From a virus, in IMG/VR virus record IMGVR_UViG_3300045131_002907, positions 1-64,000 of that record: a DNA stretch of 64,000 nucleotides; one strand, 5' to 3'. Below the pieces are notes generated by a model. The model was given only the letters and a program-made list of their open reading frames with translations, was not told where the DNA came from and did not search any database. Position numbers and translations under genes: made by a program. The stretch's first letter is position 1, and each line of letters opens with the position of its first letter. Shown in pieces: positions 1 through 64,000 of this stretch.

Positions 1-1883
1 GCCAACCCAGTGGTTCAAGCCAACCCAGTGGTTCAAGCCAACCCAGTGGTTCAAGCCAACCCAGTGGTTCAAGCCAACCCAGTGGTTCAAGCCAACCCAG
101 TGGTTCAAGCCAACCCAGTGGTTCAAGTCAACCCAGTGGTTCAAGCCAACCCAGTGGTTCAAGTCAACCCAGTGGTTCAAGTCAACCCAGTGGTTCAAGT
201 AACCCCAGTAAGCCCAGTGGTTCAAGCCAACCCAGTGGTTCAAGCCAACCCAGTGGTTCAAGCCAACCCAGTGGTTCAAGTAACCCCAGTAAGCCCAGTG
301 GTTCAAGCCAACCCAGTGGTTCAAGTAACCCCAGTAAGCCCAGTGGTTCAAGCCAACCCAGTGGTTCAAGTCAACCCAGTGGTTCAAGTAACCCCAGTAA
401 GCCCAGTGGTTCAAGCAACCCCAGTAAGCCCAGTGGTTCAAGTAACCCCAGTAAGCCCAGTGGTTCAAGTAACCCCAGTAAGCCCAGTGGTTCAAGTAAC
501 CCCAGTAAGCCCAGTGGTTCAAGTAACCCCAGTAAGCCCAGTGGTTCAAGTAACCCCAGTGGTTCAAGCCAACCCAGTGGTTCAAGTAACCCCAGTAAGC
601 CCAGTGGTTCAAGTGGCTCAAGCGATCCATACAGCAATCCGTATAGTCAGCCGTGTGAATGTATTTGTGAACCCATGAAGGAAATTGTGCTGAGTGAGTT
701 CAAGTTTAACTGCGATACCATGGAGTGGGAGCTAGAAAGCAGCACTGTGTTAGCTGGACCGTTTCAAGATGTTCCAGATGGGTGGTATCCGGGAGGCCTG
801 CTTCATGTGTTGAATAAGTTTACATTTACGAGCACTGATACTCGTATTAGATGTGTTGGCAAATGCGTCACTTGTTATCATTTTGGAGGGGAGGGGATAC
901 ATGTTAATAACGTCACCATAGAACCCACAGCCCCGCCTGACGACCCCTGCAAGTTCGTATATGTCAAATCAGTCATAGTGGACCCCTGCACACAATTTGA
1001 TTGCGTGGCGTTAGCCATGCGTGAGGTCGACCCTGCACAGGGAGAACCGCCAAACCCAAATACCAATCCACCTCCGGGGTGGGACCCAGTTAGAAGTGGT
1101 TGTTGTGAGAGTGGCCCCAGTGGCTCCAGTAATCCAAGTCATCCCAGTAATCCAAGCCATCCCAGTGGCTCCAGTAATCCAAGTCATCCCAGTAATCCAA
1201 GCCATCCCAGCGGCTCTAGTAACCCAAGTCATCCCAGTAACCCAAGTCATCCCAGTAACCCAAGTCATCCCAGTAACCCAAGTCATCCCAGTAACCCAAG
1301 TCATCCCAGTAACCCAAGTCATCCCAGTAACCCAAGCAGTGGTTCCAGTGGTTCCAGTGGTTCCAGTGGCTCCAGTGGCTCCAGTGGCTCCAGTGGTTCC
1401 AGTGGTTCCAGTGGCTCCAGTGGCTCCAGTGGCTCCAGTGGCTCCAGTGGCTCCAGTGGTTCCAGTGGTTCCAGTGGTTCCAGTGGTTCCAGCACCCCAT
1501 ATGAAGAATGTGGGTGTGACGTGTGGACCGATCAGTTTGTTGACTTCCACTTCGTCATCACAGATATCCCCGTGATAGAGAGTTGCTCCCTCAACCTGCG
1601 GCTCATCCAGTCAACTGACCCCAGACGATATATCCTTACCACGGGATCATTTGATAGAACATGTGAAGGTCTGGAAGGTGGTGGAACAGTCAATAACGCC
1701 AGCTTGACGTTTGATGACACCAATGATTGCATTGCCACCCTGACCACCATTATCAGAGGGAAGTCGACTACGTGGGGCCTCAAGCGAGACAGCACGGATT
1801 GTGCGTCATTCTACACTACTACCCCCGGATCGGGGTTGCCTGGAAACCCCCTACTGGGTACATCAGTTACCCAACTGCATTAA
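1..1883 (+). CDS. Ser/Gly/Pro/Gln-repeat surface fibre protein, 5' partial
   Basis: The first full codon is at base 3, and the frame is open without a stop to 1883, so 627 residues are visible and the start lies outside the window. The order is a long SGSSQP / SGSSNPSKP repeat block (to about base 630), a cysteine-bearing unique domain, an SNPSHPS block (about 1117-1338), an SGS block (to about 1490), and a cysteine-bearing C-terminal domain. An ATG at 675 is internal and should not be taken as the start. Such repeats are flexible linkers in extracellular or fibre proteins. With collagen-like fibres downstream, a virion fibre or appendage is the likely role. No catalytic motif is seen. Confidence 0.8.
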
Positions 1884-1905
1884 TCTTAGCCAACTGGATG
1901 GGATC

Positions 1906-4900
1906 ATGCCTCTACCCCTAGCAAATAATGCGCTGACGAAATTGATCTCCGTGCTCGACACAGGTGACACCATTGTGCATCTCGGTGACACCACGAAGTT
2001 CCCGGCGCAAGGCGCCGTGGTCATCGCGACGGCGATTCCTGGGGTAGTAGAGATTGCGCGATACAGCTCTAAAACAGATCACACTCTCCTGCTATCTGCG
2101 CGTGGTATCATGGGAACCACAGCAGCCCTTCACCCCGTGGGGGCATACTGCGGTCTCAGCATCTTGGCGGAACACTTCATTGAACTCCAAGTCGGTGAGG
2201 GGGACGAGATCGAGCGTATCCTGATGGGGAATACACTGGGTCCCCAAGACGTCGGGAAGACCTGGTTCGATACCTACTTCAACGAGTTCTTTGAATGGAC
2301 GGGGTCTGAGTGGATGGTTCCACTGCTTGATCGAGTCTCGGGTACTGGGGTTGCTGTTCAGGAGTTCATCGGGGGTGTCACTGAGATCCTGGCAAGCGCG
2401 GACTACAATGGTGGTGACCGCTGGATCAACACGGATACAGGTGAACTCCTGCGTTGCGTGGTATCCCCGCGCACACGAACACTTGCAGACTGGATTCCGA
2501 TTTCAGGAGCCACGGGATCTCAGGGGCCAACCGGTGAACCTGGACCACGTGGAATCCAGGGTGTCGCCCCTGCCAGCGGGATCCAGGGTCCGCAGGGCCC
2601 CGTTGGACCACGTGGGGTCCGTGGTGCCCAGGGTGCCGATGGCATCCCAGGTGTCACGGGTCCACAGGGAATTACTGGCCCCATCGGACCCATGGGACCA
2701 CGGGGAGCCGAGGGTGCACGTGGACCCACTGGCTCCACGAGTACGACACCGGGTCTGCAGGGCATCCCTGGGATAAGTGGTCACACGGGTCCACAGGGCA
2801 CACAAGGCCCCGCGGGTCCCCGAGGTGGTACCACGGCGAGTGCGACATCAGTTGATGGTCCCCGTGCGAATTACGACTCCCAGCCCGTAGGATTCATGTG
2901 GTGGGATATCGCGCTGGATCAGGTCTGGTTCCGGTCAGCTGCAACGCTCAGCTACGAAGGCAAGATTAACGCGAACTTACATAGACAGAACACAGTAGCC
3001 GTGCTCCCCAGTGGTGGTGTTCTCTTCGCAGGAACAAGTACATTTACCGAACCCACATGCGTGACGTGGATAGAGGTTAAGGCGATATCCGCGAATGGTG
3101 ACCACGTCCTTGGTTTGAAGACCAATGGTACCGTGCTTGCCGTTGGCGGTAACTATTATGGTGAGCTCAATGTCGCCGGGTGGTCGGAGGTCATTGCAGT
3201 TTCAGCTTCGTACAACTTATCTGTTGGACTCCGCGCCGACGGCACACTGGTGAGCGCCGGGGATACCTCTCAAGGGCGGCGTGGTCTAAATGGGTGGTTG
3301 TTGGTCAACCAGGTCGCCGCTGGAAACCAGAGCACAGTTGGTATCAAAGATGATGGCACCGTGGCCACCAAGGGGCGCAACGTCAATGGTCAGCTGAACA
3401 CCACGGGGTGGTCAAATATCTCTCAACTCGCCTGCGGTTACGAGTTCACGGTTGGGCTTCACCCCGACGGCACCGCCATTGGTACAGGATACAATGTCAA
3501 CGGTGAATACAATGTTTCGACATGGGAAACCCTTACCCAGATCGCGTGTGGGTACAACCACACGCTGGGGCTCAAGGTAGATCAAACCGTGGTTGCCACG
3601 GGGTTAAATACATCTGGGCAGTGTGATGTCTCATCATGGCTAGGTGTCACCAAAGTTCGTGGTGGTGGTGCACACTCACTGGGGCTCCTCACCGGCGGCA
3701 CAGTGGTTGGTGCCGGCAGTAACGCCAATAACCAGATCGCGGTCTCGGGGTGGAATGGGATCGTGGACATCGCATGCGGGGAGCTCCACAGCCTTGGGGT
3801 TCACACCGATGGTACAGTGGTGGCCACTGGAGACGACACCTACGGGCAGTCCTCGGTAACAGGGTGGTCTGGGATCTCACAGTTCCATGTCGCCTGCGGG
3901 TACGACAACGTCATCGCCACAGATGATTTAGGAAAGTATCACACCTTAGGGGACAACACCTACGGCCAGCTCACAGCGGTGCCAACCTGGGGGCCTGGGG
4001 TGTGGCCAATCGCAAGTGGAACCGGTCACGTCGTCGGAATCATAGCAGGAAGCGCCGTCGCGGCGGGGCTTAATGATTACGGACAATGTAATGTGTCAGG
4101 CTGGTCAAATGTCCAAAAGGTGTACTGCTGCAACTTGTCTACTATCGCCATCTACGGCGCATATGGAGAGGTTGTCGCCGTTGGAAACAATGACTACGGA
4201 CAACTCAACTTATACGATGAATGGTATGGGTACCAGTACCCGTGGATGAACATTGCAGCCATCGCGATGGGGCCCTCCCACACCCTGGCGCTTGATAGCT
4301 ACGGTGGCGTTCGTGGGGTTGGTGACAACTGGGTAGGGCAGCTCAGCTTCAGTTGGTATTATGGTTACATAGCAGTCGCAGCTGGTAGCGGGTTCTCGTT
4401 GGCGCTGGATTCATCCGGGTACGTCAGTTATGCAGGAGACACGTGGTCACCTGTCTATTATACGGTTTCCACGTGGTCAGGAATAATTGCGATCGCAGCT
4501 GGTTATTGGTTCGCTGCTGGGCTTCATGCCGATGGCACTGTATCCGTTTCAGCTACAGACCCCGCAGACCCCCTGTACGCGGCAACTGCATGGACAGGCA
4601 TTGTCGAGATCTACGCGGGCCCCAACCATCTCGTCGGACGACGTGCAGATGGCTCCGTGGTCGGTGTGCTGGGCAACTCTTACTCCGCCGACATCGGGCT
4701 TGGGAAGTTCCTACCCTGGTCCAATGTGGTCTCCGTGGCCTGTGGGCGCAATCACTCCGTGGGGCTCCATGCCGATGGTACCGTGATCGCAACGGGGCAA
4801 AACACAGATGGTCAGATTAATGTGTCGACATGGACTGGGATCATCGCAGTGGTCTGTGGACCCACGCATACCATAGGGTTGAAGCCAGATGGCACCGTCG

Positions 4901-6237
4901 TGGCCACTGGTAACAACGCAGATGGTCAAGTCTCAATTTTCCCGTTCTCGGGGATCACTAAGGTGCGGGCGAAGCAAACCTGTGTTGTCGCTCTGAAGTC
5001 CAATGGAACCCTACTGGCTACAGCGGGGTCTGACCAAAGTTACTATCAGCCAGGTGGAATGCTTGATCTCGGATCCTTTGTAGACGTCGTAGATTTTGAT
5101 CTCGCAGATCACCACTTGGTTGCCGTGTTCTCAGATGGTACTGCGAGATCTACTGGGCTATCCAACCCATACGGGGAGATGAACGTCTCGACCTGGGATA
5201 ACCTCGCCTCTGTAAAGTGTGGCAGATACTGCACAGTTGGTTTGAAGCGGGATGGTACCGTTGTCGCAGTAGGTGACAATAGTCGTGGTATGCTCAATGT
5301 CTCGGGCTGGAATGGGATCGTCGCGATTTCAGTGGGGTACTACGAAGTCATCGGATTAAAGTCAGACGGCACCCTCGTAGGCACCTTTGGAGGTTACTCA
5401 TCCTACTACGGTGAACTCGAGTTTAATGCTGGGTGGCACAACCTGATTGATATCGATGGGGGTTATCAATTCACTGCTGTGCTCCGCGCCGATGGGGTTG
5501 TCTTAGCCAAGGGTAACAACGACGTCGGACAATGTAACGTGGGGGCCTGGGCAGGGGTAACCCAGATTGCATGTGGTGAACAGGTCACACTGGGGAGACT
5601 GTCCACTGGAGCCGCAGTGGCCACTGGGCTTAATACCTCGGGGCAGTGCAATGTCAGCGGGTGGACAAATATCGCTCAGGTAGCCAGTGGGGCCAGTTTC
5701 TCCGTGGGTCGCAAGGCAGATGGCACCGCAGTTGGTGTGGGATCTAACGCCAACGGACAAATCAATGTGGGCTCATGGACCACCCTGATATCAATTGCTG
5801 CAGGTTACGGGGGTTCATTCACAGTGGGTCTCAAGGCAGACAATACTTGCGTGGCCACTGGATTGAACTCATCTGGTCAATGCAATGTCGGGGCCTGGAC
5901 TGGTATCATTGCGGTCGCCGCGGGGTATCAGCATTCCGTGGGGCTGAAAGCAGATGGCACCGTTGTCGCCACGGGGTCCAATGCCCAGGGTCAATGTAAT
6001 GTTGGGGCCTGGACAGGTATCGTTGAAGTCACCTGCAACAGAGTTGCAACATTCGGTCGCAAAGCAGATGGATCCCTGGTATCCACTGGAGCCTCCATTG
6101 CAGCACTTGCTCCGGCTGCAAAACTAGCAGTCGGCAACGATCACTACCTATGTTTGAAAGCGGATAACACTGCACGTGGCACAGGAGGTAACTCGAAATG
6201 GGAATCCACGCTGGTCGAATGGGATCTCATCACATGA
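1906..6237 (+). CDS. Collagen-like and RCC1-repeat fibre protein
   Basis: This is a 1443-residue protein. I chose the ATG at 1906 (MPLPLANN) over an upstream in-frame ATG at 1801, because its N-terminus aligns with that of the fibre gene at 7306 (MALPIQNN). Residues 1 to about 200 form the head domain shared with that gene. About 205-305 is Gly-X-Y collagen-like. From about 355 to the end there are roughly twenty 50-residue RCC1-type repeats, with recurring GLKADGTVVATG, GQCNVSGW and ACG elements, expected to form beta-propellers. The head domain probably attaches to the virion and the propellers probably bind the host surface. That role is inferred. Confidence 0.85.
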   Translation: MPLPLANNALTKLISVLDTGDTIVHLGDTTKFPAQGAVVIATAIPGVVEIARYSSKTDHTLLLSARGIMGTTAALHPVGAYCGLSILAEHFIELQVGEGDEIERILMGNTLGPQDVGKTWFDTYFNEFFEWTGSEWMVPLLDRVSGTGVAVQEFIGGVTEILASADYNGGDRWINTDTGELLRCVVSPRTRTLADWIPISGATGSQGPTGEPGPRGIQGVAPASGIQGPQGPVGPRGVRGAQGADGIPGVTGPQGITGPIGPMGPRGAEGARGPTGSTSTTPGLQGIPGISGHTGPQGTQGPAGPRGGTTASATSVDGPRANYDSQPVGFMWWDIALDQVWFRSAATLSYEGKINANLHRQNTVAVLPSGGVLFAGTSTFTEPTCVTWIEVKAISANGDHVLGLKTNGTVLAVGGNYYGELNVAGWSEVIAVSASYNLSVGLRADGTLVSAGDTSQGRRGLNGWLLVNQVAAGNQSTVGIKDDGTVATKGRNVNGQLNTTGWSNISQLACGYEFTVGLHPDGTAIGTGYNVNGEYNVSTWETLTQIACGYNHTLGLKVDQTVVATGLNTSGQCDVSSWLGVTKVRGGGAHSLGLLTGGTVVGAGSNANNQIAVSGWNGIVDIACGELHSLGVHTDGTVVATGDDTYGQSSVTGWSGISQFHVACGYDNVIATDDLGKYHTLGDNTYGQLTAVPTWGPGVWPIASGTGHVVGIIAGSAVAAGLNDYGQCNVSGWSNVQKVYCCNLSTIAIYGAYGEVVAVGNNDYGQLNLYDEWYGYQYPWMNIAAIAMGPSHTLALDSYGGVRGVGDNWVGQLSFSWYYGYIAVAAGSGFSLALDSSGYVSYAGDTWSPVYYTVSTWSGIIAIAAGYWFAAGLHADGTVSVSATDPADPLYAATAWTGIVEIYAGPNHLVGRRADGSVVGVLGNSYSADIGLGKFLPWSNVVSVACGRNHSVGLHADGTVIATGQNTDGQINVSTWTGIIAVVCGPTHTIGLKPDGTVVATGNNADGQVSIFPFSGITKVRAKQTCVVALKSNGTLLATAGSDQSYYQPGGMLDLGSFVDVVDFDLADHHLVAVFSDGTARSTGLSNPYGEMNVSTWDNLASVKCGRYCTVGLKRDGTVVAVGDNSRGMLNVSGWNGIVAISVGYYEVIGLKSDGTLVGTFGGYSSYYGELEFNAGWHNLIDIDGGYQFTAVLRADGVVLAKGNNDVGQCNVGAWAGVTQIACGEQVTLGRLSTGAAVATGLNTSGQCNVSGWTNIAQVASGASFSVGRKADGTAVGVGSNANGQINVGSWTTLISIAAGYGGSFTVGLKADNTCVATGLNSSGQCNVGAWTGIIAVAAGYQHSVGLKADGTVVATGSNAQGQCNVGAWTGIVEVTCNRVATFGRKADGSLVSTGASIAALAPAAKLAVGNDHYLCLKADNTARGTGGNSKWESTLVEWDLIT

Positions 6238-6270
6238 ACTATGTAATAGCGAAATCAAGGTGGTGTAGTC

Positions 6271-7305
6271 ATGGCTGATCTCTGGTTAGGCCCACTTCCT
6301 GGTAAAGGTGTCATGGGTCCAGCGGGGCCCCAGGGTCCCACGGGTCCACGTGGATCCCGGGGTCCGCAGGGCCCCCAGGGTGCATGGGGTCCACAGGGCA
6401 CCAGGGGAGTCCAGGGCGACAGGGGTCCACGTGGGGTCCCCGGAGATACGGGACCACAAGGTATTACTGGAATCCAGGGGGTCACCGGACTACCCGGGTT
6501 TGATGGCGTCACGGGACCTCGAGGCATACAGGGACCACGGGGTCCCACGGGTCCCCTGCGTCAGGGTCCACAGGGTCCCCCTGGAGACATCGGGGATGCT
6601 GGTAAAGACGGTAATCGTGGGCGCGACGGTCTCCAGGGCCCACCTGGGGACAGGGGACCGCAAGGACGCCAGGGGGCACCAGGTCCCCAGGGCCCACGGG
6701 GGCCAGATGGGGTTCCCGGACCCCAGGGTGACCAGGGCCCACGCGGGCACCAAGGTGACCCCGGCCCCAAGGGAATCAAGGGATCACCGGGGCCACGTGG
6801 GGCCACCGGGATTGGGCCGACGGGGCCCAGGGGTATCACGGGTCCGCAGGGGCCAGAGGGAAAGACCTCAACGGGTCCCCAGGGGCCGCAGGGCCCGCAA
6901 GGCAATAAGGGGCCATTGGGACCTCAGGGGCCCCAGGGGCCTCCAGGTGGACGCGGTCGCCAAGGCTTCCAAGGTGCCGACGGTGGCTTTGGGCCAGTGG
7001 GTCCCCAGGGTGACACAGGGGATACAGGGGAGCGCGGTGAACCCGGAAGAGTGATACCAGGCCCAACGGGTCCAGCGGGGGCCACTGGTCCTTGTGATCT
7101 CACGACGTGGCCAGCGCAACCTCCATGCAACCACGACCACGCCGGGGATGTCCTGTCACCCGTCCGTGTTAAAGCAGTGACCACGTTGACACCAGTTCTC
7201 GATACCACGTTGCTGCGTGCGGGGTCGCTCATAGTTGCCGGCAGGTCTGCTGGGCCTACTGTAGTCGAGACCTGCGGCGACACCAAGACTCTATTGGGGT
7301 ACTGA
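6271..7305 (+). CDS. Collagen-like fibre protein
   Basis: This 344-residue protein starts after an AAGGTGG-type ribosome site. Residues about 10-275 are almost uninterrupted Gly-X-Y triplets rich in GPQGP and GPRG, which should form a trimeric collagen-like stalk. The C-terminal 70 residues are non-collagenous and include a PCNHDHAGD stretch, like the short His/Asp motifs found at fibre tips. It lacks the head domain of its neighbours. The stop at 7303-7305 abuts the ATG of the next collagen gene, so the two are probably co-translated. A fibre or whisker on the virion is likely. Confidence 0.82.
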
Positions 7306-10300
7306 ATGGCACTGCCAATTCAAAACAACACGATTACTCGGTTGGCCACTGCGCTCCTCGCCGATGCCGAGGGCCCCGATTCCTATGTTGAAATCATGGA
7401 TGCCACGAGGCTGGATCCCCAAGGCGGAGTTGTGGCCGTGGGTACCGGCCTCGAGGGTACCCCCAGTGAAGTCATCGGGTACTCCTCGATCTCTGGCAGA
7501 TTCCTCATGGGGCTCTCACGTGGCCTCCAGGGTACCCAGGCCGTGCTCCACGCCGCCCAGGAACTCGTTGGACTCGTGATCACCGCGGGGCATGTCGCCG
7601 AGCTCCAGGTCCAATTTGGAACCACGGTTCAGCGCCTCGCGATTTCATTGAGCCGTGGTGACACCGGGTTCCGGTGGTATGACACCGACCTCAATGAACT
7701 CTACATCTGGTTCATCCATTCTTGGGTGATCGCTGCGAAGATCTACCCCAGCCCGTTTTCATCTTCGGCCCCATTCAAGGAATGGAGGTGCCCGCGGAGT
7801 TGGGTTCTCGCCCGTGAGTATTCACAGGGCGACCGCTGGATCGAGGACGCCGGAAATTTCTCTTTATGGTTGTGCACTGCGAATACACGGACGAACACCA
7901 TTGCGGACTGGACTGAGATCGGGGTGGGGGCCACGGGGCCCCAGGGTCCAAGTGGCCCCCAGGGCCCCCAGGGTATAACAGGCCCAGGTCTCCCGGGCCC
8001 ACGTGGTCCAAGTGGACCCCGGGGTCCCAGTGGCATCGCGGGTCCCCAGGGCATCCAGGGGACCCCAGGGCTACAGGGTCCCCCGGGACCCCAGGGTGAC
8101 ACCGGAGTCAGTGGTACCCCGGGGCCAACGGGGTCGATGGGTACAGTGGGTACCCCCGGTATCCAAGGTGTTCAAGGTCCCACTGGGGTAAGCCCGCCTG
8201 GCCCCACCGGAGTCGCGGGCCCCCGTGGATTCGATGGAACCAAAATACTCAATGGTGTCGGCGATCTTTCGGGGAGGCCCCCAGCGGGGAGTGTCCCCAC
8301 GGGTTATACCTATCTCGCCGTTGATGTCGCCGTGGTCTACACGCGTACGGCGAGTTCGACATGGACTTCTCAGTCCTGGGCGCCCCAGGGGCCACAGGGT
8401 CCACAGGGTATCCCGGGGACCACACCTGGTGCCATCGGGGCCACGGGCCCACAAGGATTCAGTGGTATCCAGGGAATCCCTGGTATCACAGGTGTCACCG
8501 GTGCACAGGGCCCCCAGGGGCCGCAGCAACAAGGTGTTCAGGGACCCCAAGGTGACCAGGGTCCCACTGGGGTCGCCGCTCCGGGACCCCAAGGAATCAC
8601 AGGTATAATCGGACCCCCTGGTGCCAGGGGACCCGAAGGTCTTCCTGGTGTACGTGGAATCAAGGGTGACCCCGGTATCGCCGGGCAGCCCGGGGCCCCT
8701 GGACTCGACGGACCCCAGGGTCCACGTGGCCTCCCCGGTATCGATGGTTTACGTGGTGAGCCCGGTCCCGGTGGAGTCGCCGGTGGTCTGGGTCCCAAAG
8801 GTGATGCTGGCCCCCTGGGCCCCCTGGGGCCCACTGGGGTTCAGGGACCCCCTGGAGAACCCGGTGAAACCGGGGATAAGGGGCCTCCGGGTCCCATAGG
8901 CCCCCGAGGCCCCGCGGGTCCCCCTGGACCCGCTGGTGGAAATATCAATGGTCCCATGGGACCCGCGGGTCCCCAGGGCCCCGATGGTGATCCAGGCCCA
9001 ATGGGTGGACCCGGAGGATATGGTAACCGGGGACCCCGCGGACCCCGAGGAGACCCCGGAAACATCTACCCCGGCGGGAAGGGGCCAACAGGAATAACAG
9101 GGCGACAGGGTGACCATGGACGTGACTCAGATACAGGCCCCACTGGCCCCACTGGCCCCCAAGGCCCCGCTTGTACTCCTCCTACGAATACGTGCTCGGA
9201 CTGCGAAACCCATACCCATTCTGCTTCAGATATCACGCCGACTTCATTGACAGTTAATATAGTCATTGAGGCCGAATGCACTGATGCCGGGGAAGTCGTG
9301 ACCTCAACGCTATGCGTGGGGGGTTACGAATACGCACCAGAAGAAGTCGAGCTGTGGTCCGATGGTTCCACAAGCATTGCTAGACTGTTTGTTCGCGGTG
9401 CGCCCTGTGCAGGGGGCCCCCCGGAGCCGTTGACATGCGAGTGTGATAGCACATGTGATCTGACAATCTCAGTTATTCAAATTGATACATGGGTGTGGGC
9501 GTGCACGGAATGGGTTCTGGTTCCTGAGGAGTCGGGGCGCCTGTTTTTTACCGACAACTGTTGGTATGGCGAACGTAGAGTCTGGCCCTATGTGAAGTTT
9601 ACAGGATCACTACCACCATTTCCAGGCGACATTAAAATTTGTGTGGAGTGCTGTGGCCCCGACTTCTTTAAGTGTGGGACCTGCACGGATGCCTGCAGTG
9701 TAGAGGCGATCCCAGGGCAAGACATAAGCTGTATGCAGCGCGGCGAAGTACGTATTAATCCTGGGCCTGGCACAGGTTTTGAATACAATAACTGTTATAC
9801 AACAACAATAACTCGTGTGCGAGATCGAGTAAATGTGCAGACCTTGGTAGATTGTAGTGCCAGACCGGGCCACCCGCAGTTCTATTGCGACAAGATTACG
9901 CCAGAACCCCCCACAGACGTGCCCTGGCGTTTCTGCGGGACCTTAGAAGTCACCATTCTACCTGGTCCAGACATCCCACCGTTCTATGGCACAGCATGGG
10001 TCCAGAACTACGGGCCTGGACGGGTGCAATTTAGAGTTCTTGGGTTACCCCGTCCCGAGGATAGATGCGAGGTTCTAGTGGTGGTGTACCCAGGCAATCA
10101 AGAGGGTATTTGGCCTAAGATTCTTGCGAACGCCTCAATTAATACCACGCTTTTGGTGGGGAGTGACCCAGTAACTATTGAGATCCCCTTTGAAGACTAT
10201 GTAACTAACGAGTGGGATACCATGCGCGGGGGGCCACTATCATGGGGCGCGGATGGTCACGGTGTGGTTTACGCTAGGCTACTCGGTACAGAAGGTTGGG

Positions 10301-10794
10301 ATGTTGTGCAGTTGTGGCGCCCTTTTACCGTAAAGTTGAACCCATCGCGCTGTGCAACTATACGCGGTGCTTTCATACTAGGTAATCAGCCGCCTGGAGG
10401 TGGTACACCGGCAATATATGTAAATATCCTCGACGCCGCAACTGATCAGTTGATACCGGATTTCGAGCTTACCGGGAACGGGCAGCAAAACGTCCATGCT
10501 GTGAAGGTAAGATATAATGGTATCACTTGGATCCCTGATGGGCTAGAACCCTGGTTAAATAAAGGGCCACCACCGACGGCGACTCTACGAGTTCAAGGCG
10601 AGAGAGCAAACTACCTCCATGGTCACGTCGATCCAAAAATTGTAGACGACGAGTTAGTGGAGGTCACCCAGGATCCAGGCCCGCACACTCTACCAGGTAC
10701 TTATGCAGTTCCAGATATCATGCAGTATCGTATGTATCCCAGTGGTTGGCCAGTTTATCCGATATGGGACCCGTGGGATGGTTCAGCGGGTTGA
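7306..10794 (+). CDS. Large collagen-like fibre protein with Cys-rich tip
   Basis: This is a 1162-residue protein. Residues 1 to about 200 are the same head domain as in the gene at 1906 (shared RWYDTDLNE-type and DRWI elements). Collagen triplets fill about 205-305 and 355-625, broken by a short globular insert ([20 protein letters not shown]). A non-collagenous C-terminal half, about 630-1162, has many cysteines ([20 protein letters not shown]) and aromatic residues. This part has lower GC and looser codon use than the collagen part, suggesting a swapped receptor-binding tip. Trimeric fibre is inferred from the collagen repeats. Confidence 0.84.
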
Positions 10795-10836
10795 TTATTA
10801 TGTGGCGCAACCACACTTTTGCTAAAAGGAAATAAA

Positions 10837-12366
10837 ATGCCTACACCAACAGGGGTTACAAGTTTTCGCGCTACCAGTGATCTTGTATCCGCGATTACCT
10901 TACGTCACGATGAGCCCACAGGGGTATTCCCAGAGATTCTGGGGTACAAATACTTCCATAGCGTGGTAAGTCTGGCCGATGTCCTCGCCCAGGCCAACGC
11001 TGACATCTCAGCACATCTCGCTGCAATGACCCTGCAGCCACCCCCGGTGGACCCCGTGCTGACCCCCATGGTTCCCCCGGTGAACTACGGCGGGGTTCCC
11101 TTCAATACCAATGTCCTCATCGACGAGGCGTCTTCGCAGGTCCCCGTCGGGGAATCCATCTATGGGTTACCCCCGGTGGGCCCCACGCAGTTCAGCAGGG
11201 ACAACCTCGCCGAGGACATCTACTTCGTGCATGTCGTCGGTGCCCCGATCCCGCTGACCCCGGAAACCCATTACTACGCCGTTGTGGTCTGGAATGACGA
11301 AGGCGCCTCGGTGGCGACGACCACTGAAGTCGTCCACCGTGTTGCGGCATCCCCAGTGGTCGTCGATGTCACCTCCCGGGAAACCGAGATCGATATCACC
11401 TTCGACCAACCCATCAGATCCCCTACGGGGCGTGATGGCGAAGGCTTCCGGATCACCATCAATGGTGTCGCCGCGTATCCCGATGATGCCGTGTTCATCA
11501 CGACCTCCTTGCTCCGCCTCACCATGGCAGGGGTGATCAGCGATCGTGATACCGTGAAGGCGAGTTACGATGATACCAAGGGTGACCTCACCAATGCCAC
11601 GGGTACCTTCCCCGTGGTCACCTTCACTGATCTCGTCGCCACGAATATCTCGAATCATGCAACTCTGCAGGCCGCTGTTATCGCCTTCAGCAAGATTGAT
11701 CCCGAAGTCCTGACACTGTCGTTCTCGTTACCCGTGGTCTCCACGGATTACAACGTCGGGCTCGAGTTCACCGTCAATGGATTGATTGTCGCCCCCACAG
11801 GGATCATCGAAGGCCAGGATCCCCGCGACATCATTGTGACCTTTGCGAACTCCTTTGACTACGATGACACCGTATTGCTCACCTATGATGCCAGCCTGGG
11901 GGATTGGACCTCCAATGGCTACCCCCTGAAATCGATTCAGGATCTCGAGGTCATCAATGCCTCCAAGATTGGGACCCCGAACTCGGATTACCCGTTGTCA
12001 TCTGTGGTCCGTGAACCCCTGGAACCCAAGAAGGGTTCGGTGTGGGCCAAGGTCGGCATCGACCTCAACTTCATCGACCGCCTCCTCGTCGATCGCTATG
12101 GCCCCGCCAATGTCGACTTCGGGGGCACCTTTGGGGCGACCCCAGAGAACATCCAGGGCTGCTTCCTCTACCAAGACATCCGAAGTCTGGTCACCGGGAT
12201 GCTCGTGGAAAAAGAGTTCTCGGTACCCGGGCATCCCGATCAGGCCGCAGTCGCCGCCGCGGAATGGCTGGAAGTGGTCACCCAACGTGTTGGTCTCGCC
12301 CTGGGCATCCTGCGCACCCAAGATCGCCACGTCGTCCTCGGCCAACGCACGGCCCGTCAGGTCTAA
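10837..12366 (+). CDS. Virion protein with two SwmB-like domains
   Basis: The ATG at 10837 follows an AAAAGGA ribosome site, and is preferred to the in-frame TTG at 10819. The product has 509 residues. About 170-265 and 270-360 look like two copies of the SwmB-like beta fold: each has a TEIDITFDQP / LTLSFSLPV strand, an ITINGV / FTVNGL strand, then a DTVKASYDDTKGDLT / DTVLLTYDASLGDWT strand. The last about 130 residues form a separate domain (FIDRLLVDRYG). It sits between the fibre genes and the neck genes, so a head-tail or fibre-attachment structural role is likely but unproven. Confidence 0.6.
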   Translation: MPTPTGVTSFRATSDLVSAITLRHDEPTGVFPEILGYKYFHSVVSLADVLAQANADISAHLAAMTLQPPPVDPVLTPMVPPVNYGGVPFNTNVLIDEASSQVPVGESIYGLPPVGPTQFSRDNLAEDIYFVHVVGAPIPLTPETHYYAVVVWNDEGASVATTTEVVHRVAASPVVVDVTSRETEIDITFDQPIRSPTGRDGEGFRITINGVAAYPDDAVFITTSLLRLTMAGVISDRDTVKASYDDTKGDLTNATGTFPVVTFTDLVATNISNHATLQAAVIAFSKIDPEVLTLSFSLPVVSTDYNVGLEFTVNGLIVAPTGIIEGQDPRDIIVTFANSFDYDDTVLLTYDASLGDWTSNGYPLKSIQDLEVINASKIGTPNSDYPLSSVVREPLEPKKGSVWAKVGIDLNFIDRLLVDRYGPANVDFGGTFGATPENIQGCFLYQDIRSLVTGMLVEKEFSVPGHPDQAAVAAAEWLEVVTQRVGLALGILRTQDRHVVLGQRTARQV

Positions 12367-12369
12367 TCC

Positions 12370-13257
12370 ATGATCGATCCCGTCGAGATCAGGCCATCAT
12401 CCAAAGCGGAGACCTGGAAGACCATTCGGTGGTTGAACGGGAGCCGCAAGCAAGTCGTCGTCCGCATCGTTGATGAGGAAGGCAGGCCTGTCGACCTCGC
12501 CAAGGAACCCGAGAATATCCCAGCGGCGAAACCTCAGTTTGGTTATCAAACCGAGGTAGCCGCGGGAACCGTGGCGATTCGACTCCTGGTCCTCGACGAG
12601 GTCCCCGGTGAACAAAGCAACCGGCTACTCCTCGATGTCCTCGGTGAACTCATCCCGAACAGCAAGGAATGCCAGGACTGCAAGGGAGTCGTCGAGTTCA
12701 AGCTCGAAGCCGGCCAGGACTTCTGCCCCGGGATCTACAAGGCCCAGATCTCCCGGTTTGTTCATGGTGGCTACCAAGTCGATGCCTACCCCGCCTACCT
12801 CGCCATTGAGCCAAATCTGCTGAGCCCATACCAGGCCAGGGGAATGATTACCTTGGCCGAGATCCGGGCTGCCCTTGGGGACTCCACGCAAGGCGAAGTC
12901 AACCTTCTCGATTCCTTTGAGTTCGATGATACCGAGATCGCCATGGCGATTCGATGGGTTGTCGACCGCTGGAATAACACGCCACCCCCAGTGGACACCT
13001 ACTCCTATTTCAACTTCCCCTTCCGGTACTGGTGGCTCAAGGGCACCTGCATCGAGCTCCTGCGCATGGCCGCGAAGCGTTACGCCCGCAACCGGCTGGC
13101 CTACCAAGCCGGGGGTATAACAATTGATGACCAGAACAAAGCAGCGGAATACCTCCAGATCGCCAACGAAGACTTCAAAGAGTTCGATGAGTGGTTCAAG
13201 ATGGAGAAGCGGCGTCAAAACATGAACCGGGCCTGGTCCACCAACTACTACCTATAA
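12370..13257 (+). CDS. Probable neck / head-tail connector protein
   Basis: This 295-residue protein starts 3 bases after the previous stop. The N-terminal half is beta-rich and contains a CQDCKG pair. The C-terminal half is helical, with a WWLKGTCIELLRMAAKRYARNRLAYQAGG stretch (given here only as a region, about residues 222-250) and DQNKAAEYLQIANEDF after it, which resembles connector proteins of large myoviruses. Its place upstream of the tail terminator and sheath supports a neck role. This is inference from order and composition, not a recognised family. Confidence 0.45.
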   Translation: MIDPVEIRPSSKAETWKTIRWLNGSRKQVVVRIVDEEGRPVDLAKEPENIPAAKPQFGYQTEVAAGTVAIRLLVLDEVPGEQSNRLLLDVLGELIPNSKECQDCKGVVEFKLEAGQDFCPGIYKAQISRFVHGGYQVDAYPAYLAIEPNLLSPYQARGMITLAEIRAALGDSTQGEVNLLDSFEFDDTEIAMAIRWVVDRWNNTPPPVDTYSYFNFPFRYWWLKGTCIELLRMAAKRYARNRLAYQAGGITIDDQNKAAEYLQIANEDFKEFDEWFKMEKRRQNMNRAWSTNYYL

Positions 13258-13258
13258 C

Positions 13259-14200
13259 ATGGCGAACTCCACACCTGATGTCGTCAACTACCCGGGATCC
13301 GGGGTTTCCTTTGGTGCTCTACCACCAAAGAACACGGATTCATTGTTTGACCCCATTAAACGAATGGTGGTCGAGGGGTGCTATCATCTCGCCGTGGACA
13401 AATCCATTAAGGTGTCCTGGGCGATGAAGCCTGATTTCGTGGAGCCTGGACCCTACAGGTTCGAGCTCTACCGGGGGCGTGCCATCAACGATGACAACTG
13501 GGAGAAGATCTCGGAGATCGTGGATCGCCCCTGGTTGTATGACAACCGTCCTGTGCTGCGGCCCCATGAACGCAGCATGTACTACCGTCTCAAGATCACT
13601 GATGGCAACGGGGTCATCTACTGGGGGCACCCCGTAAGTTTTGATGTCATCTGGAATCACAATGACTGGCGTCTGGTCCGCGAAATCGTCCGCAAGGAAC
13701 TCTTGATCCAAGGGGTCCGCAATGGACAGGCCAGAGCGCGTGGTGCGGGTACCAAGGGCTGGCTGATCAAGGCCCGCCAATTCGGGGACCCCTGCCCACG
13801 CTGCCTCGACAAGAACTCGGCGACGGCCACGGATTCCAATTGCCCGATCTGCTTGGGCACCGGGGTCACCAAGGGGTTCTATGACCCCCTGGAGTATTGG
13901 GTGATCCAGCAGCCCGGACTCCGTGCAGTCAAGATCGCGGAGACCGGGGAGACCCGCACCGTGGTCATCGAATCCGTGAGATGCCTGGCCCACCCGGCTC
14001 CAGAATCCGCGGATATCTGGGCGAGCACAGTCGGGGATACCCGGTACATGATTCAAGGCGACATCGAGAAGCTGGCCAGACATCGCGGCGTCGATGTCAT
14101 CCTGGGGCTCCGATTACTCGAACTCCCGACAACCCATGTTGCCTACAAGATTCCGTTGCCAAACCAGAGCACGTATGCCTCCCAAGCCAATAATTCGTAA
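13259..14200 (+). CDS. Neck-region structural protein with CxxC zinc motif
   Basis: This 313-residue protein begins one base after the upstream stop codon. About residues 50-130 look like a fibronectin-type beta sandwich (VSWAMKPDFVEPGPYRFELY, YRLKITDGNG). A CPRC...CPIC four-cysteine motif at about 181-201 is a likely zinc site, followed by a beta-rich C-terminus. Two-CxxC proteins of this form occur next to tail-terminator genes in some large myoviruses. I infer a neck or head-closure role. It overlaps the start of the next small gene by 26 bp. Confidence 0.45.
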   Translation: MANSTPDVVNYPGSGVSFGALPPKNTDSLFDPIKRMVVEGCYHLAVDKSIKVSWAMKPDFVEPGPYRFELYRGRAINDDNWEKISEIVDRPWLYDNRPVLRPHERSMYYRLKITDGNGVIYWGHPVSFDVIWNHNDWRLVREIVRKELLIQGVRNGQARARGAGTKGWLIKARQFGDPCPRCLDKNSATATDSNCPICLGTGVTKGFYDPLEYWVIQQPGLRAVKIAETGETRTVVIESVRCLAHPAPESADIWASTVGDTRYMIQGDIEKLARHRGVDVILGLRLLELPTTHVAYKIPLPNQSTYASQANNS

Positions 14201-14360
14201 GCCACGTGGGCTCGCCGCGATCCCGGCACCCCAGACCCTGGATCTCAATAGTCTCCAGCCTGGAGACTCCAGGGGTGTTGCGGAATCCCGAGGGGTCGAG
14301 AAGATCTGCACGTCCACGATGTCACGCCTCCCGATTCGATCGGTGCTCAAACTCACATGA
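14175..14360 (+). CDS. Small basic protein of unknown function
   Basis: This is a 61-residue frame starting at ATG 14175, inside the end of the preceding gene. Its stop overlaps the next start by 4 bp (ATGA), the coupling pattern seen throughout this operon. The product is basic and proline-rich (MPPKPIIRKPRG). An 8-bp stem hairpin at 14250-14268 lies within it. No family is recognised. The exact coupling to the next gene is the main reason to call it. Confidence 0.4.
   Translation: MPPKPIIRKPRGLAAIPAPQTLDLNSLQPGDSRGVAESRGVEKICTSTMSRLPIRSVLKLT
14250..14268. repeat. AGTCTC hairpin, copy 1
   Basis: The sequence AGTCTCCAGCCTGGAGACT is a perfect inverted repeat with an 8-bp stem and a 3-base loop. 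It closely resembles hairpins at 34433-34450 and 49781-49807. It lies about 90 bp upstream of the tail-terminator gene and inside the small frame 14175-14360. Its role is not known. Confidence 0.5.
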
Positions 14361-15136
14361 CTGCCAGCAACGCACAAACCGGCAATGAGAGCTGCTTACC
14401 CCCGATGACGGGGTTTGGTGAGCAAATCGATACGCCTTCCAGTGCGATCGAAGCGGGTACCGTACCCGATAATCCCGGTGGTGGCTGGGTGTGGCGGCAT
14501 AATCTTGAGAGAACCCGGAACCTGTGCTCAGTGGGCTTGACCCCGAGAACAATCACTGGCTTGATCATGCGTTTCCTCAAAGACCACTTCTCTGACGCCA
14601 GTTTGATCCTGACTCCAAATCTCCGGCAATTCGTGTATTCCGAGAAGGTTGCTGAATCCAAGATTCGTATTGTGAAATCAGTGATATTTGATCCCTCGGG
14701 ATCCGGGCAGTACCCCGCCTTGGTCGTCAAGCGTCTCAACCTGGAATCCATGCGACACAGCATGGATGATCGCGCACAGAGCCATAGCCTGGATCATTCC
14801 ACGGAACAAATGCAGGGGATCACGCAGCACAGCAGGTTCATCACAGGTGCCCACCGCATCTTCTGCATCGCTGATGTCGGTGGCGAAGCCGAGGATCTCG
14901 CACAAGAAGTCTTCGATTTCCTTTCGTTTATGTCCCCTGCGATCCGGGATCGCCTGCCATTTCATGACTTCGCGGTCATCGGGATGGGTGAAGAAGGTGC
15001 CTTAAATGACACCGCTGCACAGGTCGGCATCGCAGTTGACCTCAAATACACCTATGAATATGCCTGGGCACTCCAGGCTCTAGCGCCCCGTCTCAAAGCC
15101 TTTACCATCGGTGCATCACCACAAGGAGTCCAGTAA
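14357..15136 (+). CDS. Probable tail terminator / tail completion protein
   Basis: This 259-residue protein directly precedes the sheath gene and overlaps it by one base. The C-terminal half alternates strands and helices (RIFCIADVGGEAEDLAQEV, HDFAVIGMGEEGALND, VDLKYTYEYAW), as in tail-terminator proteins that cap the tube. Tail terminators usually lie just before the sheath and tube genes in myoviruses. The N-terminal 60 residues are low in structure. The assignment rests on position and fold impression. Confidence 0.5.
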   Translation: MTASNAQTGNESCLPPMTGFGEQIDTPSSAIEAGTVPDNPGGGWVWRHNLERTRNLCSVGLTPRTITGLIMRFLKDHFSDASLILTPNLRQFVYSEKVAESKIRIVKSVIFDPSGSGQYPALVVKRLNLESMRHSMDDRAQSHSLDHSTEQMQGITQHSRFITGAHRIFCIADVGGEAEDLAQEVFDFLSFMSPAIRDRLPFHDFAVIGMGEEGALNDTAAQVGIAVDLKYTYEYAWALQALAPRLKAFTIGASPQGVQ

Positions 15137-17832
15137 TGGTCGAACAAATCATGCCTCAGTGGAAGATCAACCAGCTCTTCACGGCATCTGCGGCTGCGAC
15201 AACTCGCCAACTCCGCCTCTTAGCACTGGGTCCCGCGTACCGCGTGCAATTCGCGGTCGCCTTGGGCGCCTACGCTGGAAGCCTGAAATCGTTTGCGTGG
15301 CCTCATAAACAGGCCGGTGATATCGTCGACCAAGCCTACACCAGTGTTGAACTCCGAAATGCGGCTCAGCGTTATAGCTTGATCCCGACCTCGGAAGGTA
15401 TTCGTACCATTGCTGGTGAAGCCAACCGGTTGAAAGCCAATGCGGGCACCTTCAACTGGGTCAACAATGGGTTGTTCACCCGCGATGCCGCGATCCCCTT
15501 TGACCCCGTCATTGGTGACTGGGTTCGCGTCAACAATGGTACCGCTGATTACATCACCTCGATCGTGGGATTCGATGGTGCCGCGGATCCCAACACCCCG
15601 ATCCCCGGTGTCGGTGGACCCGGTATTGTCGCCGTAGGGGGCTCCAATGTGGCCACCCAAGGCGCCACTTCGACACTGACACCACATGCGGATAACACTT
15701 CACTGGTAGTCTCCACCCCGTCCGCATTGAACTACGCCGGACAGGGTGCACGCGCGATGCACGAGACCTACCTCATCGAAGTCATCCAGGGCTCCGAAAG
15801 CAACATTCTCGCCAATGTTCGCCTACGGGTGACCTCATTGAGTGGCACTGATCCCGAACAGACCATCGCTGGTATTATCTATGAGGTACCGACTCCCATT
15901 GGTTCCCGTGGTGCCTCCATTACATTTCGCGCGGACGGCGCCACGCCCGGTGAATTCATTGACGACTTTCAAACAGGCGATTCCTGGAGCTGGGCGATCA
16001 CTCAGGCCTACACCTCCCCCACTATCACCCCCGCGGGTTCCTATCCTGAATCAGGGGCCTCGGATACCACCTACGTCGTCACGGTAACCCGTGGTGGCAA
16101 ATGGACTGACCCCGCGGCGGCCAATCGCCCCGAGATCACGGTGACCACCACTGATGCCACTGATGCCGGGGTTCCCGTTGTCGTCGGTGCCACCGCGGTT
16201 CCCATTGGTACCAAAGGCATCAGCTTCACATTCAGCGCTGGCAACGCCATCTTGGTCGCCGGGGATCAATGGACCCTGGATGCCACCGCAGGCGCCATCG
16301 GTGATGTCAACGAACTCATCCTGAGAGACACGCTGCCGCCCTCCTTCCAAGATGTCAATCTCCGTGTCGAACTCGCCATCATCGGTGATCTCGAGATCCC
16401 CGCGAATCGTTTGTCGAGTCCCCCGAACAAGAACTGGGTGACCTCGACGACTGCGCTGACCCTCCAACCCGGTATCACGACCACGCATTTACGTGGTGGC
16501 GCCCTGGCCCTGGATGTCGTCTATGGTGACGCCGTCATCAACACCCGCGCCTTGAACACTGCTATCGCAAACAAGACGTATGATGTCGCCGACGAAACCA
16601 CTGCGAATAGTCTGCTCGGCCCCGATGTCCTCGACAGTGTTCTCGGTTACGGGGTTCGCCGTAGTCTCGCCATGGCCTCCGGCATGGTTGTCAAAGTTCT
16701 TCCCATCGCAAGTGATGACCTCGCCGGGTATCAGGCCGCCTTGGCCACCCTCAAGGATCGTGACGACTTCTATCGTATTGTTCCCCAGACCCATGACGAA
16801 AGTGTTCATGACGCCGTGGTCGCCGAGATCAACCGTCGCAGTACGGCCACCGCGGGGCGCTGGGCCACTGCGATGTTTGGTAAAGCCTTGGTGACCGAGA
16901 AGGTCATCGTTGGGGGTCCCGATCAAACCCAAAGTTTCGCCACGATCACGGATCCCTTGGGTGGCACCCAGTACAACCGTCTGCACTGCGAAGACGGCCA
17001 ATTCATCACCAGGGGGGTTGCCCCCGGTGATCTCGTCCGCGCCAAGTACACCAGTGATGGCTTCGGTGGCACCACTTATTCCACGTTCACCGTGGACTCC
17101 GTGGTCTCCGAACAAGACATCGGCCTCGTGGAATCCGCGACGACTCCATCCGGTGTCCCCTCGCTCTACGAGATCTGGCATCCCCTGAGCATCGACGAAC
17201 AAGCCGACGATTACGGTCGTCGTGCGGCTCGTCACGCCAACCGCCGTGTCACCGTTGTGTTCCCTCCGAACCCCGGTCGTGGTGGTGTCAAGGTCCCCAA
17301 CTACTTCCTCGCCGATACCCTGGCGGCCTACCGTGGTGCCTCGCTGCCCCATCAAGGCCTCACCAATGCCGAAGTCGCGGATTGGGATGACTTCAGTGAA
17401 TCCACGGTCACCTTCGCAAACCAGCTCGATCGGATTGCCAATTACGGGGTCTACATTGTTACCCAGAGCCCCAGTGGTGTCCCCTTCATCCGCAAGCAGC
17501 TCACCACTGATCTCTCGGACACCAAGAAGGCTGAAGACTCCGCAACCGTCAACGTGGACTCGATCTCGTACTACTTCCTGAGTCTGCTTGGCAGATTCAT
17601 TGGGCGTGCCAACGTGGTCCCCAGCGCACTGAAGCTCATCGAGACCTCGATCAATCGTGGTATCGAACATCTCGTGACAGACACCGCCACGGATGAGATC
17701 GGTGGCCAGCTCACCGATGCGAGTATCGTGTATATCCGCCCACACGCCGTACTCCTCGATCGAGTCGTTGTACGTGTCAACGGCACTATTCCGATCCCGT
17801 TGAACAATGGTGATATGGATTTAGTGGTCTGA
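15136..17832 (+). CDS. Tail sheath protein
   Basis: This 898-residue protein is the contractile sheath candidate. The C-terminal about 250 residues carry sheath-like features: DRIANYGVYIVTQSPSG, a threonine/aspartate-rich strand, YYFLSLLGRFIGRANV and a final ADIVYIRPHAVLLDRVVVRVNG-type strand pair that forms the handshake between subunits. The large beta-rich insert between about 140 and 430 makes it longer than the T4 sheath. The following gene looks like the tail tube, the usual partner. The sheath contracts to drive the tube through the host envelope. Confidence 0.8.
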   Translation: MVEQIMPQWKINQLFTASAAATTRQLRLLALGPAYRVQFAVALGAYAGSLKSFAWPHKQAGDIVDQAYTSVELRNAAQRYSLIPTSEGIRTIAGEANRLKANAGTFNWVNNGLFTRDAAIPFDPVIGDWVRVNNGTADYITSIVGFDGAADPNTPIPGVGGPGIVAVGGSNVATQGATSTLTPHADNTSLVVSTPSALNYAGQGARAMHETYLIEVIQGSESNILANVRLRVTSLSGTDPEQTIAGIIYEVPTPIGSRGASITFRADGATPGEFIDDFQTGDSWSWAITQAYTSPTITPAGSYPESGASDTTYVVTVTRGGKWTDPAAANRPEITVTTTDATDAGVPVVVGATAVPIGTKGISFTFSAGNAILVAGDQWTLDATAGAIGDVNELILRDTLPPSFQDVNLRVELAIIGDLEIPANRLSSPPNKNWVTSTTALTLQPGITTTHLRGGALALDVVYGDAVINTRALNTAIANKTYDVADETTANSLLGPDVLDSVLGYGVRRSLAMASGMVVKVLPIASDDLAGYQAALATLKDRDDFYRIVPQTHDESVHDAVVAEINRRSTATAGRWATAMFGKALVTEKVIVGGPDQTQSFATITDPLGGTQYNRLHCEDGQFITRGVAPGDLVRAKYTSDGFGGTTYSTFTVDSVVSEQDIGLVESATTPSGVPSLYEIWHPLSIDEQADDYGRRAARHANRRVTVVFPPNPGRGGVKVPNYFLADTLAAYRGASLPHQGLTNAEVADWDDFSESTVTFANQLDRIANYGVYIVTQSPSGVPFIRKQLTTDLSDTKKAEDSATVNVDSISYYFLSLLGRFIGRANVVPSALKLIETSINRGIEHLVTDTATDEIGGQLTDASIVYIRPHAVLLDRVVVRVNGTIPIPLNNGDMDLVV

Positions 17833-17873
17833 AGCTCAGTTCCGCACATCTTAACCCCCTAAAGGAATGAATC

Positions 17874-18401
17874 ATGGCAGAACAACAAAGTCAAGGTGAC
17901 GTTTTTGGAACCGACAGTAAGCTGGGAGGGGTATTCAAGGGGAATAAGTTCTCCATGCAAATCTCTGGCAAGGGAGGGAGTGGTCAGGAGCTCGATTTCG
18001 AGGGCGCTCTGGTCCAGAATCTACAACTCAATTACCAACGCCAGATCACCAGATTCTGGGCGCTGGGTACACAGAAACAGTATTACATTGAAGGGCGTAC
18101 CGAGGGGCAGGGCACCCTGGCGCGAATCGTGGGTCCACAAGGTCTCATCGATGAACTCGTCGAAGTCCTCTCCAACCTCTGTACCCTGAATGACCGTAAT
18201 CTCACCTTGACGGCTAACTCCAATGTACCAGGTGAATGCGTGGGCTGGAAGGGTGCGAATGGCGATTACCCACGAGTCTTGTCAATCTCCCTGTGGGGGG
18301 CCATCTCAACCGGTATCAGTTTCGGTGCAGACGCCCAGCAGTTCGTTATCAATTCATCGTTGGCTCTCATGTTCACTTCTCTGCGTCGTAATAAGTCCTA
18401 G
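17874..18401 (+). CDS. Tail tube protein
   Basis: This 175-residue protein follows the sheath gene and starts after an AAAGGA ribosome site. Its size, beta-rich pattern (LDFEGALVQNLQLNYQRQITRFWAL, given as region residues 40-64, then YYIEGRTEGQGTL) and position match myovirus tube proteins, which stack as hexamers inside the sheath. A strong hairpin and T-run immediately after the stop suggest that its transcript ends here, fitting a highly expressed structural gene. Confidence 0.75.
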   Translation: MAEQQSQGDVFGTDSKLGGVFKGNKFSMQISGKGGSGQELDFEGALVQNLQLNYQRQITRFWALGTQKQYYIEGRTEGQGTLARIVGPQGLIDELVEVLSNLCTLNDRNLTLTANSNVPGECVGWKGANGDYPRVLSISLWGAISTGISFGADAQQFVINSSLALMFTSLRRNKS

Positions 18402-18426
18402 GGCATCGTGGGAATTGGATTGTTGT

Positions 18427-18460
18427 GACCCCGGTCTCGTCGAGGCCGGGGTCTTTGTTT
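18427..18460 (+). terminator. Rho-independent terminator after the tail tube gene
   Basis: GACCCCGG and CCGGGGTC form a perfect 8-bp stem (18427-18434 with 18446-18453) around an 11-base loop, followed by a T-rich run. It lies 26 bases after the tail tube stop and before the next start, so it likely ends or attenuates the fibre-neck-tail transcript. Confidence 0.75.
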
Positions 18461-18487
18461 GAGCACCACCCCAGATAGGATCCCGCC

Positions 18488-20794
18488 ATGCCATTCGACG
18501 TCTACCCCGGTCGTGTCATCGAAGCCTACGCGGGCACCAACTATTATCGCCTCGCCGGACCCTACTGTACGGTTATGGCCACTTGGTTCGGAGATGGTTC
18601 GGGGACCACAGGGGTCCGGGGATCCGGTGGTCTCGCCGTGGGCACCCTGGTCCTCTTCGCCTTGGCAGTTGGCGACAACCCCTCGCGCATCATATGTGTG
18701 GATCAAATCCATACGGACCCCAGCGTTGATCTCTACCTCCCGAGATCCATCTTACAGACCCCGGTCTCCGGGTACTGGGAGGGCAGTTTATCCAAGCAAC
18801 TCCTCCAGGGTAAGATTCTACGTGGGCTCCGGGAATCTCGAAACGATGGCATCATTGACCTCGTCCCCGGGGAATGGGCGAAGTCGTCATACTTTGGTGC
18901 TGGCATCGGTGTCGAACACTTCCGGGCCTGGGTGGGCGCCGGCCCCATGGCCGAGCTGTCATTCTTCACGGATACCCAGCTTGGAAGACTCCGGGCGATG
19001 CAGTGGGAACACGACACCCTGATGTCGCAAAGCGCAGATACTTACACAGGCGCCTTCGCTGAGAAAACCTCGAAGCGGTTCTGGACCCCCGCTGAAGCCG
19101 TGGATCCCGATGCGCTACCTAGACTCATTGAACAAGCCGGACCAGGCCACCTGGGGTCACACCTCTACGGTGCCGGCCCGGGTCAACGCGAGACCCCACG
19201 GCGTGCGCTGTGGTCCGACCACGTCGACGAAAACGGGGTCAGGGTTATCTCGGCGGCCGGTGGGGTCATCCTGGAACGCCGCATCGATCTCGATGTCCCC
19301 GAGGAGATCACACCAAGTGATCTCACTGAATTAGGCAATGAACTCGTGGAATCCCTGAAGACCCCCAGGGAGCCCCTGAGCTTCGCGGGGGTCATCAATG
19401 CGGTGACCTCGGCACAGAGCGTCTTCGACATCATTGATAGTGTGACCTCTTACCGAGCCCGGAATGCAGTTGATACCGTGAAACAGAGGTGGACCCAGGA
19501 CAGGTTACCCCCGGAATCCCAGCTCGTGGGCCCCACTGGCAAGATGTGGGGGGACCTCCCCTCAACGGTCGAGATCCCTGTGGGCCCCGAGAAGACCAAG
19601 AAGTTCTACGTGGGCAGATCAGTGGTTGCCTTGCTCCCCGATGGCAACGTGATCATCGAAAACGCCCATGGGGCCCAGATCCTCGCCGCAGGTCCCAACA
19701 TCGTGCTCAGTGCTCCCGGTGACATCATCGAGCTCTGCGGGGGCTCCAAGCTCACCTATGCCGCGAAGAACGTGGTCATCCAGGGCTACGAGCACGTCCA
19801 GGTCGTCGCGAACACGGGACGCATGGATCTCAAGGCAGAACGCCAACTCAGCATCCTGGGTGGCAACGATGGTGGCGCCGAAGGTGTCCTCATCGAATCC
19901 AAGAGTACGTCGCCGACGTGTCGTGCCGGTGACGGCCTCGAGGGTTCCGTGGGCGGCGTCGTCATCCTCAGTGAGTCCGGGATCTATGCTGCGGCGAAAG
20001 CCGATGTTGGCGTATTCTCCGAGAACCGGGTCGACATCCGGGCACTCGATACCTGCATCCTCGATGCCCCCGCTCTCGCCTTCAAGGTTACCAGCCAGTT
20101 CCAAGTCTTCGCGGATTCCGATCGCCCACTTATTGAGCTGGGGGTGGATTCGACGAAGAGCGTACTCAACGTGGCCGGCGACATCATTGCCCAAGGCGAC
20201 TTCGTTGGCTTCAAGAGCATGCTGATCAATTCCAATGCTGTTATAGGTGGTCAACTCGCCACGGGGAAAACCGTGGTCGCCAATGGTGTCAGCGATGTCT
20301 CCAAGGATCCCACGGCGGCACGATCCCTGGGCACCCAGATCACCGCGAATACCACGGCGATCAAAGCCGCGGTGGCCGCCTTCGAGACCTCAGCGAAGCC
20401 ATCCCGCAAGGTGGTCGCCGAGTTCATCAACCGTGATGTCCCCATGACAACCCTGAAGCTCGATGCCTACGGGTTCTCGTTTATCCGCAGCGCTGAATAT
20501 GGGCTCCCCGGTGATTTCAATTTCGCGCTACCCGAGATGCGGTGGCAGCAACGCAGTCTTACCAGGGCGCCCTGGGAGGAACGCAAGGTGGATTCCAAAG
20601 GCGGGACCCCAACGATGGCATACCCGGGTTACGAGATCTGGTCGAACCCAGGTCAATACCTGGTGTCCCCCGAGGCCCTCTACTTTGACATCAAGACAGC
20701 AACCTCTACTCTGAGTAAACCCGGGGAGGACCCCGGTGCAGTGGTCCCCGCTGCGGAAGTCGCCAATCTCAACAAACTCGTTAGGAGCCCCTGA
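18488..20794 (+). CDS. Baseplate spike-like protein with beta-rich repeats
   Basis: This is a 768-residue protein. The N-terminal 70 residues are beta-rich with GSGGLAVGTLVLFAL, resembling an OB-fold as in gp5/VgrG spikes. About 375-570 shows regularly spaced short strands (GNVIIENAHGAQILAAGPNI, VVIQGYEHVQVVA, GVFSENRVDIRALD), the pattern of a triple-stranded beta helix. These features and the place between tube and chaperones suggest the central spike or hub tip. No lysozyme domain is evident. It starts after an AGGA ribosome site and overlaps the next gene by one base. Confidence 0.55.
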   Translation: MPFDVYPGRVIEAYAGTNYYRLAGPYCTVMATWFGDGSGTTGVRGSGGLAVGTLVLFALAVGDNPSRIICVDQIHTDPSVDLYLPRSILQTPVSGYWEGSLSKQLLQGKILRGLRESRNDGIIDLVPGEWAKSSYFGAGIGVEHFRAWVGAGPMAELSFFTDTQLGRLRAMQWEHDTLMSQSADTYTGAFAEKTSKRFWTPAEAVDPDALPRLIEQAGPGHLGSHLYGAGPGQRETPRRALWSDHVDENGVRVISAAGGVILERRIDLDVPEEITPSDLTELGNELVESLKTPREPLSFAGVINAVTSAQSVFDIIDSVTSYRARNAVDTVKQRWTQDRLPPESQLVGPTGKMWGDLPSTVEIPVGPEKTKKFYVGRSVVALLPDGNVIIENAHGAQILAAGPNIVLSAPGDIIELCGGSKLTYAAKNVVIQGYEHVQVVANTGRMDLKAERQLSILGGNDGGAEGVLIESKSTSPTCRAGDGLEGSVGGVVILSESGIYAAAKADVGVFSENRVDIRALDTCILDAPALAFKVTSQFQVFADSDRPLIELGVDSTKSVLNVAGDIIAQGDFVGFKSMLINSNAVIGGQLATGKTVVANGVSDVSKDPTAARSLGTQITANTTAIKAAVAAFETSAKPSRKVVAEFINRDVPMTTLKLDAYGFSFIRSAEYGLPGDFNFALPEMRWQQRSLTRAPWEERKVDSKGGTPTMAYPGYEIWSNPGQYLVSPEALYFDIKTATSTLSKPGEDPGAVVPAAEVANLNKLVRSP

Positions 20795-21612
20795 TGTCCC
20801 CCCAAATCCCATTGAATCAGCTGACCCCTGAAGAGATCGAAAGTCTCGAGGCCGCCGGCAAACTGACCCCCACGGGAGCCCAGGTTCCTCAGGCGTCGCC
20901 ACAACCCGTAGCGGTGCCCACAGGGGGAACCAAGAAGGCGGTACCCGCACCAGAGCCCACCCTGGATGTCGTCAAGCGTGCCGAGGCCAGAATCAAAGCA
21001 CAGACGGCCCTCGAGGGTTCCAGCTATGAGGTCAAGGATGCCGATGGCAAAACGGTTCTGAAACAAGGTGAAGTCCAAGAAGTGAAGCCAGTGGAACCCG
21101 TTGAAGCCGAGGTCGACAAGGTCGACAAGGCGGCGTTCCTCGCCCATGTCCTCGGTGCCCCTCGATTCCAGAAAGCATACACTTTCTTCGGAGACACCCT
21201 AACCGTTGTTTTCCAAACCCGAACTGCTGCCGAAGACGAGGCGTGTTCCCGCCAGGCATTCTATGATGAGGAAATCGATGGTTCATTTGGGACCACGGGA
21301 TCCGAGCTCAGGAATCACCTGAGAGTCCAGCGCTACTACGACTACCAGTTCGCGATCTCCTTGCACAGCATCCATCTCAAGGGGTCGACGCCTCGTGTCT
21401 TTGATGTCATGAAGACGCGGCCACCCGAAGACGTCAAGGGGATCCCGGGCCATACTCCTTTGCGGTATGCCCGACTCGCCTTACTGGATGAGCTCTCGAA
21501 TCCATTGAAGGCCACGCTGCGGGCTTCGCACTCCGGTTTTGAGTCCTTGGTCTACAGGCTCATCGCACAGGCCGAATCCCCGGATTTTTGGAAAGCCGAT
21601 TCCGCTACCTAA
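20794..21612 (+). CDS. Probable tail assembly chaperone, upstream partner
   Basis: This 272-residue protein has a disordered Pro/Val-rich N-terminal 110 residues and a folded C-terminal domain (YYDYQFAISLHSIHLKG). Its place before the tape-measure candidate, together with a second short gene starting at its stop, matches the two-gene tail chaperone arrangement of many phages. In those the second product is made as a -1 frameshift fusion. Here the -1 frame is open from 21543, giving a 70-bp window for slippage. Confidence 0.5.
   Translation: MSPQIPLNQLTPEEIESLEAAGKLTPTGAQVPQASPQPVAVPTGGTKKAVPAPEPTLDVVKRAEARIKAQTALEGSSYEVKDADGKTVLKQGEVQEVKPVEPVEAEVDKVDKAAFLAHVLGAPRFQKAYTFFGDTLTVVFQTRTAAEDEACSRQAFYDEEIDGSFGTTGSELRNHLRVQRYYDYQFAISLHSIHLKGSTPRVFDVMKTRPPEDVKGIPGHTPLRYARLALLDELSNPLKATLRASHSGFESLVYRLIAQAESPDFWKADSAT
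21585..21591 (+). other. Possible -1 frameshift site
   Basis: T TTT TGG is read as codons TTT and TGG of the upstream gene. Slipping back one base would keep TTT in the P site and place the ribosome in the frame of the downstream gene, which has no stop from 21543 onward. It is not a textbook X XXY YYZ heptamer, since the second codon pairs poorly after the slip. Confidence 0.3.
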
Positions 21613-21983
21613 TGGTTCACGCCTGCGGGGCCGGCTTCGTAGATTTCAAGTCATGGCGGGGTACACACAAGGAATGGCTGGGCCTGCGATTCAGGCTCCA
21701 GGCATTTGAGCGCACGCTCACCAACAAGATAAGTGAGATCGACACCCTGCGGCAAATCGCGGTGATGTCGATACATACGGATACGAGTCCCGATACCCTC
21801 CAGGAATACGCGATAAAAGGGGTCGAGGGGTTCAGGGGAACCCTGATGCCTTGGTATCGTCTGGGATCTCAACAGAATGCGCATGAACCAATCGACGACA
21901 TCGTGGATTGGTACCTCACGTTCCGACCCGACCTCATTGAGAAAGCCCTGAAAGATGGAAACCACCGGTCCACTCAGTCCTGA
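21612..21983 (+). CDS. Probable tail assembly chaperone, downstream partner
   Basis: The ATG at 21612 overlaps the preceding TAA by one base, giving 123 residues. The frame is also open upstream to 21543, so it could be expressed as a fusion with the preceding protein. The product is mostly helical (KEWLGLRFRLQAFERTLTNK), of the size of second tail-chaperone domains, and lies directly before the tape-measure candidate. No independent ribosome site is obvious, which favours coupling or frameshift. Confidence 0.5.
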   Translation: MVHACGAGFVDFKSWRGTHKEWLGLRFRLQAFERTLTNKISEIDTLRQIAVMSIHTDTSPDTLQEYAIKGVEGFRGTLMPWYRLGSQQNAHEPIDDIVDWYLTFRPDLIEKALKDGNHRSTQS

Positions 21984-24417
21984 GATGCTACAGGTGCTCA
22001 TGCGTTCCATGCAGAGCCAGGTGAACCCGAGCTTCATGCAGAATCCGGGGTCTGCATCGGGGGCCTATCAACCAAGATTCACGGCCCCCGACATCTCGAC
22101 GTCACAAGGCTTCAGTTTAGCCCAGACGTTTGGTCGTTTCGGTGAAGGCCCCGGTATGGCGGGCATGGCTGCGGACATGCTACTCCCCATGTTCTTCAAG
22201 TCTCAGGGGGGAGATGGCCTCGATTGGCAAAACTTTGTAAATCGTATGAGCCTAGCACGGGGTGTCGCTAACCCAATACGTGAAGTCCAAGCCAGGGAGT
22301 ACGCTAGGGTCAGGGCCAGTCTGGGTAATCAGGACTTGGGCAGGGCTGCGGTCAGTGCGCTAGGGATAGATCCTCAAGGCATGTTTGCCAGCACACTGAT
22401 GTCCAGTGCACCCGTGCTAGATCAACTCACAGATGGGCTGGTCTCTGACGCCGCACGCCTTATTGACCCCAATTTAATGACTACGCGTGGCAGTGACGCC
22501 CTGATGAATGCACAACGCAGTCGAAATACGATGTATCGGCTTGATAGCGCAATGGTAGGTCATCTCAAAAATACTCTACAGGAGAGGTCCAGACTTAATA
22601 CCCGTGGTGAACACTACGGAAACGTGGGTGGCGATCCCAACGATTTCAAGCTCCGGGATAACGTGTTGACGTCTGGAATGAATCTTGACGATTTCTCTGC
22701 GGTCATGGCCGCCGCCGTGGACCTCAACGCGCTGGACTACTCGGGTAGTCTAGGCGGGGACAAGCTCGATGAAAAAGCAAAGGCAGCTTTAGAAGAACGC
22801 GTAGGTAAGGGCAAATATACATCGGAGCAACTGGCTGCGGAGAAGAAGGCTATACGCCTCGCCGGTGCCACCGTGCAAGGAGGCTCCAATTTGTCACGTG
22901 TGGTTGCCACTCTGGGGTCCACACTTGGTGAGGGCATGGCAGTAGGTGAACGTGCAAATCTCGCTGCGCAACTTGGAATGGTCCCTGGCAGTAGCGCGGA
23001 AGCCTCCAACTTTCAAGACATCTTACGAAACCTGAAGGCGCTCGGAGACGCCGCAGGAATGACATCAAAACAGATGTTAGATGCAGGTACCGCAATCACT
23101 CGTCAGTACGGTGGAAACCTGCTGTTTAACACTGCTGCAGCATCGATGGCACAAACTACTATACGCCTAACCGGCCAGTCGTTAAATGATTCAGGGATAC
23201 GTGGAGGGGCGTCTGCGCTGGAAGAAGCTGGAAGTCGGCTGGCCACAGAGACCGTGCAGTCAGGGAGTTCTGATCTCACGCGTGCAATGGTGTATGGGTA
23301 TGCGTCACCAGAGCATCGCAAAGTGATCAAGGCAGCACTTCAGGACCCCCAAAACGGGGGTAGGATGATCATGGACTATCTGCGGACCCCTGAGGGGATG
23401 GGGCTCATAGCTGGTTCCCGCAATTTAACAGGCTCAATGGTAAATGATGGCATAAACACACTCAGAGCTATGGGGCATGATGTCAATTCGACTGCGTCCG
23501 ACGCTATATCAGCAGGCTACGTTGAAAATCTCAAGCGTTCCAGTCATGTCACACACGAAGGCAAGAAAATTGATCTGGTGGGTCTCTATACCAAGTTCGT
23601 TGGTATGGATCTCCCGACTTCGGAGGCACTGTGGTCTCTTGGAACCAATGCTGTGCAAACCGACGAGGCGGAGGAGAAGTTTAATAAACTCGCGAAGCAG
23701 ACCGGGCTGAATCTCACGCGCCCCCAATTATTGGCGGCTATGGTAAGTGGCGAGCAACAGTTAAGTAGCGCGGTATTCCGTTACAACGCCGCGAGAGGTA
23801 AAAGGGATCGCAAGCCGGAGCAAGAAGAAGCTGTTATCAAACAGCAGATAGCTGAGTTGGTGACTGGTACGCTGAACCAAGCCGGAGTGGGTGGGGTACT
23901 CGACCAGGTGAGAGGTGGTAAATTTGATCCCATGAAAGGGGAAAACTGGAAGGCGCTTTTGGACAAATCAAACCTCGCGCTACCCGCTGACCGTGCAAAT
24001 TTCTTAACCACGTTAGAGGGTGCTGACAGGAATCGGCTAGATCAATCGAAATCCATACTTGTCGATTTTGTAGCTGCCAGAGATGCCATGTCAGCTGCAA
24101 ATGGCAACCCTGATAAGATAACATCGCTGGCACCTGCACTCGAGAAAGCCGCCGCAAGAGTGAGGAGTGAGCTCGGATTCGAGCCTATAACTGGTTTGAG
24201 TGGACTTGGGAAACCAGGCGGCGGGGCGCAGCCTGTTTCCGGGAATGAGAAGAAGGAGAAGAAGGAGAATTATGAGATAGCGATAACTGTGCACGTTGAA
24301 GCCTCAAAACTTATAGATACATATTTGACAGCGAGTGAAACCCCCTCCGCTAATAGGGCTGATTTTACAAGTGGGTTGAATAGTGCGCGTCTTACACTAA
24401 GGCCGGGGGAGAGGTGA
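21955..24417 (+). CDS. Tape measure protein candidate
   Basis: This 820-residue protein is largely helical and Ala/Gly/Leu/Asn-rich, with GLAGMA-type segments near residue 65 and a long run of amphipathic helices. It is the longest protein after the chaperone pair, the usual place of the tape measure that sets tail length. It is short for a typical myovirus tape measure and has no clear membrane helix, so another internal tail protein is possible. ATG 21955 overlaps the previous gene by 29 bp; ATG 21985 is an alternative. Its GC content is lower than that of flanking genes. Confidence 0.5.
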   Translation: METTGPLSPEMLQVLMRSMQSQVNPSFMQNPGSASGAYQPRFTAPDISTSQGFSLAQTFGRFGEGPGMAGMAADMLLPMFFKSQGGDGLDWQNFVNRMSLARGVANPIREVQAREYARVRASLGNQDLGRAAVSALGIDPQGMFASTLMSSAPVLDQLTDGLVSDAARLIDPNLMTTRGSDALMNAQRSRNTMYRLDSAMVGHLKNTLQERSRLNTRGEHYGNVGGDPNDFKLRDNVLTSGMNLDDFSAVMAAAVDLNALDYSGSLGGDKLDEKAKAALEERVGKGKYTSEQLAAEKKAIRLAGATVQGGSNLSRVVATLGSTLGEGMAVGERANLAAQLGMVPGSSAEASNFQDILRNLKALGDAAGMTSKQMLDAGTAITRQYGGNLLFNTAAASMAQTTIRLTGQSLNDSGIRGGASALEEAGSRLATETVQSGSSDLTRAMVYGYASPEHRKVIKAALQDPQNGGRMIMDYLRTPEGMGLIAGSRNLTGSMVNDGINTLRAMGHDVNSTASDAISAGYVENLKRSSHVTHEGKKIDLVGLYTKFVGMDLPTSEALWSLGTNAVQTDEAEEKFNKLAKQTGLNLTRPQLLAAMVSGEQQLSSAVFRYNAARGKRDRKPEQEEAVIKQQIAELVTGTLNQAGVGGVLDQVRGGKFDPMKGENWKALLDKSNLALPADRANFLTTLEGADRNRLDQSKSILVDFVAARDAMSAANGNPDKITSLAPALEKAAARVRSELGFEPITGLSGLGKPGGGAQPVSGNEKKEKKENYEIAITVHVEASKLIDTYLTASETPSANRADFTSGLNSARLTLRPGER

Positions 24418-24422
24418 TACTA

Positions 24423-24908
24423 ATGGCAAAGGGAACCGCAATCTTTTCTTCTATGCCTGGGCGAATCATCGCCATCGATGCAGACGCCGAGGCACAGACC
24501 TTCAATCTCAGGATTGAAGGTGATGCCACGTCAGGTGGCAATTTCGAGAACTCTGGCTTCGTGACCACTGTTGAGCTCAGGGAGAAAGTGCTGGCGCAAT
24601 TCCAGACTACGCTGGACAAATCATTGTTCGCTATCCCATTTGGGGATGATGTCGGAATGATGAGTGTAGGGCTAGTCCATGGTAAGGTCTGCGGTATCAA
24701 CGGTGCAGAGAGCAGGGATACCGTGAAGTCCATTCAGGCCTGGTATGGCGCCAACAAGTTTCAAAACAGAAGGCTGAACCCGCTCATCCTCGCCATTGGA
24801 GAGAACATCTACGCGGGGTACCTCCTTGAGTTCGCCATGAACGCGCAGGGACACGATGGTACCGTGGTGCGAAGTCAGCTCCAATTCGCAGCATGGAGTA
24901 AGACATGA
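24423..24908 (+). CDS. Small tail/baseplate protein
   Basis: This 161-residue protein starts at ATG 24423, after GGGGGAGAGGTGAT. An in-frame GTG nine bases upstream is less likely. It is beta-rich in the first half and contains a VELREKVLAQFQTTLDKS helix. No family is recognised. It is coupled to the next gene by an ATGA overlap and lies between the tape-measure candidate and the hub-like gene, so a baseplate or tail-tip role is probable. Confidence 0.5.
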   Translation: MAKGTAIFSSMPGRIIAIDADAEAQTFNLRIEGDATSGGNFENSGFVTTVELREKVLAQFQTTLDKSLFAIPFGDDVGMMSVGLVHGKVCGINGAESRDTVKSIQAWYGANKFQNRRLNPLILAIGENIYAGYLLEFAMNAQGHDGTVVRSQLQFAAWSKT

Positions 24909-25621
24909 TAAATGACTTCCTGGCCAGGCTTGATAACATCGCGGGTTCCCCAGGGGACATCGTGTGGCCAAAGTTTACTCCACGCGTCCTAGGTGATGTG
25001 GAGGGCGCGGTAAGAAACGTAATTATAGGCTCCAACATTGGCAGGCGTGAGCACTTCCTGCGATGCGTTCAGCTCACTTACGGGCTCATGAACTCCCCAC
25101 TGTCTGAAGTCATCGTGGCAAGAGATCCACGGGTAACCTATACAGTGGATACCCTGCGTGCGCTATTTGAGGTCAGTGCAGGAATTGTCACCTCACGTGG
25201 CGTCGCCCCTGTACCCACTCTAGTTTTCGGAACATCTATACGTACCCCTGATATTGGCTCCTGGTTCATTGAGACCATTGCGGTGGGTACGGGTACCGCG
25301 GAGATCAGGATAACTGATGATCGTGGGCGGCAGTCGACCTCTGCATTCACGTACACCGACCGATCGCCGGTGATAGACCTCCCAGATCAGGGCGGGGTGA
25401 TCACCTTCTATGGTACTCAATTTCACCTCCACGACTCGTGGACCCTGACTCGCCAAGTCATCACGACCCCATGGCTCTACCAGGCAGTGTCGCGCCTTCA
25501 GACCGTCGAGACTTCATTGTTGGCGCTGATGTCACCTCGCATTGGCAAAATCTACCGGGCGGCTCCGCTAAGCCTCGACAAGTTGGCGGCAGCAGTGGCA
25601 ACTCTAGGAGGTGCTGAGTGA
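24905..25621 (+). CDS. Baseplate-region protein of unknown function
   Basis: This 238-residue protein is mostly beta strand with turns (GSWFIETIAVGTGTAEIRIT, VITFYGTQFHLHDSW). It has no motif that I recognise. It overlaps its upstream neighbour by ATGA and its downstream neighbour by GTGA, so the three genes are made together. LysM-type or gp53-type adaptor roles are possible for proteins in this place but I see no direct evidence. Confidence 0.45.
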   Translation: MINDFLARLDNIAGSPGDIVWPKFTPRVLGDVEGAVRNVIIGSNIGRREHFLRCVQLTYGLMNSPLSEVIVARDPRVTYTVDTLRALFEVSAGIVTSRGVAPVPTLVFGTSIRTPDIGSWFIETIAVGTGTAEIRITDDRGRQSTSAFTYTDRSPVIDLPDQGGVITFYGTQFHLHDSWTLTRQVITTPWLYQAVSRLQTVETSLLALMSPRIGKIYRAAPLSLDKLAAAVATLGGAE

Positions 25622-27453
25622 CCGACCTTACCCAGTACATGCGCCAGGGAAATCTCCCAACTGTACCCACCCCGTTTTCGGCGTGGGTGACCATCAACGG
25701 GGAATCCTATGCTGCCGTGAAAATCGTTGTGAGGTACTCTCGCATCGAAACCAGGGCAGTCGTTGATCTCGCAGTAGGAACCAACGCCAGGAAACCAGGG
25801 AGAACTAAGGGGATCAAGGCCATCCCGGCTAATTTTGTATTTGTTAAGGGAGTCCCAGCCAAAGTTGTCATCAGAATTGATTCTGATGTACACTCACTTC
25901 ATGGTCCACGCGGCGCACCAGACAAACTATTAAAAGCAGGTGACCACGATTTAATAACAGGTATAATCGACGATGGGGGCCCCAGTGATCTTGCCAACGG
26001 AAAGTTTAACTTACGCGTCGTGATCGTGTCACGACTGCTGTACCTGGCCACGGGTGCACTGCATTTCTCGAATACAACATCGGCGTATCTGCGAGACGAT
26101 GAGCTCGTGGAGACAACCAATAATAAATACGCTGGATCAATAAATCTCAACATATTTCAACGAGATTTCTGGGAGGGGATCGCAGAAGCGTTTTCGTATA
26201 TCCTCAAGCACCAAGCCAAAGACACATTCGGGATACAGAATAAGTATGTTGAGTTTCTAGCAGATGTGTCTGATGGTGGTAGCAAAGAGGGTGCAGAGGC
26301 CGTGCAGAGTTATCGGGCGAAGCCTGGAACAGTGGCAGCACAGAATGCTTTAGATTTGATTCAGGGAAAATTACAAGGTGGGATCTTTAGCTCAGACATG
26401 GCTCAAGTCATATGGGGTTACTTGAGTGTCGAGTTTCATAAAGACCTTGTTCGGCAGAGTATGTTAGCAAAAGTGCAGGCACTGGCAGATGACTTCTTTT
26501 TCGCCATAGTCGAACATGGCAACGGGATTGGCGTGGTGCCCTACACCCCATTTGCACCCACTGATATGCACAAGTCACTGTGGCCATCCACTGTGATAAG
26601 GGCAAGTTGGATTACGCAGAGTACATCGGTTGTCGCCGGATTAGTGTTTATTGATAACCCTAATGGGCCCCACGGTATAGCTGGGTCAGATAGCAAGTCA
26701 GTTACTATCCTTGGTGGGTTTAAGCGAAAAGGTGTCATCCAGGCAAAGAACACTATTGATCCGAACGGTAACTCAGTGGGGCTATTCACCACCCTTCCAG
26801 CTCCGGCATGGCTCAAGAGCCCTAAGATTGGAAACGTCACTAATGCAGATTTCCGGTACTATGGGGATCCCTACGCCAGGGAGATCGCACTGCGGCAGAC
26901 CTACATGGGGAGACTTCTCGCCGTGGACTGCCCACTGCGTATGGACATCGGGCTATGCACCCCAGTCAAACTGGTCTACCCAACTATTGCGGGGACCCCG
27001 ATCGACGAGGCCACATCGATGTACGGAGCCGTCGAAGGCATTACGCTGATCCTTGATGCAGCTGCAAAACAAGCTGGAACCCAGTTGGAGATCATGTATG
27101 TTAGGTCAAAGCAGCACCAAGACGCCGATGTCGAAGCAACCCGATTTACTAGATCTCCTGATGGAAAAAAGGGCGTCGCCTTTCAGCATCCGCTATGGGC
27201 CGAAGCCTACCGAGGACGACGACTCGACGAGCACCCCGTCGCAGGGGGAACCAGCACTCCAACAACCACAATCGCATCAACTCCAACCAAGCCGAAACAC
27301 AGTTCAAACTTCGACAGCGCGAAATACAGTTCAGACTTCATCAGCGTCGGCACAGCCCCCAAGGGCTCCGCAAAGGGGACAGGAGAAGCCACAGTCGTCA
27401 CCACAGAACGTGTGGAGTTCGTCCCGGACAACACCCCAGAAAACCTGGCATGA
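25618..27453 (+). CDS. Baseplate hub-like protein with disordered C-tail
   Basis: This 611-residue protein starts at GTG 25618 in a GTGA overlap. The N-terminal part begins with WVTINGESYAAVKIVVRYSR followed by RAVVDLAV, like the first barrel of gp27/late-control-D hubs. The middle is mixed alpha/beta. The last about 100 residues are Thr/Ser/Lys-rich and disordered, with a short repeat (SSNFDSAKYSSDF). Bases 27128-27453 also encode the N-terminus of the next gene in another frame. Hub identity is inferred from position and N-terminal pattern. Confidence 0.45.
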   Translation: MTDLTQYMRQGNLPTVPTPFSAWVTINGESYAAVKIVVRYSRIETRAVVDLAVGTNARKPGRTKGIKAIPANFVFVKGVPAKVVIRIDSDVHSLHGPRGAPDKLLKAGDHDLITGIIDDGGPSDLANGKFNLRVVIVSRLLYLATGALHFSNTTSAYLRDDELVETTNNKYAGSINLNIFQRDFWEGIAEAFSYILKHQAKDTFGIQNKYVEFLADVSDGGSKEGAEAVQSYRAKPGTVAAQNALDLIQGKLQGGIFSSDMAQVIWGYLSVEFHKDLVRQSMLAKVQALADDFFFAIVEHGNGIGVVPYTPFAPTDMHKSLWPSTVIRASWITQSTSVVAGLVFIDNPNGPHGIAGSDSKSVTILGGFKRKGVIQAKNTIDPNGNSVGLFTTLPAPAWLKSPKIGNVTNADFRYYGDPYAREIALRQTYMGRLLAVDCPLRMDIGLCTPVKLVYPTIAGTPIDEATSMYGAVEGITLILDAAAKQAGTQLEIMYVRSKQHQDADVEATRFTRSPDGKKGVAFQHPLWAEAYRGRRLDEHPVAGGTSTPTTTIASTPTKPKHSSNFDSAKYSSDFISVGTAPKGSAKGTGEATVVTTERVEFVPDNTPENLA

Positions 27454-28147
27454 CAGCTTCACGGCTTATCAGGGTGACCCCAGGCCGGAGAATCTCAGAG
27501 CAGTGGTCAATACCCTGCAGCCCACGATTCAGAAGGCGCTGACGAGCTTTGCCCCCGTACAGACCCCTGTGGTCGCCCATAGGGCCAGGCTCATCGCTGC
27601 AGAGGCCGTGAAGTCCTTTAACCCCAATGTGGGCGTCGATCTCAAGACCCACGTGTTCCGGCAGCTCCAGAGGCTCCAGCACGAGGGTCCCAAGATCACG
27701 GACCCCTTACCGATGCCGGAGCGCATGCGGAAGGACAGCCGGGCTCTCATCGATGCGATCTCCCGAGCCGGCGATGTCGTCGGCACCGAGGTCAGCGATG
27801 AACGCCTCGCCGAGATCACGGGGATCCCGGTGAAGCGAATCACCAAGGTTCGTGGTCTCATGCGCAAGGGGATCTCGTCTTCTGCATACGAAGATGGTCT
27901 CGGTGATGATGACGATGATACCCCAGAGATCGCGACATCATCCACGGATCCCTACGATGAATGGGTTGATGCGACTTACCACGACCTCGATGAAATCGAT
28001 AAGGTGATTCTAGCGTATCGTACCGGTTACCGTGGGGCCCCCAAGCTCTCCAATGGAGCCATTGCGAAACGCCTCAAGCTCACCCCTGGTGCGGTGTCTC
28101 AACGCGCCACCAGGATCCAGGAAAGGTTGGATGCTTTCCATGGCTGA
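27128..28147 (+). CDS. Sigma-70-like protein embedded in the tail operon
   Basis: This is a 339-residue protein from ATG 27128 (MSKQPDLLDLLMEKR). Residues about 25-105 are Gln/Ser/Pro-rich. About 120-185 resembles sigma region 2 (ARLIAAEAVKSFNPNVGVDL). About 194-250 resembles region 3 (MPERMRKDSRALIDAI, then SDERLAEITGIPVKRI). About 287-335 is a region-4-like helix-turn-helix (DEIDKVILAYRTGYRG, LSNGAIAKRLKLTPGAVSQR). It could direct host RNA polymerase to phage promoters, as sigma-like phage factors do. The first 326 bp overlap the end of the preceding gene out of frame. An in-frame start further upstream (27053) is less likely. Confidence 0.6.
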   Translation: MSKQPDLLDLLMEKRASPFSIRYGPKPTEDDDSTSTPSQGEPALQQPQSHQLQPSRNTVQTSTARNTVQTSSASAQPPRAPQRGQEKPQSSPQNVWSSSRTTPQKTWHDSFTAYQGDPRPENLRAVVNTLQPTIQKALTSFAPVQTPVVAHRARLIAAEAVKSFNPNVGVDLKTHVFRQLQRLQHEGPKITDPLPMPERMRKDSRALIDAISRAGDVVGTEVSDERLAEITGIPVKRITKVRGLMRKGISSSAYEDGLGDDDDDTPEIATSSTDPYDEWVDATYHDLDEIDKVILAYRTGYRGAPKLSNGAIAKRLKLTPGAVSQRATRIQERLDAFHG

Positions 28148-28562
28148 ACCCAAGATTCGTGGTATCCATAAGGACTTCGAGGCCTGGATGTCCCAGCGGC
28201 GGGAGTTCCTGGAGGCCACACGTCAAGGCCTCAACAACGGGGATTTTGCATCCCCACTTGAGCTGGATCCCAGCAAGGACCCCGATCCCGCTGGTATCCA
28301 AGCCGAGATCTGGGAGATCTATACGGTGCTTGGACAAGGCACCAAAATTGACTACCCCTTGGGGGCATACCCCCAGCTCTATCTCCTCGAGGCCGCGAAG
28401 AGAACTGCAGCAGTGGTCAGGGTGTCCAGGGCCGATGCCCTTGCGAGACTCCTGGGTGAGCTCGAAGATGGTACCCGTAGGGATCTCCAACTCGAAACTC
28501 TCGTACTCAACAACGATGTCCCCGAGGGCATCCCACCGAAGACTGAAGAAGCCACGGTATGA
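28140..28562 (+). CDS. Small helical protein between sigma-like and baseplate genes
   Basis: This 140-residue protein starts at ATG 28140 (MAEPKIRGIHKDFEAW), overlapping the previous gene by 8 bp. An in-frame ATG at 28131 is an alternative, closer to GGAAAGG. It is acidic and helical, with a YPLGAYPQLYLLEAAKRTAA stretch. No family is recognised. It ends in an ATGA overlap with the gp25-like gene, so it is part of the baseplate operon. Confidence 0.5.
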   Translation: MAEPKIRGIHKDFEAWMSQRREFLEATRQGLNNGDFASPLELDPSKDPDPAGIQAEIWEIYTVLGQGTKIDYPLGAYPQLYLLEAAKRTAAVVRVSRADALARLLGELEDGTRRDLQLETLVLNNDVPEGIPPKTEEATV

Positions 28563-28966
28563 CCACGGATCTCGCCATTTTCAGAGAACAGGGTGCGGCT
28601 ACCCAGGTGGCCTGGGCATCCCCGGGGCGCGTTCTCGAAAACTCGCCTAAGCTGATTACCCGCTTTGCTTCCATCTTCTTCTCCGACTTCAATGCCACCC
28701 GAGATCGCGGCACCGACTTCCCGCGGCTGTATCGCACTGGCCGCTTGCTCACCACGGCTAAACTACGTCAGCAATTCGCGCTGGCGGCATCTGAGGTCAT
28801 CAGGCAGCTCGGGGATCAATCCGGGTACCCAGATCATGAACAGATCGTCCGTGCAGTTCTCGAGTCAGCCACTGTCAACCCAGATTATACGACGAAGCTG
28901 GTTGTCAGACTTGTGACGCAAAACGGTGATGTCGTCATCACGTTCCCCCTTGAGAGAGTCCCATGA
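28559..28966 (+). CDS. gp25-like baseplate wedge protein
   Basis: This 135-residue protein lies directly before baseplate J, where gp25/gpW-type wedge proteins are found. It has the expected size. It shows an FFSDFNATRDRGTDFPRLYR segment, a helix (QQFALAASEVIRQLGD), and paired strands at the end (TKLVVRLVTQNGDVVITFPL). In T4, gp25 links the wedge to the sheath. It overlaps both neighbours by 4 bp. Confidence 0.55.
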   Translation: MTTDLAIFREQGAATQVAWASPGRVLENSPKLITRFASIFFSDFNATRDRGTDFPRLYRTGRLLTTAKLRQQFALAASEVIRQLGDQSGYPDHEQIVRAVLESATVNPDYTTKLVVRLVTQNGDVVITFPLERVP

Positions 28967-30564
28967 CAGTCCTAACCGCACCGATCTCTGCTGAAACCTT
29001 TCAGGCCGCCAAGGAGTTCGTGAAAGCAGTGCTCATCGAACGCGATCCCACCTTGGATCTCGCCGATGGTTCCGCGATCTCTGGTCTCGTCGTCGAAAAT
29101 GAAGCCCAGATGGCAGCGGTTCACGACGCCAACTTTGATGCCCTGAACAAGTCGTTTTCATTGCAGGCCATCGCTGACAACTTGGTAGATGTTGATGACG
29201 CCAAAGTGGATTCCCTGATCTCAAACTATTACATCACCCGACGCCAGGCCTCCCCGGCATCGGGTCCAGTGCGCATCGTTGTCAACCTCAACACAACTTA
29301 CGTGATCCCCTCGGGCTACCTCTTCGGTGCCAACGGGGTCACCTATCAGACCTCTGACTTCATTCGCGTCCTCCGCGCCGGCAGTGGGGTCGCCGAGACT
29401 TCAACACAAAAGATTCTGATCCCACGTGCCGATGGCAAATACGAGTTCACGGTTCCCGTGATCGCGACGACATCTGGTAGCGCTGGGCTCATCAGTGCGG
29501 GTACCGCGCTGACCATCACGGCCCCTATCGATGGCATGGAAACCGCCATGGCAGCCACGGACTTCACGGGTGGCCAGGATACAGAGACCACCGCTGAACT
29601 CTTGGCCAGGGCACAGGATGGTGTCACCGCGAAGACCTTCGGGGGTCCAGATCACATCCAGGCCGCCTTGAATGCCCAGTTCGCTGGGATCAAAACCGCA
29701 GTCATCGGCATCGGTAGTGGTCTGATGACCCGGGATCGTGGAAATGTCTTTGGGACCTCGCAGGGCTCCAAGGAAGACATCTGGTGCAAGACCTCAGCGT
29801 TTCCAGTGCAGAAGACTTTGAGAGTCATGGCTACTGCGGGGTCCACGGGGCGCCAACGCGCATTCACGATCTCGAACCCGGACTCCGCAGGGATCTATCG
29901 CGTCCAGTTCATCCGCCCAATCAAGACACCCGGGGCTCAAGGTGACGTCCCCGACAGCGTGGTCCACATGAAGCGTCAGGATCTCATCTTTACCCCGACA
30001 ACACTGAAGACCTCAGATCTCAATTACAGTGGCATCGTTGATCTCCGCGTTGTCTTCACGGACACCACGCTGACCACGGATGTCCCCGCGGGATCCTCAG
30101 CAGAGTACGACGTCGATGTCCTCTACATGCCATCGATCGATGCCGTCGGGAATTACTCTTACGCCCTCGGGGTTCGCCCCTCTGGAACCGATATCTATGT
30201 TCGCGCCGGGGTACCCTGCATGGTCGGGGTGTCTCTTGAGATCCAGATTCCACCTGGTGGGGTCTCACCGGTTATCGCAGAAGTCCAGACCGCGGTATCC
30301 AATGCAATCAATGCGTTGAACTTCGGGGTTGCCCGTCTTAGCCCCTACACGATTTACACCGCGGTATCCCCCTTGATCGCATCTGGGGAGGTCGCCGACG
30401 TTGTCCTCAACGCTACCATCTTGGCACCTGATCTCACCAACGTGATCCTCGCCAATTCATCGTTCCTCACGATCCCCACGGATTACGCCAAGGGATTCTC
30501 TCCTCTAAACACCTTCTTTACGTGCCCGCCGGCGAACGTGGGGGTAACCATTGTTTCCCGATAG
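28963..30564 (+). CDS. Baseplate J-like wedge protein
   Basis: This 533-residue protein has the layout of the baseplate J / gp6 / gp47 family. It has a helical start (ERDPTLDLADGSAISGLV), a central GTALTITAPIDGMETAMAAT strand region, and the family signature region TTAELLARAQDGVTAKTFGG near residue 210, where a variable-length domain follows. These proteins form the ring of the baseplate wedge and control contraction. Its position after a gp25-like gene and before a gpI-like gene is as in P2. Confidence 0.75.
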   Translation: MTVLTAPISAETFQAAKEFVKAVLIERDPTLDLADGSAISGLVVENEAQMAAVHDANFDALNKSFSLQAIADNLVDVDDAKVDSLISNYYITRRQASPASGPVRIVVNLNTTYVIPSGYLFGANGVTYQTSDFIRVLRAGSGVAETSTQKILIPRADGKYEFTVPVIATTSGSAGLISAGTALTITAPIDGMETAMAATDFTGGQDTETTAELLARAQDGVTAKTFGGPDHIQAALNAQFAGIKTAVIGIGSGLMTRDRGNVFGTSQGSKEDIWCKTSAFPVQKTLRVMATAGSTGRQRAFTISNPDSAGIYRVQFIRPIKTPGAQGDVPDSVVHMKRQDLIFTPTTLKTSDLNYSGIVDLRVVFTDTTLTTDVPAGSSAEYDVDVLYMPSIDAVGNYSYALGVRPSGTDIYVRAGVPCMVGVSLEIQIPPGGVSPVIAEVQTAVSNAINALNFGVARLSPYTIYTAVSPLIASGEVADVVLNATILAPDLTNVILANSSFLTIPTDYAKGFSPLNTFFTCPPANVGVTIVSR

Positions 30565-32074
30565 TCCCAGCCTTCGCGCCACGATGACCACGGACTCCAA
30601 GGCGTTGTTCTACGCCTTGGGAGAGTTCTGGCAGCGGCAACTCAGTGACGCCGACCTCCTCGCCTTGGAAACCTTCGCGGAACTCATGGTCGAAGAGGAC
30701 GTCAATCTGAGGAACATGGATCTCACCGCAGCGATCTCAATTCATACCATTCAGCCCTATCTGACCCGGCAATGGGGACTCCTCGAACTCTTGGAGTCCG
30801 GGCTCAACGTGGAGCCCAACATCATCGTGTTTGGAGCCGAGGGTCGCAGGTTTGGTGGCAGCTTTGTCTATGGGCAAACCGAAGCCGCGAGCTTTGCCTG
30901 GCCGGCGCCATCTCAGCTCAGAAGTATCGGGATTATCACTGATAGAATCGTGACTCCAACCTATATCTGGGATATCACAAACTTTGCATTCGACGTTGCC
31001 TCCGGTGTCCTCCGTTTTAGGGAGAATCCTTTCAATGTCGTGGACTCTGAAGCCCTGTATAACCCCGATGGTTCTCATAAGACTTACACAGATGCCAAGG
31101 GGGTGATTCGGCAGGACCATCGTCTGAAGCTCTGGATGCGTAACATCGAGATCGATGAACGCACCCCATATCTACGCTTTGGTTCCGTGGTCGGCATCGG
31201 TGGAGAATCCTCGCAGGCCTACATTGACACCGTGGAGGCCACGTGGTCAATGCTTCTCCAGGGTCCAAGTGTTGAAGCCCTGGAACGCGGGCTTCTCGCC
31301 TCAGCGGGTCTCAAGTATGTCGAGGGCACAGAGGTCGTCGAAGTCGTCGAACTCGACATCGATGGTCTCGTCGTCGTCACGGATAAGACCGTGTACCGTG
31401 GCCACGCCAAGGCGACCCCTTTGGTCAGCGTTGGTGACACCCTGAAGCCAGGTGACTTCGTATTCGATACCGTGGTGGTCACCGATTTCAGCGATGGTAA
31501 CCCCGACAATATCTCAAATATCAATGGTCTCGTCTTGAGTCCTGAACTCACTGATATCACGGGAACCGTGGTGATCCCAAACCGTATGGGATCCTGGAGC
31601 GTGCTCGGCATCCGTGATGGGGAACCCGAGGTTCGCTTCGAGGTCCTGGGGAGCGATCGGGATGTCTCCGAGTTCTGGGATCGTGTTCACGCCCGAGGGG
31701 TCTCCACTGGGAAACCATTGGCAGATTTCGTGAATGCCAGTACCCCTGTGAATCCCCTGGCGTTCATACTCGATAACATCCTGGGCAGCAGCTTGGTTTT
31801 CATTGAGGTGAAACCACAGGACTTCCTGAGCCGTGAAACCGGGTTCCTGGGTAGAATAAAATCATTACTGCCCGCTGGGGTCCTGGTCATCACCCAGATT
31901 GCCCTGGACCCCGTTGAGGATAGCCTTTCCATGGCAGAAATCGGGAGTCCTGAACAAGTCTCGGCCCCCGCTGGAGGCACCAATGAAAGCGTTGCTATTA
32001 CCCCCGGAGTGCTCGCGACGGATAGTAATTCAATAACTCTCACCGCCTATGAACCGAAAGTGTGGAACGCATGA
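30551..32074 (+). CDS. Baseplate wedge / gpI-like tail protein
   Basis: This is a 507-residue protein if it starts at TTG 30551, which follows GTGGGGGT; ATG 30584 (MTTDSKALFYAL) is the alternative. The N-terminus is helical (ALGEFWQRQLSDADLLALET) like P2 gpI and T4 gp7-related proteins that follow J. About 255-310 is a beta-rich domain. The C-terminus is a wedge-like extension. It overlaps J by 14 bp in the TTG form and the next gene by 4 bp. It likely links the baseplate ring to the fibres. Confidence 0.5.
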   Translation: MFPDSPSLRATMTTDSKALFYALGEFWQRQLSDADLLALETFAELMVEEDVNLRNMDLTAAISIHTIQPYLTRQWGLLELLESGLNVEPNIIVFGAEGRRFGGSFVYGQTEAASFAWPAPSQLRSIGIITDRIVTPTYIWDITNFAFDVASGVLRFRENPFNVVDSEALYNPDGSHKTYTDAKGVIRQDHRLKLWMRNIEIDERTPYLRFGSVVGIGGESSQAYIDTVEATWSMLLQGPSVEALERGLLASAGLKYVEGTEVVEVVELDIDGLVVVTDKTVYRGHAKATPLVSVGDTLKPGDFVFDTVVVTDFSDGNPDNISNINGLVLSPELTDITGTVVIPNRMGSWSVLGIRDGEPEVRFEVLGSDRDVSEFWDRVHARGVSTGKPLADFVNASTPVNPLAFILDNILGSSLVFIEVKPQDFLSRETGFLGRIKSLLPAGVLVITQIALDPVEDSLSMAEIGSPEQVSAPAGGTNESVAITPGVLATDSNSITLTAYEPKVWNA

Positions 32075-32640
32075 AGTCATCTCTCAATCTATCAAGATTT
32101 AATAGCATGGTACGTGTGTGGTGCCCAGAAAACCCATCGAAATCTGTTGTGGGTAAAAACCTGGTGACCTACCAGGGGGCAGACATCGTGGCGCACCTCC
32201 TCGCCGGGGATGCCAGGTATCGTTTGGCTCGTATGTGGTTTGAGTTCGACAACTCAGGACCAGCGCACCCAACCGCAGCACGCGCGGATACCGCTGCAAC
32301 GGTTCTGGGCGAAGCAGTGCTTTCACGTGACATAATTCGTGGACCACTGGTTGCGCAGCCGCTGCTGGAGTCATCGGACCCCACTGAAATCCCCCCTAAG
32401 TACACCTCGAATAGAGGTACCTACCATGCGATTTCTCAAGGGGTGGAGGGTGAGAAGAACCTGCTGGCTTTCTCCGCAGCCGCGGGGTCAAAAATCTTTG
32501 CCATCTGTCTTGTGGCCTCGCCTGGACCAGGTACCACAATCGCAGATGACCTCATCTATGCCAGGTTTGTTCTGGCCACACATCTCGACGTTGGCAGCTC
32601 CGGCCAAGTCGCAGCAACCTGGATGACTGAGGCCACCTAA
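32071..32640 (+). CDS. Tail fibre-region protein
   Basis: This 189-residue protein starts at ATG 32071 in an ATGA overlap with the wedge gene. Its YQGADIVAHLLAGDARYRLARMWFEFDNSG region (residues 33-62) resembles structural proteins that lie between wedge and fibre genes in large myoviruses. The C-terminus is beta-rich (ARFVLATHLDVG). No enzymatic motif is seen. A fibre-anchoring role is inferred from position. Confidence 0.45.
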   Translation: MKSSLNLSRFNSMVRVWCPENPSKSVVGKNLVTYQGADIVAHLLAGDARYRLARMWFEFDNSGPAHPTAARADTAATVLGEAVLSRDIIRGPLVAQPLLESSDPTEIPPKYTSNRGTYHAISQGVEGEKNLLAFSAAAGSKIFAICLVASPGPGTTIADDLIYARFVLATHLDVGSSGQVAATWMTEAT

Positions 32641-32641
32641 A

Positions 32642-34423
32642 ATGCTGACACCATACACCAGACTTATTCGTTTCATCGTGGACGGCGAGCCCGTGAATGC
32701 TGCGGTGGCCAATCGGCCATCTCAGGATCTCGCCTGGCGGACACAGAATCTCAAAGAGATCTTGGACGCCCTGGCGGCAGCCCAGATGATCGAGATCCCC
32801 GATGCCATCCTGCAATCCGGTGTAACCGTGGGGACCCCAGTGTACCTGGATGGGGCCACGAACACCTATAAGCCTGCGAGGTCGGCGACACGTTCTCAGG
32901 AAAACGGGAACCCCGCGCTTGCTGAGAGTTTCTTTGCCGGGATCGTGGTCAGCACTGAAGCCGGGACTCATGGAGTCATCGGTGTCACCGGCCGCTTCAT
33001 TGGGCTCACTTTAGCACAATGGGCAGCCCATATTGAAACCAGGGATCTCGTCGGCGGCATCGCGGTACCCGGGCATTATTACCTGTCATCGACTCAGGCA
33101 GGGCGCCTCACCCTGACCCCAAGTGGGCTTGGTGTCTATGTTGGCCAGCTCAGTGCCTCGGGTGCCATGGATGTCCGTGCAGGCAACCCGGATTATGCCT
33201 CGCATACCCATCACGAGTTCGTACTGAGTCCACTGCCCGCCGCGGATCTCACTAATCCACTCAGCGTTGTGGAGACCTCAGGTGAATGGTCTATCCCCAT
33301 CCACGATACCACGTATCGCGGTTGGTTACCAGCGACGACTCAACCCGCAGAGAATGTACCCACGGGGGTCACCGCGGCGTCGTCATTCTGGTATAACTTG
33401 GACCACCCCACTGATGCCGCCTTGCGTGCCCTGTTCCCACCGGTCCCCGTGGATTCCTTTGTTGTCGTCAGGGGCACCGAGATCCAACCCATTGGGCGCA
33501 TCGTGGTCAATGAGTTCGGGATCTGGTGGACCCAGAATAAGAATGATGCCACGAATGCGGCGCCGTGGTCAGAGAACGTCAAAGTAGACCCCACTCACGA
33601 AGAAAACATTCAGTTCTGGTTCTCGCGAATCATGTTGGCCACCGATGGTGGCATCGTGCGCTCCCTGAGCGTAAGCTCGACATCTGAACTCGACGCGGCA
33701 TTCTTGGACCTCGGCGGGAACCCAGCAACAGATGGCACCCTCCAACTCGCCATCAAATCTTTGAAGGAAGCCACGAATCCCAATCCTGGGGTCCAGGCTT
33801 CAGCCCTTGCTGTGAAGGGTATCACTGGAAAGCAATTCACCCGGGGGCCCGTGATCTCCAGGGTGAAAGGTACCCCAGGGATCGTGGTCACGGGAAGCCA
33901 AGGCAACGCCGCTGATGGCTGGTATGGCGATCTCCTGTTCGCACTCAGCAACACTATTCTCACTCAGGGTAACGCAGATATCGCGGATCTCAACAACGCC
34001 AAGATCGAGAGCATCTCTGGTCTCCAAGGCGTCACCTTGGTGGCCCAACGCACCGCAGCACCGGCGTGGACACTGTTCATCCCCCCAGGGCTCGTAAATG
34101 TTACGGTCAAGATCAAGTTCTGGGTGTATGCGAGCACGAACGGTACCCTGTCAACTGCGAAGCCAATACAGTTAAATTACAAAGTGGTTCCCCCTGTAAC
34201 AACGCCTACGGCGATTCCGGAATGGTCTTTTCTAGCAGCGTTCACCGATGCCAGTATGGGCATCGGTGGTGAAGGTCGCAGTGGTAAATACGAGGTCACC
34301 GATGCTATCTCGATCCTCGGGGTTCCCGGGGGATCCACTGTAGTCCTCAACCTCACCCGCAATGCCGCCGATGACTACGGTGGTAATCTCACCGTGCTCC
34401 GAGTGGAGTACGAACTCGTCTGA
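32642..34423 (+). CDS. Tail fibre protein
   Basis: This 593-residue protein is mainly beta-rich. It has a fibre-type N-terminus (IRFIVDGEPVNAAVANRP), a FVGGIAVPGHYYLSSTQAGR-like domain near residue 140, a THHEFVLSP segment, and a long C-terminal region of strands and turns. Such order is typical of large-phage tail fibres. It begins one base after the preceding stop. A receptor-binding or fibre-shaft role is likely. The specific receptor cannot be read from the sequence. Confidence 0.55.
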   Translation: MLTPYTRLIRFIVDGEPVNAAVANRPSQDLAWRTQNLKEILDALAAAQMIEIPDAILQSGVTVGTPVYLDGATNTYKPARSATRSQENGNPALAESFFAGIVVSTEAGTHGVIGVTGRFIGLTLAQWAAHIETRDLVGGIAVPGHYYLSSTQAGRLTLTPSGLGVYVGQLSASGAMDVRAGNPDYASHTHHEFVLSPLPAADLTNPLSVVETSGEWSIPIHDTTYRGWLPATTQPAENVPTGVTAASSFWYNLDHPTDAALRALFPPVPVDSFVVVRGTEIQPIGRIVVNEFGIWWTQNKNDATNAAPWSENVKVDPTHEENIQFWFSRIMLATDGGIVRSLSVSSTSELDAAFLDLGGNPATDGTLQLAIKSLKEATNPNPGVQASALAVKGITGKQFTRGPVISRVKGTPGIVVTGSQGNAADGWYGDLLFALSNTILTQGNADIADLNNAKIESISGLQGVTLVAQRTAAPAWTLFIPPGLVNVTVKIKFWVYASTNGTLSTAKPIQLNYKVVPPVTTPTAIPEWSFLAAFTDASMGIGGEGRSGKYEVTDAISILGVPGGSTVVLNLTRNAADDYGGNLTVLRVEYELV

Positions 34424-34432
34424 CCTCTAAAA

Positions 34433-34450
34433 AGTCTCCACGTCGAGACT
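34433..34450. repeat. AGTCTC hairpin, copy 2
   Basis: AGTCTC and GAGACT form a 6-bp stem around CACGTC, 12 bases before the GTG of the next gene and just before its GAGGAA ribosome site. It matches the core of the hairpins at 14250 and 49781. It could be a transcription or translation signal. Confidence 0.5.
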
Positions 34451-34461
34451 GAGGAACCCCT

Positions 34462-35340
34462 GTGACCACAATCACGAATCCCAACTGGTATGATCTCAAC
34501 TCGGATCGTGCCTTTCCATTCCTGGATTCGGCGTCACGGGCTGCAATCGAAGGCGGCTTCGTGCTCCCCGATGATCTCATCGTGGATCTCAGGTTGTCGG
34601 CGGCGGCATCCCTGGATCCCACCAAGTTCTATCTATCTCGAATCGGCGCCATTGGTGGCGGGTTGATGCTCACCTTTGCATGTGATGGCGTCGATGTCGC
34701 CACTACTGCTGCACCCTCGATTTCCACCGAGGAGTACCAGAGTTACATTGTCGCCGGGCTCACCGGGTACGCCGTCAATGGCACCATCGTGCTCGGCGGG
34801 GCCTCCGCGGTCCTCGCCGCAGGGGTCCTGGCTTACACGTTCACGCTCGCTGCAACGCGTATCATACCCACCTTGATTTCCCCCGGACAAACCGGGGTGA
34901 CCTCGCTGACCGTTGTAGATTCCTCGGGAAGAACGGTTCGCCTCGTCGGTGACATCACCATGACGCCGGGCCCCAATGCTGAGATGACCGTGGAGGAGCA
35001 GGAGATCGCGATTGGGATGGTCTCCGGGGTTGTAATCAACCCATGTGGATGTGAGGACCCCGGCGGTTTCAACCGTGCCGCGATCCGAAGTATCAACGGG
35101 GTAACCCCAGATGTCGATGGTAACCTTCAAGTGGTTACCGAGGGCTGCCCGGATCTCACCACGATTACCAATGGCCTCAAACTCACGGATCGCTGTGCTG
35201 AACCCTGCTGTGGTGACGCCGAGATCGTTGCGGTGGCCACGGCGACACGTGACCTCGACAGACTCCTCGCCGATCTCGCCAACAAGGAAGCCCAGGTTGA
35301 AAGCGCGCTTCGTGGCGTCGAAGGCTGGTTGCAACAATGA
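34462..35340 (+). CDS. YPF-family baseplate decoration protein, member 1
   Basis: This 292-residue protein starts at GTG 34462 after GAGGAA. The N-terminus reads NWYDLNSDRAFPFLDS, the first of a motif shared by the next genes. About residues 213-230 read IRSINGVTPDVDGNLQVV, the INGV motif common at phage fibre domain ends. The C-terminus has a CAEPCCGD cluster and a terminal helix. It is the first of a tandem coupled series. It is probably a trimeric beta-rich decoration on the baseplate or fibre network, by analogy only. Confidence 0.6.
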   Translation: MTTITNPNWYDLNSDRAFPFLDSASRAAIEGGFVLPDDLIVDLRLSAAASLDPTKFYLSRIGAIGGGLMLTFACDGVDVATTAAPSISTEEYQSYIVAGLTGYAVNGTIVLGGASAVLAAGVLAYTFTLAATRIIPTLISPGQTGVTSLTVVDSSGRTVRLVGDITMTPGPNAEMTVEEQEIAIGMVSGVVINPCGCEDPGGFNRAAIRSINGVTPDVDGNLQVVTEGCPDLTTITNGLKLTDRCAEPCCGDAEIVAVATATRDLDRLLADLANKEAQVESALRGVEGWLQQ

Positions 35341-36650
35341 CCGCAGGGTTCCTGGAATCCAACCTGGACATCGCGTACCCCTTCGTGGACTCCACGGAGG
35401 CCATCAGTGTTGGTGCAGACCCCAATGATGTCCTGATTACTTCAGTGGTCGCCGATGCTCTTGTCGTCGGGGACCAAGATGGCCCCTATATCCTCAAGGT
35501 CTTCAATCCCAATTACGATCCCATGATCGCGGATCCCCTGAGTCTCGCCATGATCCAGGTCTCCGGGGCCACTGGGGTCTTCATCGATACCACTGTGGCG
35601 ACATCAGTCGATCTCGGTGGGGGTTTCAGAAGTCTGGATGCCGTGGGTACCGGGGGACAAATCCGGCTTATCGTGAGTACATCTGGAATCGCGGGTCTCG
35701 CCGCCCTGGCGTCTCCGGTGGAGTTCTCAGCCCGGGTGTGCTCCCGCGGGCTCCAGGGGGTCACCTCGATTGAGGGGCTCACCGGCGATGTCGTCCTACA
35801 TCTCCCCGACTACTCGACTATCAAGGATACCGGGGAGTCAGTGGAAATCGCTTTCGCGGATCCCGAGGATCGCGTGGACTGCTCGGCGACGCCTTGCGAT
35901 CACGCGTATTCACTGGGGCAGGCCGTCGCGGATTCCCAGGGAAGCCTTCACATCGAAGCCGGCCCATGCTACCGTGTTGTCCCCAGCGATAACCCAGCGT
36001 TCCCCCATCGCGTTGTCATCAAGAATTTTTGCACGCCATGTGTGGACTGTAACGACCTCGTAGTGGTCCAGGACAAACTTGAGGACCAGGCCACCTACTA
36101 CCACTCCCTGGGTGCCATCTACCACAACCAATTCAATAGGTATCAGCACGCTGTCGCCAAGGTGAATGAGAAGATCGAGGAGATCGAGGCCAGGGGTAAC
36201 ATCGTCACCCCCACGGGGCCCATCAGTGTTGTAGAACGCGTTGTCAACCGGCCCTACTTTACGCAGCTCTACCTCGCCATTGTGAATAACTCGGAACGCA
36301 AGATCCGGGTTGCCATGACTGTAACCATTACACCTGCGGGGCTCGCCGCACAGCTCCTGTCCCTGCAGGGTTCATGGCTGGTCCAGCACACCTTGAGTGG
36401 AGGCGAAGCCTTCGCTGACTTCACGGGATTCCCGGGGAGCGCCAGTGTTGACGTCGAGGCCCAGGACAGCATTGGGCTCAACTCGGAGGCCAAGCGCGTC
36501 TCGTTTGTAGGCCCAACAACGGGGCACTGGCATCTCCAGGCCACGATACACTTCATGCACGGGGCCACCGTGCAAGAACTCGCGGGCACCCTCGACATGG
36601 ATCTCACCCCCGCCATCGATCTTCTGAGTTCCCCAGCGGTGACCCCATGA
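35337..36650 (+). CDS. YPF-family baseplate decoration protein, member 2
   Basis: This 437-residue protein carries the family N-terminus (FLESNLDIAYPFVDST) and a variant of the INGV motif (VTSIEGLTGDVVLHLP, about 140-155). It is longer than its neighbours: after a cysteine-bearing segment (CTPCVDCND) it has a helix (NQFNRYQHAVAKVNEKIEEI) and a second beta-rich domain that the others lack. It overlaps both neighbours by ATGA. It is likely a fused or extended family member. Confidence 0.6.
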   Translation: MTAGFLESNLDIAYPFVDSTEAISVGADPNDVLITSVVADALVVGDQDGPYILKVFNPNYDPMIADPLSLAMIQVSGATGVFIDTTVATSVDLGGGFRSLDAVGTGGQIRLIVSTSGIAGLAALASPVEFSARVCSRGLQGVTSIEGLTGDVVLHLPDYSTIKDTGESVEIAFADPEDRVDCSATPCDHAYSLGQAVADSQGSLHIEAGPCYRVVPSDNPAFPHRVVIKNFCTPCVDCNDLVVVQDKLEDQATYYHSLGAIYHNQFNRYQHAVAKVNEKIEEIEARGNIVTPTGPISVVERVVNRPYFTQLYLAIVNNSERKIRVAMTVTITPAGLAAQLLSLQGSWLVQHTLSGGEAFADFTGFPGSASVDVEAQDSIGLNSEAKRVSFVGPTTGHWHLQATIHFMHGATVQELAGTLDMDLTPAIDLLSSPAVTP

Positions 36651-37399
36651 CCTGGTACGACAACAACGAGCTGATCTCATATCCCCTGGTCGACGACACC
36701 AGTGGGCTCGACCACGACATCATCGTGGATCTCTTGCTCCATGTCCCCGGAGGCTTCGGAGATGTCGTGGTCTCCTCGATCTCGGTGACCGCCTTGGTGG
36801 TCAGTGTTGTGATCTCAGCGGGTAGCGAGGTCATCGCATATATCACCGTGGAGAACACCCCAGAGATTATCCAGACCCCCTTAGACCTCGAACCCGTGGT
36901 CTCCGGGGTCTCCGGTACCATAACCCTGGGTTCCGGGATCTCCCGCCGGCGGCTGCGCCTCGATGGCGCCTTCGCCGTACTCCCCGAGTGTGTTATAGTT
37001 TATCCCCTGGGGGCCAGTGATCCCACTGCACGGGTACATGGCATCCCCCTTGGTGGTCGGATCTCATTGGTCGCCGGGGCTGGGATCGAGATCACCGCGG
37101 AGACCATGCGGGTCCGCCGCCAAGACCTCGTGGTTGAGACCACCACGGTGGCCAAGATCGGGCTCATCGCAACAAACCGACTCGTCGCCATGAATCCCTG
37201 TCAGGTCTCCGCTGAAGCCGATGCCCTGCGGACTCCTCCGATCCGGTCTATCAACGGTGTCCTCCCCGATCTCAATGGAAACCTCGAAGTCGTCTGTATT
37301 ACCATCATGAAGGCCCCCGGGGAGCCCGTGGTCTCCATTGTCGACCCCGAAGTCGCCGGCAGGATATTCTTATCAGATCCAGGGGAAACCTGCGCATGA
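36647..37399 (+). CDS. YPF-family baseplate decoration protein, member 3
   Basis: This 250-residue protein has the family N-terminus (WYDNNELISYPLVDDT) and the INGV motif (IRSINGVLPDLNGNLEVV) near residue 200. Between them are alternating strands. It ends with a beta pair and a cysteine. It is coupled by ATGA to both neighbours. No enzymatic residues are apparent. Confidence 0.6.
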   Translation: MTWYDNNELISYPLVDDTSGLDHDIIVDLLLHVPGGFGDVVVSSISVTALVVSVVISAGSEVIAYITVENTPEIIQTPLDLEPVVSGVSGTITLGSGISRRRLRLDGAFAVLPECVIVYPLGASDPTARVHGIPLGGRISLVAGAGIEITAETMRVRRQDLVVETTTVAKIGLIATNRLVAMNPCQVSAEADALRTPPIRSINGVLPDLNGNLEVVCITIMKAPGEPVVSIVDPEVAGRIFLSDPGETCA

Positions 37400-38103
37400 A
37401 CATCTATGGCCAACAATGGGAAGACAGTCTCAAGGGGCTCAGTTACCCCTTCCAGGCCTCGGAGCCCCCGGAATCCGAGGGTAACCGGATCCCCGTGGAC
37501 TTCATCCTCGACGCCGCTTTATTCATGAGGTCGTCGACCTCCCGTGCCGTGCTCAGCGAAATCGTGGTGACCCCGGCTCGTGGGATCACCATGGGGTTCG
37601 CGGATTCCGCTGGGGATCCCGTGGGTACCGCTGTTTTCCCGGCCGAAGGCGGGGGTCGAGTCGTCGTCAGCTTTCAAGGGATCCCCGTGGGGTTCATCGT
37701 AGCCGACCCTGTTGCCACGGAGATCGTGCGATCCTGGTTCCCGAGAACTTATGTGTTCTCGGCTCCCCTGGTCCCCCATGTCGTCGTGGTCTCAGATCCC
37801 GCGTGGCGGCGAGGAGTCACGCTTCCCGATGGCACCACGCTCACCGGGGATGTCTACCTCGTCGGTGCCAATGGCATCCACTTGGAACGCACAACCACGG
37901 GGTTCAAGGTCTCCGGTGTCGGCGATCCCTACGCCGGCAGAGTCGAAGCCCGGCGCGCCCTCAAGACCATCAACAATGTTCTCCCCGATAGTGCAGGGAA
38001 CATCTCCTTTGTTGCGATGTCACCCCATGGTGGAAACCATAGAGTCAGCGTGAGTCCCCTGGGTAGTGGTCGTGTCCGCGTCGAACTCCAGGGGGCGACA
38101 TGA
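37396..38103 (+). CDS. YPF-family baseplate decoration protein, member 4
   Basis: This 235-residue protein is the compact member: N-terminal QWEDSLKGLSYPFQAS, beta-rich middle, and LKTINNVLPDSAGNISFV near residue 190 in place of the INGV motif. Unlike members 1 to 3 it has no cysteine cluster, which may mark a different trimer partner. It overlaps both neighbours by 4 bp. Confidence 0.58.
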   Translation: MNIYGQQWEDSLKGLSYPFQASEPPESEGNRIPVDFILDAALFMRSSTSRAVLSEIVVTPARGITMGFADSAGDPVGTAVFPAEGGGRVVVSFQGIPVGFIVADPVATEIVRSWFPRTYVFSAPLVPHVVVVSDPAWRRGVTLPDGTTLTGDVYLVGANGIHLERTTTGFKVSGVGDPYAGRVEARRALKTINNVLPDSAGNISFVAMSPHGGNHRVSVSPLGSGRVRVELQGAT

Positions 38104-39179
38104 TCGGAGCCAATCAATTCCTTGCCGCGAATACGACACGGGATTATCCCTTTGTGTTGGCGCCAACACGTTCGGCAGCCGAACGCGCCTGGCTCGCCGA
38201 TGCCGCCTTCGTGATCACCGTGGATGCCGAGATCTACGCGCAGACCATTCCTCTTGTGCTCTCCCGCATCGTGGTCTCCACTGGGGTCGGCTTCCGTTTC
38301 GAGATCCCCAGCGGCCCCCTGGCCGGCTGGGCCTTCGTATCCAGCCCACAGGCGCTCACGGACCTCCAGAGAGTCAGCGTGGCTCTCGTGGACCCCAGCG
38401 ATGTCGCGCACCCCGAGATGGGGTATGGGTACATCATCGTGGGCATCGCCGCTGAGCTCCCCGTGGTAACCACGAACCCCAACATCGAGATGGTGGTATC
38501 AACTATCCGTCTTCTCGAGAGCTCACGTGCCCTCCGCATGTGGGTGGCGAATACGCCTTGCTTAGGGGACTCCAATTTCACCGAGGGCCCCGGGGATGCC
38601 CATGATATCACGTACACCGGGGTGGCCTCACAAACCATATCGGGTTGCGTTCAAATCGGGTTGTACCCCGCAGGGGGTCCCAGTGCGGGGTCACCCCTCC
38701 CCCAAGTCGCGGTAATCCCGGATCCCCAGGGGCACACCACTGCTGATATCCCCATTGTACCCCCTGTGGTGTCCACTGACCAGCTCACCGCAGGTGTGGT
38801 GACTACAATCAGTGTCCGCGATGCCGTCATCACGGACACCCTGCCTGGAGACCCCGGTTACGACGCCGAGGTCACCTCGGATGCCGTGGTCGGCGGTGCT
38901 GACATCTTAGAAGGCCACAACATCGACCTCGGCTATGACTCCCCGAGTGGGGTCGTCATCAAGTTCAGACTTGGGGGTGGCGAAGGTTTCTCATGTGATG
39001 CCGTCCCGGGGTGCACCCCTGGCAAAAAAGCAGTGGACACCGTAAAGTCTCTCAACGGAGTCCACGGCGAAAGTATAACTCTTGTCGCGGGTACCGCTGT
39101 AGAAGTCCTGGCGTCAGAACTCGATCACCGTCTCTACCTCGTCTTCAACGCGGAAAGGCTAAAGGGTGCGGTTACCTGA
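38100..39179 (+). CDS. YPF-family baseplate decoration protein, member 5
   Basis: This 359-residue protein begins NQFLAANTTRDYPFVLAP, the family motif with extra residues before it. A CDAVPGC pair precedes the VKSLNGVHGESITLV version of the INGV motif near residue 320. The middle contains a TADIPIVPPVVST linker, suggesting two domains. It ends with a strand that overlaps the next gene by 14 bp. Confidence 0.58.
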   Translation: MIGANQFLAANTTRDYPFVLAPTRSAAERAWLADAAFVITVDAEIYAQTIPLVLSRIVVSTGVGFRFEIPSGPLAGWAFVSSPQALTDLQRVSVALVDPSDVAHPEMGYGYIIVGIAAELPVVTTNPNIEMVVSTIRLLESSRALRMWVANTPCLGDSNFTEGPGDAHDITYTGVASQTISGCVQIGLYPAGGPSAGSPLPQVAVIPDPQGHTTADIPIVPPVVSTDQLTAGVVTTISVRDAVITDTLPGDPGYDAEVTSDAVVGGADILEGHNIDLGYDSPSGVVIKFRLGGGEGFSCDAVPGCTPGKKAVDTVKSLNGVHGESITLVAGTAVEVLASELDHRLYLVFNAERLKGAVT

Positions 39180-40026
39180 CCTCGATGTCATCGATTTGCC
39201 AGACCTGACGTCTGCGGCATACCCTCGAGTCAACCACAGTGCGACATGTGTTGACGCCGTGATCCCCGCACGCACGTGTTGGCCCCAAACGCTGCAAAAC
39301 ATCGTCAGAGTCCGACCCTATGCCCTGCCGACGACTCCACTGGGGCACCTCAAGTATCCCTGGATGCGGATCCGGGCATTGTTCCCGATCCCACCTGGGA
39401 TCGGCCTGCATTGTAGCACCCTGAAGTCCACGCAGACCTCGGTATCCATGGTTTCGGGGTCTCCTCCGAGTTGGAACCGAACCGTGGAGCCCTGTGATCC
39501 CACGGATCCCTGCTGCATCGACATCAAAGATATCCTCAACATCCCATGTATCTTCCCCGCGTTCGGTATCGGCAAGGTCTACATGAATGGCGCCGAACTC
39601 CTCGGCGCGAGTACAACACACCGGGTATCCGGTGCGGGGTGCAACATCGGGGTAGCCCTGGATGTCAGCCTCCCCGATCTCAGCGGGGGCACCGTGGAGA
39701 CCATGGCCCCTCTAGGGTTTCTGACCGTGGAATGCCCGGATGTCGACAAACCCACGGGGTGGAACTGGGATACCACGGGGTGCTGTAATGACGGCACCTG
39801 TGCATATGAACACGATGCCCAGATTCCGAAGGTCGTGGATACCCTGGGAGTCATTGGCCCCGCTGGGTCCGTTTATGACTCCACGGATCCCTTGTGCCCT
39901 GCTCAGTTCAAGAATGTGGGCGATGACCGCATCTATGGCGGCGACCGCATTCGCATCCAGTTAATCGTGCCACCACCCCCGCTTCCCGCCCCGCAGATCA
40001 CGATATATCACGTGGAGTCACCATGA
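39166..40026 (+). CDS. Cys-rich structural protein closing the YPF series
   Basis: This 286-residue protein starts at GTG 39166 immediately after AAAGG. The YPF motif is not clear here, although an AYPRVNHS segment is near residue 18. It contains several cysteine pairs (CDPTDPCCID, TTGCCNDGTC) and ends with proline-rich and strand segments. It is coupled to members 5 and the next gene by overlap. It may be a diverged family member or a partner protein. I do not recognise it otherwise. Confidence 0.5.
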   Translation: MRLPDLDVIDLPDLTSAAYPRVNHSATCVDAVIPARTCWPQTLQNIVRVRPYALPTTPLGHLKYPWMRIRALFPIPPGIGLHCSTLKSTQTSVSMVSGSPPSWNRTVEPCDPTDPCCIDIKDILNIPCIFPAFGIGKVYMNGAELLGASTTHRVSGAGCNIGVALDVSLPDLSGGTVETMAPLGFLTVECPDVDKPTGWNWDTTGCCNDGTCAYEHDAQIPKVVDTLGVIGPAGSVYDSTDPLCPAQFKNVGDDRIYGGDRIRIQLIVPPPPLPAPQITIYHVESP

Positions 40027-40322
40027 ACCCCGAAGCTCCCGCCCCAGTCATCGACCCCAACCTCGCCATCCTGGTTGTTCTCGATTCCCCCCAGCTCGAT
40101 GGCTTGGCCCCCGAGCTCACCCCATTGCGTGTGAAGGCCACCAAGGTCGCCGAGGGCATCAATACAGCGCGGTGTTCGTCCTGCGCCAAGCGTTCGGCGT
40201 ACCGGGCACTTCTCGCCATTGCAGTGGAGCTCCGAACCCTGGTGGCCTCGAACCCAAGTCTCCAACGCGTCATCGGGGTCCTCCAGACCGCGGCGGCCCA
40301 ACCCAAAGCAGCACTGCCATGA
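40023..40322 (+). CDS. Small helical protein with CSSC motif
   Basis: This 99-residue protein is mainly helical after a proline-rich start. It has one CSSC pair in the middle (ARCSSCAKRSAYRALLAIA). Its ATGA overlaps on both sides place it in the same operon as the YPF series. No family is recognised. A small adaptor is possible. Confidence 0.5.
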   Translation: MNPEAPAPVIDPNLAILVVLDSPQLDGLAPELTPLRVKATKVAEGINTARCSSCAKRSAYRALLAIAVELRTLVASNPSLQRVIGVLQTAAAQPKAALP

Positions 40323-40735
40323 GCGACCCCTTACCTCTTGTACCCCCACCACCGGTGGTCTACGCCCTCAACCTCGAGTACCGCGAGAACTCCGTGGTCG
40401 TCGATGCACGTACCCAAGGCTACCGCATCGCAATTACGGCCGCGGTGAAGTCCGGATATCGGGATGCCAACATCTTTCGGTACCAACAGCTCAACGCCGA
40501 GGAAGCCCTGTTCACCGGTGTATGCAGCCCCGCTGATCTCGTCGATTATTCCCAGAACCCTTCCCCCAAGGATGGCTTCTTCCGCAGGAACCTCCTCGAC
40601 CTCGTCTTTGCCTCGCAGACCCAGGCTTATGAGATCCGCGATGAAATCCTTGAAGAGCTCAGAATCCTCAGTGAGGAGATGGCCCGGCTGGACAACACTC
40701 TAAGTGATGCCCAGACCATTGAGGTGTCTTCATGA
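40319..40735 (+). CDS. Small structural-operon protein
   Basis: This 138-residue protein starts at ATG 40319 in an ATGA overlap. The first 20 residues are proline-rich. A C-terminal helix (QAYEIRDEILEELRILSEEM) suggests a coiled coil. It is probably a structural or assembly partner of the upstream decoration proteins. I do not recognise a family. Confidence 0.5.
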   Translation: MSDPLPLVPPPPVVYALNLEYRENSVVVDARTQGYRIAITAAVKSGYRDANIFRYQQLNAEEALFTGVCSPADLVDYSQNPSPKDGFFRRNLLDLVFASQTQAYEIRDEILEELRILSEEMARLDNTLSDAQTIEVSS

Positions 40736-41028
40736 CCGAGTCCATCATTCTGAGCAAGGAAACCCTGTATGTTCTCGTCGAGAACTCGGGGTTTAACAGT
40801 TACAATTTCCTGGCACCGATTCGGAGATGGGGGCGTACGGTTCGTGAGGTCCGCCAGGGCTGTGCGAGCTGTCCGCCACGCCGGCGGTATGGTATCTCGG
40901 ATGGCCAACAAGACGCCATCATGGCATCCCTGCAGGCCGCGTATTCCAATGAGATCCCGAGGTTGAAGCAGCAGCTTGGAGTCACCGAGCTCATACTTCC
41001 CTATACATCAGGGCAGGTCAGGATTTAG
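40732..41028 (+). CDS. Small protein with CASC motif, end of + operon
   Basis: This 98-residue protein has a basic middle with a CASCPPRRR segment, similar in style to the CSSC protein two genes upstream. It is the last gene of the coupled + operon. It overlaps the convergent minus-strand gene by 11 bp, with no space for a conventional terminator. Function unknown. Confidence 0.5.
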   Translation: MTESIILSKETLYVLVENSGFNSYNFLAPIRRWGRTVREVRQGCASCPPRRRYGISDGQQDAIMASLQAAYSNEIPRLKQQLGVTELILPYTSGQVRI

Positions 41029-41410
41029 CCAGGATTTCCTGGTAGCCTTCCAGCAACTCGATGCGTTTGAAGAACGCACTGAGGGCAGTGACCTGCTTTT
41101 CGAGACTCACGAAACCACGAGACACCTCGAGGCGAACCTCGCTTCGGCGTGGTTCTGTCCGCGCAGAGATTCGTGCGAGAACCGCGGCCCTTAGCTTGGC
41201 GGCTTCAACGGCGACGTCATCGGCGGCTCCTCGCAACTCTTCCAGGATATGTGGAAAGTCGGTTACAACTGGGAGCGCTATATTTGTGCCACGTATGGGC
41301 TCACGTAAGGTGCCGCGCACGGTACGACTCGCCAGTGCCTGAGCCGCCTTGAGCGGAGACACCGCTTTGGGTTGCTTGGTAGTTTTAGATTTACTGCGTT
41401 TTGACGCCAT
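41018..41410 (-). CDS. Basic/helical protein, first minus-strand gene to end
   Basis: This 130-residue protein has a Lys/Ser-rich start (MASKRSKSKTTKQPK) and long helices in the rest (ILEELRGAADDVAVEAAKLR). It could be a scaffold, DNA-binding or assembly protein. Its GGAG ribosome site and ATG lie inside an inverted repeat at 41408-41442. It is downstream of two other minus genes. No family is recognised. Confidence 0.6.
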   Translation of the reverse strand: MASKRSKSKTTKQPKAVSPLKAAQALASRTVRGTLREPIRGTNIALPVVTDFPHILEELRGAADDVAVEAAKLRAAVLARISARTEPRRSEVRLEVSRGFVSLEKQVTALSAFFKRIELLEGYQEILAKS

Positions 41411-41442
41411 ATGATATCTCCTTGGGGGCGGAGTATCATATG
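41408..41442 (-). promoter_or_regulatory. Inverted repeat burying the start and ribosome site
   Basis: CATATGATA plus CTCC at 41408-41421 pair with GGAG plus TATCATATG at 41430-41442, with one unpaired base and an 8-base loop. On the minus-strand mRNA, the GGAG ribosome site and the ATG of the gene 41018-41410 both fall in the stem. It may be a translation switch or an operator. Confidence 0.6.
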
Positions 41443-41473
41443 GGTTTACAGTTAGTCAACCCATGCGGCTATG

Positions 41474-42127
41474 TCAGGGTTTAGGCGATTCAATGCCCAG
41501 GAGCTCGAGCTGCTGGGTCAGCGCCGCCATCTTGCGGGCGACATCTGCATCGAGTTCGTCGGCATGAGCAGCTGAGGACGCCATGGCGCCCTCAAATGCG
41601 GCGACATCATTGCTGGCATCCGTCGCCAAGGGTTGGTGTTCCCGATCCGCGAATCGCAGGCACTGGGGTTCACCGAGGACTCCCTCGGAATCCAAGACGT
41701 AGCCGACAACCCTGGCGATATCACGCCCCCAAGGGGATTCTGCGCGTGCTGCCAGGGGAGGTTCGGGATCATTGATGACGACCTCGGTAACCGCCCAGGC
41801 GACATCATCGGCATCGGGGGTTTCATCGAGGTCTAACGCTTTCCGGTTTAGGGCTGCCACTGTGCGCAGGAAAACCATAACAGAGTTATACACGGTATCC
41901 GTGGTCATCGCGTTGATCAGGGCTTCCAGGGATTCGTATTCCCGGCGGCCGAGGTCAACACCGAAGTCCTGTGAGATCTGGGTTCTCCGGGTCAGGGGAT
42001 CCCAATTCATGGCCCCGGCACCATAGGACTTCAAGACGATGGCGACCAAGGTGGATGCAAAAGCAGGTCTGGCGCCGCTGAGAAACTCGGCGGCGTTGCG
42101 GCGCCAATCTAGGCCTGCTTGCGACAT
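41474..42127 (-). CDS. Helical protein of minus-strand island
   Basis: This 217-residue protein is helical and acidic, with an EYESLEALINAMTTDTVYNS region. It starts 3 bases after the stop of the preceding minus gene. A spacing of 63 bp separates it from the next minus gene. It lies with the two other minus-strand genes amid + strand structural genes, and head assembly or connector roles would fit, but the sequence shows no recognised family. Confidence 0.55.
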   Translation of the reverse strand: MSQAGLDWRRNAAEFLSGARPAFASTLVAIVLKSYGAGAMNWDPLTRRTQISQDFGVDLGRREYESLEALINAMTTDTVYNSVMVFLRTVAALNRKALDLDETPDADDVAWAVTEVVINDPEPPLAARAESPWGRDIARVVGYVLDSEGVLGEPQCLRFADREHQPLATDASNDVAAFEGAMASSAAHADELDADVARKMAALTQQLELLGIESPKP

Positions 42128-42130
42128 CGC

Positions 42131-43822
42131 TTAGACCCCGAGGCCGTAGGCCGCGGTTCCCGGGCCGGCGTTGGCACCCGGGGGTTGCGTAGCAGGTGCA
42201 TTCGTAGCGCCCGCGGCAGCATTGGCTACATTTCCGCTGTTGATGTTACTGCTGGGACCTACTTGCATCTGGCGGGAGTTGAGAATGTTGCCATCACCAC
42301 CGTTATCAGGAGCCGTATTATTGGGGGGAACAAGCGGGGAATCAAACAGCCTCTTTCCACCATTGGGGAGTTGGACTGCATCGGGAGGCTTGACGTTTTC
42401 ACCGGTACCACCTAGGTAAGCCCCTCCAGTGGAGTTCGGAGAACCATGTTGATCTGGTGTATCCGCTTGTCCCTCTGTTTTCTCGAACACTGAGGCATGG
42501 CCGGCGTCAGGTTTAGTCGCTTCCTGCTGGGCTGGATCCGTGGGTGCCCCGGAGAGCGAGGGTTGCCCCGTAGGACCCTGCGTGGGAGGCTGACCCATAG
42601 TACCCATAGTACCCGGAGGCATCACAGCCGGCGCCGGCATGGGGGCACCAGAGGTCTTGACCATATTGGGGTCAGTGAGGTGCTGGGGGTTCCCGAGGTT
42701 CTTGGCACCCTGGCTTACCGGAGCCTCAGACTTCGTGAGACTAAGGCGTTTATAGATATCGGCATCCAAGGGATGCGATGCCTTCTTCTGAACCCCTGCG
42801 GCCTTGCAGAGCAAGTCGGCGTCGGGTCGGGGCAGTGTGGGGAGAACTCCGGCGAGTTTGAGCTTCGACATCTTGGCGAGTTCGGGATCCACGACTTCCA
42901 GGGCTTCCTTGGTCAGGAAGTGGACATTGACTGTGCTACCATTCTGGAGGTCGACTTCACCACCACGGTGGACTTCGCCGGCGTGCTTGATCATTGGGGT
43001 TGTCAGATCCAGCATTTCCTCGGGGAGCGTGACGCCATCATCGGCATCACTGTAATGCGCCGCCAATTTGAGTTCACGATCGAAACGATCGGTGAGGGTG
43101 AGGACGTCCTGTACGAGTTCGTGGTTGTAACGGAGATGTGGGGCATCCGCGATGGCGCCAAGTGCAGCGGCGAGTTTTTCAGAGGCCACTTTCTTGGAAC
43201 CCGGGAGGCGGTTGAGACGGCATACCAAACTGTTCGTGATGGCTTCTTGGGAGGGGAACGCGTAACCCGCGGCTTTGTGCAAATAGGTGCTGACATTGCC
43301 GGGGATCTCACCGATGACTCCGAATCGAGTCGCCCGAGCAATGAGCTCTTTGGCAGTCTTTTGACGCCAGGGCAACGGATACTTGTGACGGTTGTCATAG
43401 AACGCGGAAGCCGCACGAGTCGTGGTGTCACCATCGTAGGCCGCGTACTTCTTCAACATGGTACCCTGGTGGACTTCGTTGAGTGCGAAGTCGCTGGAGC
43501 CCAGGGTTCGGGGTTCCGCGGCCGCCGCGATCTTTTTCTGTGCGGCGACGACGTCGTCGGTGATCTGCCAGAACCGAGCAAACTTCATGATGCCCTGTTC
43601 GGTTTCCGTGTTATAGGGTTTCCCGGCGGCGCGTGCCGAGGCCACTTTAGCAGCGCTCAGGAACGTGGCCTCCTTGGAATTACAGGGCAGGGTGCCCTGG
43701 ATGCCATCTGCACAGGCCTGGGGGAGCACGGGGGCATCCTCGGCGACTTGTTCAGAGGCGGCTTTCACGTAACTTGGACGCCCGGTTACACCAAGCAACA
43801 CGTGCAGATCGGTAAGTGACAT
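42131..43822 (-). CDS. Virion or head-assembly protein with disordered C-tail
   Basis: This 563-residue protein follows an AAGGAGA ribosome site and starts MSLTDLHVLLGV. Residues 1 to about 370 are helical, Ala/Lys-rich (TKEALEVVDPELAKMSKLKL). The remaining about 190 residues are Pro/Gly/Asn/Thr-rich and disordered. The minus strand is preferred over a long + strand reading because of the ribosome site and the composition. No family is recognised; a capsid-internal or scaffold protein is possible. The start codon overlaps the divergent gene. Confidence 0.6.
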   Translation of the reverse strand: MSLTDLHVLLGVTGRPSYVKAASEQVAEDAPVLPQACADGIQGTLPCNSKEATFLSAAKVASARAAGKPYNTETEQGIMKFARFWQITDDVVAAQKKIAAAAEPRTLGSSDFALNEVHQGTMLKKYAAYDGDTTTRAASAFYDNRHKYPLPWRQKTAKELIARATRFGVIGEIPGNVSTYLHKAAGYAFPSQEAITNSLVCRLNRLPGSKKVASEKLAAALGAIADAPHLRYNHELVQDVLTLTDRFDRELKLAAHYSDADDGVTLPEEMLDLTTPMIKHAGEVHRGGEVDLQNGSTVNVHFLTKEALEVVDPELAKMSKLKLAGVLPTLPRPDADLLCKAAGVQKKASHPLDADIYKRLSLTKSEAPVSQGAKNLGNPQHLTDPNMVKTSGAPMPAPAVMPPGTMGTMGQPPTQGPTGQPSLSGAPTDPAQQEATKPDAGHASVFEKTEGQADTPDQHGSPNSTGGAYLGGTGENVKPPDAVQLPNGGKRLFDSPLVPPNNTAPDNGGDGNILNSRQMQVGPSSNINSGNVANAAAGATNAPATQPPGANAGPGTAAYGLGV

Positions 43823-46298
43823 GCGAATCTCCTTGACGGCTACCCTGGATCAGCTCGGCACCCATGGTGTCGGTATGGCTGCATCTTCGGTGAGATGTCT
43901 GATGTGTCAAACCGACCTCGGCCTCGCCACCCGGGGCCCCCACTACTTGGCATGCAGCCATTGTGGGTTCGTCGGCGACGCCATCCATTACTTCGCCGGG
44001 GTCCGCAAGATGTCCATCGCGGACGCCATCTCATCCCTGGAGATCGTGGAAGCCGTAACCCCGGATACCCGGCAGGAGGTCAGCGACTACCTATTCGTCG
44101 CCGAGGAACAGGCCAGGCTTCGTAGGCTCCTCAAGGCAGGCCGCAGTTACTACTCAGATTTCCCAGGAAATATCCGACAGATCTGCGAGGATTACGGGTG
44201 CTGGTTCAGCGAACCCGCGGGGCAGGCGGGATCCAACTACCACGTCGCCATGATTGCCCAGATGCTCGAGGATCACGACATCGAGATCCCGAAGTCAGCG
44301 AAATCGGCGATGCAGACCTGGGGGAAGTACGCGGCTATCGCGATTCCCGCATACTCGGAGTGGAGGATTGTGGGGTTCTGGCTTGTCCTCCCCAAGAGGG
44401 CGAACCTCGCCGATAAAACCCTGGCGACATGGACTTACCTCAGTCTCTACCCCGGTAAGGCCATGGGGTACGCCAACCTCGTCGGTGATGATCACGATAC
44501 CTCATTCGTGGTCAGGGATCCCTCGGTGGCCTTTCGGTTCAATATGCGGCAGTGGGCCGATGGTGGCATCAAGGCCCCATTCGTGGTCGCCACGGAGACC
44601 CCCTCGTTGTTCCACCTCACGGGTACCCAGCCCGTTTTTGTTCCCAGCCTCCTCGCCGAACGCGCTGAGGTCTTCCATGGTGCCCTTGGGGTTCTAGGTG
44701 CGGGGTGTCTATGGTACTCCCCGGATGCCCGGGATGCCCACATCCTCTTTGATTTCTACGAAGGCTTTGGTCGCCCCGGGCTGACCTCCTCAGGTATCGT
44801 GAACTCCATGATCCGGGCATCGCTGCCGCCGCATGAGGCCATGGGAAGACTTCTCCTCGCCCAGGACATCAAGATGGCCCAGAAGATGGTGGCCGCGTAC
44901 TCGATACCCCTGGCGCACCGCAACCAGATCCTGACCTACTTTGAGGGCGCCGATCTCCGGGATCTCAAAGCACTCTTTGTTACCGACGATGCCCCGCGTT
45001 CCGTGGACATCGATGGTAAGATTATCACGGAACGCAGCGATGGCTGGTACCACGGCAACTCCCTGATCTCATCAGTGATCCTGGTAATCAAGGAGATCAC
45101 CACGGATCCCGTGAAGAAAACCCATGTGGCCTCGGGAACCCTGACCTTCAAAGGGAAGACCTGGAATCTTGATGCAGATTACGATGCCCTCAGGAAGAAC
45201 CCGGCGAAATGGATCGAGGACTTCATCTTGCTCAGGAGTGGCAACGACATCCCGTTTATGAAGCCGGCGTGGGCGCGTGAGCTCCTCAGAATCGCAGCCG
45301 CATTCAATGCCCCGACGAGATCCACATTGGCAGCGACCTATGGGTGGCAGCGGGATTCCGGGGTGCTCTGCATGCCCCACTTCTCCGTGCTGCCCTCTGG
45401 GGTAGTCATGACGGAATCCCGGCTCAGCGGACCCCAGATCCAGGCCCCAGTCAACCTGGGATCCCGGCAATGGGCGGCCTGGGATTACGTCGAGTTCGCC
45501 ACGATGGCAGTCGTTCTCACCGGTAACCTGATGCGGACCCGTGAGGGCCTCGGGGGCACCGGGATCGTGGTCCACAGTGCCCAGCACGTCGTCGAGAAGG
45601 TTGCTGGGGTCCTCGGGATCCACGTGGTCACCGATCCCGACGCCGGCGCCCTGGCCAGGCACGCCGAGAACCCCCTGGTGATGCCGGTGACCTGGAGTTC
45701 CCAGGAAGTCATGGAAGCCGCCTTGAAGCCCCATGGTCCCAAGAACATCTTGGTCTCCGCGGATCGCCTCCAGCACAAGCTGCTCAGGTTGCATCCGGGG
45801 TGGGCATGTCTGGATATCTACGATGTCCCCTGCGTCGAGAACCTGAACACGATATTCCTACTCCTCCCCGATCTCCTCACGAAATCGAAGTCGGGGTTTG
45901 ACACCAACCCAGTTGGATTCTACAGCAGGGTCGCCGGGGATCTCGCCAATGCCTTGCGTGCCCGGAAAGTGGATCCCGCTGCGGTGCTCCAAGCGGGCTC
46001 CGACCTCGGCAGGGTGTTTGCGACCCCAGATAACTCGGGTGGGCTTGTCCTCGCCCACCTCTGGAGCGGGGTCGACGCCGGGGGGCTCCACGTCGAAACC
46101 AAAGAAGGCGTCGTCGTCTTCAACCGCACCGAGGTTTCCAGGCTGTTTATGACCCCTGGGCTGCCCAGGCTGGAAATGGCGTTCATTGAGCGCCTCCTGA
46201 TCCGGGCCAACCTCCTGGTCAAGAATACCCCCACGGAATGGGGTATCGAGGAACGCACCCTGAATATCTATTCCTCGATATTCATTGAAACCACTTAA
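43821..46298 (+). CDS. Primase-type zinc-finger protein, helicase motif not seen
   Basis: Up to 825 residues. C26, C29, C45 and C48 in CLMC...CSHC, followed by GFVGDAIHYFAG, match the zinc ribbon of DnaG-like primases. The rest has some Toprim-like strand patterns (DARDAHILFDFYEG). No Walker A GKT/S motif is visible, unlike T7-type primase-helicases. The start is uncertain: ATG 43821 overlaps the start of the divergent gene, and ATG 43875 (MAASSVRC) gives 807 residues with a short N-terminus before the zinc ribbon. Probably a replication protein. Overlaps the convergent HNH gene by 4 bp. Confidence 0.5.
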   Translation: MRISLTATLDQLGTHGVGMAASSVRCLMCQTDLGLATRGPHYLACSHCGFVGDAIHYFAGVRKMSIADAISSLEIVEAVTPDTRQEVSDYLFVAEEQARLRRLLKAGRSYYSDFPGNIRQICEDYGCWFSEPAGQAGSNYHVAMIAQMLEDHDIEIPKSAKSAMQTWGKYAAIAIPAYSEWRIVGFWLVLPKRANLADKTLATWTYLSLYPGKAMGYANLVGDDHDTSFVVRDPSVAFRFNMRQWADGGIKAPFVVATETPSLFHLTGTQPVFVPSLLAERAEVFHGALGVLGAGCLWYSPDARDAHILFDFYEGFGRPGLTSSGIVNSMIRASLPPHEAMGRLLLAQDIKMAQKMVAAYSIPLAHRNQILTYFEGADLRDLKALFVTDDAPRSVDIDGKIITERSDGWYHGNSLISSVILVIKEITTDPVKKTHVASGTLTFKGKTWNLDADYDALRKNPAKWIEDFILLRSGNDIPFMKPAWARELLRIAAAFNAPTRSTLAATYGWQRDSGVLCMPHFSVLPSGVVMTESRLSGPQIQAPVNLGSRQWAAWDYVEFATMAVVLTGNLMRTREGLGGTGIVVHSAQHVVEKVAGVLGIHVVTDPDAGALARHAENPLVMPVTWSSQEVMEAALKPHGPKNILVSADRLQHKLLRLHPGWACLDIYDVPCVENLNTIFLLLPDLLTKSKSGFDTNPVGFYSRVAGDLANALRARKVDPAAVLQAGSDLGRVFATPDNSGGLVLAHLWSGVDAGGLHVETKEGVVVFNRTEVSRLFMTPGLPRLEMAFIERLLIRANLLVKNTPTEWGIEERTLNIYSSIFIETT

Positions 46299-47161
46299 AT
46301 AGAGTAGTCAACGCTGGGAGCATGCGACCCTGTTAGAAGTTGTGGTGGGTTGTGTTTCATATAGGCATCCCACGCGAACTGCGGGATGCCTAAAGCAATG
46401 AATAGTTCATCTACCGTTATTTTTGAACATAGTAGGAATTTACTAAAACGGTTCCTGATCCTTGTTTCTTTTTTAATGCGATCTACGTTTACTTGGCGTA
46501 ATTCTCTTTTGACACGTGCTGCCTCTCGCCGTGCCTCCCTTGTTTCTTTTTTAATGCGATCTACGTTTACTTGGCGTAATTCTCTTTTGACACGTGCTGC
46601 CTCTCGCCGTGCCTCCCTTTTAGTATTAGCGGCTTTTTTAAGCGCATCTCTTTTAATACGTGTGGCTTCTCTTAAAGCATTACTATGATACGTGCGATGC
46701 GCTGTGCGTGGGATGAGTATGCAGTTTTCGGGGCAGTAATCAGATTTCGGATCGACGCGATGAACGTCACATTCGATGTCTGCACCTTGAGACACGACCC
46801 ACCCAAGGAAGCTAACAAGTGACTCGAACTTGTTGGATATCCCCCGTTCGCCATATCGCTTTGCATGTCTATTGCTAGGGTTGCATCGAGAACAAATCCC
46901 CTGGTATCTAGCAGTCCATACACGCCTCACTTTATCATCTGGGATTATTTGCTTGGACGTGCACCCTGCTGCGTCCTTGAGGTAATCGGATCCCAGCTTA
47001 ATCCCTGCGCATGTGGCGCAGTAGTGCACCCTACGCTTAACCAGTTTATCCTTTCGATATACCTGGGATCCGCCGCAGGAATCACATTTCCCAAAAACGT
47101 ATGTCTTGTTGCCTTGTCGGTGACTCGACCCGGTTATAGTTATTCCCGAGAAAGATAGCAT
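46295..47161 (-). CDS. HNH endonuclease with tandemly repeated basic helix
   Basis: This is a 288-residue protein from ATG at 47161, after AGGAG; longer upstream readings lack support. C26/C29 and C48/C51 form a zinc ribbon. Residues about 80-158 match the phage HNH type (RYGERGIS, then ECDVHRVDPKSDYCPENC). Residues about 165-235 are a Lys/Arg-rich helix containing a 26-residue perfect repeat from a 78-bp duplication. The C-terminal domain has a helix-turn-helix look (SKITVDELFIALGIPQFAWD). The gene is more AT-rich than neighbours, as expected of a mobile homing endonuclease. Confidence 0.78.
   Translation of the reverse strand: MLSFSGITITGSSHRQGNKTYVFGKCDSCGGSQVYRKDKLVKRRVHYCATCAGIKLGSDYLKDAAGCTSKQIIPDDKVRRVWTARYQGICSRCNPSNRHAKRYGERGISNKFESLVSFLGWVVSQGADIECDVHRVDPKSDYCPENCILIPRTAHRTYHSNALREATRIKRDALKKAANTKREARREAARVKRELRQVNVDRIKKETREARREAARVKRELRQVNVDRIKKETRIRNRFSKFLLCSKITVDELFIALGIPQFAWDAYMKHNPPQLLTGSHAPSVDYSI
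46460..46619. repeat. 78-bp perfect tandem duplication in the HNH gene
   Basis: Bases 46460-46541 are identical to 46538-46619, giving two in-frame 26-codon copies of the basic helix. Identity at DNA level indicates a recent event. Confidence 0.85.
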
Positions 47162-47358
47162 ATAAACTCCTGTCTGCCACGCATGGCACACCAAAGATAC
47201 ATGGTTACACTGGGGCCACAACCCCCTAGGATTAGCCCTCCCCCCTGGGGGGAGGTCCCCCCGGGGGGTATCTAAATAAAACCCCGTTTTGTCGTATATT
47301 ATAGTGATGGAACTAAGTAGTTCTGGCTCACCCCAGACCTGCATCTCCACCACCCACC

Positions 47359-47396
47359 AAGGAAACCCTTGCACCTCATCGTGCAAGGGTTTCCTT
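47359..47396. terminator. Long perfect hairpin, possible terminator or attenuator
   Basis: A 16-bp perfect stem surrounds CTCATC. There is only a weak T run after it on the + strand (TTCCTTGTAG), so it may act as an attenuator or processing site rather than a classic terminator. Confidence 0.45.
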
Positions 47397-47415
47397 GTAG
47401 TTAGGAGTCCGCGTC

Positions 47416-47446
47416 AACCCTCAATGCGCTACGCGCGCACAAAGGA
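47416..47446 (+). promoter_or_regulatory. Leader hairpin with ribosome site, copy 1
   Basis: AACCCTCAATGCGC begins a 31-base unit that matches 47970-48000 at 29 positions. TGCGC (47425-47429) pairs with GCGCA (47435-47439) around a 5-base loop, and AAAGGAG follows. Both copies sit right in front of small genes, so a role in translation or a phage promoter is plausible. Confidence 0.6.
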
Positions 47447-47453
47447 GCATAAC

Positions 47454-47777
47454 GTGAAAAACCTGAAAAAACTAATGGAGGCGCATGCCGGGTTTTCCGC
47501 CGCCCTAGAATCCATTAAGGGATCTGGGGAGGAAGAGCTGGAAACCCTGGCACGAGAAGGCCAGGAGATCGCAGGACATCGAATCCAGTGGGCGCTGTGC
47601 TATACGCCCACTGCACCGGAAGCCGCCGAGGCCCGCCTGCTCGTGGCAAAGAATCGAATTGAAGAGCTCGAGGCCGAATACGATCGCCGCAGCGATCGAG
47701 GCCTCGACACCTTCGAGACCTCGGAGGAGCTGGCCAAGCTCCGCGCCGAGGTCTACCAAACCGATGTGGCGGCCTAG
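47454..47777 (+). CDS. Small helical protein A
   Basis: This 107-residue protein starts at GTG 47454 after AAAGGAG; longer readings upstream would run through the hairpin. It is acidic and helical (EARLLVAKNRIEELEAEYDR). Its start (LKKLMEAHAGFSAALE) resembles that of the gene at 48008 (LECLLASHEDLVAALP), and both have the same leader, so they may be distant duplicates. Function unknown. Confidence 0.6.
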   Translation: MKNLKKLMEAHAGFSAALESIKGSGEEELETLAREGQEIAGHRIQWALCYTPTAPEAAEARLLVAKNRIEELEAEYDRRSDRGLDTFETSEELAKLRAEVYQTDVAA

Positions 47778-47815
47778 GCCGTCACACTGGATCAAAACCA
47801 ATAAGGAGGCCAGCC

Positions 47816-47960
47816 ATGCCACCTGCCCCCTAATCCGGGGCGCACATCGAGAGCACGCCGCAAGGCGTGTAAGACCCCGGCTTCGGCCGGCCCGGTCTCA
47901 AGTCCGGGAGTCAGGGGTGGTCCCCCTGAGTCTTCGGGTTACCCCTACGCCGTTGTAGGT
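47816..47960 (+). ncRNA. Candidate structured RNA with five hairpins
   Basis: In about 145 bases I see: CACGCC-GCAA-GGCGTG (47854-47869) enclosed by CCGGGG / CCCCGG (47835-47840 with 47875-47880); CCGGC-TTCG-GCCGG (47877-47890), which competes with the outer stem; CCCGG / CCGGG (47891-47908); TCAGGGG / CCCCTGA (47911-47929); and CCTAC / GTAGG (47944-47959). GNRA and UUCG tetraloops are typical of real RNAs. A five-codon frame (MPPAP) with an AAGGAGG ribosome site precedes it at 47816. It could be a regulator, small RNA, or leader of the next gene. Confidence 0.45.
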
Positions 47961-47969
47961 GGCCCCGCT

Positions 47970-48000
47970 AACCCTCAATGCGCTACGTGCGCATAAAGGA
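47970..48000 (+). promoter_or_regulatory. Leader hairpin with ribosome site, copy 2
   Basis: This is the second copy of the 31-base leader unit (see 47416-47446). TGCGC (47979-47983) pairs with GCGCA (47989-47993) around TACGT, followed by AAAGGA. The two differences from copy 1 spare the stem. Confidence 0.6.
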
Positions 48001-48007
48001 AATCACC

Positions 48008-48382
48008 ATGTCTAGTCTCGAATGCCTTTTAGCAAGTCATGAAGACCTGGTAGCCGCGCTGCCGGGATGTCCTGACATCGCCTTCCGCGAGGCTCTGTGC
48101 CTTGTTGAAGACACCGTGGCGCGCTGCGAACGCGCCGTCGGGTTGAAGCCTGGACTGAAGGGGATGCCCCACTGGGAACAACGCCTCACCTTCGCCAATG
48201 GCGTTGTTCGCGGTGCAGAGACGTCTCTGCTCCGCAAAAAAGGAACACCTGGCTACAACCAACGCAGTGAGGCCTGGGTTCGTGGTCGCAAGGCGATGAT
48301 CGCCCAGACCACCAAGGCGGTGACCCATGCGGCTCGCCTGTACATGGAAGTAGTACGCCACAACCGCGGCGTCCTCCCATGA
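48008..48382 (+). CDS. Small helical protein B
   Basis: This 124-residue protein starts at ATG 48008, 7 bases after AAAGGA. It is helical with two early cysteines (ECLLASHEDL, VARCERAVGL) and a basic second half. Its first 15 residues resemble those of the gene at 47454. It overlaps the next gene by ATGA. No family is recognised. Confidence 0.6.
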   Translation: MSSLECLLASHEDLVAALPGCPDIAFREALCLVEDTVARCERAVGLKPGLKGMPHWEQRLTFANGVVRGAETSLLRKKGTPGYNQRSEAWVRGRKAMIAQTTKAVTHAARLYMEVVRHNRGVLP

Positions 48383-48582
48383 AAGGGACACTCATCAAAG
48401 CTGCGTACAACTGTGCTGCCATGGCAGGTATCGCAGTTGTGACCACAATCATCGCCTGCGCTGTTGTTGGCATCAATGCCGACAACAGCGCATTCACGGA
48501 TCTGGTGATCGCTGCCATTGGCGGCGGCATCACCATTGGAGGCCTCGTCACCGCATTTGGTGGCGATGTCCGCATTATCTAA
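48379..48582 (+). CDS. Small membrane protein, two helices
   Basis: This 67-residue protein has two hydrophobic stretches, about 13-33 (AAMAGIAVVTTIIACAVVG) and 42-62 (LVIAAIGGGITIGGLVTAFG), with short polar ends. That size and two-helix form fit small holin-like proteins, but no lysis enzymes are seen next to it. Holin is therefore a guess. It is coupled to the upstream gene by ATGA. Confidence 0.55.
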   Translation: MKGTLIKAAYNCAAMAGIAVVTTIIACAVVGINADNSAFTDLVIAAIGGGITIGGLVTAFGGDVRII

Positions 48583-48584
48583 CC

Positions 48585-48615
48585 CCCTCACGGCGCCATA
48601 GCCGCGCCCAAGGAG
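48585..48615 (+). promoter_or_regulatory. Leader hairpin with ribosome site, copy 3 (diverged)
   Basis: CCCCCTCACGGCGC begins a leader like those at 47416 and 47970. GGCGC (48592-48596) pairs with GCGCC (48604-48608) and AAGGAG follows. The stem sequence differs while the layout stays the same, which hints at conserved structure. Confidence 0.45.
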
Positions 48616-48621
48616 TATATC

Positions 48622-49485
48622 ATGGAAAAGTTAATTTATACAAATTCCATCTGCCCCCGTCGTGACGACGTCGGGGCACTCCGCAGCCTCGCTGCGGAAA
48701 CCATGAAGAAGGGGCTCATCAGCCGTACCCCAGGGGTCCAGATCGGGAGTGATCTCCTGCTCCGGGCTTCCGGGGCCAAGAAGATCGTGTCCAGGCCGGT
48801 CGAATCCGGGAAGGTCAAACTCCCCAACATCGGGAAGCTGACCGTTTACAAGGTCTACGCCGATGGTGTCGACCTCGGGTACCAGGTCTCGGAGACCGAT
48901 GCCGAGGGCCATGAGACCTTGGTCGGCGAAAGGGTGCGAACCCTGGAAGCCGGCAAGGCCTTTGCCAAGAACACGGGCGCCCCCGAGAGCAATCAGTTCG
49001 TGGCCTTGTGGGCATCTCACCACATTGTCCATGCCACCCGGCGTCTACGCATCCAGCGGAGGTCTGAAGACCGGGTCTGGATCCCTGCAGTGGGTTCCGC
49101 CCTGGTCTCCAAAGGGCAACCCCTGGGATACGTCGACATCAACGACCTCCCTAAAACGGAGGAGGAAGAACGTGAAGAGGAGGCCTGCGCGCTCCTCAAG
49201 CACGTGGCTTCTTGGAAAGCCTTGGAGACACTGGGGCTCCCCGCTCTCCGGCGTATGGCCGTGGCACTGGGGGCGGCTCCGCAAAGCATCTTGGAGCCGA
49301 GGGTCATAGACCTGAATGAGCACCCCGATCTGCTGGGCCTGCGGAACAGCACTGAAAGCCAGGATCTCATGCAGGCCATCCTGCCGCGGATACAGGCTGC
49401 ATTGAACACGGGGCGTGCCCCCGCAGGGGTCATCGAAGCCCTGCGTATTTTTGCCACTCAGGGAGTTGAAGCGGGGGTCGCATGA
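48622..49485 (+). CDS. Acidic protein of unknown function
   Basis: This 287-residue protein starts at ATG 48622 after AAGGAG. The N-terminal half is beta-rich (KLTVYKVYADGVDLGYQV). An EEEEREEEA run near residue 180 leads to a helical C-terminus. No known motif is seen. It is followed by a 4-bp overlap with a small gene. It may act with the upstream small proteins. Confidence 0.55.
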   Translation: MEKLIYTNSICPRRDDVGALRSLAAETMKKGLISRTPGVQIGSDLLLRASGAKKIVSRPVESGKVKLPNIGKLTVYKVYADGVDLGYQVSETDAEGHETLVGERVRTLEAGKAFAKNTGAPESNQFVALWASHHIVHATRRLRIQRRSEDRVWIPAVGSALVSKGQPLGYVDINDLPKTEEEEREEEACALLKHVASWKALETLGLPALRRMAVALGAAPQSILEPRVIDLNEHPDLLGLRNSTESQDLMQAILPRIQAALNTGRAPAGVIEALRIFATQGVEAGVA

Positions 49486-49670
49486 TTCCCCAACGCAACG
49501 TCCAATGGTCAAAAACGCAGCCCACGGATAACCCCCCGGGGTATCAGTGGGCTGCGGTCAGGGGCCCCAACGGGGAACCCCTTCGACGCAAGGGAGCCCT
49601 GAAATGGGAACTCCTGAGCGTTGATAAAAATCCAGGTCGCAAGGCCTGCCCAGCGCAAGCTGGTACATAA
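49482..49670 (+). CDS. Small protein of unknown function
   Basis: This 62-residue protein starts in an ATGA overlap with the previous gene. It is basic and proline/glycine-rich (NPPGYQWAAVRGPNGEPLRR). A small hairpin (AGCC-CTCG-GGCT, 49673-49684) follows its stop. No family is recognised. Confidence 0.5.
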   Translation: MIPQRNVQWSKTQPTDNPPGYQWAAVRGPNGEPLRRKGALKWELLSVDKNPGRKACPAQAGT

Positions 49671-49703
49671 TGAGCCCTCGGGCTTAATTATGAAAAGTTA
49701 AAC

Positions 49704-49766
49704 ACATGCCTCCTCTGATATCACGGGGTTCCCCTGTGGTATTAGAGGGGGCATGTTGTTTTCTTT
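49704..49766 (+). terminator. Terminator-like imperfect hairpin
   Basis: ACATGCCTCCTCTGATATCAC (shown as bases 49704-49724) pairs with bases 49736-49756 at 18 of 21 positions, the rest being G-T pairs, so the + strand RNA is favoured. TTGTTTTCTTT follows at once, as in rho-independent terminators. It ends the small-gene set before the next gene. Confidence 0.55.
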
Positions 49767-49780
49767 ACCTATGACTAATC

Positions 49781-49807
49781 CAATAGTCTCGACGCTGGAG
49801 ACTATTG
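49781..49807. repeat. AGTCTC hairpin, copy 3
   Basis: CAATAGTCTC and GAGACTATTG form a perfect 10-bp stem around GACGCTG. It lies 38 bases before the ATG at 49846 and shares AATAGTCTC and CTGGAGACT with the hairpin at 14248-14268. Confidence 0.6.
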
Positions 49808-49845
49808 GGGTAGACAGTGGGCGAAAACCTGATTTACTGGGAGTC

Positions 49846-50307
49846 ATGTCGCAGCCAGATCTCATCGTGATTGGTGGAGCCGTGGGCGCCCGTTGGGGTG
49901 GCCCCGTGGGCTGGGCTGCGTTCATCATTGTCCCGAGTACCGGGGAAACCAAGAAGATCGTGGACGGCAGTGCCGAGGCCACTCAGGACGACGCCGACGT
50001 CATGCCGTTTGCCGCCGCGATTCAGTGGTGGCACAACACGCACAACACGGGTCTCAAGAAAACGAGTCCTCAGGTCCTCTGCATCACCGATGCCCCTGAT
50101 GTCATCACCGCTGGTGTGAACCCCTGGAAGCGAAACCTGGCCTCGGACTGGAGGTTCATCACCTGGTTTGAGACCCGGGGCTACGAGATCTCGTGGACCT
50201 GGGAATCCAGGTATGAACATCTCCCCATTATCCAGGAGGCCCTCCATGCTCGTCAAAAGTTCCAAGCTGTCGGAGCTTCTACCCCCGGGTGCCTTCAATT
50301 TCAGTGA
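49846..50307 (+). CDS. RNase H-fold-like protein, tentative
   Basis: This is a 153-residue protein from ATG 49846, with GGGAG before it; an in-frame ATG at 49753 would run through a terminator-like hairpin and is less likely. The order of a first beta hairpin (RWGGPVGWAAFIIV), a helix (DADVMPFAAAIQWW) and a strand with TDAPDVI resembles the RNase H fold. The acidic residues of a real RNase H are not all obvious, so this may be an inactive relative or another fold. It overlaps the next gene by 62 bp. Confidence 0.45.
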   Translation: MSQPDLIVIGGAVGARWGGPVGWAAFIIVPSTGETKKIVDGSAEATQDDADVMPFAAAIQWWHNTHNTGLKKTSPQVLCITDAPDVITAGVNPWKRNLASDWRFITWFETRGYEISWTWESRYEHLPIIQEALHARQKFQAVGASTPGCLQFQ

Positions 50308-50689
50308 TCTCCGGTCACCCCGGGCACGAAGACCTCGCAGGGATCACGGGCTTCTCAAGATCACGAAGACGCACATCAAGATTCCATGTGAACTGTTCCC
50401 CGAATACGGGGAGCGCTTCACGGTGTCAGCTGTGTTGTATAACAACTGCATCTGGTTGGTGCCCACCTCGGATGGTCTCCTGGTGACCCGGATGAGCCCC
50501 CTTGCCTACCGGATCTATAGGAAGCCCAGTCATCCCAACATATTCAAGATCGGGGTCTACACCCCGTTCCGGGATGACATCGTTGAGGGGATCAAAGCGG
50601 TCAGGATCCCAGGTGCTGTCGCCGCGGGGGCCCGAGAAATCGACAACATGGCGCATTGGCGTCAGCGGACATCATCTGGTAACCACTGA
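50246..50689 (+). CDS. Protein of unknown function with early basic patch
   Basis: This 147-residue protein starts at ATG 50246 after CCAGGAGGCC, a strong ribosome site. An early basic stretch (SPRARRPRRDHG) is followed by a beta-rich domain (FTVSAVLYNNCIWLV). It ends overlapping the convergent terminase gene by 28 bp. No family is recognised. DNA contact is possible but unproven. Confidence 0.55.
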   Translation: MLVKSSKLSELLPPGAFNFSDLRSPRARRPRRDHGLLKITKTHIKIPCELFPEYGERFTVSAVLYNNCIWLVPTSDGLLVTRMSPLAYRIYRKPSHPNIFKIGVYTPFRDDIVEGIKAVRIPGAVAAGAREIDNMAHWRQRTSSGNH

Positions 50690-52506
50690 CGATCCGTGGA
50701 TTCCACGGTGCCATCAGAGGCCTCAATAGCCCGCATCTTATGCCAGGCCTGCGCGGTATCCGGCCACTTCCGGCAGTGATGGTATAGTGCCATGACTGCA
50801 AAGTTCACGGCATGTACGAAGTCGTCATGCCGCTTGGATATTCTGTGTACTAAGCGTAAGGCTTGACCTCTTGGGTTATCACGGACCTCCTCGAAGATTG
50901 ACAGGAAGTCGTTCATCAAGGGGACCATGGGGCCTTCATAGGCCGCGAACTTAACCTTACCACACTTGATGAGTTCGCAGAGCATGAGAAGGCTTCGGGC
51001 CTTATCGAGGGCCCAGTAATCACGGACCCCGGTTTCACCCGCAGGTGTATAGCTGACCACGTTTTTATTGGGGCATGACATATAAGTGAATGGGCACAGC
51101 ATGTCAGTAGGCCAACCCATGTGGGTCAGAATACTCTCGTGAACATTACCGGCACCACCGTAGTCATGCGCGATATAGTTGACCCCCGCGGTCACCGCGG
51201 CTTCCTTGACCATGGAGGCCTCAGCGAAGTGATCGGCGGCGTAGGGCACCGCGTATCCCCAGGACACCGTCACTGTACCATCAGCGGTGATCCCGGCGAG
51301 GGCCAGCGCAGTGTTCGAGATGAACTCATCGGCGTCTGTGGTTTTCTCACGACCCTTGCCACCCCAGTCGACACCGAGGATGCTGGCCACCCAATTATTC
51401 TTCACGTACTGCGAGGGGCGAATGTATTTCGCGGTCCCCGCCGCGGTGAGATCCTTGATGGTCATCAGCTTCTGACCGGTATCGTAGCTCTCCCCGAGGA
51501 CTTCGTTATAGAAGATGTACTTGGGTTTGTTGCGCAGGGTATCCATGATCTTATCCCACGACAACGGCGAGTTGTAGTGCATGGGAAAGACGACCTGGGG
51601 TTCATGGTATCCCGCGAAGGTCAGCCGGCGGGATGGGAATCTATGGATGAAGTAGCCGAGCCTGGAGTCCAGGGCACCCCCACACTTCGCACACATCAGG
51701 GTGCGCACGGAGCCATCCCGGCGTCTCGTGTTATCCCCGATCATGTTGAGGAGGTCACCTTCGACGCTGCACACGTTTTCGTGCTTGCAGCCTGTTTCCT
51801 GACACGGGATGTGCCAGATGCCTTGAGATGACTGTTCCCAGTATATTTCTATTGGATTATCAAATGTTTTCGGGGTCCCCGCGTACCTCTCGAGCTTGTA
51901 CGGCGAGGCGTCCAGACAGCTCTGAATAACAGGGAGAACGTCGATGTCGAAGTCCTGACATTCATCGATCGCGATTTCGTCGGCACTGGTGCCTCTTATA
52001 CGGTCAGCTGAGTTCGCGGCATAGTTGTAGAACAGGTTACTGCCGTTGCCAAGAGTGCGCTGGAGAACCTGCTGATCTCCTCGATTATCCATGAGGCGGG
52101 ACTTCACAATGGATTCTTGCAGGAAAGGTCGAATATAGTTATTCGAGAACTTTCGGATCTGCTCGAAAAGAGGAGTCACCGAGAGCAGGTTGTAATAGGG
52201 GTGGCACGCCGCTCTGATGATGCTCCCCGCAGCCTTGTTGGTCGACTTCGAGAGCTGACGACCCGCCTTATCGATTTGCCGGCGGGGAATGTTGTGCGTG
52301 GCATACTCGTGCTCGAACAGGAAATGGGTGTTCGCGATCGAGTATGGTTTTCCCTTCAATTTGAAGATCAGAGGCAGGGCAGCCGATAAGGGCATATTAG
52401 GATTGGCTTGCCTTGCCTTGCTAAGACGTCCGAGGGCATCGTTGTAACTCGGGAGGGCGGCGTCGCCCCCGAGACTCACGTTTTCCTTGGATGCAAGTTC
52501 TACCAT
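50662..52506 (-). CDS. Terminase large subunit
   Basis: This 614-residue protein is given from the ATG at 52506 (MVELASKENV); the frame is open to 52665, but that part overlaps an antisense membrane protein and has poor composition. GRQLSKST at about 82-89 is a Walker A variant of phage packaging ATPases. AIDECQDF at about 179 is Walker B with catalytic Glu. A CxxxxC / CAKCGG zinc site lies at about 235-275. The nuclease is marked by GVDWGG (Asp about 380), HDYGG (about 448) and RHDDFVHA (about 562). It cuts and packages phage DNA at the portal. Confidence 0.85.
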   Translation of the reverse strand: MVELASKENVSLGGDAALPSYNDALGRLSKARQANPNMPLSAALPLIFKLKGKPYSIANTHFLFEHEYATHNIPRRQIDKAGRQLSKSTNKAAGSIIRAACHPYYNLLSVTPLFEQIRKFSNNYIRPFLQESIVKSRLMDNRGDQQVLQRTLGNGSNLFYNYAANSADRIRGTSADEIAIDECQDFDIDVLPVIQSCLDASPYKLERYAGTPKTFDNPIEIYWEQSSQGIWHIPCQETGCKHENVCSVEGDLLNMIGDNTRRRDGSVRTLMCAKCGGALDSRLGYFIHRFPSRRLTFAGYHEPQVVFPMHYNSPLSWDKIMDTLRNKPKYIFYNEVLGESYDTGQKLMTIKDLTAAGTAKYIRPSQYVKNNWVASILGVDWGGKGREKTTDADEFISNTALALAGITADGTVTVSWGYAVPYAADHFAEASMVKEAAVTAGVNYIAHDYGGAGNVHESILTHMGWPTDMLCPFTYMSCPNKNVVSYTPAGETGVRDYWALDKARSLLMLCELIKCGKVKFAAYEGPMVPLMNDFLSIFEEVRDNPRGQALRLVHRISKRHDDFVHAVNFAVMALYHHCRKWPDTAQAWHKMRAIEASDGTVESTDRQWLPDDVR

Positions 52507-52585
52507 GGTTGACTCATGGTAAATCGGCGTGGCAGAGATGCCAGCGCCCTCACCTCCTGAGGCCGAGAGGCCACAAGGAAACTGT

Positions 52586-52720
52586 ATGGCTCCCTTCATC
52601 AAACTGCTACTGCTCGTTGCAGTCGCATATATTTTCCTCAAGTTAGTGCTTTTAGTGCTTGCCATATGTATGATCGTATGGGCGCTAAGAGGCTTTCGTG
52701 GTCATCCCTGGAAGGGTTAG
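52586..52720 (+). CDS. Short single-pass membrane protein
   Basis: This 44-residue protein starts at ATG 52586, five bases after AAGGAA. Residues about 5-33 are strongly hydrophobic (KLLLLVAVAYIFLKLVLLVL), followed by ALRGFRGHPWKG, a positive end. It lies antisense to the upstream extension of the terminase frame. It could be a lysis-related or membrane anchoring peptide; that is inference. Confidence 0.5.
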   Translation: MAPFIKLLLLVAVAYIFLKLVLLVLAICMIVWALRGFRGHPWKG

Positions 52721-52984
52721 GACCCCCAGTCGACTCGCTGATGCCGTACTCGGCGAGTCGATCCCAGATTTTATCAACAACCCAGGGAGTACACCTCCCT
52801 GGCCCAAAAGTCTCAACGCTGTAGACTGTTTCCATGTACTTATCACAGAGTCCCCGTGCGGTACTCCACCGCGCCTATCCCACCCCGAGATATCGGTCCC
52901 CGCTCTCAGATCCCACTGTGGCGTCCACGGATCGCATCCGGACCCCAAACCTGGTCTGTCGCCTGGACCCCAAAGGACGACTTG
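52721..52984 (+). promoter_or_regulatory. Intergenic region with three hairpins
   Basis: CGACTCGC / GCGAGTCG (52731-52738 with 52753-52760), CCAGGGAG / CTCCCTGG around TACAC (52782-52802), and a weaker AGTCT...AGACT (52809-52827) that resembles the AGTCTC hairpin group. Open frames cover parts of it but none has a good start. AAAGGA before 52985 is the ribosome site of the next gene. A regulatory leader is likely. Confidence 0.4.
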
Positions 52985-53896
52985 ATGAAACCGCAACCAC
53001 CAACCTGGGGGGCACGCAAGCACCAAAAGGGTGAGCGGAGCTCCGAGAAGAACAACCCCGAGAATGACTGTCTGCCCCTAGAGGATCCTCTAGGGGTTTA
53101 TTATGACCTCGCCGTGGACATGATTGGTAACCACCACGAAAACCTCACCCGTGAGTTCCTACGCGGGTTCTGCGCTATGCAGCAAGCCTTCAATGCCCGT
53201 GCCTTCGGCGACGTCACCAAAAAGCATTGTAGAGGCATCCATATCCTCCATGACGCCGACACCGAGGGCTATTGTCGCCACCCCCTGTGTCCGTCGTGCT
53301 GGCTCAAAAGGGAACTCGTGATCCGGGATGTCCTCACCAAGACCCCGGCGCCTCCGCGGTGGATCTACCGGGAGTCCAGCACGTTCCCATTGCGCGAGTT
53401 CGACTCCAGGGATGCCGATAAGGTCTGGGAGGCATTTCGGGCTCGCTATGTCCGCAGCCTCACCCCTTTGGTGTGGTCACTGGAGATCACCCAATTGGAG
53501 GAGGGCTACTCGGCTCCTGTGACCTACGATGAACTCACCAACCTTGGGTTCAGGTACCGTGGTATCTTCGCGGATTCCGGAGGGGGTAGATACAAGTCGA
53601 TCCCAGTGATGTGTTCGGAGTCCGGGGTAGTCCCGACTCCAATCGGGAACTACGGCTTCATCTTTGATACCCCCTGTAAGGACTCCGAGATGCTAACCGA
53701 GTGGAGGGAGCACGTGATGTCCCCAGTGAAAGTGATCAGTAATTTTATGCACCACGCCGCACTCCCCGAGATTCCTAAAAGGGTGCACATGGGAAGGCAG
53801 TTCTACGCGCTCTCCATGAAGGAGAAGAAACCCCAAAGTGTTGAAATCTTAGACACCGGAGGGGTAGAATCTCCTGAAGTTCCAGTTGTTCACTAA
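52985..53896 (+). CDS. Protein of unknown function with Cys-rich segment
   Basis: This is a 303-residue protein from ATG 52985 (MKPQPPTWGARKHQKG) after AAAGGA. A four-cysteine segment near residue 80-100 (CRGIHILHDADTEGYCRHP, then CPSC) may bind zinc. The remaining sequence is mixed. Plasmid and phage replication initiators can have similar Cys-rich starts, but I see no HUH or Tyr motif. A 22-bp palindrome at 53075-53096 lies inside the coding region and a shorter protein starting after it is possible. Confidence 0.5.
   Translation: MKPQPPTWGARKHQKGERSSEKNNPENDCLPLEDPLGVYYDLAVDMIGNHHENLTREFLRGFCAMQQAFNARAFGDVTKKHCRGIHILHDADTEGYCRHPLCPSCWLKRELVIRDVLTKTPAPPRWIYRESSTFPLREFDSRDADKVWEAFRARYVRSLTPLVWSLEITQLEEGYSAPVTYDELTNLGFRYRGIFADSGGGRYKSIPVMCSESGVVPTPIGNYGFIFDTPCKDSEMLTEWREHVMSPVKVISNFMHHAALPEIPKRVHMGRQFYALSMKEKKPQSVEILDTGGVESPEVPVVH
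53075..53102 (+). terminator. Perfect palindrome with T-run inside a gene
   Basis: CCCCTAGAGGA and TCCTCTAGGGG form a perfect 22-bp palindrome followed by TTTATT. In the + strand RNA it would fold like a terminator, yet it lies in the N-terminal coding region of the gene 52985-53896. It may mark a later true start, or an attenuator. Confidence 0.4.
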
Positions 53897-53920
53897 GGTG
53901 AACAAAATGTTCTCAAGACT

Positions 53921-54163
53921 TGAAAAGCATCACATACGGTCCTTTAATATCTTTAACCGCCAGATAGCCAACAGCCGGACATCCGCGCCCGCTGCGCGTG
54001 GCGCCACCACCGGTGGAGGCCGTGATGTCGAAATCCTCGACGTGTGAATCTCACTGATCTGGGTCGTCACCATCGCCACCTCCGGTGGTGTCGGCGCCAC
54101 GGTTGGTGGGCTGTTGGCTGTTGGAAGTTAGATATATTAAAGGACCATATGTGATGCTTTTCA
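53921..54163. repeat. 243-bp foldback (inverted-repeat) element
   Basis: TGAAAAGCATCACATA opens the left arm and its complement closes the right arm. About 30 of the outer bases pair with one mismatch and a 2-base insertion. Internal arms also pair (GCCAACAGCC with GGCTGTTGGC), and GGCGCC / CACCACCGGTGG-type stems fill the middle. No frame of useful size is present. The gap 53897-54195 otherwise holds nothing. It may be a MITE-like element, a replication origin or a long structured RNA. Confidence 0.65.
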
Positions 54164-54195
54164 GTTTAACCATCTACTAGACAAGGAGTTCCATA

Positions 54196-55326
54196 ATGAA
54201 GCCTTCTACCATCGCCTTTATTGGGGATTTACACCTCTCGTTCACGATCTGGGAGTCTCGAAGAGAGATCACAGGTGACAGTGATCTCGGACTTTCCCAG
54301 ATCCTGGAGGTATGCAAGTCTCGGGATATCCGGGACCTCATCCTACCCGGTGATATCTTTGATTCTCCGGATCCTCATCCCGCCTTGGTCTACAAGTTCA
54401 GGGACTTCGTGGAGCGTGCTCGGGAGCAGGGGACATCAGTCTCCTTCATCCAGGGTAACCATGACAAGCGGGTGTTGTCCTGGGGCCAAGCGGTCTCCGG
54501 TGATGCCCACTGGATCGGGGATGGTCAGCTCAGGGAGATCGCGGGTACCGCAGTACGCGCCTTCGATTACACCTCACGAGATGATCTCGCCGCCAAGCTC
54601 GCCGAGGTGGGTTCCAATGGGGTCCCCAGCGACGTCATCGTCATGCACCAGGCGTGTAAGCAGTACCTGGATATCGAGGGTTGCTGGAGCCTGGATCTCG
54701 ACTGGGTCCCCGAGTTAGCCGGCGACATCGTGATGTCCGATATTCATGAGCCCTGGGGATATCCCCGATACGTGGCTCGATGGGCGGGCTACACCGGTGC
54801 GATGACCACGAGATCCATCAATGAGGCCAGGCATCCCAAGTCCGTGTTGCTTCGGCATCCCGGCGGTGTCTTTGAACGCGTCCCGATACTGTCTCGTGCG
54901 ATCACCCAGTTCGCGGTGACCGCGGATAACATCGAAGGCTTGATGCCCTCGATTCGGGATTTCATTGCCTACGCGGGTTCCATTCAGGACCTCACCAGGT
55001 TGCCTGGTGTCATCTACGTCACCTACGACAACTCAATTGTCTCCGCACCGGAGATCATCGCGGACACCATCAAGGCCGCGAAGTCAGATGTCTTCGTGGT
55101 CCCCAAGTTCACGGGATCCCAGAAGGCCGCGATCACCTTTGATCCCAGTGTGGCCGCCGAAGGCGTCCCCGAGATCACCACCTTCGTGTCTGGATTCTTG
55201 AAGCCCGAAGATGACCCCCGCGCCCATGGTCTCGCCCTCGATCTCCTCGATGGCACCCAAGGCAAAGAAGGCATCGTCGCCAAGATTGAATCCGCACGCC
55301 AACGCTTCCTCCAGGAGGTCCAATGA
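54196..55326 (+). CDS. SbcD/Mre11-like metallophosphoesterase
   Basis: This is a 376-residue protein, starting after AAGGAG. Metallophosphoesterase motifs are in order: GDLH (D11, H13), GDIFD (D53), GNHD (N88, H89), MHQ (H151), and DIHEP (D182, H184) in the place of GHxH. This pattern fits phage gp47/SbcD nucleases, which work with an SMC-like ATPase in recombination and DNA repair. No gp46/SbcC partner is within the window. The C-terminal domain about 240-376 is of a DNA-binding or capping type by size. It overlaps the next gene by ATGA. Confidence 0.75.
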   Translation: MKPSTIAFIGDLHLSFTIWESRREITGDSDLGLSQILEVCKSRDIRDLILPGDIFDSPDPHPALVYKFRDFVERAREQGTSVSFIQGNHDKRVLSWGQAVSGDAHWIGDGQLREIAGTAVRAFDYTSRDDLAAKLAEVGSNGVPSDVIVMHQACKQYLDIEGCWSLDLDWVPELAGDIVMSDIHEPWGYPRYVARWAGYTGAMTTRSINEARHPKSVLLRHPGGVFERVPILSRAITQFAVTADNIEGLMPSIRDFIAYAGSIQDLTRLPGVIYVTYDNSIVSAPEIIADTIKAAKSDVFVVPKFTGSQKAAITFDPSVAAEGVPEITTFVSGFLKPEDDPRAHGLALDLLDGTQGKEGIVAKIESARQRFLQEVQ

Positions 55327-55640
55327 AATCTGCATTCACCCTTATCGAGATCTTGATCGTAATCGCGGTTATCGCTGTTCTTGGTGTGATGCTTATCCCA
55401 GTGATACACGGGGCGGTGTCATCAAAACCAAAATCTAAAGTGGCCCTGGTTCCCGAGGAGTCCACTCGTTTCGTAGAAACACAGGTGACCCCATCAGGCT
55501 TCGGTTACCCCAACCCGGTATATCTCCTCCGGGATACCAAGACAGGGCAGGAATGGTTGCGAGCCCATCAATACGGGTTCGCGCAGGTCTCCCCCAGTGC
55601 ATCCACCCCCTTACGCTGTGAAGCCGAGGTCCCCCGATGA
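55323..55640 (+). CDS. Type IV pilin-like (prepilin N-terminus) protein
   Basis: This is a 105-residue protein. KSA-FTLIEILIVIAVIAVLGVM carries the class III prepilin signature: hydrophobic helix beginning F-T-L-I-E with Glu5, preceded by a short basic leader. The residue before Phe is Ala instead of the usual Gly. Residues about 35-105 form a small soluble domain with one cysteine. It is fully coupled to its neighbours (ATGA on both sides), so it is phage coded and not an edge artefact. A host prepilin peptidase would be needed for processing. Role unknown. Confidence 0.7.
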   Translation: MKSAFTLIEILIVIAVIAVLGVMLIPVIHGAVSSKPKSKVALVPEESTRFVETQVTPSGFGYPNPVYLLRDTKTGQEWLRAHQYGFAQVSPSASTPLRCEAEVPR

Positions 55641-56470
55641 ACGATGACTCACGTTTCGCTTACTTCAGACTCCCCAATGGGACCACGTTCCATCTCCCCC
55701 GGAGTGTCCTCGATCTCGCCGCAGCCCCGGCGCGGCTGCAAGTCGACTCCCTGATCACCCTCGAAGCCCTAGCCGCCGCGATCCTAGGCGTCCCCGACGT
55801 CGATTTCCTGAAGTGGGGGGATTCCCTCTCCGAGGCCTCAAACGAGCTAGAATCGAAAATGGCGAGGTCCCAGGCCCCTGTTTTGGGGGAGTCCTATGGT
55901 GACTCCGATATCGACCGGATCATGGAGGCCACTTCCGAAATCGAGGGCTACTTCTTTTTGAGTATCAATTACGACCCCGTTGGGGGTGTCTGGGATGTCA
56001 CGGTAACCCATGGCACCATGGATTGTGGTAGCAGCACCTATGGGGGTTGCGAAACTGAACTCACCGCTGCGGTGAACTCCACGCTGCGTGCCATCGCGGG
56101 TGCGCTGGAATCCGGGAAACTCAAGAAGCGCCCACCTGCCCCGCCATTCCAGAAACCGCTTGAGATCTGGGGGTACCCCTTGGGTTCCCGGGTCTGGATT
56201 GACACCGTGCATGGCTGGCGTCTGGGTAAGCTCGATGTTGAACCCGCGTGTTCCTATAAGGAGGAGCCCTGCAGTGCCGTGGTTCGCATGGATCACGGTG
56301 AGCGCAGTTCGGATTGTATTTCTGTGTTCCCACGTTCGCCACGTGATATCAAACCCGCGCTGTGCCGGGCGTGTGGGGGCCCCCAGTTCTGGACACCATC
56401 GGGGTATTCCTGCAAGAACGGCGATGGCGGCGAGATCTCCTTGCCCCATGACCAAACCAGTATCCAATAA
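55637..56470 (+). CDS. Protein of unknown function with C-terminal CxxC
   Basis: This 277-residue protein is helical at the start, with a beta-rich middle (FLSINYDPVGGVWDVTVTHG) and a KLKKRPPAPP linker, then an SH3-like segment (YPLGSRVWIDTVHGWRLGKL) and a CRACGG single CxxC near the end with a further Cys (YSCKNG). It is coupled to the pilin-like gene by ATGA. Function unknown. Confidence 0.55.
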   Translation: MNDDSRFAYFRLPNGTTFHLPRSVLDLAAAPARLQVDSLITLEALAAAILGVPDVDFLKWGDSLSEASNELESKMARSQAPVLGESYGDSDIDRIMEATSEIEGYFFLSINYDPVGGVWDVTVTHGTMDCGSSTYGGCETELTAAVNSTLRAIAGALESGKLKKRPPAPPFQKPLEIWGYPLGSRVWIDTVHGWRLGKLDVEPACSYKEEPCSAVVRMDHGERSSDCISVFPRSPRDIKPALCRACGGPQFWTPSGYSCKNGDGGEISLPHDQTSIQ

Positions 56471-56497
56471 ACCCTGAATCCTGAAAGGATTAACGTC

Positions 56498-56968
56498 ATG
56501 GGCAAAATCAGTTCACCTGTTGAAGCCATCAAGAAGGTTCAGTTCTTTAGGTTCCCGCGCCACCCCATCCAGGCCCGCATCGCCCGTGCCGGGGATGTTG
56601 TAGTCGCGCTCTCGAAGTCCGGGAGGGTCTACACCAATGTGGCCCCGCTGTCGACGTGGGTGTACTGCGATGGCTGCGAGGACTGGGCGCCGGATCTTTT
56701 CGAGTGCATGCGTGCCCTGGATCTCCTGACCCCAGCGGACATCGAGCGCCACACCCGGTACGTCGAAGCCGAGAGCCGTCTTCAGAAGGCGATCTCCTGG
56801 CTGGGGGATACCAGGCGCTGGGCGGGTCACCACGTTTTCAAAACCTCTCTGAAGAAACGCCTCAAGGTCTGGGATTCCCTGGATCCCTGGGGTCAGGAGA
56901 AGGCGGCGCGGTACGGTTACATGCCTGAGGGGGCTGTCCAGAAACCTTTACCGAAAGGGGGTGCGTAA
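56498..56968 (+). CDS. Protein of unknown function with CDGC motif
   Basis: This 156-residue protein starts after GAAAGGATT. It has a beta-rich first half (DVVVALSKSGRVYTNVAP), a CDGCEDW pair in the middle and a helical tail. No family is recognised. It overlaps the next gene by one base (TAATG). Confidence 0.5.
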   Translation: MGKISSPVEAIKKVQFFRFPRHPIQARIARAGDVVVALSKSGRVYTNVAPLSTWVYCDGCEDWAPDLFECMRALDLLTPADIERHTRYVEAESRLQKAISWLGDTRRWAGHHVFKTSLKKRLKVWDSLDPWGQEKAARYGYMPEGAVQKPLPKGGA

Positions 56969-57303
56969 TGGGGGCTGCATTCAAAACAGTAAGTGAGGTC
57001 CGCGCCGCCAACATCGCCGCTGGAGGTTGTTTCTTTAGCCGGCCGAACATGTTACACGTTGGCGACACCCTGAGGTCCTTCGCGCTGTGGCGGGATCCTC
57101 AGGGGGAACTCTATCTCTACCGGAAGCCTTCTGCAATCGTAAAGGGGGCTAGTTGCAGGGATGACGAACCCCAGGTACGCCAAGTCGGGTTTGACCCCAA
57201 GCTGGGCGCCTTTTGGCTCATTAGAAGCAGTGGGAGAATGGTTCCCATGGGTTCCGAGGCCACCAGAGAGTTCTACACCAGACTCAAGAAGGAGTCGTCA
57301 TGA
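56968..57303 (+). CDS. Small protein of unknown function
   Basis: This 111-residue protein reads RSFALWRDPQGELYLYRKPS and then GFDPKLGAFWLIRSSGRMVP, a strand-rich fold. It is coupled on both sides. No known motif. Confidence 0.5.
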   Translation: MGAAFKTVSEVRAANIAAGGCFFSRPNMLHVGDTLRSFALWRDPQGELYLYRKPSAIVKGASCRDDEPQVRQVGFDPKLGAFWLIRSSGRMVPMGSEATREFYTRLKKESS

Positions 57304-57575
57304 GTCCCTTTCATCGCAACAGCACCAAGGTCCTGGTCGGGGTTGAGCCCGATGGCACCCGGGTGTACCGTCACAACAACAAGATCACTCGGGTCACCCC
57401 GGATACACGTCAGTACCCCGATGTTGGATTCTACCCACCCGGGGGTCGCGCGGCACTCTATCGGGGTCGCCAGGATCCCCGGGATACCGTTGAGTTCGCC
57501 GAGGGCGTCCGGGAACTCCGGAGTCGCGGGAAACCCGCGGGGGTCCGCCCGGGGCCACAGTCATTAACTCTCTAA
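57300..57575 (+). CDS. Small basic protein
   Basis: This 91-residue protein is basic, Arg/Gly/Pro-rich (YPPGGRAALYRGRQDPRD), and starts in an ATGA overlap. No family is recognised. It could bind nucleic acid. Confidence 0.5.
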   Translation: MSPFHRNSTKVLVGVEPDGTRVYRHNNKITRVTPDTRQYPDVGFYPPGGRAALYRGRQDPRDTVEFAEGVRELRSRGKPAGVRPGPQSLTL

Positions 57576-57591
57576 CTTAGAAAGGCACACC

Positions 57592-58029
57592 ATGCCAGGT
57601 TACACCGCAACTTTTACAGATCGTGTAAAGCGGACATATGTAATTTACGCACCCACCCTCGCCGAAGCCAAATCGAAAATCAAAACGCTTATCAGCGATG
57701 GTGCGAAGCCAGATCATGAACAAAAATATCTTTGCAAGAGGCCAGAAATCAAACTGTCGAAGTCAGTCGAAATCTCTTCAGAGAAAAAGGATATCATTCG
57801 TCAATACCCTTTCCCACAGCTCTCCTATATTGTGAAAACGCATCTTGGGGTCAAACATCCCCCAGGGATCTTCCAGGAAGATCTTGCCCTGATGCTCATC
57901 ACTGCGATGGAACAGGGTGAAATCGATGCGGATGGTATCGACGAGGCCGTCATTGCTTTCGGGAGGTGCCACCGGGCTGTACTCAACAAGATGTCACCGG
58001 AGGATCGCGCAATTCTAGGTTTCGACTAA
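57592..58029 (+). CDS. Protein of unknown function
   Basis: This 145-residue protein starts after AAAGGCACACC. It begins with a strand-rich segment (YTATFTDRVKRTYVIYAPTL), followed by a helix-rich part with a PGIFQEDLALMLITAMEQGE stretch. Its DNA is lower in GC than its neighbours. No family recognised. Confidence 0.5.
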   Translation: MPGYTATFTDRVKRTYVIYAPTLAEAKSKIKTLISDGAKPDHEQKYLCKRPEIKLSKSVEISSEKKDIIRQYPFPQLSYIVKTHLGVKHPPGIFQEDLALMLITAMEQGEIDADGIDEAVIAFGRCHRAVLNKMSPEDRAILGFD

Positions 58030-58065
58030 GCATTCCAACCAATGCCCTTCGTTAAAGGAGGTTCC

Positions 58066-58407
58066 ATGAAAACACGTTTTCCTAATGGTACACCTTGTTA
58101 CCTCATTGCACTGAGGCGCTCCAAGCGCGGTAAACCCTCGGGGCATGCGGTCAGGAGACTGCGCCGTGAGGTCTTCTCCGAGTTCTTTGAATACGCCAAA
58201 GAATCTGTTGTTTTCGGCCACAGTGTTGGTGCCATGGTTTTCCGACTTCGTGATGGTGTCGACCCCCGGGAAGCCCTGCGGTACTGGCCGGATCACGGGG
58301 TCTGCCCGGCCTGCTTGCACCGGGCCATCACAGCGGGGACATGCTGTTTGTGTGGTGCCGACCCCGACAAGGTGGAATCACCATACAAACCAAAGGCGGA
58401 GACATGA
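58066..58407 (+). CDS. Zinc-motif tandem paralogue 1
   Basis: This is a 113-residue protein from ATG 58066 after AAAGGAGG. The core (KRGKPSGHAVRRLRREVF, EFFEYAKESVV) leads to GVCPACLHRAITAGTCCLCG, two CxxC pairs that should bind zinc. The next gene has the same layout, so the two come from a tandem duplication. A nucleic-acid-binding role is possible. Confidence 0.6.
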   Translation: MKTRFPNGTPCYLIALRRSKRGKPSGHAVRRLRREVFSEFFEYAKESVVFGHSVGAMVFRLRDGVDPREALRYWPDHGVCPACLHRAITAGTCCLCGADPDKVESPYKPKAET

Positions 58408-58706
58408 GAGTGCCACTTTGCTACGCCGAGGCCCTGAAGCACTCGCGTACAGGGAAGCCGTCTTCTGCGGTTCTCAAGAAGCTACGCGCCGCTGCTCTCG
58501 CCGAGTTCTTTGTCTTCGACCCCATCAAGTGGGTCTACCAGCTTCGCCCCGGGGTGAAGCCCAAGGAGGCCCTCAAACGTGTCAGTGATCACGGGGTCTG
58601 CCCGCACTGCCATCTCCGCTCACTCACCACGGGGTGTTGCCTGCAATGCGGGAAACGCCCCGATGAAGTCAAGAAGCCCTACAGTGGGCCCCAGGAGATC
58701 CCATGA
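58404..58706 (+). CDS. Zinc-motif tandem paralogue 2
   Basis: This 100-residue protein starts at ATG 58404 in an ATGA overlap. Aligned to paralogue 1, it keeps the GKPSS helix start, EFF, REALKRVSDHGVCP-type segment and the two CxxC pairs (CPHCHLRSLTTGCCLQCG). Differences are spread throughout, so the duplication is old. It overlaps the next gene by 4 bp. Confidence 0.6.
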   Translation: MRVPLCYAEALKHSRTGKPSSAVLKKLRAAALAEFFVFDPIKWVYQLRPGVKPKEALKRVSDHGVCPHCHLRSLTTGCCLQCGKRPDEVKKPYSGPQEIP

Positions 58707-59173
58707 AACACTGTACACCGGCGCCATCGTTTTGCTGTGTTATCACCGAGGGTCAGCGGATTCTTCGCATGAGACCCCCGCGGCGCTCGCTCCCCAAAGC
58801 CCAGATGGATGTCGCCCTCTGGAAGAAAGCCCACCCCGATTATGTCGAACGCCGAGATGGCAGCCTACCCCGTGTTGTCGCCACGCTCACGGGGTTTATC
58901 TGGGATGTCGAGGTCCCAGACCGATTCAAGTGGACCCGCTTCGTGAAACCAACGCCAGCGGTGGTCGCCCGATATCTCTCGACATATACTCAGACCCCAC
59001 AGGCGGGTCCGTTTGGGCGTTCCCAGTACCGTCTCAAGTTGAAGCGAGTTGACTGGAGGGGTTACCTGACATGTAACAACTGGCTCATCAAGGCCTGGGT
59101 GGAGTGGCCCCTGGCAGTCGATGTCAATCTGGTGACCCCGCGAGAAATCGAGTTCATCTGTCCCGTTCTCTAA
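58703..59173 (+). CDS. Protein of unknown function beside the tnpB gene
   Basis: This 156-residue protein starts in an ATGA overlap. It has a basic start (RMRPPRRSLPKAQMDVALWK), a strand-rich middle (WDVEVPDRFKWTRFVKPTP) and ends by overlapping the convergent tnpB gene by 4 bp. The reading frame looks whole, so the transposon-type gene did not break it. No family is recognised. Confidence 0.5.
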   Translation: MKHCTPAPSFCCVITEGQRILRMRPPRRSLPKAQMDVALWKKAHPDYVERRDGSLPRVVATLTGFIWDVEVPDRFKWTRFVKPTPAVVARYLSTYTQTPQAGPFGRSQYRLKLKRVDWRGYLTCNNWLIKAWVEWPLAVDVNLVTPREIEFICPVL

Positions 59174-60405
59174 TTAGTTACCAGAATCTCACAATTCTGG
59201 GATTTCATTAGTTCCTGGTTCATCGACGGCAGTTTCGTATTTGTCCTGCGACGAATACCAGAGCTCCCAGTCTCCCCAGGCGTTGATTCCCGCACACGTG
59301 CGGTATTGAATAGATTTAAGCCCTGAGAACGAATGTTCTCAGCGGCGTTTTCATCCCTGTCATGGACTCTTCCACAATGTGGGCAAGCCCACTCGCGAAC
59401 TGACAGTGGTAGAGATTCCATTAGAAATCCACAACCACTGCAGGTCTTGGATGATGGAAAGAACCTATCGACTTCTTGGATGGCATCTGCCTTGTACCCA
59501 AGTTGTCTCACGATCTCACCCCAGCCGACATCGCTGATGGCCCTGGCGAGACAGTGGTTCTTCATCATCCCACTGACATTTAAGTCTTCAACACAGATCA
59601 CACTGAACCGTTTGGTTATCGCGGTTGTGATTTCGTGCTGCCAGCCCTTTCGGGTCTGGGCTACTTTCCAATGCAGCCTCGATAACTTATTGGCTGCTTT
59701 CTTACGGTTCTGAGAGCCCTTGACCTTCCGGGATAAACGACGACCCAGACGTTTAAGCCTGGTGATCGCTGATCTCAGTGGTCTAGGGGCCTCGAACTTC
59801 TCTCCAGTAGACAGTGTAATCGCTGAAGTTAATCCAAGATCGATACCAACACAGGATTCCGGGTTGGGGGTCTTTTCGATATCAGGGAGTTCGACCTGAA
59901 CGGAGATCCACCATCTCTGACCCTGGAAGGAGAGGCGTGTCGAGATTGGTCTGCCCTCGAACCTGAGTTCTTCCCGCATCTTGATCCAACCTATTTTTGG
60001 GAGCTTTATTTTATTACCATCAAAACTGAACTTATCGGGGCCATCTTCCAGCCGAGCAGACGCCTTGGAACGATGCCTGGACTTAAAGTCAGGCATTGAC
60101 ATCTTGGGGCCCTTACGTTTACCTTTAATGGAATCGAAGAAATTTTGATAGGCAATTCCAAGATTCTTAATGGCTTGCTGGACCACTGACTTCGGGACCG
60201 CATACATCCATGGAAACTCTACATCCTTAATGGAGTTTAATTCCTTTCGGAGTTCAGCTTCATTGGGCTTCTCCCCTGTATCGAAGCGTTCGCGCCATCT
60301 ATTCAGGGCCCAATTGTAGGCAAACCGAGCAGTGCCCACGCAACGCCGGAAGAACTCTTCCTGGGCATCCGTTGGGTCTAGCTGGATGACGTGGGATCGA
60401 ATCAC
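59170..60405 (-). CDS. tnpB: TnpB RNA-guided nuclease (IS200/IS605 family OrfB)
   Basis: This is a 411-residue protein from GTG 60405. The RuvC residues are all there: D189 in GIDLG, E273 in VEDLN, D351 in DRDENAA. C322/C325 and C341/C344 form the zinc finger typical of TnpB. An N-terminal helical region and Arg/Lys-rich segment (RLGRRLSRKVKGSQNRKK, region 216-237) also fit. TnpB cuts DNA guided by an omega RNA taken from the element's 3' end. No TnpA transposase is nearby, so this is probably a domesticated or lone copy. It is coupled to the RHH gene upstream by GTGA. Confidence 0.85.
   Translation of the reverse strand: MIRSHVIQLDPTDAQEEFFRRCVGTARFAYNWALNRWRERFDTGEKPNEAELRKELNSIKDVEFPWMYAVPKSVVQQAIKNLGIAYQNFFDSIKGKRKGPKMSMPDFKSRHRSKASARLEDGPDKFSFDGNKIKLPKIGWIKMREELRFEGRPISTRLSFQGQRWWISVQVELPDIEKTPNPESCVGIDLGLTSAITLSTGEKFEAPRPLRSAITRLKRLGRRLSRKVKGSQNRKKAANKLSRLHWKVAQTRKGWQHEITTAITKRFSVICVEDLNVSGMMKNHCLARAISDVGWGEIVRQLGYKADAIQEVDRFFPSSKTCSGCGFLMESLPLSVREWACPHCGRVHDRDENAAENIRSQGLNLFNTARVRESTPGETGSSGIRRRTNTKLPSMNQELMKSQNCEILVTN
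59181..59200 (-). other. Hairpin at the 3' end of tnpB, possible omega RNA part
   Basis: CCAGAAT (59181-59187) pairs with ATTCTGG (59194-59200) around CTCACA, in the last codons of tnpB. Omega RNA scaffolds and IS200/605 right-end hairpins lie here. The boundary and guide cannot be set from this window alone. Confidence 0.35.
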
Positions 60406-60530
60406 TTCTTATCCATCTCACGCTGAATGAACGTACGTATGACTTCGGAGACCGAGACGCCCCTACGGGTAGCCTCGGCGCGGAGCCACTCCAGCATAGC
60501 TGGTGGGAAAAATATCTGTGATCGTATCAT
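60402..60530 (-). CDS. Ribbon-helix-helix protein coupled to tnpB
   Basis: This is a 42-residue frame on the minus strand from ATG at 60530, ending in TGA at 60402-60404 that overlaps the GTG of tnpB. The sequence RSQIFFPPAMLEWLRAEATR followed by RGVSVSEVIRTFIQRE has the strand-helix-turn-helix form of Arc/CopG/MetJ repressors: a short beta strand, then helices with the GVSVSE turn. It is expected to bind DNA as a dimer. The tight coupling suggests that it controls its own and tnpB expression. It has a promoter directly in front of it. Confidence 0.7.
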   Translation of the reverse strand: MIRSQIFFPPAMLEWLRAEATRRGVSVSEVIRTFIQREMDKK

Positions 60531-60534
60531 GTGT

Positions 60535-60564
60535 AGTATCCTACCCCTGTACGGTGTATGTCAA
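60535..60564 (-). promoter_or_regulatory. Sigma-70-type promoter for RHH-tnpB
   Basis: On the minus strand, TTGACA (60559-60564) is a perfect -35 box. GATACT (60535-60540) is a -10-like box, with an 18-base spacer. Transcription would start near 60528-60529, at the ATG of the RHH gene, so the mRNA may be leaderless. An AGGA at the -10 may be an alternative ribosome site if transcription starts further upstream. Confidence 0.55.
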
Positions 60565-60656
60565 CCCACCACGATGACAGGAAACCGGGTGGTGGTGAAT
60601 GGCGTGATCTGGTAGTAAACCCAACACCGTTACTCTACCTTCTAAAGGACCCAATC

Positions 60657-61025
60657 ATGGAAGTCTCAGCTCCCGTTGTTGCAGTTGTATCCGGGAAGCC
60701 CAATAGGGTTCCCCTCCCCATACGCCCCACGATTTGGGGTCTGGTCCGCGCAGGTGTCGACTTTGATCATAGTGGACCTGATATCGCCGAACTATTCAAG
60801 AGGGGGTTCACTGAAGACGACCTCATTGAATCCGGGATCTGGCAGCGTGCCAGCAGGGGGCGTCTGGTCCGCACTTTCGGTGGGTTCGTGCAGCAGTGCT
60901 ATGAGCGCTGTGATTCCAATAGCACCGCGGTCCTCGAACTCGCCTCGTTGAACTGGAACCATGGAAACCGAACAATCAACACAGTTAGGAAAGAGCATGG
61001 CGTCCATCAAAATCGAAGAAACTAG
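60657..61025 (+). CDS. Protein of unknown function
   Basis: This 122-residue protein starts at ATG 60657 after AAAGGACCCAATC. It has a beta-rich start and a helical middle (IAELFKRGFTEDDLIESGIW). Its last codons overlap the next gene out of frame. CCACCAC / GTGGTGG (60566-60595) is a hairpin in its leader region. No family is recognised. Confidence 0.5.
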   Translation: MEVSAPVVAVVSGKPNRVPLPIRPTIWGLVRAGVDFDHSGPDIAELFKRGFTEDDLIESGIWQRASRGRLVRTFGGFVQQCYERCDSNSTAVLELASLNWNHGNRTINTVRKEHGVHQNRRN

Positions 61026-61902
61026 CATCAAGCTGAGCGCGAGTTTCGCGCTCGGTGCAGCACCACTGTCCTATGACCAAGACGATGGCTTTGCCAAATC
61101 GTCTACCAGGGTTCATTACGATGTCGGCCGCCAACCCCGCCGGATCGATTTCGATGTCGCCTCTGATCTCCTCTCCGAGATGTTGCTTGGTGTCGCCGGC
61201 AAGTCTCTCCCCGCGGACCTCATGCTCAGGGGGGTCGATGAAGTCTATATCAACCCCACGTCTAACTGGAGGGATGATGTACTCGTGAGCATTCAGGCAT
61301 CAGTGGGAGACGCCGGAGAAATCTACGGCCCCTGTTGGAAATCATTGATCGCGGAGAAGATGAAGGGGGTCATCACGCGATTCATCGCGATGACGCAGAC
61401 CCCAGGAGCCCTGAAGTGGTGGGAACGCCGTACAGAACTCGAGCGCCGGCTGAAGGCACATGACAATGCCCACCGGGGGTACATGGCCAGTGATGAGTTC
61501 TACAAGCAGCAAGCCGAGATCAGAGAACACCCCGATTTCGACAACACTGAACCCCCTGACTTCATCGGAGATGTTCTCTTGGCCACCAAGTTCGCCGAGC
61601 TCGATATCGCGATTACGGGGAAACAGGTCCAGGGTTGGAAAGAGTACCCGCTTCGGTTCGAGGACATCGTGGGATCCCAGGATCTCATCTACCTCAACGA
61701 TGGGGGCTACTCCCGCATGGGGCTCTTCATCAACACCGATGATACCATACGGATTGTCATCTGCATGAATGAGAAGTCAGACCACCATGGTCGCCAGCAC
61801 GACGACGACGTCACCGCGAAGATGCGGGAGATCCAGGAAGCCGCGACGACGTGGTACCGTGCTGCCCTCAAGGAAGCCGGAGTGGATGCGTCATGCCGCT
61901 GA
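60997..61902 (+). CDS. Protein of unknown function
   Basis: This is a 301-residue protein from ATG 60997, with AGGAAAG just before it; an in-frame ATG at 60961 has a weaker ribosome site. It shows mixed alpha/beta structure with an acidic C-terminal end (SDHHGRQHDDDVTAKMREIQ). No family is recognised. The start overlaps the previous gene by 29 bp and the end overlaps the next by 10 bp. Confidence 0.5.
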   Translation: MASIKIEETSIKLSASFALGAAPLSYDQDDGFAKSSTRVHYDVGRQPRRIDFDVASDLLSEMLLGVAGKSLPADLMLRGVDEVYINPTSNWRDDVLVSIQASVGDAGEIYGPCWKSLIAEKMKGVITRFIAMTQTPGALKWWERRTELERRLKAHDNAHRGYMASDEFYKQQAEIREHPDFDNTEPPDFIGDVLLATKFAELDIAITGKQVQGWKEYPLRFEDIVGSQDLIYLNDGGYSRMGLFINTDDTIRIVICMNEKSDHHGRQHDDDVTAKMREIQEAATTWYRAALKEAGVDASCR

Positions 61903-62177
61903 CCTGGGTAGACAATACCAGAGTGGTCAATCAGGCACGTGAGGTTCGAGAGCGCCGTGCCCCAGGGTACCACTCGCACTCCAAGATCCTGCATGGGTAC
62001 ACGAACCCCCGGAGCTTCATGGCCCTCAGCCATGGGGTTTTCGTTGAAGCCGTCGCCGCAGGCAAAGATGGCTTCAGTGCTGTCCAGGATTTCCTGGATG
62101 GCACTGAACTCAAACATGGGCACCCGATAAGAAACCTCATTCTCGCGCGAATCGCGAAGGAGCACCCCAGTGGCTAA
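61893..62177 (+). CDS. Small protein of unknown function
   Basis: This is a 94-residue protein from ATG 61893 (MPLTWVDNTRVVNQAREV), overlapping its upstream neighbour by 10 bp. It contains a basic centre and a helical C-terminus. It overlaps the next gene by 8 bp. No family recognised. Confidence 0.5.
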   Translation: MPLTWVDNTRVVNQAREVRERRAPGYHSHSKILHGYTNPRSFMALSHGVFVEAVAAGKDGFSAVQDFLDGTELKHGHPIRNLILARIAKEHPSG

Positions 62178-62436
62178 GAAAGCGAAGAAGACCAAGAAGA
62201 AGAAGTCCAACATTGCGACGTTACGAGAGACCTTGTTGGTCCTCGAGGATGACGCCGCATTCTCGGGTACCGAGGGGTTCATCCGGCAGTGGAAGGATGT
62301 CTCGGATTCCGATTTTGATCTCCTGGAGAATGGGCATCTCCCCGATGCCTCTCCTGATGTCGAGATCAGCATTATGACCTTGCTTAATGAAGCCAAGGCA
62401 GCCGGTCTCCCCTGTGTTAAAAACCTGGTTTATTGA
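62170..62436 (+). CDS. Small Lys-rich start protein
   Basis: This 88-residue protein starts at GTG 62170 after AAGGAG. The first 12 residues are AKKAKKTKKKKS, which would contact nucleic acid or be an unstructured tail. The rest is acidic and helical (FIRQWKDVSDSDFDLLENGH). No family recognised. Confidence 0.5.
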   Translation: MAKKAKKTKKKKSNIATLRETLLVLEDDAAFSGTEGFIRQWKDVSDSDFDLLENGHLPDASPDVEISIMTLLNEAKAAGLPCVKNLVY

Positions 62437-62448
62437 GGAGGGATTACA

Positions 62449-62949
62449 ATGTTCGATGCCACTACATTAGCCAAAATTTGTTACTACGCCCAACAACATG
62501 TCAGTGATCCTCAGGCCTGGGATCACTCAAAAGAACACCTGGATCACATCTTTCAATGCACATCTTTTACCATTGCTTGCTTCCTTGCAAACAATACTGT
62601 AGAGGGAGGTGGCGGTGTCGATTGGGACATTGTTCAAGAAGAGCTTTGTCAAATGCCCGCAAAGTCTCTCAAGCAGTGGGAGAGAATCATTAAAAAGAAG
62701 ATTAAGGTTTTCGGAGGCTTAACGAAAAAGGCACCAACCGCAGCCCTACGTGACTCCATGATTAACATGGTGAACGAGTTGTTAGCCAATGACACCGGTG
62801 TTCGTGAGTCCACGTATAACGAACTCATCCATCTCGTCAGTCTGATCTTGACAGTTGATGAGGTCGGTTTGCTCAAGAAGCATGTGGAAGCCACCGATGG
62901 ACAATTCTACTTACCGGAGGGCACCTACTTTGATCCACCTAAGGCATAG
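62449..62949 (+). CDS. Protein of unknown function
   Basis: This 166-residue protein starts at ATG 62449 after GAGGAGGG, a very strong ribosome site. It is helical, with a CTSFTIACFLANNTVEGGGG segment (CFLANN), and ends with a strand-rich part. Its GC content is lower than its neighbours. No family recognised. Confidence 0.5.
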   Translation: MFDATTLAKICYYAQQHVSDPQAWDHSKEHLDHIFQCTSFTIACFLANNTVEGGGGVDWDIVQEELCQMPAKSLKQWERIIKKKIKVFGGLTKKAPTAALRDSMINMVNELLANDTGVRESTYNELIHLVSLILTVDEVGLLKKHVEATDGQFYLPEGTYFDPPKA

Positions 62950-62963
62950 ACCAGGAGGTACCA

Positions 62964-63305
62964 ATGCCACGTAAACCCAACTCTGAATCGCTAGAGCGTC
63001 TTGGCTGTCATCACTATAAATCGATTTCTGTTCCTGTGATGGCAAAGATAGTTTCTGACTGTGTGGGCTGGTATTCCCACCAGTTGTGTGGGGATAGTTT
63101 TCAGCGCGCCGCGGCGCAAGCCCAGGTGCGCCTGACATCGCAACTCATCGCAGCCTGGGTAGCCCAGCGTTGCCACACCGGGGTTAATCCAGATGACGTC
63201 AATCAGGTCTTGGTGCTGGATCAGCAATACCCCCAGCGCAGTTTTGCCCAATGGGAGTCAAACCTCCGTTTCCTCATCAGCAAATACAAGAGGAGTCCCA
63301 AATGA
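62964..63305 (+). CDS. Protein of unknown function
   Basis: This 113-residue protein starts at ATG 62964 after AGGAGGT. It is basic and helical (AQVRLTSQLIAAWVAQRCH). It overlaps the next gene by ATGA. No family recognised. Confidence 0.5.
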   Translation: MPRKPNSESLERLGCHHYKSISVPVMAKIVSDCVGWYSHQLCGDSFQRAAAQAQVRLTSQLIAAWVAQRCHTGVNPDDVNQVLVLDQQYPQRSFAQWESNLRFLISKYKRSPK

Positions 63306-63814
63306 GTAATGAACCCGATTTGTTCAAGGCCCTCGAGGCCACCCACACCCAACGCACCTCAATCATTGTCGCGAACCCTGAGACCGGGGCGATGTGGGCG
63401 TTTACCCCACTGCGTGCCCACGAAAAGTTCCTGGTCGCCGAGTGGGATCCCGTTACCGCGAAGTATGCACGGAGCACAGAGCAGCTCTCATTTCGAGCCG
63501 TCATCGAACTGATTTACGATAAGTGCAAGTGCTGGCGCATCGTCGCGGATTGCTCGCTCCCCGGAAAGATTGAGACCGTTGCGGTTCATCACGCCGATGG
63601 TACGGCGACATGGTACGTCGATGCCCCCGAACATGGCCTCGCCCTACCCCAGGGGTATTCGGTGCACCCCTGCCCCATGCAGGGCGGCCAGGGGACCCCA
63701 CGCTGGTATGTCAAGGGTCCCGATGATCGCGAAGACGGCGATCGCATCATCGAATGTGTTCACACCAGTATTGAAGATGCCGTGGATGCCGCCTGGGATG
63801 AGGTGGAGTCGTGA
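63302..63814 (+). CDS. Protein of unknown function
   Basis: This is a 170-residue protein from ATG 63302 (MSNEPDLFKALEA) after GAGGAG. It is acidic, with alternating strands (AMWAFTPLRAHEKFLVAEWD). It ends in a GTGA overlap with the next, truncated gene. No family recognised. Confidence 0.5.
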   Translation: MSNEPDLFKALEATHTQRTSIIVANPETGAMWAFTPLRAHEKFLVAEWDPVTAKYARSTEQLSFRAVIELIYDKCKCWRIVADCSLPGKIETVAVHHADGTATWYVDAPEHGLALPQGYSVHPCPMQGGQGTPRWYVKGPDDREDGDRIIECVHTSIEDAVDAAWDEVES

Positions 63815-64000
63815 CCAGAACCCGAAACCTATTCCCGAAGAAGTCTGAGCGCGAGTACAGTATCACGACTCAGGCCGAGCTCCGCCGGGCCTTCTGGGAG
63901 TCGAACCCAGAGTTCCAGCGCAAGGGCAATCAAGGCCAGAACTCCTACAACGCCACGATCCGTTCGGCGTGGTGCTTCTTCGTCGACGCCATGCAAAAGG
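63811..64000 (+). CDS. Protein of unknown function, 3' partial
   Basis: Begins at GTG 63811 in a GTGA overlap, after AGGTGGAG. At least 63 residues are visible: TRTRNLFPKKSEREYSITT, then a helix (AELRRAFWESNPEF) and a segment (NATIRSAWCFFVDAMQK) cut by the window end. The FWE and YN segments resemble phage proteins of unknown function, but nothing more can be said. Confidence 0.55.
   Translation, partial: MTRTRNLFPKKSEREYSITTQAELRRAFWESNPEFQRKGNQGQNSYNATIRSAWCFFVDAMQK

What the first reader, a model, noticed from the sequence alone, without database searches (positions are those of the whole stretch)
59170..60564. TnpB with a coupled RHH protein under one promoter
TnpB keeps its RuvC triad and zinc finger, so it should be active. 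The 42-residue RHH gene overlaps its GTG start and has a TTGACA promoter directly in front. No TnpA is present. This small cassette could be a self-controlled RNA-guided nuclease used for homing or for competition with other phages.
Basis: partly seen in the sequence, partly recalled or inferred. Interest (0 to 1): 0.65.

Follow-up and report, generated by a model that had tools for sequence, protein, structure and literature searches.

The report
Phage TnpB nuclease with repressor partner
A phage carries a small inserted cassette in which a DNA-cutting enzyme guided by its own RNA (TnpB) is read from the same message as a tiny DNA-binding protein, and the same pairing recurs in at least eight other viral contigs, which suggests a self-restrained homing nuclease in which a regulator takes the place normally held by a transposase.

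Summary
A 411-aa TnpB with intact RuvC triad (D189/E273/D351) and four zinc cysteines lies on the minus strand. A 42-aa ribbon-helix-helix (RHH) gene overlaps its GTG start by four bases and has a TTGACA promoter in front. The pairing is not chance: a profile of five related RHHs finds this one at E=1e-16. Every strong RHH hit in 803 kb lies beside a TnpB. A scan of 2.9 million viral contigs with the RHH alone gave 11 loci, 9 with TnpB directly downstream. A relative phage has the empty site, so about 1.49 kb was inserted. A guide-RNA scaffold lies over the 3' end of tnpB; a covariance model built without this sequence finds it at E=5e-13, and its pairs covary. The guide it would carry matches only one viral contig in the collection, the relative's empty allele. 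Best reading: a transposase-less RNA-guided homing cassette, autoregulated by the RHH, probably from a leaderless message. Nuclease activity, RHH binding and homing are inferred. A related RHH overlaps a GIY-YIG homing endonuclease in a 485-kb phage, supporting a general RHH-nuclease homing module. Closest precedents: TnpB gene drive in plasmids and Arc-type RHH regulators of Cas12k transposons.

The parts
59165..60655 (-). Inserted cassette (~1,491 bp) absent from the relative L013, which has 17 bp (TACTATTGAGGAGATCA) here; lowest-GC stretch of the window
   Evidence: boundaries; GC 0.500 against 0.571 +/- 0.030, lowest of 251 windows
59170..60405 (-). tnpB, 411 aa, GTG start, RuvC D189/E273/D351, zinc cysteines C322 C325 C341 C344
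60402..60530 (-). RHH partner, 42 aa, stop overlaps tnpB start (GTGA)
60535..60564 (-). Promoter TTGACA (60564-60559), 18 bp, GATACT (60540-60535); ends 4 nt before the ATG, so a leaderless message is predicted
59163..59310 (-). Predicted omegaRNA scaffold over the 3' end of tnpB, ending ...GAGAACGG; covariance-model match 59307-59211
59212..59280 (-). Weak full-length match to Rfam RAGATH-18 (IS607 TnpB guide RNA), 24.7 bits, below its gathering score of 44.9
59143..59162 (-). Guide that the omegaRNA would carry (GACAGATGAACTCGATTTCT), i.e. phage DNA just outside the insert; identical in the empty site of L013
   Evidence: extent inferred from the scaffold end motif and the 20-nt guide of PMC11061315
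58703..59173 (+). Flanking phage gene whose last two codons and stop are replaced by the insert end
60657..61025 (+). Flanking phage gene directly right of the insert; its ribosome-binding site now lies in inserted DNA (AAAGGA)

Best explanation
It is a transposase-less TnpB homing cassette with its own repressor. Shown by sequence: a 1.49-kb foreign piece sits between two phage genes of which a relative has the uninterrupted form; it encodes an intact TnpB, a structured guide-RNA scaffold over the tnpB 3' end that runs to the insert edge, and an RHH gene overlapping the tnpB start, behind one promoter. Inferred: (1) transcription starts at or within a few bases of the RHH ATG, giving a leaderless message; RHH is translated first and tnpB by re-initiation at the GTGA overlap; (2) the RHH dimer binds its own promoter and keeps nuclease and guide RNA low; (3) on entry of a cassette-free relative into the same cell, TnpB carrying the flank-derived guide cuts the empty allele next to a GG-ending adjacent motif (...AGTAGG), and recombination with the occupied genome copies the cassette into the cut site, or the cut genome is lost. 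The occupied allele is spared because the insert separates the guide match from the adjacent motif. The cassette thus works like a homing endonuclease gene, with a regulator where IS607-like elements carry TnpA.
For: Empty site in L013 with intact gene end and start. RuvC triad and zinc site intact. RNA scaffold: 25 relatives, window left out, 12 of 15 pairs with compensatory change, 91% of cells paired against 65% shuffled and 24-44% for slid partners; the model finds the window at 57.6 bits, E 5e-13; in L151, L152 and L042 the tnpB stop lies within the RNA and RNA-like conservation continues past it, so protein coding does not explain it. RHH-TnpB pairing in nine distinct modules (window, L003, L029, L060, L100, L107, L198, L200, and L024 with a second TnpB). 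RHH-only scan: 9 of 11 loci have TnpB directly downstream. TTGAC[AG] within 60 bp of the start in 7 of 7 RHH modules first tested against 7 of 98 TnpB-only loci; distance to the start codon 34-36 nt in window, L029, L060, L100, L107 and about the same in L200. Palindromes in the promoter spacer of L003 (p 0.002) and L200 (p 0.008), combined p 9e-4 over seven promoters. Guide match in L013 and in no other viral contig. A related RHH overlaps (ATGA) a GIY-YIG/NUMOD3 homing endonuclease gene in LR745208.1. TnpB gene drive in plasmids has been shown by others (PMC11870625).
Against: No expression, binding or cutting data. The window's own promoter palindrome (GTAG-GATA-CTAC) is not significant (p 0.49). 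The closest TnpB (L019, 59%) and the L022/L040 pair lack the RHH, so it is dispensable in some lineages. Only one empty-site relative is known, and 17 bp of the site differ from a clean insertion, so the exact insertion event is unclear. L198 and L024 lack a TTGAC[AG] box, and L060's tnpB is frameshifted. A guide always matches the empty site of a TnpB element, so the match alone does not prove homing.
Confidence: 0.6

Rival explanations
1. Non-autonomous IS (IS1341-like) moved by a TnpA in trans; the RHH is a passenger or an accessory without regulatory role, and TnpB only secures retention after transposition.
For: TnpA-less TnpBs are the commonest class here (about 100 of 131 rows). The branch around the window carries IS607-type TnpA in 19 members and no Y1 TnpA. 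Both insert edges hold GGG (ATTGGG and AACGGG on the minus strand), as expected from IS607-type recombination at GG (the GG rule is from general knowledge).
Against: No serine recombinase in the record or in the other RHH-TnpB phages. The RHH is a conserved, homologous, start-overlapping partner in scattered TnpB lineages, not a random passenger. The flank between ATG and GGG differs from L013.
Confidence: 0.2
2. Addiction-like module: RHH is the labile antidote and TnpB the harmful nuclease, so that loss of the cassette is punished, as in type II toxin-antitoxin loci.
For: RHH antitoxins (VapB, CopG-type, BrnA) are among the nearest solved or curated relatives of the RHH; order antidote-first with overlapping genes is typical. 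TnpB cutting of an emptied site would itself penalise loss.
Against: A 42-aa RHH has no extra C-terminal toxin-binding tail. The occupied site lacks the adjacent motif, so TnpB is not obviously toxic to its own genome. The related GIY-YIG pairing also fits regulation better than protein neutralisation.
Confidence: 0.12
3. Domesticated RNA-guided regulator or defence gene of the phage (TldR-like, or guiding TnpB to host or rival DNA).
For: TnpB homologues in phages have been turned into transcription factors (PMC13418256 abstract); no transposase remains.
Against: Catalytic triad and zinc site intact. The guide is the flank of the insertion itself and has no other viral match.
Confidence: 0.05

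Closest known systems
IS607 and IS200/IS605 TnpB with omegaRNA/reRNA (ISDra2, ISFba1; PMC8612924, PMC11061315)
   Same: TnpB fold, catalytic residues, guide RNA at the 3' end, guide taken from the flank; the RNA resembles RAGATH-18 along its full length
   Different: No TnpA; an RHH gene in its place; the RNA lies over the tnpB coding end, whereas the RAGATH-18 reRNA of IS607 TnpBs is independent of the coding sequence; Rfam score below the cut-off
TnpB gene drive in plasmids (PMC11870625)
   Same: Proposed outcome: cutting of copies that lack the element and biased inheritance of copies that have it
   Different: There an IS200/605 element with plasmid targets; here a phage cassette without transposase and with an RHH
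CAST V-K regulators CvkR and Arc_1/Arc_2 (PMC9938897)
   Same: Small DNA-binding proteins, Arc_2 of the RHH_5 type, tied to a TnpB-derived protein (Cas12k); CvkR shown to repress and to be made from leaderless mRNA
   Different: There the gene is divergent from cas12k; here it is in one operon with tnpB and overlaps its start; catalytically intact TnpB, not Cas12k
Phage homing endonuclease genes (GIY-YIG, HNH)
   Same: Free-standing nuclease in an intergenic site, empty allele in a relative; an RHH of the same type overlaps a GIY-YIG gene in LR745208.1
   Different: Target chosen by RNA instead of by protein
Type II toxin-antitoxin loci with RHH antitoxins (VapB, CopG-type, BrnA)
   Same: Short RHH first, overlapping partner gene, own promoter
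   Different: Partner is TnpB, not a known toxin; no neutralisation tail on the RHH

Membership tests
TnpB (RNA-guided endonuclease) | OrfB/TNB domains and NCBIfam guided_TnpB above cut-off | tested here: met
   Pfam 97.8 and 64.4 bits; NF040570 288 bits, cut-off 100
TnpB (RNA-guided endonuclease) | RuvC triad and four-cysteine zinc site | tested here: met
   D189, E273, D351, C322/325/341/344 invariant in alignment; aligned with ISDra2 TnpB
TnpB (RNA-guided endonuclease) | omegaRNA at the 3' end running to the element edge | tested here: met
   R1 model E 5e-13 with covariation; predicted, not sequenced
TnpB (RNA-guided endonuclease) | RNA-guided DNA cutting | not testable with these tools
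   needs biochemistry
IS607 element | serine recombinase TnpA | tested here: not met
   no PF00239 in the record
IS607 element | TnpB of the IS607 branch | tested here: inconclusive
   tree neighbours carry IS607 TnpA, but NCBIfam IS200_TnpB 316.7 and IS607_TnpB 277 are both below their cut-offs
IS607 element | GG at both junctions | tested here: inconclusive
   GGG at both edges, but 17 bp of the empty site are replaced
RAGATH-18 reRNA (RF03064) | Rfam gathering score | tested here: not met
   24.7 against 44.9 bits
TldR (nuclease-dead TnpB regulator) | lost RuvC residues | tested here: not met
   triad intact
RHH (MetJ/Arc/CopG) DNA-binding proteins | RHH sequence and fold | tested here: met
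   profile of six, PDB VapB26 E 8e-4; model matches CopG and Arc, TM 0.8-0.87; Pfam below cut-off
RHH (MetJ/Arc/CopG) DNA-binding proteins | operator binding / autorepression | tested here: inconclusive
   significant dyads only in L003 and L200
Homing endonuclease gene (functional sense) | occupied and empty alleles at the target site | tested here: met
   L013 empty site carries the target
Homing endonuclease gene (functional sense) | biased inheritance in mixed infection | not testable with these tools
   needs phage crosses
Type II toxin-antitoxin | toxic partner neutralised by the RHH protein | not testable with these tools
   partner is TnpB; no known toxin family matched
CAST V-K Arc_1/Arc_2 regulator | divergent gene next to cas12k | tested here: not met
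   same strand, overlapping tnpB; definition from PMC9938897

The most novel reading that the evidence does not exclude
A family of small RHH proteins is a general partner of phage homing nucleases, RNA-guided (TnpB) and protein-guided (GIY-YIG) alike: the RHH gene, usually expressed from a leaderless message and translationally coupled, restrains the nuclease and turns a transposase-less TnpB into a stand-alone RNA-guided homing element of phages.
Probability: 0.4. Interest if true: 0.75.

Novelty: new variant of a known kind. Interest (0 to 1): 0.56.

Why it matters
TnpB is the ancestor of Cas12. How TnpBs without a transposase persist and how their cutting is held in check is an open question. 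A dedicated repressor gene in the transposase slot, recurring across distant TnpB lineages in phages, gives a compact natural system in which regulation, guide-RNA making and homing could be tested together. It also parallels the RHH/Arc regulators of Cas12k transposons, hinting that nuclease-linked repressors were recruited more than once.

Tried and rejected
Cellular genomes as a source of RHH-TnpB pairs: 875 genomes (the phyla of a cyanobacterial, an actinomycetotal and a parcubacterial genome) gave only RHHs not linked to TnpB, e.g. beside a peptidase or a PIN toxin. Phage (INPHARED) and plasmid (PLSDB) collections searched with RHH queries (L100 and L003 in both; the window's, L205's and L203's in phages only): no RHH-TnpB pair at BLAST sensitivity; one RHH-GIY-YIG pair. 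The closest database phage TnpB (LR745208.1, 40%) has no RHH in front. L038 (Arc-like RHH 12 nt upstream, IS605 branch) and L030 (different 63-aa RHH) were not counted as the same module. Single-promoter palindrome tests were mostly not significant. Rfam alone did not establish the RNA (below cut-off); the purpose-built model did. Literature searches for TnpB with ribbon-helix-helix or CopG found no description of this pairing in the held open-access library. A further relative of the left flanking gene was sought and only the same contig was found.

Full report
Setting. The window is 64 kb of a 75,424-bp IMG/VR virus record with tail-fibre genes. No phage in the INPHARED collection is close in DNA. 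The finding lies on the minus strand between two plus-strand phage genes.

Observation. tnpB (59170-60405) and the RHH gene (60402-60530) overlap by GTGA. TnpB has the expected domains and aligns over 360 residues with ISDra2 TnpB (8bf8, E 2e-67); the three RuvC acids and four cysteines are in place. The RHH is too short to pass Pfam cut-offs by itself, so I tested it three other ways: a leave-one-out profile (E 1e-16), a profile search of PDB sequences (VapB26 E 8e-4, CdbA), and an AlphaFold model whose top fold matches are RHH proteins.

It is an insertion. A 216-kb relative (L013; 87% identity in the right-hand gene, about 94% DNA identity to the left) lacks window positions 59165-60655 and has 17 bp there instead. 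In the relative, the left gene ends with its own stop and the right gene has its own ribosome-binding site; in the window both signals are replaced by sequence of the insert, so L013 is most simply the ancestral form. The insert is the lowest-GC stretch of the window (0.500 against 0.571 +/- 0.030). L013's contig has no TnpB.

The guide RNA. The last ~140 bp of tnpB align at the RNA level with tnpB ends of relatives. From 25 relatives, without the window, the consensus has 15 pairs, 12 with compensatory changes; 91% of cells pair against 65% in shuffles and 24-44% when partners are slid. The model built from them finds window 59307-59211 (-) at 57.6 bits, E 5e-13, and many other TnpB ends. Because the RNA overlaps a coding sequence, protein constraint was a worry; in L151, L152 and L042 the stop codon falls inside the RNA and the RNA-like conservation continues beyond it, which protein constraint cannot explain. 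A single-sequence fold gives the same stems (z -2.5). Rfam's RAGATH-18, the guide RNA of IS607 TnpBs (PMC11061315), matches full length but weakly. The scaffold ends in GAGAACGG at the insert edge, as in several relatives (GAACGG); the next 20 nt, GACAGATGAACTCGATTTCT, are phage DNA and would be the guide. The corresponding 21-mer occurs in only one contig of the viral collection, that of L013, directly beside ...AATAGTAGG. Published motifs for RAGATH-18-type TnpBs are AGGAG or GAGGG (PMC11061315); the motif here is inferred, not measured.

The RHH partner. Upstream genes were read for the TnpB loci fetched by similarity. RHHs overlapping the tnpB start were found in L003, L029, L060, L100 and L107 besides the window, aligned (shared WL(R/Q)xEA...S...(V/I)(I/V/L)R pattern); in L060 the overlap is kept although its tnpB is frameshifted near the start. 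In 803 kb from 133 loci the profile has only one other hit, in L024, which proved to overlap the start of a second, divergent TnpB. A scan of the viral collection with the RHH alone gave 11 loci, of which 9 have TnpB immediately downstream, adding L198 and L200. Of the two others, L204 is probably not an RHH, and L203 precedes a small unclassified ORF with an ATGA overlap. On a tree of 133 TnpBs, seven of the eight RHH rows lie in the half that holds all 19 IS607-type TnpA neighbours and one (L200) in the half with the Y1 TnpAs; the label needs seven changes, so it was gained or lost repeatedly. L022 and L040, inside the L029 group, have no RHH.

Promoter. TTGAC[AG] lies within 60 bp of the RHH start in 7 of 7 modules first examined (window, L003, L029, L060, L100, L107, L030), against 7 of 98 TnpB-only loci; L200 has it too, L198 does not, nor is one seen in L024. 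From TTGACR to the start codon is 34-36 nt in the window, L029, L060, L100 and L107 and about the same in L200. With a 17-18 bp spacer this places the expected transcript start at the start codon: a leaderless message (inference). Operator-like palindromes are strong in L003 (TGACAGTC-6-GACTGTCA) and L200 (GCATATC-5-GATATGC), weak elsewhere; combined p 9e-4.

A wider link. In LR745208.1, a 485-kb phage, an RHH of the same type (48% to L003 over 33 residues) overlaps by ATGA a gene with GIY-YIG (29.0 bits, cut-off 22.6) and NUMOD3 (45.8, cut-off 20.4) domains, i.e. a homing endonuclease. I take this as the main reason to prefer a homing reading and a regulatory role for the RHH, though it is one case. 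L025, in which a MerR-type DNA-binding domain of 66 aa, apparently a TnpA cut down to its head and tail, overlaps tnpB, also fits a selected regulator slot in front of tnpB.

Known ground. TnpB gene drive in plasmids (PMC11870625) and RHH/Arc and MerR regulators of Cas12k transposons, with leaderless expression supported for CvkR and cas12k (PMC9938897), are the nearest precedents. I found no paper describing RHH-TnpB operons in the held library, which lacks most subscription journals.

Verdict. The module and its recurrence are well supported (about 0.93). RNA-guided cutting is likely (about 0.8), autorepression by the RHH likely (about 0.65), homing in mixed infection plausible (about 0.6). 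The family label IS607 is left open, since TnpA is absent and curated models do not decide.

Noticed in passing
LR745208.1 268500-271500 (L205, minus strand 1024-1962 and RHH just before it): RHH gene overlapping by ATGA a GIY-YIG/NUMOD3 homing endonuclease gene in a 485-kb phage: same RHH type as the TnpB partners.
   Followed up: partly
L024:209-358 and 349-1047: Second, divergent TnpB-like ORF in a 72-kb virus contig, also overlapping an RHH; the same contig carries an IS607-type TnpA-TnpB about 1-2 kb away.
   Followed up: partly
L025:354-554: Apparently internally deleted IS607 TnpA of 66 aa keeping the MerR-type DNA-binding head and the tail, overlapping the tnpB start by 4 nt.
   Followed up: partly
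window 57567-58044 and 61893-62964: Two further indels against the relative L013: an ORF (57592-58029) absent there, and a region right of the cassette that is shorter there; the phage region is mosaic.
   Followed up: no
L061:4642-4731: A second match to the TnpB guide-RNA model about 1 kb downstream of the first and stronger than it, possibly a detached guide RNA or a second element.
   Followed up: no
L022 and L040, upstream of tnpB: Close relatives of the L029 group that lack the RHH; tnpB is open from a GTG soon after a promoter-like box, as if the RHH gene had been deleted.
   Followed up: partly
L203:2501-2811: RHH overlapping (ATGA) a 62-aa ORF with repeated TMA(T/D)P-F(K/R) segments, no Pfam match; might be the tail of a homing endonuclease.
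   Followed up: partly
L007:420-1410: Ten tRNA genes within 1 kb next to an IS607 element on an 8.5-kb contig binned as Thorarchaeota; could be a virus or plasmid fragment.
   Followed up: no
window 1801-6237: Large tail-fibre-like protein that also matches PHROG families named regulator of chromosome condensation (RCC1-like) near residues 955-1050.
   Followed up: no
window 59181-59200: The 3' hairpin of the predicted guide RNA reads as a terminator-like stem-loop on the plus strand, at the end of the left phage gene; chance level in shuffles.
   Followed up: no
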